This document shows, one piece after another, positions 1 to 36,700 of a DNA stretch of 36,700 nucleotides; positions within the stretch are counted from its first letter, which is position 1; each line of letters starts with the position of its first letter. The notes beneath the pieces were generated by a model, which was given only the letters and a program-made list of their open reading frames with translations, had not been told where the DNA came from and did no database searches. The stretch is taken from assembly GCA_016193365.1 (NCBI GenBank), contig JACPSI010000062.1, positions 1-36,700 of the forward strand, in the 5' to 3' direction. The stretch comes from Ignavibacteriales bacterium. Its GTDB lineage: Bacteria; Bacteroidota; Ignavibacteria; UBA10030. A program made the translations under genes and the position numbers.

Positions 1-400
1 CAGATGTGCGTTTCAGAGCAATGCCTAAGAATGCATCACGTCGTGAGTTTTCATTTGAGCCAAATGAGATACGCCCTAGGAGGTTATAGTCCGTGTAGGT
101 AGTAGCGGGCGATTCTCTAGTAGAAATGAAGCCGCTTTTGAGAATCGCATTTCTTTCGAATCCTGCTCGCATTCCAAGTGTTGCGAATTCATTGCTCGCG
201 ATTTTCATAAGGTCAAAATCTGTGGAAATGCTGAAACTCGTTGTCGCAATAACAGTGGAGAAATCGAGTTGGATACTACGAAAGGAGACCCCCGATGATC
301 GCGAATTGTCAGAGACGCGCTCCTGGCCAGACGAAGTCTGTGCAAAAACAAGGAGCATCCCCCAAAATAAGATTACGTTTTGTACCCGAGGCTTTCGCAT
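1..400 (-). CDS. Secreted, probably outer-membrane barrel-like protein (3' end beyond window)
   Basis: An open frame runs from an ATG at 400 through the left edge, giving 133 residues with no stop. The N-terminus is a clear signal peptide: basic MRKPRVQN, a hydrophobic stretch (VILFWGMLLVFA), then a small-residue cleavage region ending in SSGQ. The mature part alternates polar and hydrophobic residues, is rich in Ser, Thr and Asn, and has segments such as FSTVIATTSFSISTDFDL and YNLLGRISFG. That is what beta-strands of an outer-membrane barrel or surface protein look like. The start lies only 22 bases past the attC-like site at 423-568, in the same orientation as the other cassette genes, so I read it as the first gene of another cassette. 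I do not recognise a family; barrel is an inference from composition. Confidence 0.6.
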   Translation of the reverse strand, partial: MRKPRVQNVILFWGMLLVFAQTSSGQERVSDNSRSSGVSFRSIQLDFSTVIATTSFSISTDFDLMKIASNEFATLGMRAGFERNAILKSGFISTRESPATTYTDYNLLGRISFGSNENSRRDAFLGIALKRTS

Positions 401-422
401 TGTTATTGATGGGTGCAATGAC

Positions 423-568
423 GCATAACGTCTGGCGGCACTACGCAGTGCCTAACAAATGAAGCGCAGAGGAATGGTTGGTCATTGAGTGAGTACTTTT
501 AATATTCTTAACACTGCCTGGTTTTTGTCATTTCAAGCGAACGAACGTCGTAGTGCGGCTTGTTATGT
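423..568 (-). repeat. attC-like recombination site A
   Basis: The ends form an imperfect palindrome: GCATAACGTCTGGCGGCACT at 423-442 (arm continuing to 445) pairs with the arm CGTAGTGCGGCTTGTTATG at 549-567. The outermost bases read GCATAAC and GTTATGT, matching the R'' and R' core sites of integron attC sites. Site B (1393-1544) has nearly the same arms and a related central part (the ATTGAGTGAG/ATTGAATGAG stretch), but flanks a different gene. The site sits 6 bases after the stop of the SDR gene and 22 bases before the next start, which is the normal place in a cassette array. At 146 bp it is at the long end for attC sites. The call rests on pattern only. Confidence 0.7.
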
Positions 569-574
569 GCCGTT

Positions 575-1381
575 TTACATGAGTTGAAACTTTCTCTTGG
601 CTCCAAACTCGAAGAGCCTTGGAAAGAAGAAGTTAAGAATGGGCAGGAACTTTGAATCGTTTCCCACTCTGTATTTGAACTTTGGATTCTTCGATCGAAT
701 GACTTTGGAAACAAGGTGTGCAACAATCTCGGGCGACGGGCCGTGTTCGATGGAATCCGACAGCGCCTTCAAGACTTTAGGACGAATGCTGTCATAGTCA
801 ACGACCTTCTTAGTGGCGGACACAGATGAGTGCTGAAGGTTTGTTCGAAAGAATCCTGGTTCAACCAGCGTCAATTTTATATTGAATGGCTCAAGCTCAA
901 ATCTCAAAGATTTCGTGTAGCCTTCAAGGGCATGCTTTGAAGCGCTATAAAACCCCTGGAAAGGAACACCGATTAAACCTGCGAGTGAACCGATGTTGAT
1001 GATGTGGCCCTGTCGTTGGCGCCGGAACACGGGCAGAATTTCTTTGGTAACTCGAACAGAACCCCAGAAGTTGGTTTCGAGTTGCAATTTTGCTTGTTCA
1101 ATAGACGTTTCCTCAATAGCACCTATAACAGCCATCCCTGCATTGTTGACAAGGACATCAATGGTTGGGGTTTTTGATAACAAACCTTGAATACATTGCT
1201 TGACAGACTCGTCGGAGGTAACGTCAAGTTGAAGCAATTCAAAATCGAGGCGAACGTTGATTTTAGACGGATTCCTACTCGTACCATAGACCTTGTGCCC
1301 CTCTGATACGAGTCTATTCGCAATTGATAAACCGAAACCAGAAGTCGCGCCAGTGACGAATATGATCTTGTTCTGTTTCAT
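575..1381 (-). CDS. Short-chain dehydrogenase/reductase (classical SDR), cassette gene
   Basis: A 268-residue NAD(P)-dependent oxidoreductase of the classical SDR family, of normal length. It has the cofactor-binding TGATSGFG at residues 10-17, NNAG at 79-82, and the catalytic set Ser132, Tyr145 and Lys149 (YSASK). VEPGFFRT follows near 183. Cytosolic: there is no signal peptide. The best start is the ATG at 1381, because the protein then opens with MKQNKIIFVTG, the usual first beta-strand. The open frame extends further upstream only by reading through the attC-like site. It lies alone between two attC-like sites, 11 bases after one and 6 before the other, the layout of a one-gene integron cassette. 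The substrate cannot be read from sequence; resemblance to oxidoreductases acting on retinol-, steroid- or fatty-type substrates is only general. Confidence 0.9.
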   Translation of the reverse strand: MKQNKIIFVTGATSGFGLSIANRLVSEGHKVYGTSRNPSKINVRLDFELLQLDVTSDESVKQCIQGLLSKTPTIDVLVNNAGMAVIGAIEETSIEQAKLQLETNFWGSVRVTKEILPVFRRQRQGHIINIGSLAGLIGVPFQGFYSASKHALEGYTKSLRFELEPFNIKLTLVEPGFFRTNLQHSSVSATKKVVDYDSIRPKVLKALSDSIEHGPSPEIVAHLVSKVIRSKNPKFKYRVGNDSKFLPILNFFFPRLFEFGAKRKFQLM

Positions 1382-1392
1382 AAACCTATTTC

Positions 1393-1544
1393 GGCTAACG
1401 TCTGGCCGCACTACGCAGTGCACAACGAATGGATCCGCCTCTGGCGGAGAAATGATTTGGCATTGAATGAGCACTATAATTTCTTTTCTCTGAATTGACT
1501 TCGCCATATCAAATGAGCGAATGTCGTAGTGCGGCCTGTTATGC
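1393..1544 (-). repeat. attC-like recombination site B
   Basis: The ends are GGCTAACGTCTGGCCGCACT (1393-1412, arm to 1415) and CGTAGTGCGGCCTGTTATGC (1525-1544), inverted copies of each other. The outer 7 bases, GGCTAAC and GTTATGC, look like the simple sites of attC. The middle differs from site A but contains its own inverted segment (CCGCCTCTGGCGG near 1436-1448), as attC sites from different cassettes usually do. It lies 31 bases after the stop of the gene at 1576-1986 and 11 bases before the SDR start. Length is 152 bp. Identification is by structure and by similarity to site A. Confidence 0.7.
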
Positions 1545-1575
1545 GTTCGTGCACGGCGGCGTTTGAGAGGTTCGA

Positions 1576-1986
1576 TCATTGAGCTTGTGGTTGAGGCACC
1601 GGATGCGGTGGCGGTGCCTTTATCCTTAAAGTATAGCTTTCGATCTCTGCATCACCGACCGCAAATGAAAAATGCAGCTCTCCAGGTGCTGGAAGCACAA
1701 AGCCTTCGAATGACATTATTGCGCGAGCCAACAAGGAGCCTTGAAAATCAATGTGTACGGGTCGCTCGAACAGGTTTCTCTCCCCTAAAGTGATTCTCAG
1801 TCGTGCATCCACATTTGCCGGATCATCTTGCAGTCGTTCTAAAACTGCAAGCACCGTTAGTCGAGGAACTATGGCCGGGAGCCCTGCAGGAGAAAACTCT
1901 TCATAGATGTTAAACACAGAGATATGATTTGTTTGAGCATCCCGCACAACCGCGTCTGCACAGAGCAACAATTTTGGTGTTATCAT
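1576..1986 (-). CDS. DUF6941-like small protein, third gene of the cassette trio
   Basis: A 136-residue protein read from the ATG at 1986, 4 bases after the stop of the gene before it. An upstream in-frame ATG at 2079 exists but would overlap that gene by 89 bases, so I prefer 1986. It opens MITPKLLLCADAVVRDAQTN and continues with ISVFNIYEEFSPAGLPAIVPRL. This pattern of 'what we know about the subject, default behaviour' small beta-rich proteins is what I associate with DUF6941, but that is recollection, not a search. The C-terminus is a Pro/Gln-rich tail. There is no signal peptide. Its role is unknown. It shares one tightly spaced unit with the two genes at 1991-2916, and the unit ends at attC-like site B. 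Confidence 0.65.
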   Translation of the reverse strand: MITPKLLLCADAVVRDAQTNHISVFNIYEEFSPAGLPAIVPRLTVLAVLERLQDDPANVDARLRITLGERNLFERPVHIDFQGSLLARAIMSFEGFVLPAPGELHFSFAVGDAEIESYTLRIKAPPPHPVPQPQAQ

Positions 1987-1990
1987 AAGT

Positions 1991-2419
1991 TTATGCGTTA
2001 GTGAGATCAACGTTAGAAGTGCCAGAATCGGAACGACCGGGTTCCGTTGGATTATGCGAATAGCCTGGGAAGAGAACATTTTTAGTGTTTATGTGACGCC
2101 GCAAATGATGTCGCCAAATATCGGCAGCCCATTCAAGAGTGCCGAGTTCAATTGTTTGAATTCCTTCACGCGTTTCAGAATAGTCCTTAAAGGTTAGCGC
2201 AATCAGTAGGGCATAAGCTGATACAATAAGTGGAATTGGTTTTTCATCAGCCTGCAGAAGCTCATTGAGAGAGCCAACAATGTCCTGAGTTGTGTGATGA
2301 TCAGCAATCGTTTTGGTTGATTCATCACCTGCGAATCGGCGAACGAGAAACTCGGGTGTATTTGCAATTGCATAAGCTTCGATGAGTCTTGATAGAGCGG
2401 AGTTTGGGATGTCGATCAT
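1991..2419 (-). CDS. Hypothetical protein, second gene of the cassette trio
   Basis: A 142-residue protein of no family I recognise. The first 115 residues look mostly helical (SALSRLIEAYAIANTPEFLV, then SLNELLQADEKPIPLIVSAY), and the last 30 are polar and probably disordered. It has no signal peptide and no clear membrane helix, although PIPLIVSAYALLIALTF (about 62-78) is hydrophobic. Its ATG at 2419 overlaps the stop of the preceding gene as ATGA, so the two are probably translationally coupled. The next gene starts 4 bases after its stop. Being locked between an NlpC-like hydrolase and a DUF6941-like protein suggests the three act together, perhaps as enzyme with partner or immunity proteins; this is inference. 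Confidence 0.65.
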   Translation of the reverse strand: MIDIPNSALSRLIEAYAIANTPEFLVRRFAGDESTKTIADHHTTQDIVGSLNELLQADEKPIPLIVSAYALLIALTFKDYSETREGIQTIELGTLEWAADIWRHHLRRHINTKNVLFPGYSHNPTEPGRSDSGTSNVDLTNA

Positions 2420-2916
2420 GTCGTTATCCTATAGTATTTCGCGAGACTGAAGTTGTAGTCGCACTCGTTAGCTAGATGCAGGATCTCATGGTATTTCCCC
2501 CATTTGCTAACAACCAAGGGGATTCGGAGAGGATCAATTCGCGGCGTCGAAACAACTATGCCAGAGTGTTCAATGTCGCCGTCTCTTCCGTAATAAAGTA
2601 TGATGTCTCCTGGTAGTACTTGGTCTGGTGGTATTTCCTTGTATGCGTCATCTTGAAGAATGAGATTTAAGGCTGAGCTATCGTAGATCCCTGAACGTCT
2701 ACATGCAAATGTCAACCCATGGCAGTTGTACATGGGCGTTGCTTGAGATCGGATTTCTATCCTGCCGGAATACCTGCGTTCGTAATTATGGAATTGATTG
2801 CGCTCGAATTTAGAAATCTCGGTTACCTGGTAATTGTCGATTGGATTTCCGAGCTTTGTTTCGAGAGCAGGGCCCTTTCTTGAGGGAGGTGGATTTGGTG
2901 TTAGCAGTACTGCCAT
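2416..2916 (-). CDS. NlpC/P60- or CHAP-like cysteine hydrolase
   Basis: A 166-residue protein. YNCHGLTFAC at 63-72 places a probable nucleophile Cys65 at the start of a helix. LPGDIILYYGRDGDIEHSGI (101-120) carries the GD-I and H-G signatures of the papain-like NlpC/CHAP fold, with His117 as the likely base. A third polar residue could come from the SKWGKYHEI stretch (137-145). Family members hydrolyse peptide or amide bonds, often in cell-wall peptides, but intracellular versions occur in conflict systems. There is no signal peptide, so a cytosolic role or a non-Sec export route is implied. It is first in a three-gene unit (4-base overlap with the next gene). A GGGGA ribosome-binding site sits 4 bases ahead of the ATG. 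Confidence 0.7.
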   Translation of the reverse strand: MAVLLTPNPPPSRKGPALETKLGNPIDNYQVTEISKFERNQFHNYERRYSGRIEIRSQATPMYNCHGLTFACRRSGIYDSSALNLILQDDAYKEIPPDQVLPGDIILYYGRDGDIEHSGIVVSTPRIDPLRIPLVVSKWGKYHEILHLANECDYNFSLAKYYRITT

Positions 2917-3177
2917 AGATTCCCCGTCAATAATTGATGTTCAAGTAATCGATTTGATGTCTTGCCCGCCGCCGTGCATGACGCATAGCTCGTGGAATGT
3001 TAAAACCCAAAGATTCTCGTAAACGTAGCGAAATTTCGAGGAAAAAGGAAGGTTGGCCGCTTGGGCGCCACGATCGCCAATCACCCGGCAGCGGCTTGTT
3101 TCCGTGCTGGAAATTGGGGGACGTAAGAGATTACGCAGCGGCGCCCGGCTTCGCTTATCCGTTTTCGCAAAAACGCC
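2917..3177. other. Intergenic gap with imperfect inverted repeat
   Basis: No credible gene in any frame. GGCCGCTTGGGCGCC at 3056-3070 and GGCGCCCGGCTTCGC at 3139-3153 form an imperfect inverted pair about 70 bases apart. This is where the right end of the cassette region should lie, so the pair could be a decayed recombination site, but it lacks the GTTATGC-type ends seen in sites A and B. A short hairpin (CGTTTT/AAAACG) follows the HEAT gene at 3162-3177 without a T-run. Confidence 0.3.
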
Positions 3178-3978
3178 TCAAGTATAGGTGAGCGCTTCTT
3201 CTGCTTCTTTCCTGACGACATAGGCCCGATCCCACTCGAAGTTCTCGTCTTTCCCCAAAATAAGAAGACACGTGGACCTCAGCTTCCTTCGCTCATCCGT
3301 GGACAGATGATCGTATTTTGCAAATTTCCCCAGACTGCGCACAGCTTTGGATCTGATTCCGGGGTTCGGGTCGGCAAGATTCTTTTGTAATGTTTCAACA
3401 CAAAGACGACGTTCTTGCTCTGGAAGCCGCGCGGGCGGAATGGACTCCGCAAACTTTCCAAGTGCACGCGTCGCGGTGTCCCGGAGTTCCAAAGACGGAG
3501 ACTGGGAGGCTTCGAGCGCCAGAGATAAGGCTGCTGCGATCTCTGGAGATTTTATTTTGCCTAACGCATAAAGAATGAATGAGCGACGGGCAGGATCTTT
3601 TGAGGACTCGTATTCCAATATGAGCGATTTGATGGCATCAGCCCCAATACGGCCCAGCGCGTGGGCAACCGCCATTTGTGCTTTCAGGTCGCCCGCATCC
3701 AGTTTTTGTACCAGAAGAGGAATAACCGACGTCCCAAACTGTGCGACGATGGAAATCGCCTCGTCAACCAAAGAAACGAGATCGGGTTCGTCGAGTGGGT
3801 CAATGTAGAAAAGGGCGGACAGCATCTCCAAAAGAGATTCCCTTTCTGTTGAAGTAGCCTGTGAAATTTCTTTTTTCACGAGCTCCAGCCCCTGCCGTAT
3901 TTCTTCCGGCCTTGTACTTGCTAAAAGCTTTTTGAGAGATTCCAGGGATTTTTTTGCCATGTTTGACTCGCTTTTCAT
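3178..3978 (-). CDS. HEAT-repeat protein
   Basis: A 266-residue all-helical protein built from HEAT-like repeats, for example LVQKLDAGDLKAQMAVAHAL with GRIG, then the DPARRSFILYALGKI, SLELRDTATRALGKF and PNPGIRSKAVRSLGKF units. Each has the usual Asp/Pro turn and the ALG-I/F second helix. Such proteins are scaffolds for protein-protein contacts, and no enzyme motif is visible. There is no signal peptide; the N-terminus is Lys-rich. I chose the ATG at 3978 because AGAGGA lies just before it and it overlaps the stop of a short upstream frame as ATGA. A TTG at 4005 and an ATG at 3960 are alternatives. It is not obviously tied to the ccm operon, which is closed by its own terminator at 4338-4369. 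Confidence 0.8.
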   Translation of the reverse strand: MKSESNMAKKSLESLKKLLASTRPEEIRQGLELVKKEISQATSTERESLLEMLSALFYIDPLDEPDLVSLVDEAISIVAQFGTSVIPLLVQKLDAGDLKAQMAVAHALGRIGADAIKSLILEYESSKDPARRSFILYALGKIKSPEIAAALSLALEASQSPSLELRDTATRALGKFAESIPPARLPEQERRLCVETLQKNLADPNPGIRSKAVRSLGKFAKYDHLSTDERRKLRSTCLLILGKDENFEWDRAYVVRKEAEEALTYT

Positions 3979-4106
3979 TCCTCTTTTAGTCTTTCCCTTT
4001 GCCAAAATGACGAACGAATGCGGATGGAAAGTCCCGTGAAGGCAATAATGAGCTTGCTGCGAATAGACAGCCAGGGGAATATCTTGTTCAGATCGTGCTT
4101 GGACAC
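3975..4106 (-). pseudogene. Remnant of a sensor-kinase N-terminus
   Basis: A minus-strand frame from a GTG at 4106 reads MSKHDLNKIFPWLSIRSKLI, then IAFTGLSI, before a stop at 3975. The phrase SIRSKLIIAFTGLSI is typical of the first cytoplasmic/transmembrane junction of HAMP-containing histidine kinases. AAAGG sits about 8 bases ahead of the GTG. After GLSI the expected rest of the transmembrane helix is missing and the frame ends in a charged tail (RIRSSFWQRERLKEE). The frame stays open upstream to 4262. I read it as the 5' scrap of a kinase gene whose body was deleted when the HEAT gene was joined on. A real 43-residue peptide is possible, because its stop overlaps the HEAT start. The remaining gap up to 4337 shows nothing else. 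Confidence 0.4.
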
Positions 4107-4337
4107 CAATCGAACCTTTCGGATTGGACGATGAAAAGCTATTGCTGCAACGTTCGTGCCAATTTGACCGATCTGAGAGCCGGACAGTGCATGATAAACG
4201 CCTAAATACAGAGGAAATTGTCGGATTTTAGGAAGGGATATTCCAAGGATGGGTGGAAGTTCTTATTTGTAGTAACTTCCGTTATTGTCTTGTCACAAGT
4301 GAGAAAATGCCATTTCATTCGTCCATGTGTTCGCCAG

Positions 4338-4369
4338 AAAAAAAAAGTCCCGACCCTTCGGCCGGGACT
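4338..4369 (-). terminator. Rho-independent terminator of the ccm operon
   Basis: On the minus strand AGTCCCGGCC, loop GAAG, GGTCGGGACT form a 10-bp stem with one mismatch, followed by nine T residues. It begins 25 bases after the ccmF stop, in the right orientation to end the long minus-strand transcript. Confidence 0.9.
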
Positions 4370-4394
4370 CTTTTGCAATCCAATGTGCGAAATT

Positions 4395-6734
4395 TTAAGT
4401 CTGGCTCTTTATCCTCGCTTCGGCAACACGCCTGAATATCGTTAAGAGAAATCCCACCACCAACGTCACCGTGCCCACCCACACAAGGTTAATGTAGGGC
4501 TTGATGCTCGCTTCGATAACAAGTGTTTCGCCTTTCGGTTTGACATTCGGGTCGTTCGACGTTTTCACCGTTATTTCGATTTTTGATTTGTCTTTATCTT
4601 CCCTGTCGGGTATAAGTTTGGCAATCCTGAACTCAAACGTCCTTTTATCCTGTGCAACATAGTTTGACGGCGGATACTCAAACTCGCCTTTGTCTCCTTT
4701 CATCTGGAGGACGAGTTTCTTTTTTCGAGCACCTTCCGAAACCTGCATCGTCGCGTCGATGGAGAACGCCCTGCTCTCGGCCATCGCGGCCTTCTGTTCA
4801 TTGCTAAACAGGTAATCCAGAAATGATACTTTCAATCCCGCAACCTCGGCCTCCTCCCCTTTCTGTAACGTGAGAGTTTGTTCGCTGCCCGAGCTGGCTT
4901 CCTCGAGCGATAAAGGGGCTACGTAGAAATCCTTGTTGATAAAATTGATAAGGTCCGGGTGGCGCATGATGCCCTTGGTAAACTCGCTGTAATACATTGT
5001 CGGGGCAACTGTCCGTCGCATGCCGCCTTTTTCTACATCGATGGCAAAAGCGTATCGGTCTTCCACCGGATGATATCCGACGTAGGTCATGGTGTAGCCC
5101 AGTGCGTCGACGGGTTTCCCGCGCTCCAGTGCAACCGTTTTCTTCTCGTCGTATCGTTCTGAAGTCACAAAACCCAAACACATGATGGCGATCCCGATGT
5201 GCGCGATGGATCCTCCGACGAATTTCGGGTTTCCCATGTAGATGTCGTAACCGACCTGAAGGTTCGCAAAGAGCGAAAACGCGGAACAGAAAACAAACAA
5301 AAGGATAAAGAAGTTCTGATAACCAAGAAGGAGGACAATTCCCGATGCGACGACGGCCAGAACCAGTGCAGGAGCCATCTTCTTGAGGATTGACCTCGTG
5401 GTGGAGCTTTTCCACCAAAGCAGCTGGCCAATGCCGGAAAGAAACGTGATCGCAATGCCAAGTGGCAAATTCGTTTTTACGTAATAGGCGATGTCCATCG
5501 CGGATGCTTTACCCTTGGCAATCGTCGTAATGATGGGCGACGATGTGCCGACAACAACGAAGATCGCAACAAAGGTGAGAGCCGAGGCGCCAAGAAACAA
5601 AGCAAATTCCCGCGACACGATGGAATGTTGGACCGGAATTTTTGGCATTTCCCGCATCCGCGCAAAGAGCAGGCCAAATCCAATAACTGCAAAAACGGTG
5701 ATGAAAATAAGCAGCAGCCAGTAGACCCACATGCCTGGATCAACGAAAGAATGGACCGAGGTTTCGCCCAGGATCCCGCTGCGCGTAAGAAAGGTACTGT
5801 AGAGGACCATGATAAACGTCAGCAAACTCAAGACAAAATTCGTCCTCACAAACGCGCCGCTCTGGCGTTGAGTGAGAGCGGTATGAATCGAAGCGACGCA
5901 GATGAGCCACGGGACGAGCGACGAATTCTCTACGGGATCCCACCCCCAGAACCCGCCCCAGCCCAGCGTCTCATACGCCCAGTATCCGCCGAGAATGATA
6001 CCGGTTCCGAGAATCATCGCGCCAAACACCGACCACGGTGTCGCGACACGAATCCATGAATGATAGTCGCGCTTCAGAAGAGCTCCTACCGCAAGCGCGT
6101 ACGGCACTGCCATCGACGAAAAACCTATGAAAAGAACCTGAGGATGAATGACCATCCAGTAATTCTGCAGAAGGGGGTTCAGTCCTTTTCCTTCAACAGG
6201 AAATCTCGCCCAAATACTCTTTGCCGCATCAAGAACGACGTAGTTGCTGATTCCCGCCGGTATCGGACCCGTCTGAACGAGGTCGTTCGGAAAAGTGTCC
6301 CAGATATATGCAAAGGGATTCTTGAAGATCAGCATGGTCATGAGGAACGTCAGGATGAGCGAATACACTGCCATCACCTCGGGCTCATAGTTTTTTCTCG
6401 AGCTATACTGCAGCAGAAAAACGCCGATAATGGAGGTATACAACGCCCACAACATGAAGCTTCCTTCCTGGCCGGCGTAAAAAGTGGAAATGAGAAGCGA
6501 GAGCGAAAGGTCTGTGGAGCTGTAATTCCAGACGTACGTGTACTGGAACTGGTGGGTGAGAATCAGGTACAACATGATAACGCACGCTGCCATCTGAGAA
6601 AGGACTGCCGCGTGAAAGCTGAACCTTCCAAACAGGATATCTTGCTGTTTTTGATTCCGATGGGCGCGGTAATAGAAAAACACCGCCGCAATCGCCGACA
6701 AGAATCCTATTTTGATAATAATGCTACCGATCAT
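4395..6734 (-). CDS. ccmF: Cytochrome c heme lyase subunit CcmF
   Basis: CcmF is the membrane protein of cytochrome c maturation System I that takes heme from CcmE and attaches it to the CxxCH motif of apocytochromes. This copy has 779 residues and many membrane helices. The tryptophan-rich heme-handling WWD segment is at about 249-271 (GGYWAYETLGWGGFWGWDPV). The conserved GLNPLLQNYWMVIHPQVLF is at 184-202 with its heme-ligand-type His, and TFLTRSGILGETSVHSF follows. It is longer than the roughly 650 residues usual in proteobacteria; the extra length is in the periplasmic C-terminal part (about 540-740), before a last helix. It is the final gene of the operon, 25 bases before the terminator. 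A MITE-like element and an 8-1-8 palindrome separate it from ccmE. Confidence 0.97.
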   Translation of the reverse strand: MIGSIIIKIGFLSAIAAVFFYYRAHRNQKQQDILFGRFSFHAAVLSQMAACVIMLYLILTHQFQYTYVWNYSSTDLSLSLLISTFYAGQEGSFMLWALYTSIIGVFLLQYSSRKNYEPEVMAVYSLILTFLMTMLIFKNPFAYIWDTFPNDLVQTGPIPAGISNYVVLDAAKSIWARFPVEGKGLNPLLQNYWMVIHPQVLFIGFSSMAVPYALAVGALLKRDYHSWIRVATPWSVFGAMILGTGIILGGYWAYETLGWGGFWGWDPVENSSLVPWLICVASIHTALTQRQSGAFVRTNFVLSLLTFIMVLYSTFLTRSGILGETSVHSFVDPGMWVYWLLLIFITVFAVIGFGLLFARMREMPKIPVQHSIVSREFALFLGASALTFVAIFVVVGTSSPIITTIAKGKASAMDIAYYVKTNLPLGIAITFLSGIGQLLWWKSSTTRSILKKMAPALVLAVVASGIVLLLGYQNFFILLFVFCSAFSLFANLQVGYDIYMGNPKFVGGSIAHIGIAIMCLGFVTSERYDEKKTVALERGKPVDALGYTMTYVGYHPVEDRYAFAIDVEKGGMRRTVAPTMYYSEFTKGIMRHPDLINFINKDFYVAPLSLEEASSGSEQTLTLQKGEEAEVAGLKVSFLDYLFSNEQKAAMAESRAFSIDATMQVSEGARKKKLVLQMKGDKGEFEYPPSNYVAQDKRTFEFRIAKLIPDREDKDKSKIEITVKTSNDPNVKPKGETLVIEASIKPYINLVWVGTVTLVVGFLLTIFRRVAEARIKSQT

Positions 6735-6742
6735 GAGCGAGG

Positions 6743-6759
6743 TAACCTTGTCAAGGTTA
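6743..6759. promoter_or_regulatory. 8-1-8 palindrome over the ccmF ribosome-binding region
   Basis: TAACCTTG-T-CAAGGTTA is a perfect 8-1-8 palindrome, 8 bases ahead of the ccmF ATG. On the minus strand its right arm supplies the AAGG that best fits as ccmF ribosome-binding site. It could be an operator or an RNA hairpin that limits access to that site; neither is shown by sequence alone. Confidence 0.35.
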
Positions 6760-6766
6760 ACAGTAT

Positions 6767-6884
6767 AGGCTGTCCAAAAAGTACTATTGACCAGAGTACT
6801 GTCGCCGGGAGATATGGAAAACCGACGATTTCTTGAAACTCAACCCGGTCGAGACATCGTCTCGACCTACATTTTGGACAGCCT
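6767..6884. mobile_element. MITE-like element with 13-bp terminal inverted repeats
   Basis: AGGCTGTCCAAAA (6767-6779) and TTTTGGACAGCCT (6872-6884) are perfect 13-bp inverted repeats bounding 118 bp with no ORF of its own. Inside is a perfect 9-bp hairpin (GGTCGAGAC, ATC, GTCTCGACC; 6847-6867). Small size, perfect terminal repeats and no coding capacity fit a miniature inverted-repeat transposable element mobilised in trans. No clear target duplication was found. It fills the only large gap in the ccm operon. Confidence 0.6.
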
Positions 6885-6895
6885 TCTACTGAAAA

Positions 6896-7285
6896 TTACA
6901 ACGACTGCTTCACTGCCTCTGCATCGCCTTCATACTTGGAAGGGCATTTGGTAAGAACGTCTGTTGCGTGAAAGTATCCTTCCCGGTACACACCCTTCGC
7001 CACAACGCTGGTGGCAAGCTCGAAATTATTTGGCTTCGCCCCTTCGAGGATGACTTTTTCAACTCGGTTGTTGTCGTCTTTCATATAAAAGACAAACTGT
7101 GCTTTCTCGGCATCAAAGCGGCTTTCGTGGTTTTTCACCCACTCGCCTTTCACCTGGACCTTTTTGTGGCTTTTTTCCGCGGCCGCAAAATCCATGTACT
7201 CGACATTCGACTCGAGGAAACTGACGCTTCCCAGTATTACCCCGGCCATAATGACAAGAACTCCAATCACAATCTTCGGCTTCAT
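6896..7285 (-). CDS. ccmE: Heme chaperone CcmE, Cys-x-x-x-Tyr variant
   Basis: CcmE carries heme in the periplasm from CcmABCD to CcmF. The protein has 129 residues: one N-terminal membrane anchor (about 5-24), then a beta-barrel domain with KVQVKGEWV and FVFYMKDDNN. The heme-binding region near the C-terminus reads ATDVLTKCPSKYEGD. Classical CcmE has a His here that binds heme covalently (VLAKHDENY-type); this one has Cys114 with Tyr118, the CxxxY form known from System I* organisms such as Desulfovibrio and some archaea. The start at 7285 has GGATAGGG ahead of it and lies 3 bases after the ccmD stop. The absence of ccmG and ccmH in the cluster agrees with the System I* reading. Confidence 0.95.
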   Translation of the reverse strand: MKPKIVIGVLVIMAGVILGSVSFLESNVEYMDFAAAEKSHKKVQVKGEWVKNHESRFDAEKAQFVFYMKDDNNRVEKVILEGAKPNNFELATSVVAKGVYREGYFHATDVLTKCPSKYEGDAEAVKQSL

Positions 7286-7288
7286 ACC

Positions 7289-7456
7289 CTATCCTTTCTT
7301 CTGAGCCAGAGGCTCATCAGCCTTTGGCTGCATAGCTTTTTCAATGTCTTTGATTCTTTTGTCCAGGCGAAAGAGATACGAGACGATTCCACCCCAGATC
7401 AAAAGAACAATAACCAGCACGATATACATTTGATTAACGCTCAAAAAATCTTCCAT
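7289..7456 (-). CDS. ccmD: CcmD-like small membrane protein
   Basis: A 55-residue protein with one membrane helix (about 9-29, MYIVLVIVLLIWGGIVSYLF) followed by a charged helix (RLDKRIKDIEKAMQPK). This is the shape of CcmD, which helps release heme-loaded CcmE from CcmC in the CcmABCD complex. CcmD is poorly conserved, so the call rests mainly on size, topology and position between ccmC and ccmE. The ATG at 7456, 4 bases after the ccmC stop, is preferred to the frame's longer version (from 7576), which would overlap ccmC by 116 bases. Confidence 0.8.
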   Translation of the reverse strand: MEDFLSVNQMYIVLVIVLLIWGGIVSYLFRLDKRIKDIEKAMQPKADEPLAQKKG

Positions 7457-7460
7457 AGTC

Positions 7461-8168
7461 CTAGCGGGATTGTTCTCGTGATTGTTCGTATTCAAGTTTT
7501 CCTGCGCGAACGCGAAGGTCCAGGAGCCATACATACAGCAAGTTGAAAGCAACCAGTGCGACAAGAAAAACAACAAGCATGTTGGACGACATTTTTAGCT
7601 CCAGCACAGGCCCCTTGCCCTCGACATCGCCTTTAGCGCCGGGATGAAGACCGGCCATCATGCGCGGCATAACAAAAATGAAGAATGGAACAGTTAACCC
7701 GGCCACCATCGAATAAACGGCCGAAAGCCTCGCTCTCACTTCCTCATTCTCGAGTGCCGAACGCAAGGCAAAATACGCCCCGTAAATGAGCAGAAGAATA
7801 AAGATGGAGGTTTCGCGGGGATCCCAGTTCCAGTAGTCTCCCCAGTTGAACTTTGCCCATATGGCTCCCGTGACGGTCGCAAGGAAGCAAAAAAGAAAAC
7901 CCAGTCCGGCCGATGAAACAGACTTGATGTCATACTCCATGTTCTTTGTTCGCACGTAGCGAAAACCATAATACATGGAGACAAGAAATGCCACAACCGT
8001 TGTCCATGCGACCGGCACGTGGAAGAAAATGTTGCGTGATTTTTGTCCCAAGCCCGGGATCGTAGGAAATTCGAACAACCCTTGAGGAGCACGTACCGTC
8101 GGGATGGCAATACCGGCGATGATGACAAAGGTGACAAGAACAATCGAAGAATACTTGACAAACTTCAT
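7461..8168 (-). CDS. ccmC: Heme exporter/handling protein CcmC
   Basis: A 235-residue polytopic membrane protein that presents heme to CcmE. The WWD motif is at about 104-119 (WAKFNWGDYWNWDPRE). The two external His ligands fit His50 (FFHVPVAW) and His175 (GLHPGAKG). I chose the ATG at 8168: it lies 1 base past the ccmB stop and has GGAAAGAG at good spacing. The longer frame to 8186 would overlap ccmB and bury that site. Length agrees with the family (about 230-250). ccmD follows 4 bases downstream. Confidence 0.95.
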   Translation of the reverse strand: MKFVKYSSIVLVTFVIIAGIAIPTVRAPQGLFEFPTIPGLGQKSRNIFFHVPVAWTTVVAFLVSMYYGFRYVRTKNMEYDIKSVSSAGLGFLFCFLATVTGAIWAKFNWGDYWNWDPRETSIFILLLIYGAYFALRSALENEEVRARLSAVYSMVAGLTVPFFIFVMPRMMAGLHPGAKGDVEGKGPVLELKMSSNMLVVFLVALVAFNLLYVWLLDLRVRAGKLEYEQSREQSR

Positions 8169-8169
8169 T

Positions 8170-8841
8170 CTACTCTTTCCAAACATAATCGAACAGGAGA
8201 TATGAGCCCGCGACCATCACCATGAGATACGAAGCCAAAACCTGGAAATCAGAGAGGGCCTCACTCAACGTTGATCCTTCAAGGGCCTTTATCGTGGAGC
8301 TCATCCCGACCATGAGAGGAATAATCAACAAGGGGAACAAGAGCACTGCATACAGGGTTCCACGTGACCTTGTTTTCGCAATGATGGCCGCAATGATGGT
8401 TGAAGCCGATGCGAAGCCCAGACTTCCGAGAACAACTGAAATGACGTAGACTCCAGGCGATTGAATCGTAAACCCGGAAAAGAAGATCATATACATCGCT
8501 GTAATAATAAAACTTAAGAACAGGATCAAAACACTGTTGAACAACAGTTTTCCAAAGTAGATAACTGTCGGCGTCGCCACAAGCTGCAGCGTGAGCGTTG
8601 TGCCCCGCTCCTCTTCAGAAACGAACACCCTCGACATGCCCGACATTGCCGTAAAAAAAATGACCACCCACAACATACCGGAAAGCAACTCCGGGTTTGG
8701 GTCCACAGAACGCAGAGCAAACAGAATGATTGAGACTGCCGTAACAACAAACATCAGCAGCGAGTTCACCGCGTACCGCGTCCGCCATTCGGACCGAATA
8801 TCCTTTGCAACCACTGCATATGTGCTTCCGAATGCGCTCAT
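8170..8841 (-). CDS. ccmB: Heme ABC transporter permease CcmB
   Basis: A 223-residue protein with six predicted membrane helices, the normal size for CcmB, the permease that pairs with the ATPase CcmA. Typical features are the early KDIRSEWRTRYAVNSLLMFV segment and FVSEEERGTTLTLQLVATP in the first large loop. Together CcmAB use ATP hydrolysis to release holo-CcmE from CcmC. The ATG at 8841 is the first in frame; no strong ribosome-binding site is visible. The 58-base gap to ccmA is the largest between ccmA and ccmE. Confidence 0.93.
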   Translation of the reverse strand: MSAFGSTYAVVAKDIRSEWRTRYAVNSLLMFVVTAVSIILFALRSVDPNPELLSGMLWVVIFFTAMSGMSRVFVSEEERGTTLTLQLVATPTVIYFGKLLFNSVLILFLSFIITAMYMIFFSGFTIQSPGVYVISVVLGSLGFASASTIIAAIIAKTRSRGTLYAVLLFPLLIIPLMVGMSSTIKALEGSTLSEALSDFQVLASYLMVMVAGSYLLFDYVWKE

Positions 8842-8899
8842 TGATGCGCATGTTACAAAAAAGTGACCGCAACAGCAAGGATTTCTGGCGTCCTGCGGC

Positions 8900-9535
8900 T
8901 CAAGTCGAGGATACTTTCAGGACAATTTTCTTTTTGCACCACTTCGCCTCCAGGCTGTCGTTCGTCGCCACAATCAGTATTCCATTTTTCTTTTGCCTGC
9001 GGACGACCTCCTTTACGAGTTCCATGCCTTCTTCATCCAGATTCGAGGTCGGTTCGTCAAGAATAAGTATTTGCGGCTCGTGGAGCAACGCAAAAGCATA
9101 TTTGAGCCGTTGCTTCATTCCCGAGGAATAAATCCCCACAGGGTCGTCCCGCCGCGGCCAAAGTCCCACCATTCGGATCAGCTCGTCCGCACGTTCTTCA
9201 AAACGCTTTTTATTGGATCGAATCTGCGAGAGTATTTTCAGATTCTCCACGGCGCTAAACTCTTCGTACAGATTCAAGTACGGCGAAACAAAGCCGACCG
9301 TGTCTTTCATCTGTTCTTCCTGGATACGCACGCCGTCGAGAAAGTATTCAACTGTACCTTGTGATGGACTGAGGACACCGGCAAGGATTTTCGAAAGAGT
9401 CGATTTGCCTGAACCGTTCTTCCCCGTGATCGCCAGCGAATCCCCTACCGTCAACGAAAATGCAAGCTGCCGGAATATGCTTCTGCGATTGAAATCTTTT
9501 GTGAGATCCCGAACGACGAGCTTGAACGAATTCAT
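8900..9535 (-). CDS. ccmA: Heme ABC transporter ATP-binding protein CcmA
   Basis: A 211-residue ABC ATPase: Walker A GKNGSGKST at 38-46, signature YSSGMKQRLKYA at about 136-147, Walker B LILDEPTSNLDEEG at about 157-170. Single-domain ABC proteins of about 200 residues directly before ccmB are CcmA, which powers the release of heme-loaded CcmE. The ATG at 9535 overlaps the stop of the upstream protease gene as ATGA. A longer frame to 9556 would overlap that gene by 25 bases and adds no conserved residues. CcmA therefore appears to be translated together with an exported protease, an unusual partner. Confidence 0.93.
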   Translation of the reverse strand: MNSFKLVVRDLTKDFNRRSIFRQLAFSLTVGDSLAITGKNGSGKSTLSKILAGVLSPSQGTVEYFLDGVRIQEEQMKDTVGFVSPYLNLYEEFSAVENLKILSQIRSNKKRFEERADELIRMVGLWPRRDDPVGIYSSGMKQRLKYAFALLHEPQILILDEPTSNLDEEGMELVKEVVRRQKKNGILIVATNDSLEAKWCKKKIVLKVSST

Positions 9536-11277
9536 TGGATGATGGCAACCTTCCATCGGTATTCGTTCTCAGCCACTTTTGCCACAATAAAATAGACGCC
9601 CGATGCAACTTTTGAATGAAGAAGTGTCGACGGCACGTTTACCAATCTGTTCCCGAAAGATTCCGAAACCTGAAATTGTCCGGAAAAAACGAGGTCAAGC
9701 GAACTACTGAAGACGAAGACATCTGCGGGTGATGAGGCTGGTTCGTTGACCGGTAATGCGAGATTCGGCGCATCAGACAGACGGAGGGGATTTGGTGACG
9801 CTTCGGGTTGTAAACGAACGATGTCCCCCTTTGTCGACGAGGAGAGATACAGCGTCCGCCATCGATCCAGCTGATCAACTATTATGGACACCTTAAGGCC
9901 GTTGTTCAACACGTGGTGAGGAGTTGTGACAATCCCGGAGGTCACGCGGAGTTCGTAATTCCTCAGCGCGTTATCTTGGCGGATGACCGCTTCAACATCT
10001 GTGTTGACAACAAACGTTGTCATGGTATCCAATCCTAGTGACACCTCATACAATTGTGTCGAAAGCGGGAATGCGCCATTGGCAAAAACTGCGGTCGAGC
10101 CCGTGAAATTCGTGGTACCGTTCGGCTTAAAACGCGGATAGAATTTCCCTTCGGGATAAAACCTCACGGTGTCCGCACGATCGCCCGTAAAGTAATTCCA
10201 ATAAGAGAAGAGCGCATACTCCGATTCCAGACTCGTGCCCAATGGTTCAAGAATCATTCTCATGCTCTGCACAACCGGCTGTACTTTTGTTTGCGTCCAA
10301 ATCAGCCTCATGATATCCGAACCAAACCGCCGTGCAAGGAAATGCGCCCAAACGCTTCGCTCGTAACCTAATCTCCCATCGGTGAAAGGATTAAGCGGAT
10401 AATAGGTAAACGGAAGGGAGCGCTTCAACGCGTCGGTGAAATCACGAAAGTACATCTTGACGTCTTCGTGATAGTCATTGATCTCGTCAAACACCACATC
10501 CTCCATCCACGAGGAAGTGAGTTCATTGAAGAAGAAATCCTGATTGGGCGAACTTGTCCAGATGCCGTACGAGCCGATCTGAATTGCATGGTGAAATTCA
10601 TGCGCGGCGGTGACTTTGAGCCCGTCCATCCCCGGTGTTCTGTATCCTTGAAAGTCGTTTTCAATCACGATATGCGTCGTGTATCTTTCGTTCGGACTGT
10701 TCGGAGGTGAAAGCAGTATTTCATTGTTGAAATCCGTGTAGCCAAACGTCCCTCCGGCAAAATCGATAATGTAGATATCGTATTCGGATCCGCCTCCCAA
10801 CCCCTGATCCTCAGGCGGCTGCTCGTATCCCAACGAGTCGACTTCTTTCTGCCAGCAATAGTCGAATACGGCCATAACGGAATCGATGTACGCTTCATGC
10901 GTTCCGCTTATCCTGAATCCCGCCGCATCCAATAATGCCGGTGAATCCGTGCCCGAAGTATCGTAGTGAATGCGAAATCGATTCGAAGGGCTTGTTCTAT
11001 TTTTATCCAGTGTCAGACGGATAAGAGCTTTTTCCACATCCGAACGCTGCTGGGGAGAAAGTTGGTTTCTCTGCTGAATCGACCACAGAATGAGGCCAGT
11101 CCCGCATTTTGATTCCGTGGCGCTTGCAGACGAAGCAAAGACACTTTGAAGGGCCTTCAAAGGAGACGACGAAACACGCTCCGCTTGTTGTGCAACTTGC
11201 GATTGTACTGTGACCCGCAAGCTTAAGAAGACAGCTGCGCCAATTATGATCTTACTGCGATGCTTTGCGCGTTCCAT
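9532..11277 (-). CDS. Secreted HExxH metalloprotease with T9SS-like C-terminus
   Basis: A 581-residue exported protein. A hydrophobic signal segment (KIIIGAAVFLSLRVTVQSQ) opens it. The zinc site is AAHEFHHAIQIGS with HEFHH at 226-230, and a downstream Glu259 in SSWMEDVVFDE could be the third ligand, as in gluzincins. It resembles the putative metalloprotease family typified by myxobacterial MXAN_6640-type proteins; this is from memory. The last 80 residues (FVFSSSLDLVFSGQFQV to SGVYFIVAKVAENEYRWKVA) are a beta-sandwich like a T9SS sorting domain, without the NPFNP motif. It overlaps the preceding gene by 26 bases and couples to ccmA by ATGA. Confidence 0.85.
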   Translation of the reverse strand: MERAKHRSKIIIGAAVFLSLRVTVQSQVAQQAERVSSSPLKALQSVFASSASATESKCGTGLILWSIQQRNQLSPQQRSDVEKALIRLTLDKNRTSPSNRFRIHYDTSGTDSPALLDAAGFRISGTHEAYIDSVMAVFDYCWQKEVDSLGYEQPPEDQGLGGGSEYDIYIIDFAGGTFGYTDFNNEILLSPPNSPNERYTTHIVIENDFQGYRTPGMDGLKVTAAHEFHHAIQIGSYGIWTSSPNQDFFFNELTSSWMEDVVFDEINDYHEDVKMYFRDFTDALKRSLPFTYYPLNPFTDGRLGYERSVWAHFLARRFGSDIMRLIWTQTKVQPVVQSMRMILEPLGTSLESEYALFSYWNYFTGDRADTVRFYPEGKFYPRFKPNGTTNFTGSTAVFANGAFPLSTQLYEVSLGLDTMTTFVVNTDVEAVIRQDNALRNYELRVTSGIVTTPHHVLNNGLKVSIIVDQLDRWRTLYLSSSTKGDIVRLQPEASPNPLRLSDAPNLALPVNEPASSPADVFVFSSSLDLVFSGQFQVSESFGNRLVNVPSTLLHSKVASGVYFIVAKVAENEYRWKVAIIQ

Positions 11278-13537
11278 GATCCTTCAAAATCACCTTTCCG
11301 CTGAATATCTTCAATGTTCCCGCGCCTGGAAAAGTAATGGCCATATCGTTCAGCCCATCTCTGTTGATGTCAAAGACATCAAACTGGGACACCGCTTCGG
11401 ATGACACGAGAGTCTCCCAGGGTTCAAAGGTCATTCCTCCTTTGTTTTTCAGCCATCCAACCGCACCCTCGGCCTGATTGTTGACGATGAGGTCGGGCAG
11501 CCCATCTCCGTCGAGGTCAATGACGCGCACTTGATGACGGTTGTTAAAGCTCACATGTGTGGAGACAAGTTGCGGCTCTCCAAACGAATCCATGAGGCCG
11601 CCCCGCAAGACGTACACACTCTTCGATTCTTGAGGAAATGAGACGATCAGATCAAGAGTATCGTCCGCGTCCAAATCAGCCGACCATAAATAGCTTTTGC
11701 GGTCAGGAAGCAAGGCTAATTCACGCGAGACCAACTGTTCTTTAACTTCGAGAACGCTGTCGAGAACGGCGACGCCGACATCCAGAACGCTTCTTTCCGT
11801 GGTTCTAAACACATACGTAAGGTCAAGATGCGAGGCGTTTGCCACAGCGGCAACGCTTACGCCGAGGAGAGCGTCCGGACTTGCGAGGCTGTAACTTCTC
11901 TCCAGAAATGTCTGCGGGCCTATGCGCAAGTAATAACTGAACGAAGCGTTCTTTGTTGACAATGCAGCATTTGAACAAAAGAATTCAACCTGCCCTTTGT
12001 CGTTGACTCTCGTATACAAAGCCTCTGACTCTCCGTCGCTGGGGATGACGGCATTGGCTGATGAGTTATCGATGAGATTCAGGCTGAAAAAAGAGAGTGA
12101 TTGAGATTCGGGATACGAAATGACAAACCTCGACGTCGTATCTGTCTTTGAATGATGAACTAAATACCTCGGAGAGGCAGACACAGGAAATGATGTCTGC
12201 CCCAAGAGTCCATGTGCTGTTCCAGCGAACAAGGAAAGAGTGCCGCTTCCTTCATTCACAAGTGCGACATCGGGGAAATTGTCGAGATCTGCGTTACCGG
12301 CCCACACTGCTGATGGCAGTAAACCCGAGGCAAATTCAAGTGAATCTTTCAGCTCCTGCGGTTGGTTTCCATTGAGAAGAACGGTCATCGTTCCGTCCTT
12401 GCCAAGGAGGAGCGCTTCCGTTCTTTTGTCTCCGTTCACGTCCAGGACAAAAAGCGCCGCCGCCGACTCAGGACAAGAATACGAGATTCGCTCTTTGAAA
12501 GCGCCGTCGGCTGAGTTGAGAAATACTTCCAGGATACCCCGGTGTAGGGCAATCAAGTCTGGAAGCTGGTCATTATTGACGTCGCCGAGCACCACGTCGA
12601 GGAGCTCTTCGGTATAAGCGACCGAACCCTGCTTCCGAAAATCCCCAAGGCCATTTCCCTCCCAAAGCTGAATTTCCTGCGGTTTTTTCATCACGAGCAC
12701 AAGGTCGACAAAACCTTCTTTCCCTTTTTCAAGGACAAGGAGGTCGCGCAGATCCCCCTCGACCGGGAAAACTGATTGGTCAAGGAACCTCCCCCTTCCT
12801 ATGCCGTAGAGAAGATGAAGCTCGCTCTTTACCCAGTCAAAAAAAACAAGGTCGATGATATGGTCGTTATTCAAATGAGTGAGCGCCACTTTAGAAACGG
12901 CGTTATCCGGGGCAATGATGCGTCCTTGCGTAAAACCCCCGCGACCGTCTCCAGGATAGTTCATAATCCCCTGGTTCTTCAAATCAATGAAAATGAGATC
13001 CAGTCTTTTGTCATTATTGAAGTCTCCGACGATCACATCATCCGGTTCAAATGGAAGCGTTGCCGTTGAAAGAGTTTTGGGGGACTCTGAGCGTAAGTCG
13101 CTTGCAACGTGAATCATTTTTTGAATCTTATCGACGAAGAGAAAATCGTTTTTACGGTCGTTAGTAAAGTCGGCGACATAAACTTCATCGAGCGGAGTTG
13201 GAGAGGAAAGTTCCCGGAATGAGAGCGAAGCGAGGGTTGAATCCATGACGGCGTAAAAAAATGCCTCCTTGCGGGCTGTCCACACGACGGTGTTGAGAGC
13301 GTTTGTCTTCTGGTCATACGCCATTCGACCCCTATCCACATCACGTGGTACTGCCATCTTTCGCAGGGCTCCGAAAGCTATGTCGCGTGCCTGGCCCTGA
13401 CTGGGTTCGATGGTCAGCCAAAACGAAAACGCTGTTGTCGCGAGAAATCGCGGAAGTCCTGCGAGGCCTGCCCGAACGAACCGTTGGTCGGGAACGTCAC
13501 AGATATGCTGGCTGGGCTGAATGTGTGTGCGGGGCAC
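11252..13537 (-). CDS. FG-GAP/VCBS repeat surface protein
   Basis: A 761-residue protein made mostly of FG-GAP/VCBS-type repeats, each with a Ca-binding loop: DFNNDKRLDLIF, DVNNDQLPDLIA, DVNGDKRTEALL, DLDADDTLDLIV, DLDGDGLPDLIV and DINRDGLNDMAI. These repeats build beta-propellers like the integrin alpha head and are usually exported and involved in binding. A hydrophobic stretch at about 30-47 (FLATTAFSFWLTI) is probably the signal peptide, so the assigned GTG at 13537 may be too far upstream, but no better in-frame start is visible. It starts 36 bases after the thioesterase stop and overlaps the protease gene by 26 bases. No catalytic motif is seen. Confidence 0.85.
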   Translation of the reverse strand: MPRTHIQPSQHICDVPDQRFVRAGLAGLPRFLATTAFSFWLTIEPSQGQARDIAFGALRKMAVPRDVDRGRMAYDQKTNALNTVVWTARKEAFFYAVMDSTLASLSFRELSSPTPLDEVYVADFTNDRKNDFLFVDKIQKMIHVASDLRSESPKTLSTATLPFEPDDVIVGDFNNDKRLDLIFIDLKNQGIMNYPGDGRGGFTQGRIIAPDNAVSKVALTHLNNDHIIDLVFFDWVKSELHLLYGIGRGRFLDQSVFPVEGDLRDLLVLEKGKEGFVDLVLVMKKPQEIQLWEGNGLGDFRKQGSVAYTEELLDVVLGDVNNDQLPDLIALHRGILEVFLNSADGAFKERISYSCPESAAALFVLDVNGDKRTEALLLGKDGTMTVLLNGNQPQELKDSLEFASGLLPSAVWAGNADLDNFPDVALVNEGSGTLSLFAGTAHGLLGQTSFPVSASPRYLVHHSKTDTTSRFVISYPESQSLSFFSLNLIDNSSANAVIPSDGESEALYTRVNDKGQVEFFCSNAALSTKNASFSYYLRIGPQTFLERSYSLASPDALLGVSVAAVANASHLDLTYVFRTTERSVLDVGVAVLDSVLEVKEQLVSRELALLPDRKSYLWSADLDADDTLDLIVSFPQESKSVYVLRGGLMDSFGEPQLVSTHVSFNNRHQVRVIDLDGDGLPDLIVNNQAEGAVGWLKNKGGMTFEPWETLVSSEAVSQFDVFDINRDGLNDMAITFPGAGTLKIFSGKVILKDHGTRKASQ

Positions 13538-13573
13538 AGTGGCGGTCAGAACCCCCCCGATAATGATAGCACA

Positions 13574-14053
13574 TCAAAACTTTTTTCGGTGGTGCAGCCG
13601 CCGCGCTCTTCGTTCTGCCGCTTCCCGGTATCTTCGTTTCTCTTCTTTCGTGACGGGCTTCACGCGGGAGGCGGGTACTGGTTTTCCATCATTGTCCACA
13701 GAAACAAACGTCAGATAGGCTGTGTTTGTATGCGTGCGCTCTCCCGTGAATGGATTCTCCTTCAGGACGCGCACACCAACCTCCACCGAAGTGTTGAATG
13801 CGCGATTTACAGAAGCCTTGAGGATAACCACCTCTCCCACTTTGATCGGATGAAGAAAATGGAGCTCGTCCACGGAGGCCGTGACACAGATGCGATTCGT
13901 GTGGCGCCACGAAGCAATTGCAGCGGCTATGTCAATCCATTGCATCAGGCGGCCGCCAAGCAGGTTTCCAAGACGATTCGCGTCGTTCGGCAGGACCATT
14001 TCGGTCATCTCGACTTGCGATTCCTTTGTGAGTTTTACCCTTCCGGTTTTCAT
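13574..14053 (-). CDS. Acyl-CoA thioesterase, hotdog fold (YciA/BACH type)
   Basis: A 159-residue cytosolic hydrolase of acyl-CoA thioesters. The hotdog-fold signature is LPNDANRLGNLLGGRLMQWI at 21-40 followed by D41, in which the Asn/Asp and the GG(R/K)LM-WID helix are conserved in the YciA/ACOT branch. CVTASVDELHFLHPIKVGE (about 56-74) is the second conserved segment. The C-terminus is highly basic (EEKRRYREAAERRARRLHH), unusual but seen in some members, and may bind nucleic acid or membranes. The ATG at 14053 overlaps the bamD stop by 4 bases (ATGA). Confidence 0.9.
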   Translation of the reverse strand: MKTGRVKLTKESQVEMTEMVLPNDANRLGNLLGGRLMQWIDIAAAIASWRHTNRICVTASVDELHFLHPIKVGEVVILKASVNRAFNTSVEVGVRVLKENPFTGERTHTNTAYLTFVSVDNDGKPVPASRVKPVTKEEKRRYREAAERRARRLHHRKKF

Positions 14054-14877
14054 TGCTCGGATTTTGTCGTGGTCTGTACGCTATTCTGCTTCTGAAGGCC
14101 GGGTTTCTGATCACCCTGAGGGGAGCCGGAAAGTCTGGCGCTGATCTCCCTTTGCAAACTTTCGGCCTCGGATTTGAACGAACTGGCCGGGTATCGATCA
14201 AAAAATCTGTCGATTTCCTGCCTTGCTTCCTGATATCGTCTTCGTCTCAGGAGGACCTCAGCTTTTCGCAAGAGGGCTGGTTCGGCGTACGGCGTGTCGT
14301 GGAATTTTTCGAGAACAAAATCGAATGAGACGGTCGCAGACTTGAAGTACTCCATCTTCATGTACACGATTCCATTCTCATACTCTTTCTTGGCCAGTTT
14401 CACGTTCAGCTCCGCAATTCGGGCTTCGGCATCGCTTGCCAGTGTATCCGTCGGGTTGTATTCGAGAAAAGCCTGAAATTCATCGATCGCCTTGCGTGTG
14501 TATTCCTGATCGCGGTAGGATTCCGGCGAGAGATTATAATAGCACATGGCTTTTTGATATCGTGAACGTGCGACAAATTCGCTCGTCGGCATGGTCCGCA
14601 TCAACACGTCGTATTCATACGCAGCAAGGACGAACTCCTCCCGCAAGAACCGGCTTTCGGCCATGTAGAACTGAGCATCGTCTGCGAACGCGCTCCCCTG
14701 AAACTGCAGGGTCACAATTTTAAAGTCCTCGATGCCGTCAAGGTATTCTTCGTCCTGGAATTTTTGCATTCCCGCGGCAAAACGGCGCTCGGCGCTTATC
14801 TGCTGGGTCGTTTCTTCTGAGTCGCAGGCGATGAATGTCGCCGCGGCTACAGCAATCATGAAAAAATGGAATTTCAC
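14050..14877 (-). CDS. bamD: Outer-membrane assembly lipoprotein BamD
   Basis: A 275-residue TPR lipoprotein of the BAM complex, which folds barrel proteins into the outer membrane. The lipobox is FIAC with the acylated Cys18. TPR-like helices follow: RRFAAGMQKFQDEEYLDGIE, FADDAQFYMAESRFLREEF, and the signature SRYQKAMCYYNLSPESYRDQ that matches the conserved YfiO/BamD middle repeat. The last 40 residues are Gln/Ser-rich and probably disordered. It starts with GTG at 14877, sharing one base with the stop of the capA-like gene (TAGTG), with GGAG ahead of it. Confidence 0.9.
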   Translation of the reverse strand: MKFHFFMIAVAAATFIACDSEETTQQISAERRFAAGMQKFQDEEYLDGIEDFKIVTLQFQGSAFADDAQFYMAESRFLREEFVLAAYEYDVLMRTMPTSEFVARSRYQKAMCYYNLSPESYRDQEYTRKAIDEFQAFLEYNPTDTLASDAEARIAELNVKLAKKEYENGIVYMKMEYFKSATVSFDFVLEKFHDTPYAEPALLRKAEVLLRRRRYQEARQEIDRFFDRYPASSFKSEAESLQREISARLSGSPQGDQKPGLQKQNSVQTTTKSEQ

Positions 14878-15914
14878 TATTCTCCTCGACTGGTGAATGA
14901 TGGGGCGCGGACAAAGAACATGTTGTCCCGGGATTCTATTTGAACGTTGGAAAGAGACTTCACTCTCTCGATCAGTTTCGTTATCTCATCTTTACTGAGG
15001 TCGAGAGAAGGTTGATACCCGGCGCGAACAGGTACAAGACGTATGGCCGAAATTGTCGACCTGTCTATGAACTTTTCAATCGTGAACTCGACGCCATAGG
15101 ACCGGCGAGTCCAGTACGGCGATTGAAGAAAGACAAAATTCCCCAGCGAATGAAAAATCAGGCCCTTTCCGTATCCCTCAATTCCTTGCGGAACGTGGGA
15201 ATGATGTCCGATAACGACGTCAGCGCCGGCATCGATGAGAAAACGCATCTCAGCCTGAGTTTGCGCGTCGGGGGCATCCACATACTCCTTCCCACCGTGG
15301 TAACTGGCGATGACAAAATCAACTTGCTTCTTGAGGTTTGAAATCTCGATCTTTGCACGCTGCGAATCGAAGAGGGAGATATGGCCTTGCCAAAGAACAG
15401 GGCCGTTCACAAACTGTGTGTATGCTGCGATGCCGATGCGTAGATGGTGCTTTTCAACGATGGCAAAGCTGGACACCCCCGTTGAATCCTCAGACGTCCC
15501 CACGGACTCGATTCCCTCCGTCCGGAGGAACGAGATCGTTTCCCTGAGGGCTTTCAAACCATAGTCGAACGCATGATTGTTCGCCGTCGAGACGATACCG
15601 ATATGAGCACGACGAAGAGATGCAGCAGCCACAGGTGGGCCACAAAAGACAATGTTCGACGTTGGGTCTTCTGTTTGCCCTCCTTGATCGCTTAACTGAC
15701 TCTCGAGGTTGACAAAAACGAAGTCTGAAGCCGAGAGAGTGTCCCTGATTCGAGTAAATGGATAATCAACGTCTCCCTGCAGGATGCGCTGGCCGACGGT
15801 TCTCCCAAGATTAACGTCTCCAAACGCAAGTAATGTTACTCGGGCGAGGGAGTCCACGCGCTGTGCTGAGCACAACATCGTCCACATCAACATAGGAATA
15901 GCGAGCTTCTTCAT
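14877..15914 (-). CDS. CapA/PgsA-like metallophosphoesterase
   Basis: A 345-residue protein with the CapA-fold metal site in order: FGDVNLGR (about 31-38), FVNLESQL, ANNHAFDYG, SYHGGKEY, GHHSHVPQGIE and FHSLGNFVF. CapA/PgsA proteins are linked to poly-gamma-glutamate or capsule synthesis, but many bacteria have stand-alone homologues of unknown substrate. No pgsB or pgsC is nearby, so the capsule role is not supported. A hydrophobic N-terminus (KKLAIPMLMWTMLCSAQ) suggests export, possibly as a lipoprotein. The ATG at 15914 follows the previous stop by 5 bases; a TTG at 15923 is the longer alternative. Confidence 0.88.
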   Translation of the reverse strand: MKKLAIPMLMWTMLCSAQRVDSLARVTLLAFGDVNLGRTVGQRILQGDVDYPFTRIRDTLSASDFVFVNLESQLSDQGGQTEDPTSNIVFCGPPVAAASLRRAHIGIVSTANNHAFDYGLKALRETISFLRTEGIESVGTSEDSTGVSSFAIVEKHHLRIGIAAYTQFVNGPVLWQGHISLFDSQRAKIEISNLKKQVDFVIASYHGGKEYVDAPDAQTQAEMRFLIDAGADVVIGHHSHVPQGIEGYGKGLIFHSLGNFVFLQSPYWTRRSYGVEFTIEKFIDRSTISAIRLVPVRAGYQPSLDLSKDEITKLIERVKSLSNVQIESRDNMFFVRAPSFTSRGE

Positions 15915-15919
15915 CGGAG

Positions 15920-16543
15920 TCAACTACGCACCGTAAACAGAAAGTAGATAATCACAACGGAGGCTGAAATAACAACAAATGGACCGAAAACATGATCCAA
16001 GAAACCAGATTCATCTGGAGAATGGTCATCTAACCACTTTTCCTGAGAAGCAACGCTATCGACACTTTCACGAGTAAAATTTCCAACGAGAGTTACTTGC
16101 TCGCCAGGGGCTTTGTCAAATCTCGCCTCGAGGGTTTGACGAATTCTACGTTCGAAAGTGCCGTCGAACAACCCGTGATAGGCAATCGTCTGTTCCAATA
16201 TCGCAACTTGAAGGCGTGCGTACTGCGTATTGCCTCGGTCAGACAGGTATGGACGCAAGCCGTGTGCGGTCAAAACTTCGATAAGCGCATTCTCTTCCAG
16301 CGTTTTGAAGCGCCCACCCTCGACGGAAACGAGGACATCGGCAGGCGGAGCGATTGGTATGCTCGCCACCACTTCACGGGCAAGGCTTCCCAGTTGATCC
16401 CTCAGAACCATGAGGGTGGAAATCTCTCGTTTCGCTTGAGCCGAAACGGAAAGAGAAGTTGCCGCGAGGATGGCACATGCGGCTGTCCAATGCGCGAAGG
16501 GCCGGCTACCCGTAGATTCCCCGCAGCTTGAGTGTTCGTGCAA
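15920..16543 (-). CDS. Hypothetical exported or tail-anchored protein
   Basis: About 207 residues, no family recognised. A hydrophobic segment (TAACAILAATSLSVSAQA) near the N-terminus looks like a signal peptide, and a C-terminal helix (FGPFVVISASVVIIYFLFTV) would anchor it in a membrane. Between them is a mixed alpha/beta domain (ADVLVSVEGGRF, NALIEVLTAHGLRPYLSD, RLQVAILEQTIAYHGLFDGT). The start is uncertain. After the GDH stop no ATG, GTG or TTG occurs in frame until a Met at the start of MVLRDQLGS, which would remove the signal. The TTG at 16543, inside the gdh 3' end, keeps it. It follows glutamate dehydrogenase and precedes the CapA-like gene by 5 bases. Confidence 0.65.
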   Translation of the reverse strand: MHEHSSCGESTGSRPFAHWTAACAILAATSLSVSAQAKREISTLMVLRDQLGSLAREVVASIPIAPPADVLVSVEGGRFKTLEENALIEVLTAHGLRPYLSDRGNTQYARLQVAILEQTIAYHGLFDGTFERRIRQTLEARFDKAPGEQVTLVGNFTRESVDSVASQEKWLDDHSPDESGFLDHVFGPFVVISASVVIIYFLFTVRS

Positions 16544-17798
16544 CCTTGTCGATCGCCAGAATGTATGCTCCGATACGCAACGACACTTTATAGCGCTCCG
16601 CCGATTCGTACACCGTATTGAAGGCATCCGTCATCATCCGCTCCAACCTGCTGTTGACGCGATCAAGAGACCAGAAATATCCCACTCGATCCTGAACCCA
16701 TTCAAAATAAGAAACCGTGACTCCGCCTGCGTTTGCGAGAATATCCGGGATGACGAGAATGCCCTTTTCCTGCAGGATGGGGTCTGCCTTTGCCGTTGTG
16801 GGGCCGTTTGCACCTTCACAAATGATTTTCGCTTTGATCTTCGGTGCGTTGCGGTGCGTAATTTGATCCTCTTTGGCTGCGGGCACAAGTACATCGCATT
16901 CAAGCTCGATGAGCTCATCCTGAGTGATTCGGTCGGCACCTTGAAACCCGGCCAGCGTGCGATTGCTCTTCATCCATTCCAGTGCCTTCGCCAGGTCAAT
17001 CCCTTTCTTGTTGTAGTACGCAGCGCTGACGTCGCCGATGCCCACAATTTTGCATCCCTTTTCTGCAAGAAGCTGGGCGGTCGTGGAGCCGACGTTGCCG
17101 AACCCCTGGACAACAACCGTTGTCTCCTTCGGTTTGAGCCCGACCTTCTCCATTGCCGTTAATGTAACGATCATGCATCCACGTCCGGTCGCTTCGCGTC
17201 GCCCGAGTGAACCTCCAAGAATTTGCGGCTTACCGGTCACCACGGCAGTCTCCGTACGTCTGACATGCATGCTGTATGTGTCCATAATCCAAGCCATTAC
17301 CTGCTCGTTTGTGTTCATATCGGGCGCCGGCACATCTCTATCAGGGCCAAAAATATCGAGCAAGTTGGCCGTGTATCGTCTCGTTATTTTTTCAATGATG
17401 AGAGTGGATAGTTTCGAGGGGTCGCATCGAACACCACCTTTGGCGCCGCCGAATGGAATGTTCATGATGGCACATTTCCACGTCATCCATGCAGCCAGAG
17501 CCTTCATTTCATCCAATGAGACATCCGGCGCATACCGAATGCCGCCTTTTGAGGGTCCAAGAATGTCGTTGTGAATCACGCGATAACCTTCAAACACTTT
17601 GATCTCGCCGTTGTCCATCGCGATGGGAATGGAAATAATGACCTGTTTTACTGGAGTCTTGAGGTATTCATAGACGCCCGGTTCCAGGTTCAGCAAATGA
17701 GCTGCAACATCAAACCGATGCATCATTGACTCAAATGGGTTCTCCTTGTCGAGAATGGGAGCGGGTTCTTTATACACTGCTGGTTGTAAAATATCCAC
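16506..17798 (-). CDS. gdhA: Glutamate dehydrogenase (Glu/Leu/Phe/Val dehydrogenase family)
   Basis: A 430-residue cytosolic enzyme that interconverts glutamate and 2-oxoglutarate plus ammonia. It has the glutamate-binding KGGIRYAPDVSLDEMKALA (84-102), the catalytic lysine in PFGGAKGG (Lys120), the PAPDMNT segment near 157-163, and the dinucleotide motif GFGNVGSTTA from 232. The C-terminal half has ANAGGVTVSYFEWVQD, a strong family mark. Length suits the hexameric NAD-type GDH of about 415-430 residues. It has its own probable promoter at 17870-17898, giving a leader of about 60 bases. It may also drive the downstream chain of closely spaced genes. Substrate preference (Glu over Leu/Phe) is inferred from overall similarity. 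Confidence 0.95.
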   Translation of the reverse strand: MDILQPAVYKEPAPILDKENPFESMMHRFDVAAHLLNLEPGVYEYLKTPVKQVIISIPIAMDNGEIKVFEGYRVIHNDILGPSKGGIRYAPDVSLDEMKALAAWMTWKCAIMNIPFGGAKGGVRCDPSKLSTLIIEKITRRYTANLLDIFGPDRDVPAPDMNTNEQVMAWIMDTYSMHVRRTETAVVTGKPQILGGSLGRREATGRGCMIVTLTAMEKVGLKPKETTVVVQGFGNVGSTTAQLLAEKGCKIVGIGDVSAAYYNKKGIDLAKALEWMKSNRTLAGFQGADRITQDELIELECDVLVPAAKEDQITHRNAPKIKAKIICEGANGPTTAKADPILQEKGILVIPDILANAGGVTVSYFEWVQDRVGYFWSLDRVNSRLERMMTDAFNTVYESAERYKVSLRIGAYILAIDKVARTLKLRGIYG

Positions 17799-17869
17799 GT
17801 AATTCTAGGCTGAGTCGTTACTGAAAGAAATGTAAAAGAAGGAAATCAGGTGCGTGATAAACCGACAAG

Positions 17870-17898
17870 AATTTACAAAAAAAAGGCAGGATTTTCAA
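17870..17898 (-). promoter_or_regulatory. Probable sigma70-type promoter for gdhA
   Basis: On the minus strand TTGAAA (17898-17893), a 17-base spacer and TAAATT (17875-17870) match the sigma70 consensus at 4 to 5 of 6 positions each. The gdhA start is about 70 bases downstream. The spacer holds an 8-T run. The site lies directly after the nitrilase gene stop. Confidence 0.55.
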
Positions 17899-17914
17899 TG
17901 AAAAGTCAGACCGC

Positions 17915-18775
17915 TCATTTCCTCTTCGGGCCTGAATCCAGGAGCTTTTGGAGAGACCTTAAGAGCAACTCGGGTCTCTCATCAAGAAAATGTCTGGAGA
18001 ATCTCCGCGCCCGTTGAATCTCCTTTGAGTCGACATCTGCCACAACCGTATCCTCAACAAAGAGTTTTCCCAGAGCCACCTGATCTCCCGAGGGAGACGT
18101 TATCGACGAACCGCCCCAAAAATTCACGCCGTCCTCAAAACCGACTCGATTGCAGAAAAGAAGATACACATTCAGCAGTCGTGCGTACGACCGATGATGT
18201 TCGTGGTTTATTTCAGCTGTCTCGAGTTTGGGACTGTCTCCACCTACTCGTGTCGGGCTTGCTGTTAAACTGAACAACGCCTCGGCGCCGTCCAGAGCGA
18301 GAACGTACGGGAGGGACAGGTGCCAGAGGTCCTCGCAAATGAGCATCCCAAAGCGTCCCAGTTTCGAGTCAAACGACTGCACTCTGTCGCCCGAGCTGAA
18401 GTATCTTCCCTCCTCAAACATTCCATACGTCGGCGGGTAGATTTTTCGATGGATGTGCCTGATTTCTCCATCTTCGATAAACATTGCGCTGTTGTAAACT
18501 CCGTGCTTCGGCCCGCTTTCAACAAACCCTGCGATGATGGAAATCGCTTTGCTCCTTTTTTTGAGCGGTTCCAGCCGTTTATCCGTTCGTGGGTCAATTG
18601 CGATCTCCCACGCAAGGTCGCGCAATGTATAGCCGGTGAGGCTCAACTCTGGAAACATCACGAGTTGGGCTTTTTGACGAATGGCCTTGCTAATGAACTC
18701 AAGGTGGTGGTCGATGTTGGAAGCAATGTCACCAACGCGGGAGTCAACTTGAGCGAGTGCTGCCCGGAATTTCAT
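17915..18775 (-). CDS. Carbon-nitrogen hydrolase (nitrilase superfamily)
   Basis: A 286-residue cytosolic amidohydrolase with a complete Glu-Lys-Cys triad: Glu43 in MFPELSLTGY, Lys111 in HRKIYPPTYGMFEEGRYF, Cys147 in GMLICEDLWH. The CEDLWH and KIYPPTYGMFEE segments resemble the glutaminase domain of NAD synthetase and the stand-alone amidases of that branch. No synthetase domain is fused, so it could supply ammonia to a separate NadE or act on another amide; the substrate is not readable. The ATG at 18775 is the only good start, 5 bases after the preceding stop. It is last in its run, directly upstream of the gdhA promoter. Confidence 0.88.
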   Translation of the reverse strand: MKFRAALAQVDSRVGDIASNIDHHLEFISKAIRQKAQLVMFPELSLTGYTLRDLAWEIAIDPRTDKRLEPLKKRSKAISIIAGFVESGPKHGVYNSAMFIEDGEIRHIHRKIYPPTYGMFEEGRYFSSGDRVQSFDSKLGRFGMLICEDLWHLSLPYVLALDGAEALFSLTASPTRVGGDSPKLETAEINHEHHRSYARLLNVYLLFCNRVGFEDGVNFWGGSSITSPSGDQVALGKLFVEDTVVADVDSKEIQRARRFSRHFLDERPELLLRSLQKLLDSGPKRK

Positions 18776-18780
18776 GTTGT

Positions 18781-19236
18781 CTACGTGACGCGGACCTGGT
18801 TGGTGAGCTCGTTCGTGTCGTCGGCTTTTCTCGGGAAATGCTCGGCCAACACTTTTCCAATGGCCTTGACGCCCTGGATGATCCCTTCAGAGAAATTCTG
18901 TTTTGAAAAGTGCTCGGCCATGAGATCGGCAATGAGCTGCCATGTGCCATCACGGACTTTGGCGTTTATCCCTTCATCTGCCAGAATATGAAACTGGCGG
19001 CTTTCCACCAGGAAATAGAGCAGAACGCCGGTGCGGTCGCGCGTGTTTGACATTCCGAGGTTGGCGAATTCTCTCCGTGCAAGCGTTTCGACATCCACTT
19101 CCCGCTCTTTCCGAGCCCTTTTCTCCCTTACTGACACCCTGATCTCGCCGGACGTTGTTTTCTCCACCTCGGCAATGGCTTCAGAGACTGACCGAAGTTC
19201 ACTGTCGGAAAGAAGGCTTTTGATTCGTTGAGTCAC
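18781..19236 (-). CDS. Stand-alone TPM-domain protein
   Basis: A 151-residue protein with the TPM fold (TLP18.3/Psb32/MOLO-1 family). Recognisable parts are the AIAEVEKTTSGEIRVSVREK strand-helix-strand opening, the TGVLLYFLVESRQFHILADE strand and the WQLIADLMAEHFSKQNFSEG helices ending in IGKVLAEHF. Some TPM domains have phosphatase activity; others are assembly factors. There is no signal peptide or membrane helix, unlike the YgcG-type TPM protein at 21115-21840. The start is a GTG at 19236. It lies 5 bases ahead of the nitrilase gene and 13 after the response regulator gene. A paired role with the LemA/YgcG genes nearby is possible but unproven. Confidence 0.82.
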   Translation of the reverse strand: MTQRIKSLLSDSELRSVSEAIAEVEKTTSGEIRVSVREKRARKEREVDVETLARREFANLGMSNTRDRTGVLLYFLVESRQFHILADEGINAKVRDGTWQLIADLMAEHFSKQNFSEGIIQGVKAIGKVLAEHFPRKADDTNELTNQVRVT

Positions 19237-19249
19237 TACGAATTCTCCG

Positions 19250-19939
19250 TCAAGACAAATCGATCATTTTAATATCTTTGATGTACTGAACCGTCTTATC
19301 TTCTTTGAGGTTTTTGAGTTTTTCCATCTTTGTATCCAACCTGTCCAGGTTTTCCTTTATCAAAGAGAGATATTTTGCAGCCTTCTCGGGCTGTGTTCTT
19401 TCCAGTATTCGGCGGACGACTTTTTTCATCTCTTCGAGAGGCGCCGAAATTTCCTTTGTGATGCCGAGAACGAATTCTTGCATTGCCTCCAAACGACGTT
19501 TTCGAATTTCCAACTCTGACACTTCCCGGTTAAATTTTTGTTTTTCCACGGCAGTCAGAATAGCCTTGGGGAAGACAGGACTGGTGATATCTTCTTTGAT
19601 CAGATAATCCGAGACACCGATCTTCATGGCCTCGACAGCGAGGTTCATATCCTTGTTCACTGTGAGGAAAACAACCGGAATGGCTATGTTTTTTTCCTTC
19701 AGTTTTCTGGTGGCCTCAAGGCCATTCATGCCGGGAAGAAAATAATCCATGACAATCACGTCGATTCCTGCGTTTTTCGATACTTCCTGAATTGCCGCTT
19801 CGCCGCTCTGAGCTCCGATGACTTGAAACCGGGCGTTGTCTATCCTGTTTAAGTATCCCTCGACGAGTTTGGCTGCGTCCGGGCTGTCATCAACTACCAG
19901 GACCTTCACAGTACTTGTATCAATAACTTCCATGTTCAT
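19250..19939 (-). CDS. Response regulator with degenerate kinase-like helix
   Basis: A 229-residue protein. The N-terminal receiver domain is intact: Asp17-Asp18 (VVDDS), phospho-acceptor Asp65 (VMDYFLPG), Thr93 and Lys115. The remaining 100 residues are helical. The stretch MQEFVLGITKEISAPLEEMK aligns in style with the HisKA dimerisation helix of sensor kinases (F-x-x-x-x-SHELRTPL), but the phospho-His position is not His, and no ATP-binding domain follows. It is probably a signalling adaptor that dimerises through this helix rather than a kinase or DNA-binding regulator. The start ATG overlaps the aroF stop (TAATG). Confidence 0.85.
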   Translation of the reverse strand: MNMEVIDTSTVKVLVVDDSPDAAKLVEGYLNRIDNARFQVIGAQSGEAAIQEVSKNAGIDVIVMDYFLPGMNGLEATRKLKEKNIAIPVVFLTVNKDMNLAVEAMKIGVSDYLIKEDITSPVFPKAILTAVEKQKFNREVSELEIRKRRLEAMQEFVLGITKEISAPLEEMKKVVRRILERTQPEKAAKYLSLIKENLDRLDTKMEKLKNLKEDKTVQYIKDIKMIDLS

Positions 19940-20988
19940 TAATTCTCGATACTCGCCGGCGTTCCGACTCTTCCAGGAACTGTTTTCCCCATGAATAAGG
20001 CCAGTGTCGTCAGCCTGTCCATTAAATGTTTGAACTTGTCGGGCCTTAGAGATTGGAACCCGTCGGAAAGAGCAGAATCTGGATTAGGATGAACTTCGAT
20101 GATCAGCCCGTCGGCGCCCGCTACAACTGCTGCCTGCGCCATCGGAATTACCAAATCCCAGGCGCCCGTGCCGTGACTTGGGTCGACGATGACGGGCAAA
20201 TGCGAAAGCTTCTTTAACACCGGGACAGCGTTGAGGTCAAGCGTGTTTCGCGTGGACGTTTCAAATGTGCGGATCCCCCGTTCGCACAGGATGATGTCAT
20301 AATTCCCTTTTGAGGCGATGTATTCCGCCGACATCAGGAGCTCTTCGACTGTTGCAGAAAACGACCTCTTTAGAAGAACGGGCCGTCGCGTCTCACCGAC
20401 TCGCTCAAGCAGCGAGAAATTGTACATGTTCCGCGCTCCAACCTGGAGTATATCCGAATACTCAGCCACCTGTTGAAGGGTCTCTGTGTCTTTCACTTCT
20501 GTCACAATATGCATTCCTGTCTTGTCGGCAGCTTCTCTGAGGTATTCCAATCCCTCAAGTTTAAGTCCCTGGAATGAATACGGAGACGTCCTTGGCTTGA
20601 ACGCACCCCCGCGCAAGAATTTGACTCCAACCTCGCGAAGCATCATGGCGACCTCGAGGATCTGCTCTCTGCTCTCCACCGAACATGGACCTGCAATAAC
20701 GGTGAGCGACCGACCTCCAATGTCATCATTCTTTAGTCGTATGACCGTATCTTCAATCTTGACTTCCCTGCTCACAAGTTTGTACGGCTTTGAGACCGGT
20801 ACAGCGTCGTGAACACCGGGCAGACTGAGAAACAAGTCCGGGTCCACGCGGCCCTTGTTCCCTGTGATCCCAATCGCGATTCGTTGAGCACCGGGAATTT
20901 CATGAGGCGAGTACCCCAGCGCCCTGACTTTCTCTTTGACTTTCTCAACGTCGGCCTTCGAGGCCTCTTGTTTCATCAATATCAGCAT
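19939..20988 (-). CDS. aroF: 3-deoxy-7-phosphoheptulonate synthase (DAHP synthase)
   Basis: The first enzyme of the shikimate pathway, condensing phosphoenolpyruvate with erythrose 4-phosphate. The 349 residues comprise a ferredoxin-like N-terminal domain (about 1-80, opening [20 protein letters not shown]) and a catalytic barrel with [49 protein letters not shown] and [10 protein letters not shown]. This layout is the type I-beta, Thermotoga-like DAHP synthase, in which the N-terminal domain mediates feedback control by aromatic amino acids. The ATG at 20988 is the natural start, because the first strand begins there. The next gene begins at its stop codon, so response regulator and enzyme appear to be co-translated. 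Confidence 0.95.
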
Positions 20989-21114
20989 ACGTCGTCCACT
21001 TCGTTATTCATCATTGGACATTCTATATCCATGATTCTTTTTGGGACATTCGATTTCCATTATTCCTCTTTTCCCAACTCGACGGTCTTTTCTCCCACTT
21101 CTTCATTCATTTCT
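20989..21114. other. Low-complexity spacer with ATTC-type repeats
   Basis: No gene larger than a 16-codon frame. GTTATTCATCATTGGACATTCTATAT and TTTGGGACATTCGATTTCC style imperfect repeats of ATTC/GGACATTC occupy about 21003-21066. They lie in the leader of aroF, after the ygcG-like gene stop. Confidence 0.35.
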
Positions 21115-21840
21115 TCACCATCTCCCTGTTGCACCTCCTCCGCCGGACATTCCTCCTCCGCCGCTCCAGCTACTCCCGCCTGACGATCCTCCTCCCCAAT
21201 CTCCCGACCTGTATCCCCATCCAGGGTTGTAGACCCATCCCTGCCGGCTGATGACATACTTGCGACGCGACATGACAATCGGGAGAAAGATGAAGAAAAA
21301 GATTACTGCAAAAGCAGCAACAAGAGCCATGGCGATGAAGGGTGCCTCCCGCCCCCGTGAATCCACTTTGTACTCTCCAGCCGTCGCAGACATGATTGAG
21401 GTCACGCCCGCAAGCAAGCCACCGTAGAAGTTTCCTTCGCTAAAACGCGGAGTGATCTCCCGTTCAATGATTTGAGAACAGGCTGCGTCTGTAAGAGACC
21501 CTTCGAGACCGTACCCCACTTCGATTCGAACCAAACGGTCGTCCTTGGCGATAAGAAGAAGAGCCCCGTTATCCTTCCCTTTTTGGCCGATCTTGTTTTC
21601 CTCGAAAACTTTGACGGCGAATTCCTCCATCGAACTTCCATTAATCGTATTGACCATGACCGCGACGATCTGCGTAGAGGTCGTGTCCTCGAACGTCTTG
21701 AGCATTTGCTCCAGAGAGTTCCACTCCACATAACTCAGCGTGTTGGTAAAATCGCTGACTCGTTGCTCAAGCCTGGGAATGGCGGGCTGCGCGAGCGCCT
21801 GGTTGCTCAATATTCCCGCGAGAATGATATAACGATGCAT
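21115..21840 (-). CDS. YgcG-type TPM-domain membrane protein with Gly-rich tail
   Basis: A 241-residue exported protein: signal peptide (MHRYIILAGILSNQALAQ), TPM domain at about 30-160 (QRVSDFTNTLSYVEWNSLEQ, STQIVAVMVNTI, DNGALLLIAKDDRLVRIEVG, YGLEGSLTDA), a membrane helix near 170-190 (APFIAMALVAAFAVIFFFIF) and a tail of Gly/Ser/Trp ending GGGGMSGGGGATGRW. That tail is typical of YgcG/BA_1379-type TPM proteins next to LemA. Their role is not settled; membrane-stress or envelope maintenance is suggested in the literature. The ATG at 21840 shares its first base position with the lemA stop, so the two are coupled. Confidence 0.9.
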   Translation of the reverse strand: MHRYIILAGILSNQALAQPAIPRLEQRVSDFTNTLSYVEWNSLEQMLKTFEDTTSTQIVAVMVNTINGSSMEEFAVKVFEENKIGQKGKDNGALLLIAKDDRLVRIEVGYGLEGSLTDAACSQIIEREITPRFSEGNFYGGLLAGVTSIMSATAGEYKVDSRGREAPFIAMALVAAFAVIFFFIFLPIVMSRRKYVISRQGWVYNPGWGYRSGDWGGGSSGGSSWSGGGGMSGGGGATGRW

Positions 21841-22433
21841 TAGAATTTTACCTCGGGGACTTTTTCAGCCTCGGCTGCGGACTGGAAATACTGGGCTTCC
21901 CGGAAGCCTCCGAAACCGGCAACAACCGACCCTGGAAATCGCCGTATTCTCACATTGTAATCCTGCACTGTTTCATTAAACCTTTTTCGCTCCACAGAAA
22001 TCCGGTTTTCCGTTCCCTCCAGTTGAGACTGCAAGGTCAAGAAATTTTCATTCGACTTCAGGTTTGGGTAGTTTTCCGCGACCACGAGAAGCCGGGAAAG
22101 GGCAGAACTCAGTCCATCCTGTGCTTTCTGGAACCTTGCAAAGGCCTCAGGATCGCGTAACACTTCGGGAGTTACTTTTAGCTGGCCAACGCTGGCCCGG
22201 GCTGCAGTGACGTTTTCGAGCACCTGTCTTTCCTGCTTGGCAAAACCTCTTACGGTTTCCACGAGGTTTGGAATCAGGTCGTATCGGCGCTGATATTGGT
22301 TTTCCACCTGGCTCCACGCTGATTTTATCGCCTCATCGGCACTCACGAGACCGTTAAAGGTGGATACTCCCCACCAAACGACGATAAGAATTACGAAACC
22401 GATCGCACCAAGAATAACAGCGGTCTTATTCAT
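21840..22433 (-). CDS. lemA: LemA family protein
   Basis: A 197-residue LemA-type protein: one N-terminal membrane helix (about 7-27, ILGAIGFVILIVVWWGVS), then a long four-helix bundle with NGLVSADEAIKSAWSQVENQ, YQRRYDLIPNLVETVRGFA, ARASVGQL, YPNLKSNENFLTLQSQLEGT and ENRISVERKRFNETVQDYN, the standard family blocks. LemA proteins face the outside of the inner membrane and nearly always travel with a TPM protein, as here (21115-21840). I took the ATG at 22433 because AAGGAGTGATTTG precedes it. The longer frame to 22499 overlaps the propeller gene and adds no family sequence. Confidence 0.93.
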   Translation of the reverse strand: MNKTAVILGAIGFVILIVVWWGVSTFNGLVSADEAIKSAWSQVENQYQRRYDLIPNLVETVRGFAKQERQVLENVTAARASVGQLKVTPEVLRDPEAFARFQKAQDGLSSALSRLLVVAENYPNLKSNENFLTLQSQLEGTENRISVERKRFNETVQDYNVRIRRFPGSVVAGFGGFREAQYFQSAAEAEKVPEVKF

Positions 22434-22453
22434 CAAATCACTCCTTTGTCTGG

Positions 22454-23497
22454 TCAATCCTGATAGACGAGAATCGTTCCCGAGTAACAGGAAACCCACA
22501 CCTGTCTTGATTGAGCGTCGTACGTAATGCCGATAGGATGATGGTCTGTTTTTACAGTCTCGACTACGCTCATGTTGCTGCAGTCGACCTTGCTGAGCGT
22601 GTTCGATTCATAGTTGACAACATAGAGGAACTTCCCGTCGTCTGAAAGAACGATACTGCGCGGAGTATCGCCTGTTTGCACCTTTTGAACAACACGTCTG
22701 TCGGGAATATCGACTTTCGCAATCCTGTTTTCGGCATTGAGCGAAGCGTACAAAAACTGGCCTGAAGCGTCGAGGGCGAGATGGCGGGGCGACCGGCCAA
22801 TTCCCTTCATCCAGGAAAGCGACATATCGCTAATATTGATGACGGCGATGTCATAAGAGCCCATGACCGCGACGTAGGCTGTCGTCGAGGCAGAATCCAC
22901 GACGATTCCGCGCGGGTATCTTCCGACTTTGATTCTTTTTATTTCTGTGCCGCGTTCTGTGTCTATGATACTCAAATCTCCGCTGCACCAGTTGCTCACA
23001 AAAACCCACCTGCTGTCCGGGGATGCCTCGATGTATTTTGGGACGGAGCCCACCGGCACTGCCTGATCGACGTTCATTGTTTCCGTATTGATCCGGTAGA
23101 CGTAACTGATATCGAACTTCCCTGAACCGTAGCAGGAATCATTTCCAGGATTTTGAAAACCCGGACCGGAGATTAGATAGTTTGTTACCCAGGCATACTT
23201 ACCGGAGTGGGAAAACGTCGCCTCAACGGGAGCCCCTCGGTATTCGATCGAGTGGGATTCTCGGCCAAGTAAGTTCCCAGCGATTTTGTCCGAAATCGTA
23301 GCCACGAGGTCAAAATCGCGATTATAAACTGTAATTGTATGGCGGTACATCATGTTTTGGGCAAAAAACAAGCCATTTCCGGAATGGACTATGGATTTGG
23401 GCGCGATATTGCCCCGGATTCGCTTTTTCAGCTCCAGGCTCGGTGAAACTTGCGCAACAACGGAGATGATGAGTAAAAGGAGTGCTTTTCCCCTCAT
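22454..23497 (-). CDS. Exported YVTN beta-propeller protein
   Basis: A 347-residue seven-bladed-propeller-like protein with repeated D/N-G-x-F-L-Y-V/A-x-N blades: SPDSRWVFVSNWCSGDLSII, TAYVAVMGSYDIAVIN, GQFLYASLNAENRIAKVD, DGKFLYVVNYESNTLSKVD. Each is followed by a short KV-x-VG-x-x-PR linker, the YVTN family layout. A signal peptide (MRGKALLLLIISVVAQVS) follows the ATG at 23497. The frame also has a Met at 23569, but that codon lies inside the terminator hairpin of the preceding gene, so it is not used. Ligand unknown; the protein is periplasmic or surface-exposed. The lemA gene follows 20 bases later. Confidence 0.88.
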   Translation of the reverse strand: MRGKALLLLIISVVAQVSPSLELKKRIRGNIAPKSIVHSGNGLFFAQNMMYRHTITVYNRDFDLVATISDKIAGNLLGRESHSIEYRGAPVEATFSHSGKYAWVTNYLISGPGFQNPGNDSCYGSGKFDISYVYRINTETMNVDQAVPVGSVPKYIEASPDSRWVFVSNWCSGDLSIIDTERGTEIKRIKVGRYPRGIVVDSASTTAYVAVMGSYDIAVINISDMSLSWMKGIGRSPRHLALDASGQFLYASLNAENRIAKVDIPDRRVVQKVQTGDTPRSIVLSDDGKFLYVVNYESNTLSKVDCSNMSVVETVKTDHHPIGITYDAQSRQVWVSCYSGTILVYQD

Positions 23498-23540
23498 GGG
23501 AAAGCATTTTAGGAAAAGTTCCGTCGAAAAACAAGGAAAC

Positions 23541-23575
23541 AAAAAACCGTTGCCGGCGCTTACCGACAACGGTTT
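23541..23575 (-). terminator. Rho-independent terminator after the Ycf48-like gene
   Basis: On the minus strand AAACCGTTG and CAACGGTTT pair with an inner CGG/CCG step across one mismatch and a 6-base loop, then a run TTTTTTGTTT. It begins about 20 bases after the stop of the gene at 23597-24862 and separates it from the propeller gene. Confidence 0.88.
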
Positions 23576-23596
23576 AAAAGTGACACCTGATGAGAT

Positions 23597-24862
23597 TTAC
23601 TTTACAAGCAGCATCTTCCTGACGCTTGTCCTGCCTCCGTATTCAAGAGTGGAAAAATAGATTCCGCTTGCGAGCCTGTTCGCATCAAACATAATCTCAT
23701 GATGCCCGGCGGATCTATTGTCATCCAAAAGAAGGGCTACCTGTCTTCCCATGACATCATAGATTCTCAAGACGACACGGCCGTCTTGCGGAAGACCAAA
23801 ACGCAACCTCGTTACAGGGTTAAAAGGATTGGGGTAATTCTGCTCAAGGACGAATTGTGGATCTCTAACTTCTCGTCGATTCACACTGCTTGAAATATCA
23901 TGGTACTTCCAAACTGTTCCATTTGTCCCAACTAGCCAACCCTGCATATGATTCAGAAAATATATCCCAAGCGTGAGGGCTGACGAAGGCCCCCTGTTTT
24001 CCCAAGTAATTCCGCCGTTTGTAGTTCTATAAACTGATTCTCTTCGTGCGACCCAGATTGTCAACGAATCAACAAGTGAAATACTAAGAACTCCTTGAGG
24101 CCCACCAGGTGCCAAGACTTCTGCCCACACATTTCCACCATCTGTGGTCAGAAGTATAGATTGACCATTGTTTGAAAAACCTGCTGCACAACCGATTCTG
24201 TCATTTAAGAATTTTACTCTAAACAGCGGACCAAATGTAGGAGTTGACTGCTCAACCCATGTCTTTGCACTATCTGTTGTGTGAAGGATTATATCAGGAT
24301 CAAAATTGTCAATGGCTGTTTTGCCACCGACAACCCATCCTTCAGCAGCTGAAACGAAATATACACCTTGAAAAATCCCAGCATTTATGCCGATTGTGGT
24401 ATCCCACGTCATACCCCCATTTGTTGTTTTTGATATTGTTCCATACGGCTTGTCGAGCTGGGCTCCGGCAACAAGATAACCCACTGATCTATTCACAAAA
24501 TGAACATCCTGGTAATTCCATAATTCCGCATCCAATTGCGTCCAACTTGTTCCTCCGTTGGTTGTCTTTAACACAGTTCCCTGATTGCCAACTACCCACC
24601 CATATAGTGAATCAACAAACGATACTTTTTGAAAATGTACATTTGTTCCCGACAGCTGCGATTGCCATGTTGCCCCTCCATCTCGTGTACTAATAATAGT
24701 CCCACTATCACCAACTGCCCAGCCATTCGAGGAATCAGCAAACAAAACATCAAACAAATGTGTTGTCACACCAGAATTCTGCTCTTGCCATTGTTGCCCG
24801 AGTGCTTCCGATATCATAAAAACCAATAATGTTATTACAATAAGCAACTTATGAAATCTCAT
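23597..24862 (-). CDS. Ycf48-like (BNR/photosystem assembly-like) propeller with T9SS tail
   Basis: A 421-residue exported protein. The signal peptide is MRFHKLLIVITLLVFMISEA with LGQ. Five or more repeats follow of the form DSSNGWAVGDSGTIISTRDG / GATW, for example DSLYGWVVGNQGTVLKTTNG and MQGWLVGTNGTVW. These are the Ycf48/BNR-type propeller found widely in Bacteroidota secreted proteins and not tied to photosynthesis there. The last 85 residues are a T9SS type A sorting domain: FVLEQNYPNPFNPVTRLRFG, VVLRIYDVMGRQV, SGIYFSTLEYGGRTSVRKML. The ATG at 24862 has GAGGGA ahead. A terminator follows the gene. Confidence 0.92.
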   Translation of the reverse strand: MRFHKLLIVITLLVFMISEALGQQWQEQNSGVTTHLFDVLFADSSNGWAVGDSGTIISTRDGGATWQSQLSGTNVHFQKVSFVDSLYGWVVGNQGTVLKTTNGGTSWTQLDAELWNYQDVHFVNRSVGYLVAGAQLDKPYGTISKTTNGGMTWDTTIGINAGIFQGVYFVSAAEGWVVGGKTAIDNFDPDIILHTTDSAKTWVEQSTPTFGPLFRVKFLNDRIGCAAGFSNNGQSILLTTDGGNVWAEVLAPGGPQGVLSISLVDSLTIWVARRESVYRTTNGGITWENRGPSSALTLGIYFLNHMQGWLVGTNGTVWKYHDISSSVNRREVRDPQFVLEQNYPNPFNPVTRLRFGLPQDGRVVLRIYDVMGRQVALLLDDNRSAGHHEIMFDANRLASGIYFSTLEYGGRTSVRKMLLVK

Positions 24863-25058
24863 AAACTTCCCTCGATTTGCGGACACATAGGAAAGCCACT
24901 ACCTTGGTGGCCGACGCCCCACGGAGCAAGGAGATCCGCAATGGAAGAACCGAAGAAACCAAAACAATATGACAAACATTTGCTGGTTCTTGCTGCCCGA
25001 AGGCAAAAGCAGACCAGCTCAAAAAAAACATAAGAGTTTGATTATATTTACTAAACAT
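24849..25058 (-). CDS. Possible small exported protein overlapping the next start
   Basis: A 69-residue frame from an ATG at 25058 with an excellent AAGGAG 7 bases ahead. It opens with a signal-peptide-like MFSKYNQTLMFFLSWSAFAF followed by GQQ. The remainder (EPANVCHIVLVSSVLPLRIS, then LLRGASATKVVAFLCVRKS) looks poorly like a mature exported protein. It may be the intact start of a gene that was frame-shifted. Its stop overlaps the start of the Ycf48-like gene by 14 bases, so translation may run into that gene. Either a small leader peptide or the 5' scrap of a lost T9SS cargo gene. Confidence 0.35.
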   Translation of the reverse strand: MFSKYNQTLMFFLSWSAFAFGQQEPANVCHIVLVSSVLPLRISLLRGASATKVVAFLCVRKSREVYEIS

Positions 25059-25074
25059 AGCTCGCTCCTTAGGT

Positions 25075-25464
25075 TCAACGAAGAAGAATGATTTTCCTCT
25101 GCAGCATCCCAACGTTAGTTCTTAGTACAAGAATGTAAATACCACTTGAAAGACTTCCTGCTTCCAGGGTCACTCTATACGTCCCCTTATTTTGATTCTG
25201 ATCAATTAATTCGAGGATTTCACGTCCGAGCACATCGAAAAGTTTGAGAACAACGCGGCTTTCAGCTGCCGTACTATATTCAAGAATCGTGAAAGAGTTA
25301 AACGGATTAGGATAGTTCTGATGCAATGAGAAGCTCACCGACGATTGATCAATTTTTTCTACGCTTACAATCGTTCCGTATTTTACTCCATTAACTACAG
25401 CTCCATTCAGAAAAACAGATTCACCTTCATACCTACTTTCGTAAAACACGCCTATGTCCCTCAT
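25075..25464 (-). pseudogene. C-terminal T9SS sorting domain of a broken cargo gene
   Basis: A 129-residue frame with no signal peptide. It ends in a standard T9SS type A domain: VSFSLHQNYPNPFNSFTILE, VVLKLFDVLGREILELIDQN, SGIYILVLRTNVGMLQRKII. A sorting domain cannot work without an export signal, so this is the 3' part of a longer gene. The 5' part is the frame ending at 25504, in the same reading frame but cut off by two TGA codons (25504 and 25492 area). The other frame is open at 25464-25526 and reads VKEITYENAFEHHHVANSS, which looks more like the missing link, so a pair of frameshifts is likely. Confidence 0.6.
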
Positions 25465-25503
25465 CAAGATGAATTCGCAACATGGTGATGCTCAAACGCA
25501 TTC

Positions 25504-25758
25504 TCATAAGTAATTTCCTTCACCGCCGACTATGAAATGCGGTTTTGGTCCATGACAGCAGAAAACAAATGCTCTAAATTCTCTCCCGCGAGCGATGCGA
25601 TACAAACGAAGTCTCCCACCGCTAGCAATTGTGTCAGGAACAGCCACACCGTTAGGCGGCCATTGAGCCTCCATCATCGCGCAGAATACAACTAATAAGA
25701 CAGGAATGGATATTAATCGAAGGAGAGTGACCCTAAAGAATGGCAGGCAGACGATCAT
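25504..25758 (-). pseudogene. N-terminal part of the broken T9SS cargo gene
   Basis: A frame from an ATG at 25758 (possible longer start at 25797) with a good signal peptide: MIVCLPFFRVTLLRLISIPV then LLVVFCAMMEAQW. The mature part (PPNGVAVPDTIASGGRLRLY) is followed by RIARGREFRAFVFCCHGPKP, which looks like out-of-frame reading. The frame stops at 25504, 36 bases before the next fragment in the same frame. Together with 25075-25464 it would make a small secreted protein with signal, short passenger and sorting domain. Sequencing error is an alternative to true decay. Confidence 0.5.
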
Positions 25759-25827
25759 TGAATTTTCCGCTTCAAGCATCAAATGTTTGAGTTGCATTTG
25801 TGCTCAAACCACATCGCCCCTTACTAC

Positions 25828-25856
25828 AATTTGCAGAGAAGGAACGACATTGTCAA
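25828..25856 (-). promoter_or_regulatory. Possible promoter for the T9SS cargo genes
   Basis: On the minus strand a perfect TTGACA (25856-25851), a 17-base spacer and a weak CAAATT (25833-25828). The first start codon lies 30 to 70 bases downstream. Only the -35 box is convincing. Confidence 0.35.
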
Positions 25857-25896
25857 TGAGAGACAAACATCCAGCGAATGAAAAATCGTCATGATT

Positions 25897-25911
25897 CGAT
25901 AATGATTATCG
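25897..25911. promoter_or_regulatory. Fur-box-like 7-1-7 palindrome
   Basis: CGATAAT-C-ATTATCG on the minus strand is a perfect 7-1-7 palindrome. Its core GATAATCATTATC is identical to the last 13 bases of the classical 19-bp Fur box, and it differs from the Bacillus Fur 7-1-7 consensus only in the outermost pair. It lies about 140 bases upstream of the gene at 25504-25758 and 40 bases ahead of the putative -35 box. Confidence 0.45.
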
Positions 25912-25974
25912 TGCCTAAATTTACGCACCGATTCGAGCCGCCAATTCCTGCGAAATCAGGCCCACACTTTTCAA

Positions 25975-26002
25975 AACAAAAAGGCGATCAAAATGATCGC
26001 CT
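25975..26002 (-). terminator. Rho-independent terminator of the acyl-CoA dehydrogenase gene
   Basis: On the minus strand AGGCGATCA, loop TTT, TGATCGCCT is a perfect 9-bp stem followed by TTTTTGTTTTG. It starts 26 bases after the stop of the gene at 26028-27167. Confidence 0.92.
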
Positions 26003-26027
26003 GCGGTTACGGTTTTGATGCAGTCGG

Positions 26028-27167
26028 CTATTGAAGAAGATGACGCGCGATGACGATGTGTTGTATTTCCGAAGTCCCTTCATAAATCTCCGTGATCTTC
26101 GCGTCCCGCAAAAATCTCTCGACCTTGTATTCGCGGATGTACCCGTAGCCTCCGTGAATCTGAATCGCTTCAAGCGCGGATTGCACGGCCACCTTTGAAG
26201 CAAAAAGTTTTGCCATCGCCGATATGTGCCCGAATTTCTCTCCACGATCTTTGAGCTCTGCCGCTTGCAGCGTCAGCAATCTCGCAGCTTCGATATTGGT
26301 CGCCATATCCGCCAGCTTAAACTGAATCGCCTGGAAATCCGAAATCGTGTGGTCGAATGCCTTTCGTTCTTTACTGAACTTGACGGAGGCTTCCAGCGAC
26401 CCTTGAGCAATGCCGAGAGCCTGTGCAGCAATCCCGATACGGCCGCCGTCGAGCGTTGAAAGCGCAAATTTCATGCCCTGGCCTTCTTCGCCCACTCGAT
26501 TTGCCACGTCAACGCGACAATCCTGAAAAGCCAGAGAAACGGTATCCGAGCTCCGTATGCCGAGCTTATGTTCTTTCTTCGCAACGGAAAACCCGGGAAA
26601 TGTCTTCTCGACGATGAATGTGCTCACTCCCTTGGCTCCCTTCGACCGGTCTGTCGCCGCCATGACGAGGACGACGTCTGCGTTCGACCCGTTCGTTGTG
26701 AAGTTTTTTGTTCCGTTGAGGATGTAGTGATCTCCATTCCTTGTTGCCGTCGTGCGCTGGTTTGTCGCGTCGCTCCCAGCTTCAGGCTCCGAAAGTGCAA
26801 AGGCTCCGAGCTTTTTCCCGCCCGCGAGGTCCGGCAAGTACCGCTGCTTCTGGTCTTCAGATCCGTATTTTTCTATTCCCCAGCACACAAGCGAGTTGTT
26901 GACCGACATAATCACACCGACGGAAGCGTCTATTTTGGACACCTCTTCTTCGGCGAGAACATAGCTCACGGTGTCGAGGCCCGCGCCACCCCACTTTTCT
27001 GAGACCATCATGCCCATGAGTCCAAGCTCGCCCATCTTCTTCACCGCCTCGTGCGGGAATTCCTCTTTTTCGTCCCGCTCCGATGCTGTAGGCGCGAGTT
27101 CTTCCTCGGCGAACTTCCGCGCCATTTCCTTGATCATGAGCTGCGTTTCGTTGAAGGAGAAATTCAT
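26028..27167 (-). CDS. Acyl-CoA dehydrogenase (short-chain/butyryl-CoA type)
   Basis: A 379-residue FAD flavoprotein that oxidises acyl-CoA to trans-2-enoyl-CoA and passes electrons to ETF. It has FALSEPEAGSDATNQRTTAT and the following NGTKNFTTNGSNADV segment, VEEGQG-type loop (VGEEGQGMKFALSTLDGGRI), QALGIAQGSLEASVKFSKER, and the C-terminal QIHGGYGYIREYKVERFLRD with the catalytic base Glu363 in IYEGTSEIQ. Length and the Glu position match butyryl-/short-chain dehydrogenases. It fits with the 3-hydroxyacyl-CoA dehydrogenase and thiolase just upstream, though no enoyl-CoA hydratase is in the window. It has its own terminator. The ATG at 27167 is the standard start. Confidence 0.95.
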   Translation of the reverse strand: MNFSFNETQLMIKEMARKFAEEELAPTASERDEKEEFPHEAVKKMGELGLMGMMVSEKWGGAGLDTVSYVLAEEEVSKIDASVGVIMSVNNSLVCWGIEKYGSEDQKQRYLPDLAGGKKLGAFALSEPEAGSDATNQRTTATRNGDHYILNGTKNFTTNGSNADVVLVMAATDRSKGAKGVSTFIVEKTFPGFSVAKKEHKLGIRSSDTVSLAFQDCRVDVANRVGEEGQGMKFALSTLDGGRIGIAAQALGIAQGSLEASVKFSKERKAFDHTISDFQAIQFKLADMATNIEAARLLTLQAAELKDRGEKFGHISAMAKLFASKVAVQSALEAIQIHGGYGYIREYKVERFLRDAKITEIYEGTSEIQHIVIARHLLQ

Positions 27168-27294
27168 TAAGGGTTCTTTGATTGTTCCCGAACTATCGGA
27201 AAATCAGGTCGGTCTGTTATTTCGGATTCTGCTCGCGAGGTCTCTTACGATGGCTACATTTGAAACGACACAACGATTCAGGAATCGATGTTTT

Positions 27295-27744
27295 TCAGCC
27301 CCGCCTGAGAACCCCTCCCCTTTTAGGGGAGGACGAAGGTGGGGTCTGTTTTTTAACGGCGGTTGCGAGTCTTTTTTGTGCCTCATCAAAAATCTCGTCA
27401 ATCACAGCCTCGGTTTCGGTGAGAATATCGTGATTCGAATACCTTAAGACTTTGATGCCGATCAGTTCCAGCTCGGCATCGCGTTTTTCGTCTTCTCGAA
27501 TTCCCTCATCCGTATAATGTTGTGCCCCATCCACCTCCACATCAAGTCTCACTTGATGGCAGTAAAAATCTAACACATGCTTTTCGATTGGAAACTGTCT
27601 CCGGAATTTGACTCCGAGTTGGTTGTCTCGCAGATGTGACCAAAGCTTTCTTTCGGCATTTGTCATACCGCGCCGCAGCAAGCGAGCAACTGGTATGAGC
27701 CGTTTGGTGTATTGAGAAAAGTGCTTTTGCAAAACTGACCTCAC
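27295..27744 (-). CDS. DUF559 endonuclease-like protein
   Basis: A 149-residue protein of the DUF559 family, related in fold to Vsr-type and other PD-(D/E)XK nucleases. Blocks seen: ARLLRRGMTNAERKLWSHLR (helix), QLGVKFRRQFPIEKHVLDFY with CHQVRLDVEVDGAQHY (the catalytic-type D...E-V-D-G core), RDAELELIGIKVLRYSNHDI. The last 15 residues (QTPPSSSPKRGGVLRRG) are encoded by the palindrome at 27314-27332 and look non-functional. It starts with GTG at 27744, itself within 6 bases of another palindrome. DUF559 genes are often scattered as isolated copies with such flanks. Function unknown; activity has rarely been shown. Confidence 0.85.
   Translation of the reverse strand: MRSVLQKHFSQYTKRLIPVARLLRRGMTNAERKLWSHLRDNQLGVKFRRQFPIEKHVLDFYCHQVRLDVEVDGAQHYTDEGIREDEKRDAELELIGIKVLRYSNHDILTETEAVIDEIFDEAQKRLATAVKKQTPPSSSPKRGGVLRRG
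27314..27332. repeat. Palindrome at the 3' side of the DUF559 ORF
   Basis: CCTCCCC-TTTTA-GGGGAGG, a perfect 7-bp stem with a 5-base loop, lies inside the last codons of the DUF559 frame. Its inverted counterpart is at 27750-27766. Confidence 0.7.
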
Positions 27745-27749
27745 CTACC

Positions 27750-27766
27750 CTCTCCTAAAAGGAGAG
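27750..27766. repeat. Palindrome at the 5' side of the DUF559 ORF
   Basis: CTCTCC-TAAAA-GGAGAG, a perfect 6-bp stem, sits just ahead of the DUF559 start. The loop TAAAA is the complement of TTTTA in the other palindrome, so the two flank the gene as inverted copies of one motif. Confidence 0.7.
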
Positions 27767-27805
27767 GAAAGTTATCGGCAGTTTTCTGATTACTGACATT
27801 GATGT

Positions 27806-28687
27806 CTATGTTTTGGTGTTCTCTTTCGAGCTGTAGTTATAAAAACCCTTGCCGGTTTTTCTGCCCAGATTTCCCGACGCCACCATTTTTTTCAGCAACG
27901 GACACGGGCGGTACTTCGAATCTCCTAAGCCTTCGTGGAGCACATTCATAATGGACAGACACACATCCAGTCCGATAAAATCCGCAAGCTGCAATGGACC
28001 CATGGGATGGTTCATGCCAAGTTTCATAACCGTATCGATCGCCTCGGGTGTGGCTACGCCTTCCATCACGCAGTACATTGCCTCATTCAGCATCGGCAAC
28101 AAAACGCGATTCGACACAAAACCTGGATAATCGTTGACTTCAACGGGCATTTTTCCCAGTTTTTCGGCGAGATTTTTGACCGCCGCGAATGTTTCGTTGG
28201 ATGTCGCTAATCCACGAATTACCTCCACAAGCTTCATCACCGGGACCGGGTTCATGAAATGCATGCCGATGACGTTCTGAGGCCTCTTCGTGATGGCAGC
28301 AATTCCCGTTATCGAAATAGACGAGGTATTCGTCGCGAGTATGACATTCGGCTTCGTCGCACGGTCGAGTGTTCTAAAAATATCTTTCTTGATGGTTTCA
28401 TCCTCCGTTGCTGCTTCGACGACGAAATCGGCGGATTGCGCAGCGTTTTCAAGGTTCGTGCTTGTTTTGATTCTTCCGAGCGTCTCCTGTTTTTGCTGCT
28501 CTGTCAATGCTCCCTTTTTTACCTGCCGGTCGAGGTTGCCCGCAATTGTGTTCAACCCCCGCTCCACAAACTCGGGTTTGATGTCATTGAGGACAACCTG
28601 AAAGCCGAATTGTGCAAAAACATGCGCGATGCCGTTGCCCATCGTGCCGGATCCAACTACTGTAATATTCTTGAGGTTCTCTGCCAT
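27806..28687 (-). CDS. 3-hydroxyacyl-CoA (3-hydroxybutyryl-CoA) dehydrogenase
   Basis: A 293-residue NAD(P)-dependent enzyme that oxidises 3-hydroxyacyl-CoA to 3-ketoacyl-CoA, or the reverse. The Rossmann motif [20 protein letters not shown] is at 10-29. [11 protein letters not shown] is the substrate-contact segment, [17 protein letters not shown] holds the catalytic His, and [20 protein letters not shown] and [20 protein letters not shown] are the C-terminal domain marks. Length fits single-domain Hbd/PaaH. I chose the ATG at 28687; a start at 28720 would run into the palindrome at 28712-28741. It is preceded by thiolase in the same direction. Confidence 0.95.
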
Positions 28688-28711
28688 GTTTTTCTGGAGA
28701 CCTATTCTTCG

Positions 28712-28741
28712 TTTAGCCACGGACTTAAGTCCGTGGCTAAA
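28712..28741. repeat. 30-bp perfect palindrome between thiolase and hbd genes
   Basis: TTTAGCCACGGACTT followed directly by its exact reverse complement, with no loop. It fills the 57-base gap between the two genes. It has no T-run, so it is not an obvious terminator. Palindromes with GCCACGGACT-AGTCCGTGGC are common interspersed repeats in several phyla. Its closeness to two gene ends suggests insertion of such an element. Confidence 0.75.
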
Positions 28742-28744
28742 GCG

Positions 28745-29920
28745 TTACAACAATTCGACAATCATTCCGCTCGCTTCTCCGCCGCCAATGCAAATGGCAA
28801 CCATTCCACGCTTTTTTCCGCGTTGCTTAAGCGCGTGCACGAGTGTCACGAGAAGCCTGGCGCCGCTTGCTCCTATTGGATGGCCCAAAGCCACAGCACC
28901 GCCGTTGACGTTGACCTTCTCTATATCCAGGCCCAACATCTTGTTCACCGCCAGTGTTACGACCGCAAATGCTTCATTGATCTCAAAAAGGTCAATGTCT
29001 TCTTTTCTGAGGTTTGCTTGGTTTAAGATTTTTGGAATAACATCGGCGGGAGCAGTAGTAAACCACTCAGGTTTTTTTGCTGTGGAAGCATGGGTGAGGA
29101 CACGGGCAATCGGTTTGATCCCCATCCGTTTCGCTTTTTCTGCCGACATGACGACAACTGCTGCCGCGCCGTCATTGATTTTTGACGAATTCGCAGCCGT
29201 CACGCTGCCGTCATCCTGAAAAGCGGGCTTCAGTTTCGGGATTTTGGCAAAATCTGTTTTGAAAGGCTCCTCGTCCTGTTCCACAACCTCCTCGCCTTTC
29301 TTGCCCTTCACCGTCACCGGGACGACTTCTTCCTTGAATTTCCCTTCACTCCATGCAGACTGGGCGCGTTTGTAGCTCAGGAGGGCGAAGTCATCCTGCG
29401 CTTCCCGGGAAACTACACACTCCTTTGCGCATATCTCGGCTGCCTTGCCCATATGAAACTTGTTGTAGACATCCCACAAGCCATCCTTGATCATCGAATC
29501 GACAACCTCCGCATTACCCATGCGAAAACCCGTCCGACCTTTTTCAAGCAGGTACGGGGCGTTCGACATGCTTTCCATACCACCGGCGACAATGATCTCT
29601 GCATCTCCTAATTGAATTGCCTGGCTGGCGAGCATAACAGCTTTGAGTCCCGAGCCGCACACTTTATTAATCGTCATGCATTCAACCGATTCTGGCAACC
29701 CAGCAAAAAGTGCAGCCTGTCGGGCTGGCGCCTGCCCTTCGCCCGCCGTCAACACATTGCCCATAATCACTTCCTGAACATCAGGCTTCTTGATACCGGC
29801 TCTGCGAATTGCTTCTTCGACAACAATTGCGCCAAGTTTTGGCGCGGGTATCGAACTCAGACTTCCCATAAACGATCCTATGGGCGTCCTGCATGCACCT
29901 GCGATAACGACTTCGTTCAT
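28745..29920 (-). CDS. Acetyl-CoA C-acetyltransferase (thiolase)
   Basis: A 391-residue thiolase that joins or splits acetyl-CoA and acetoacetyl-CoA (or longer 3-ketoacyl-CoA). Nucleophile Cys88 in NKVCGSGLKAV, His347 in GHPIGASGAR, Cys377 in CIGGGEASG: the full catalytic set. The opening VVIAGACRTPIGSFMGSL is standard. With the dehydrogenases downstream it makes three of the four steps of beta-oxidation or of the reverse C4 route; crotonase is absent here. The ATG at 29920 gives the normal N-terminus. It lies 66 bases after rho, so it may be read from the rho promoter or from one of its own; none was clear. Confidence 0.95.
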   Translation of the reverse strand: MNEVVIAGACRTPIGSFMGSLSSIPAPKLGAIVVEEAIRRAGIKKPDVQEVIMGNVLTAGEGQAPARQAALFAGLPESVECMTINKVCGSGLKAVMLASQAIQLGDAEIIVAGGMESMSNAPYLLEKGRTGFRMGNAEVVDSMIKDGLWDVYNKFHMGKAAEICAKECVVSREAQDDFALLSYKRAQSAWSEGKFKEEVVPVTVKGKKGEEVVEQDEEPFKTDFAKIPKLKPAFQDDGSVTAANSSKINDGAAAVVVMSAEKAKRMGIKPIARVLTHASTAKKPEWFTTAPADVIPKILNQANLRKEDIDLFEINEAFAVVTLAVNKMLGLDIEKVNVNGGAVALGHPIGASGARLLVTLVHALKQRGKKRGMVAICIGGGEASGMIVELL

Positions 29921-29986
29921 ATGGTTTTGGGACGGAGAATGTGAGGGATGAGAAGTGGGTCCTCGTACGGCGGGATAAATTCTTTG

Positions 29987-31240
29987 CTAACTATTCATGG
30001 ATTTCAAAAACTCCTTGTTGGATTTCGTACCCCTCATTTTCTCCAGCAAAAATTCCATCGCATCAACCGGAGTCAGGTCGCTGACCAATTTCCTGAGGAT
30101 CCACACGCGATTCAGCTCTTCTTCTTCAAAGAGGATTTCCTCTTTCCGGGTCCCGGATCTGTTGACGTCGATTGCGGGGAAAATCCGCTTATCGCTCAAT
30201 TTGCGGTCGAGGACGACTTCGCTGTTGCCCGTTCCTTTGAATTCCTCAAAAATGACCTCATCCATGCGGCTTCCCGTTTCAACAAGAGCTGTTGCTATGA
30301 CTGTAAAACTCCCTCCCTCTTCGATATTGCGAGCTGCGCCAAAGAATCGCTTCGGCCGATGCAGGGCATTTGCGTCCACGCCTCCCGAAAGAATCTTGCC
30401 GCTATGAGGAACAACAGTGTTGTGAGCCCGTGCCAGCCGGGTTATGCTGTCCAGCAGAATCACAACGTCCTTCTTTGCCTCAACAAGCCTCTTGGCTTTT
30501 TCAAGAACCATATCGGCAACCTGTACGTGCCGTTCGGGGGGTTCGTCAAATGTAGAGCTCACAACCTCAGCGCTCACTGTCCTCTCCATGTCGGTAACTT
30601 CTTCCGGTCGCTCATCGATGAGCAGAACAATAAGCTTGATTTCAGGGTGATTGCGGGTGATGCTGTTGGCGATCTTCTGAAGGAGGATGGTTTTGCCGGC
30701 TTTTGGGGGAGAGACAATCATCCCGCGTTGCCCTTTGCCGATGGGAGAAAGCAAATCGAGGATCCGCATCGAGTACTCGCCGGGCGCCGTCTCCAGTTTG
30801 ATTCTCTGGGACGGATACATCGGCGTCAGGTTCTCAAAAAGAACCCGTTCGCGAATGTCGTCAGGATGCTCGTCGTTGACAGCCTCGACCCGAAGCAATG
30901 CAAAGAATCGCTCGCCTTCTTTTGGGGGCCGGACCTGGCCGCTCACGGTGTCGCCTGTTCTGAGGCCGAATTTCTTTATTTGCGAAGGTGAAACGTAGAT
31001 ATCGTCCGGCGATGGCAGGTAGTTGTAGCCTACGGACCGAAGGAACCCATATCCGTCGGGTAAGACTTCCAGCACACCTTTACTGAATCCAAGGCCGTCT
31101 TTTTCGGTTTGAGCTTCAAGAATCTTGAAAATCAGCTCCTGTTTGCGCAAGTCGCTGTGACCCGCGATGTTCAGGTCTTTCGCGATCGAATTGAGTTCCG
31201 CGATCTTCTTGGACTTTAGTTCAGTGATGTCCATTGGCAT
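29987..31240 (-). CDS. rho: Transcription termination factor Rho
   Basis: A 417-residue hexameric RNA-dependent ATPase that ends transcription. The N-terminal Rho_N domain has [20 protein letters not shown] (10-29). The RNA-binding cold-shock domain has PDGYGFLRS (61-69). The motor has P-loop [10 protein letters not shown] (178-187), [27 protein letters not shown] and [20 protein letters not shown]. Length is normal with no inserted domain. The ATG at 31240 has AGAGGTGG at good distance. The leader from the predicted promoter at 31409-31437 is about 160 bases, long enough for the autoregulation known for rho. Confidence 0.97.
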
Positions 31241-31408
31241 GACGATACCACCTCTGGGGATTTTAGACGAGGAATATAGAGTTTAAGAATCTTTCGAGGA
31301 CCTGCGACCTCAGTCCTGGTTGAAATTACGTAGGCCGGAAGAACGAATTAATTGATGGCGTTGGTTGGCTGTACTTCGAGAAGAATTCTATGAACAGCTA
31401 ATGCTGTA

Positions 31409-31437
31409 AATATAGACGATTACTGGTTTATTGTCAA
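31409..31437 (-). promoter_or_regulatory. Sigma70-type promoter for rho
   Basis: On the minus strand a perfect TTGACA (31437-31432), a 17-base spacer and TATATT (31414-31409; 5 of 6 to consensus). The -35 box lies just past the folC stop codon region and the -10 box in the folC-rho gap. This is the best promoter match I found in the window. Confidence 0.75.
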
Positions 31438-32727
31438 GTATTTTCTCCCCTGGAGAAATGCCAACGCTTCGCCAACAACAAAGTTGGAACCGGTAATGGC
31501 TATTGGTGTATCGTTCCCTGCTGCTTCAAGGGCTCGCCGTACGCCCCGGTCTACAGTACCTACAAGTTCCGTCGGGACGCGCTTACGGCGGAATTCTTTT
31601 TCCAGTTCCGCTCCATCCAGAGCACGGTCAGTTTTCGCTTTGACCACGAACGCCCTTCTGGTAATACCTCTGAGAAAACCAATCATGGATACATAATCTT
31701 TATCCCTTGCCACTCCGAACACTAGATCGAGCTTATTGATTCCCAAGCCCTTCAATGACTTCGTCAGAGCTGCCATTGCCTGCGGATTATGGGCTGTGTC
31801 TGCGATAACGAATGGCCTTTTTCTCAGAACAGACAGCCGACCCTCGATGCCTGAAAACTCCTGGATCCTGGACAGCCCCAGACGAATACGCTCTTCGGAT
31901 ATTCTGAATGACGTCCTCATGCATGTCTCCTGGAGAGCCAGCAAGGCGACGGCCACATTCTTAGCCTGCAGTGCACCCGTGAGCGATATCTTCAGATCGC
32001 TCAACTTGAGCTTTGGAGTTTTCATATCAATCAACAAACCCTCAAAATCTGCCCGCTTGACTGTGGTCTTTGCCGTACGATAAGAAACGAAAACTGCGTT
32101 TTTTGTGCGGCAGGTTTTTCGAATCACACTTTCCGCTTCCCGGGATTCCACTCCGCTTACGCAAGCAACACCTTTTTTGATAATCCCGGCTTTTTCCTTT
32201 GCAATCTGCGAAATCGTCCGCCCGAGCAGCTCGGTGTGCTCCAAACCCACGCCGGTGATAACAGTTGTTATAGGTTGGACGATGTTCGTTGCATCCAATC
32301 TCCCTCCCAATCCGGTCTCTACAATCGCCAGATCCACGTTTGTGTCCGCAAAATATTGAAAAGCTATCGCAGTAGTCGCTTCAAAAAAAGTAATACGGTT
32401 TTTCCGGATTTCTGCCTTGAGCATAGCAGACAGTTGAACAACAGCCCTTCGGGAAATTGGCACACCGTTGATCCTCATCCGCTCTCGATAATCGACAAGA
32501 TGCGGCGATGTATAAAGGCCTGTTTTGTACCCCGCTGCGGCAAAAATTGCTGCCAGCATCGACGCTGTCGAACCTTTCCCATTTGTTCCAGCAATATGGA
32601 TGCATGGAAATCGAAGTTGGGGATTTCCGAGTGTTTGCATCAGCACATTGATGCCCTGAAGTCCGAACTTCATGCCAAATCTCTGAAGTCCATAAAGAAA
32701 CCGCAGTGCCTCAGCGTAGGAATTCAC
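31420..32727 (-). CDS. folC: Folylpolyglutamate synthase / dihydrofolate synthase
   Basis: A 435-residue Mur-ligase-family enzyme that adds glutamate to folates and may form dihydrofolate from dihydropteroate. P-loop GTNGKGST is at 47-54. YTSPHLVDYRERMRINGVPI (substrate loop), ETGLGGRLDATNI (the characteristic FolC stretch), TGVGLEHTELLGRTISQIAK with EKAGIIKKG, and ADTAHNPQAM in the C-terminal domain complete the family marks. The start is a GTG at 32727 without a clear ribosome-binding site. A 118-base gap separates it from pyrD. The rho promoter begins at its 3' end. Confidence 0.95.
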   Translation of the reverse strand: MNSYAEALRFLYGLQRFGMKFGLQGINVLMQTLGNPQLRFPCIHIAGTNGKGSTASMLAAIFAAAGYKTGLYTSPHLVDYRERMRINGVPISRRAVVQLSAMLKAEIRKNRITFFEATTAIAFQYFADTNVDLAIVETGLGGRLDATNIVQPITTVITGVGLEHTELLGRTISQIAKEKAGIIKKGVACVSGVESREAESVIRKTCRTKNAVFVSYRTAKTTVKRADFEGLLIDMKTPKLKLSDLKISLTGALQAKNVAVALLALQETCMRTSFRISEERIRLGLSRIQEFSGIEGRLSVLRKRPFVIADTAHNPQAMAALTKSLKGLGINKLDLVFGVARDKDYVSMIGFLRGITRRAFVVKAKTDRALDGAELEKEFRRKRVPTELVGTVDRGVRRALEAAGNDTPIAITGSNFVVGEALAFLQGRKYLTINQ

Positions 32728-32845
32728 GTCGAAAGGAGTTCAACTCAAAGGAGAGATATTGAAATCGCGGATTGCGTGTTGCCTCACCAGAAAACGGACC
32801 TTCCACCTTCCATTCATCACCAGTCCCTGATGTATGAGCCGGGGA

Positions 32846-33790
32846 TTACAGCCAGGATTGCAGAACAGAAAACTCCACATTTGCGTCAATTGCGCCGACA
32901 AGATCTCCCACGTCCTTGAGGCTGTTGCTTTCGGCATGGCGGCGAAGCCCATCGGCGATTTTTATGGACCCGGTGGGATCAACGTAGTTCATAGTGCCGA
33001 TTTGAACTGCAGAAGCTCCGACCAGGAGGAATTCAACGGCATCTTCAGTCGAAGCGATGCCGCCGATGCCAAGTATCGGAATATCGACAGTCTGCGCAAC
33101 TTCATAGACTTTGGCAAGGGCGATGGGTTTTATGGCAGGACCAGAAAGTCCGCCTGTCACTGTGGAAAGTTTTGGCTTCCGGGTTTTGATATCAACCGCC
33201 ATGCCAATAACGGTATTGATGACGGAAACTGCGTCGGCTCCTGCCTCTTCAACGGCCTTCGCAAATTCAGAGATATGTGTGACATTCGGCGTGAGTTTTA
33301 TGATAAGCGGTTTTTTTGTTAATGCCCTGAGCTTCGACGTAATCTCTGCGGTTGCGTTGCAGTCCGTGCCAAAACTCAAACCGCCCTCTTTCACATTGGG
33401 ACACGAAACATTGATTTCGAACGCATCGATGCCTTCTTTCTCATCAAGAAGCGCCAGCACATCGCAGTACTCCTCGACAGAACTTGCCGCAATATTGGCT
33501 ATGACAACGGTATCGAGCTTCTCGAGGTACGGCAACTTTTCTTCAACGAAGTCTTCCACGCCGATGTTGGCGAGTCCGATAGAATTCAGCATGCCACTCG
33601 CCGTTTCCACAATTCGCTTAGGAGGGTTGCCGTCTCTGGGTTTCCACGAAAGTGATTTCGTAATAATTCCTCCCAATTTCGAAACATCCACGAGCTCTTT
33701 CAGCTCGTCGCCATAGCCAAAAGTTCCGGAGGCAACGAGAACCCTATTCTTGAACTCGACTTCTCCGATGTTGAATGCGGTCTTTACCAT
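32846..33790 (-). CDS. pyrD: Dihydroorotate dehydrogenase, class 1B catalytic subunit
   Basis: A 314-residue FMN enzyme that oxidises dihydroorotate to orotate in pyrimidine synthesis. Catalytic Cys130 in INVSCPNVKEGG marks a class 1 enzyme (class 2 has Ser). VLVASGTFGYGDEL, GIITKSLSWKPRDGNPPKRI and GIGGIASTEDAVEFLLVGAS (FMN phosphate) follow family order. Class 1B is confirmed by the partner pyrK directly upstream, whose stop shares a base with this ATG (TGATG). The two form a heterotetramer that passes electrons to NAD. Length is normal. Confidence 0.96.
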   Translation of the reverse strand: MVKTAFNIGEVEFKNRVLVASGTFGYGDELKELVDVSKLGGIITKSLSWKPRDGNPPKRIVETASGMLNSIGLANIGVEDFVEEKLPYLEKLDTVVIANIAASSVEEYCDVLALLDEKEGIDAFEINVSCPNVKEGGLSFGTDCNATAEITSKLRALTKKPLIIKLTPNVTHISEFAKAVEEAGADAVSVINTVIGMAVDIKTRKPKLSTVTGGLSGPAIKPIALAKVYEVAQTVDIPILGIGGIASTEDAVEFLLVGASAVQIGTMNYVDPTGSIKIADGLRRHAESNSLKDVGDLVGAIDANVEFSVLQSWL

Positions 33791-34551
33791 CAGGCTAAGA
33801 CGATGTCGTTACAATTAAAGGTTGGACCATCGGTGCATACAAGGGCGTATTTCTTTTTTCCATTGACCCTCTCCACCGGGCATCCCTGGCAAATACCAAT
33901 GCCGCATGCCATGTCTCCTTCGAGAGAAAGCTCGCATTGCAAGTCATTCATCTTTGCCAAGTCCGAGAGCGCTTGAAGCATTCTGGTCGGTCCGCAGCCG
34001 TAGATTTTTGAATTTTCCAAGTTTTTTGATCCGAGAAACTCCTCAAGAAGAGCGACAACATTTCCGTGGAACCCCTTGCTTCCATCGTCCGTCGCAATAT
34101 GAACGGCCTGCAAATGTTCGAGCCACAGCTTTCCAGCCGTCCCCGCCCCGACAAAAGTCTCGACCTTCCTTCCGCGAAGGTTCTGGGTCAGGAAAGGAAA
34201 CGGCGCAATACCCAGCCCTCCCGCAACCATAATAGCAGTCTCGAAATCCTCCCCGAAGCCAAAGGGAGATCCGAGAGGGCCTAGTACATCCAGCTCATCC
34301 CCGGGACGTTTCAAGGCGAGGATTCTCGTGCCCGCCCCGGCGACGTTGAATACAATCTCAACGTCATTTTTTTCCACACGGCAAACGCTAAACGGACGGC
34401 GGAGAAGCGGAGAAAGCCCCGCGACCGGACGTATGTTCACAAACTGTCCCGGCTGCGCTGTGTGTGCGATGTGCGCCGATGTAAACCGAAGCAGAAAAAT
34501 GCCGTCTGCGACCTCTGTACGCTCAGAAACCGGAGCCAATTCCTGTGTCAC
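33790..34551 (-). CDS. pyrK: Dihydroorotate dehydrogenase electron transfer subunit PyrK
   Basis: A 253-residue FAD and 2Fe-2S protein that carries electrons from PyrD to NAD. The flavin-binding LLRRPFSVCRVEKN is near 49-62. AIMVAGGLGIAPFPFLTQNL begins the NAD-binding half. YGCGPTRMLQAL precedes the cluster ligands Cys216, Cys221, Cys224 and Cys239 in ACGIGICQGCPVER and ALVCTDGP. Length is normal. It starts with GTG at 34551, overlapping the stop of the PorW-like gene by 4 bases (GTGA), and its own stop runs into pyrD. Confidence 0.96.
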   Translation of the reverse strand: MTQELAPVSERTEVADGIFLLRFTSAHIAHTAQPGQFVNIRPVAGLSPLLRRPFSVCRVEKNDVEIVFNVAGAGTRILALKRPGDELDVLGPLGSPFGFGEDFETAIMVAGGLGIAPFPFLTQNLRGRKVETFVGAGTAGKLWLEHLQAVHIATDDGSKGFHGNVVALLEEFLGSKNLENSKIYGCGPTRMLQALSDLAKMNDLQCELSLEGDMACGIGICQGCPVERVNGKKKYALVCTDGPTFNCNDIVLA

Positions 34552-36509
34552 TCGTTGACCTTTCTCCTTTCGGATCCCAGCGTGTCCGGGACGGCGGGCT
34601 TGACTTTCGGTTCCTCATCCTTGACCTCACGCGACGGCGGAGGTTTCGGCGACAGAGTGCCGACACTATCTTTTCGGGCATCTGAAGAATCGGATATGCG
34701 CGGCTTCACGAGTGCGGCATACGTTGAGGACGCATACCGATCAACAAGAATCTTATAATGCGCGAGCGCACTATCAGGTTTCGAAAGACGATACTCATAC
34801 AACCACGCCGTGGCATACTCGCTCTTCGCCGCATAAGGAGATTTCGAAAAATTGTCGACTATCGTCGTGAAGAGCCCGACGGCTTTTTGGTACTGATTCG
34901 CTTCAATAAGGCTTTCGGCTTGTATGAAAAACTTTTCGGCGGGGTCATTCTCCTTTTCCTTCTTCGGCAAACGAAGAATATCCCGAGCCTGCTCAGCATA
35001 TTTGGAATCAGGATATTGGTCGACGAGCTTTTTGTAGTAGTCGCCTGCGTTTCCGAAATCACGATCCGGATGAGAGTTTGCAATCTCAGCGAGAATGAAA
35101 AGAATCCTCGGACTTTGTGTGCTGTCCGATTTCAACGCGAGCGAGCGCCTGTACCAGTACACCGCAGAGTCCGGTTCCGACAGCTCAGCGTAAAAAACCT
35201 CGGCGATGTCGTAAAACAATGCAGCATTGAGAGAATTGAGTGAATCCTCGTTGACCTTTACCGGCGAGGCGAGGGTATCGGACGTCGGAGTGTGGACCTG
35301 GTCCCGGTAAGCCGAAAGCAGGCTATCATGGCGGGAAATACGCTTCTTCGCTTCAAGATATCCATTCAGGGCAGTGGACTTCCTCTGGGCAGAAGAATAA
35401 ATGCTCGTCGTTCTGTTTTCAGCTGCGCGTGTATAAAATGGCTTTGCGGCTGCATAATCACGGAATTCCTTTTCATAGATGTTCCCGAGCTCGAACGAAG
35501 CTAAAGCGCCTGTTTCTGTTCTCACAAAGGCAGTATCGAGAAACTTGTATTCTTCTATCGATTCGTCCCTTCGTCCACCGCCGTGGAGGATTCTTGCCCG
35601 TTCAAGCCGTATGAGTCCGCCAAAATCCCTGAAGCGAAAATCCTGCAGAAGTTCTTCCGTAAGGGCGAGCGCTTCTTCGTGCTTCCCCTGTCGCTCCGTA
35701 CAGACGGAAATTTGCAGTTTTGCTCGAAACTCGAGATTGACGTCCAAGGTGAACTCCGGGATTCTGGCATATTCCGCAGCAGCTTGTTCGAGTTGTTCAG
35801 TGGAGAAAAACAAGTCGGCAATTCTGAATTGGGCGTCAGTCTTGAGATCATCCCCGGCGTCGAGCTCGACGACACGCGAGTAGTGACGAATAGCGAGCTC
35901 CCTGTCCTCCCGAAGCTCGTACTGGTCGGCCAGGAGCACATGGGCCTCAGCGGCGATCTCCTCCTCACCGGCCGCTTCCGCATCGGCGGTAAGGTTTGTG
36001 AGTGCAACGATGGCTTCGTCGCGCTTTTTCAGGCGGTCGAGCGTGCGTGCATGCCATAACCTCGATTCCGTCATCAAGGAACTCGACGGGAATTGCTCGC
36101 TCAGCTCCAGGAATTTTCGCTCTGCCTTTACATACTCCGCCTGGTAAAAATACGACTTCCCGATGAGAAGGAGCGCATTGTCGACAAGGCTGCTTGTGGG
36201 ATGGAAGGACAGAATGCTTGAGCATTTGTCGATGACAACAGTGAGTTTTTGCTTTGACGCAGCGGGCACGACAAACTCCCGGCTTTGTTGAAAAGTTTTT
36301 GCCCTGGCCGCTCGCGTGGCGGCACGAATCTCGTCCTCAGCATCATCGAATGTCCGCTTTGCGTTGTAGTACGAATTAAAATACGACACGGTGTTTTCAT
36401 AAACACCGCTGATGGCTTCTCCCACGGGCGTGAAGAGGGAACAACCGGAGTTCAAAAAAGGGAGAAGAAGAAGCGACGGAAGGAGAAAAGGATGCGAAAA
36501 CTTCATCAT
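34548..36509 (-). CDS. TPR lipoprotein, PorW/SprE-like T9SS component
   Basis: A 653-residue outer-membrane lipoprotein. The lipobox FLNSGC gives acylated Cys23. It is followed by ENTVSYFNSYYNAKRTFDDA, which matches the opening of PorW/SprE proteins (an aromatic-rich segment with Y-N-YYN-x-x-F). The rest is a long array of TPR-like helices (for example NALLLIGKSYFYQAEYVKAE, EAHVLLADQYELREDRELAI, SEYATAWLYEYRLSKPDSAL) ending in a Pro/Lys/Ser-rich tail. PorW/SprE is needed for T9SS secretion and gliding in Bacteroidota, linking the PorKLMN complex to the translocon. The T9SS cargo in the window agrees. It is the first gene of the porW-pyrK-pyrD run. The exact subfamily is not certain. Confidence 0.8.
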   Translation of the reverse strand: MMKFSHPFLLPSLLLLPFLNSGCSLFTPVGEAISGVYENTVSYFNSYYNAKRTFDDAEDEIRAATRAARAKTFQQSREFVVPAASKQKLTVVIDKCSSILSFHPTSSLVDNALLLIGKSYFYQAEYVKAERKFLELSEQFPSSSLMTESRLWHARTLDRLKKRDEAIVALTNLTADAEAAGEEEIAAEAHVLLADQYELREDRELAIRHYSRVVELDAGDDLKTDAQFRIADLFFSTEQLEQAAAEYARIPEFTLDVNLEFRAKLQISVCTERQGKHEEALALTEELLQDFRFRDFGGLIRLERARILHGGGRRDESIEEYKFLDTAFVRTETGALASFELGNIYEKEFRDYAAAKPFYTRAAENRTTSIYSSAQRKSTALNGYLEAKKRISRHDSLLSAYRDQVHTPTSDTLASPVKVNEDSLNSLNAALFYDIAEVFYAELSEPDSAVYWYRRSLALKSDSTQSPRILFILAEIANSHPDRDFGNAGDYYKKLVDQYPDSKYAEQARDILRLPKKEKENDPAEKFFIQAESLIEANQYQKAVGLFTTIVDNFSKSPYAAKSEYATAWLYEYRLSKPDSALAHYKILVDRYASSTYAALVKPRISDSSDARKDSVGTLSPKPPPSREVKDEEPKVKPAVPDTLGSERRKVNE

Positions 36510-36700
36510 TACTTTTCAAATATATCGAAACAAGACGCGGGATTCAAGGATCAAGACAACAAAAAGGATGACCAGTTCACCAGCGTCAGCGCCTATAGCC
36601 TCCCGCTACATTGATCACGGAAACTCCGCCCGCAGCCTTTGAGAATCGAAAAACGCTTGCGCGACATTCCCGAAATCGTTCGCCTGAGGGTTGGCATGAG
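36510..36700. other. Right-edge region, possible 3' end of a minus-strand gene
   Basis: No complete gene. On the minus strand one frame is open from the edge (36699) to a TGA at 36615-36617 and reads HANPQANDFGNVAQAFFDSQ before its end, with natural composition. A second frame is open to 36586 but is Cys-rich and less likely. Either could be the C-terminus of the next gene upstream. AAAAGTA precedes the PorW-like start at 36509. Confidence 0.3.

Follow-up and report, generated by a model that had tools for sequence, protein, structure and literature searches.

A cassette array at the contig end

The window, i.e., the whole stretch of DNA that was analysed, is the entire contig C48 (36,700 b) and carries at its left end an array of gene cassettes that is truncated by the contig end. 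The cassettes read leftward from an attI-like site at about 2976–3006 (core ACATTCCACGAGCTATGCGTCATG, minus strand), where the attI-proximal end of the array adjoins chromosomal DNA with a HEAT-repeat gene and then ccmF (named from sequence). Nearest to this site lies the first cassette, or cassettes (1576–2916, minus strand), with three overlapping same-strand open reading frames (2416–2916, 1991–2419, and 1576–2079, the last a DUF6941 gene) between which no attC was found. These are followed by attC site B (1393–1544, minus strand), a cassette gene for a short-chain dehydrogenase (SDR; 575–1381, minus strand; PF00106, E 6e-47), attC site A (423–568, minus strand), and a third cassette gene with no Pfam match that is cut by the contig end (2–418, minus strand). 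Far to the right, NYPNPFNP-like sorting-tail motifs (about 23.7 and 25.1 kb) suggest an origin in the Bacteroidota or their neighbours.

The preliminary description had read A and B as attC-like sites bounding integron cassettes, with inverted arms, diverged centres, and short spacings to the flanking genes, and all of this was borne out. The ends are GCATAAC...GTTATGT in A and GGCTAAC...GTTATGC in B, the 12-bp outer arm is perfect in B and has two mismatches in A, and the gene ends lie 6 and 31 bases from the sites and the SDR start 11 bases away. On the minus strand, the R''/R' boxes (RYYYAAC/GTTRRRY type, at most one off-consensus base per box) read ACATAAC...GTTATGC in A (R'' 562–568, R' 423–429) and GCATAAC...GTTAGCC in B (R'' 1538–1544, R' 1393–1399), and site B has an uninterrupted 12-bp L stem (GGCCGCACTACG). 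BLAST with site A against its own genome matched C5 (78% identity, E 4e-26), site B (73%), and C151 (71%). A covariance-model search for attC matches both A (143.2 bits, E 1e-32) and B (151.3 bits, E 1e-34), which are themselves among the six training rows (C48 A and B, two sites on C5, and one each on C63 and C151), so that the independent support consists of 15 further sites at E<1e-5. Folding energies compared with shuffles were mixed (z = -5.2 to -5.8 for site B, z = -0.3 to -0.6 for site A), and Rfam at the gathering threshold, by which attC are not detectable, gave no match in the window. Judged by their sequence anatomy, A and B are genuine attC gene-cassette recombination sites.

Dispersed arrays in the genome

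Across the 3.16-Mb genome, a draft of 167 contigs that is 97% complete, the model detected 21 attC at E<1e-5, which are spread over eight contigs (C31 8, C7 4, C48 2, C5 2, C148 2, C151 1, C63 1, and C159 1). All copies lie in cassette arrays and the strand is uniform within each of the eight contigs; occurrence of the same palindrome beside random genes in both orientations, which the preliminary description had named as counting against its reading, was looked for genome-wide and is not what the one-directional arrays show. Many of the attC lie at contig ends, which would follow if the assembly breaks at such repeats.

The array starts resemble one another. A core CATTCYACGAG-TTAT-CG is common to those of C48, C151, and C5, and more loosely to that of C7. 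The copy on C48, the weakest of five, has CATTCCACGAG-(T/C)TAT-CG in common with C151, C5, and C7 and is similar to the attI at the integrase locus described below. C5 and C151 share 25 bases (ACGCRGTACTTCGTCATTCYACGAG) that were found nowhere else in the genome at up to three mismatches, and AATCACGCGGTAC is common to the start of the C151 array and the attI that follows the integrase. Since the left side of an attI is not carried by cassettes, these array starts are probably dispersed attI-like sites.

Among the cassettes, a Phd/YefM antitoxin and ParE toxin pair stands in reversed orientation in the C31 array (L045:8488-9086), and the C7 array encodes a DndB-like protein with a DNA methylase (L046:6242-8898) and a TIR/SEFIR protein (10341-10781), which may be phage-defence cassettes. 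An empty site or changed array was sought in the same genus: G001 has a homologue of the HEAT-repeat gene in different surroundings with no attC there, and this comparison gave no sign of movement.

No tyrosine recombinase was found in the 36,700 b of the window. With A and B 825 bp apart on a contig that is cut inside the array, C48 has the appearance of a CALIN as usually delimited (at least two attC spaced by less than 4 kb, and no integrase in the vicinity), and the C7 array, complete inside its contig with the integrase absent, is a true integrase-less array. The initial account of an array without an integrase thus holds for C48 but fails for the genome, where a candidate (C63:730-1623) lies beside an attC. 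Its expectation of intI to the right was correct as to direction, in that the attI-proximal end with its attI-like core lies at about 2976–3006, but no integrase is present there.

A tyrosine recombinase that lacks the I2 domain

At the Pfam cut-off, the genome encodes three tyrosine recombinases: XerD (C63, 28.5 kb), XerC (C142), and the protein of C63:730-1623, whose gene lies 254 nt from an attC; this attC and a cassette follow the gene on the same strand. The protein matches PF00589 (E 1e-39), and R140, K165, H232, R235, H258, and Y267, the catalytic residues of tyrosine recombinases, are invariant in 30 relatives. The integron integrase profile TIGR02249 matches in two segments, leaving out positions 176-234 (241 bits, below the cut-off of 265), and the best PDB sequence match, Vibrio cholerae IntI4 (2A3V, E 2e-45), is likewise split around residues 179-240, a stretch replaced by about 22 residues in the C63 recombinase. 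The skipped part of 2A3V corresponds to the IntI-specific region, which contains the I2 helix (for the role of I2, see PMC7790495), and the C63 recombinase is without this domain of ~39 residues. According to the literature, cassette capture requires I2 and no other protein contains it (PMC7790495), and its presence is what defines IntI in integron surveys (PMC9668308, PMC2426708). Inserts at the I2 position fall into two length classes, -7 to +4 aa in I2-less enzymes vs +39 or +40 aa in ordinary IntI, and the AlphaFold model of the C63 recombinase (pLDDT 84.5) has a short connection alone at this position. By fold, the nearest match to the model is the archaeal Xer 4a8e (Z 23.1, rmsd 8.7, 254 aligned), followed by 2A3V (Z 20.5, rmsd 7.2, 256 aligned).

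Downstream of the integrase lies an attI with a core that is conserved in the class (...TTACA(C/G)TAGTTA...; on C63, AATCACGCGG...CGAGTTAGGC). On the 5' side of the gene, L011:1683-1702 (AATAACGCGGTACAGCGCG) is an inverted partial copy of the left half of this attI. Several I2-less integrases of relatives (L146, L151, L162-L165, L168, L170, and L176) carry an extra N-terminal domain of ~70 aa that is absent from the integrase on C63; of six examined, three matched HARP (PF07443) weakly, at E about 1e-3.

The proposed system and its linkage in relatives

We consider it likely that the genome harbours a sedentary, multi-array, integron-like system, in which the I2-less recombinase recombines attC with attI-like sites and does so in trans. 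Read from the anatomy of enzyme and sites, the recombinase of C63:730-1623, encoded on the cassette strand with an attI following, would insert and excise cassettes by recombining the folded single (bottom) strand of attC with double-stranded attI-like sites, as in integrons. It would act in trans on at least four further arrays (C48 of the window, C5, C151, and C7), each dispersed array starting at an attI-like site behind a chromosomal gene, and polarity would probably come from the asymmetric 1-nt/4-nt spacer and the large one-sided loop above the 12-bp stem.

Among 150 relatives, the attC type occurs in 50, the I2-less recombinase in 46, and both in 31, i.e., attC are present in 31 of the 46 genomes with the recombinase vs 19 of the 104 without it (Fisher p = 1.2e-8). 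Ordinary IntI, with a strong match in 32 of these genomes and a match over the curated cut-off in 30, is not associated with the attC type (p = 1). Around 41 I2-less genes, 74 of 74 attC lie downstream on the same strand, at 21 loci from seven families, and G276 adds a further family that fits the pattern. Of the integrase loci at which no attC was detected, most extend no more than 1.3 kb past the 3' end of the gene. Ordinary IntI was found in 8 of the 19 attC-positive relatives with no detected I2-less integrase, and the covariance model found no attC near 20 ordinary IntI.

The main competing explanation is a plain CALIN, in which leftover cassettes have lost their I2-containing IntI, or this sits in an assembly gap, and the enzyme on C63 is an unrelated Xer-like protein. 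CALINs are common and their numbers are inflated by draft assemblies (PMC9024848), ordinary IntI occurs among the relatives as given above, the window has no integrase, and in a draft genome an ordinary IntI could sit in a gap. Against this stand the constant synteny and orientation with the I2-less gene, the lack of association between this attC type and IntI across genomes together with the different attC, with extrahelical bases, that are found near IntI, and the absence of ordinary IntI from the genome itself and from well-assembled attC-positive relatives such as G032, G033, G103, and G113. We therefore regard a plain CALIN as unlikely.

Action in trans is supported by G033 (10 contigs), where the only such integrase is encoded on C1 and about eight attC make up a second array on C6. 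The strict attI core was found near dispersed arrays in G113 (C17), G103 (C39), and G032 (C6), and not near those of G033 (C6), G103 (C3), and G113 (C9, C30, and C7). In G113 and G103, individual attI-like sites stand upstream of dispersed attC, and in G032 in line below the array (L280:4181, L287:7454, and L291:8505).

Beyond these relatives, 395 genomes drawn from the phylum contain the attC type in 13, all of the same class, and related I2-less recombinases in 106. No attC of this type was found near 64 more distant I2-less recombinases, and 80 loci from a scan of genomes of all species, mostly Xer-like without I2, yielded no convincing one either. The link to attC thus appears specific to one branch of the enzymes rather than to the wider lineage.

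Folding and covariation of attC

The attC type has the layout R''-1 nt-[12-bp stem]...[12-bp stem]-4 nt-R'. Its 5' arm carries a one-sided loop, and its inner hairpin measures 8-10 bp. In an alignment of 92 sites from the genome and its relatives, 93.8% of the cells are paired, vs 58% in shuffles and 31-48% in slid controls. The covariation score of this alignment, which had been fitted to the covariance model, is 0.624 vs 0.146 in shuffles, with double changes in 24 of the 25 pairs and 672 cells changed on both arms with pairing kept, a level reached by none of 500 shuffles.

This covariation bears on a second alternative, that the enzyme uses the sites in the manner of Xer, as ordinary double-stranded sites whose palindromic fold is incidental. 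The enzyme scores above the cut-off of the XerA-type family NF040815 (229.5 bits, cut-off 220), its best structural match by Z is the archaeal Xer 4a8e, and the known mode of reading folded attC depends on I2, which the enzyme lacks (PMC7790495). The arms nevertheless vary freely yet stay complementary, and since use of double-stranded half-sites needs no such complementarity, the covariation counts against a Xer-style use of the sites, which we hold to be improbable. That the palindromes might be dispersed REP-like or terminator elements is consistent with the folding energy of site A, no better than shuffles, but was rejected as highly improbable, contradicted by their genome-wide occurrence only in same-direction gene arrays, with integron boxes and beside an integrase, by the synteny, and by a reversed toxin-antitoxin cassette of the kind typical of integrons.

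The shape of the stems also bears on the integron-like reading. In ordinary attC, the R''-L'' arm has two or three extrahelical bases that are docked by I2, and without these bases deletion between two attC is impossible for IntI1 (PMC2727003, PMC7790495). Single extrahelical bases on this arm are mostly absent from the attC type described here, which in this respect departs from ordinary attC. Near I2-less enzymes and in the genome itself, the L stems divide into 70 smooth, 5 bulged, 10 ambiguous, and 11 weak; the genome contributes 15 smooth, 2 bulged (on the other arm, not R''-L''), and 6 weak stems, and the relatives 55 smooth, 3 bulged, 10 ambiguous, and 5 weak. Of the attC near ordinary IntI in the same class, ten from five genomes, all are bulged (e.g., GGCGCT[C]AAGCTG[A]CGG), so that smooth and bulged stems stand at 70:5 vs 0:10 (p = 1e-9), a bulge count biased by a model trained on smooth-stemmed sites. 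The set found without the model is small and has 19 smooth, 4 bulged, and 3 ambiguous stems (19 vs 4, p = 1e-5). Absence of the I2 helix from the protein and absence of extrahelical bases from the DNA go together. A single ordinary attC with extrahelical bases (G021, L165:745-900) lies within an array headed by an I2-less integrase, which suggests a captured foreign cassette.

Relation to known systems

Sedentary chromosomal integrons of the Treponema denticola type (PMC3607928) share with this system an integrase upstream of attI on the cassette strand, attC with R'' and R' boxes, and arrays; they differ from it in that here the integrase is without I2, the attC are mostly without extrahelical bases, and several arrays start at dispersed attI-like sites. 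In the complete genome G121 (L178), of the same class, an ordinary I2-containing IntI has its extrahelical-base attC downstream and in line, as in Treponema.

Like CALINs as called by IntegronFinder (PMC9024848), the arrays on C48, C5, C151, and C7 have no adjoining integrase, but a candidate that would act in trans exists and would be invisible to the IntI-domain profile used for such calls (PMC9668308). IntegronFinder requires an IntI-specific profile (PMC9668308) and would presumably list these arrays as CALINs. XerA and archaeal Xer proteins (4a8e, 5hxy; NF040815) have the same fold and length and no I2, whereas the enzyme on C63 is set apart by its linkage to attC arrays, its own group in the tree, and a sequence match to IntI4 (2A3V) that is stronger than that to XerA. 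The system would work like a sedentary integron but departs from two defining traits of the family, since its enzyme is without the IntI-specific domain and its attC are mostly without single extrahelical bases; we treat it as an integron-like variant whose enzyme is not to be filed as IntI. No description of an I2-less integrase with attC was found in the literature searched, which took in few subscription papers and no bioRxiv preprints.

Descent of the I2-less enzymes

In the tree, ordinary IntI form one clade (SH-aLRT 100), and the I2-less enzymes of the class form one group at 94, with L173 excepted and one archaeal row inside; the free tree places this group with other Xer-like enzymes. 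A constraint that joins the I2-less group and IntI reached a likelihood 34 units above that of the free search (AU p = 0.85). A common attC-using ancestor of both is possible on these comparisons of sequences; I2 may instead have been lost, or a Xer-like enzyme may have captured attC independently. We put forward only tentatively, as a somewhat doubtful proposal, that recombination of attC may be older than I2 and that the class may retain a living pre-I2 integron.

An I2-less integrase family with attC that lack the bases docked by I2 would mean that folded DNA can be read in a second way. Living enzymes could then be used to test how single-strand recombination arose, and some of the arrays now called "integrase-less" would be reclassified. 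The archaeal sequence within the I2-less group of the class is a recombinase of Candidatus Undinarchaeales (L201, JASMDC010000021.1), whose contig ends at the 3' end of the recombinase gene, where an array would start.
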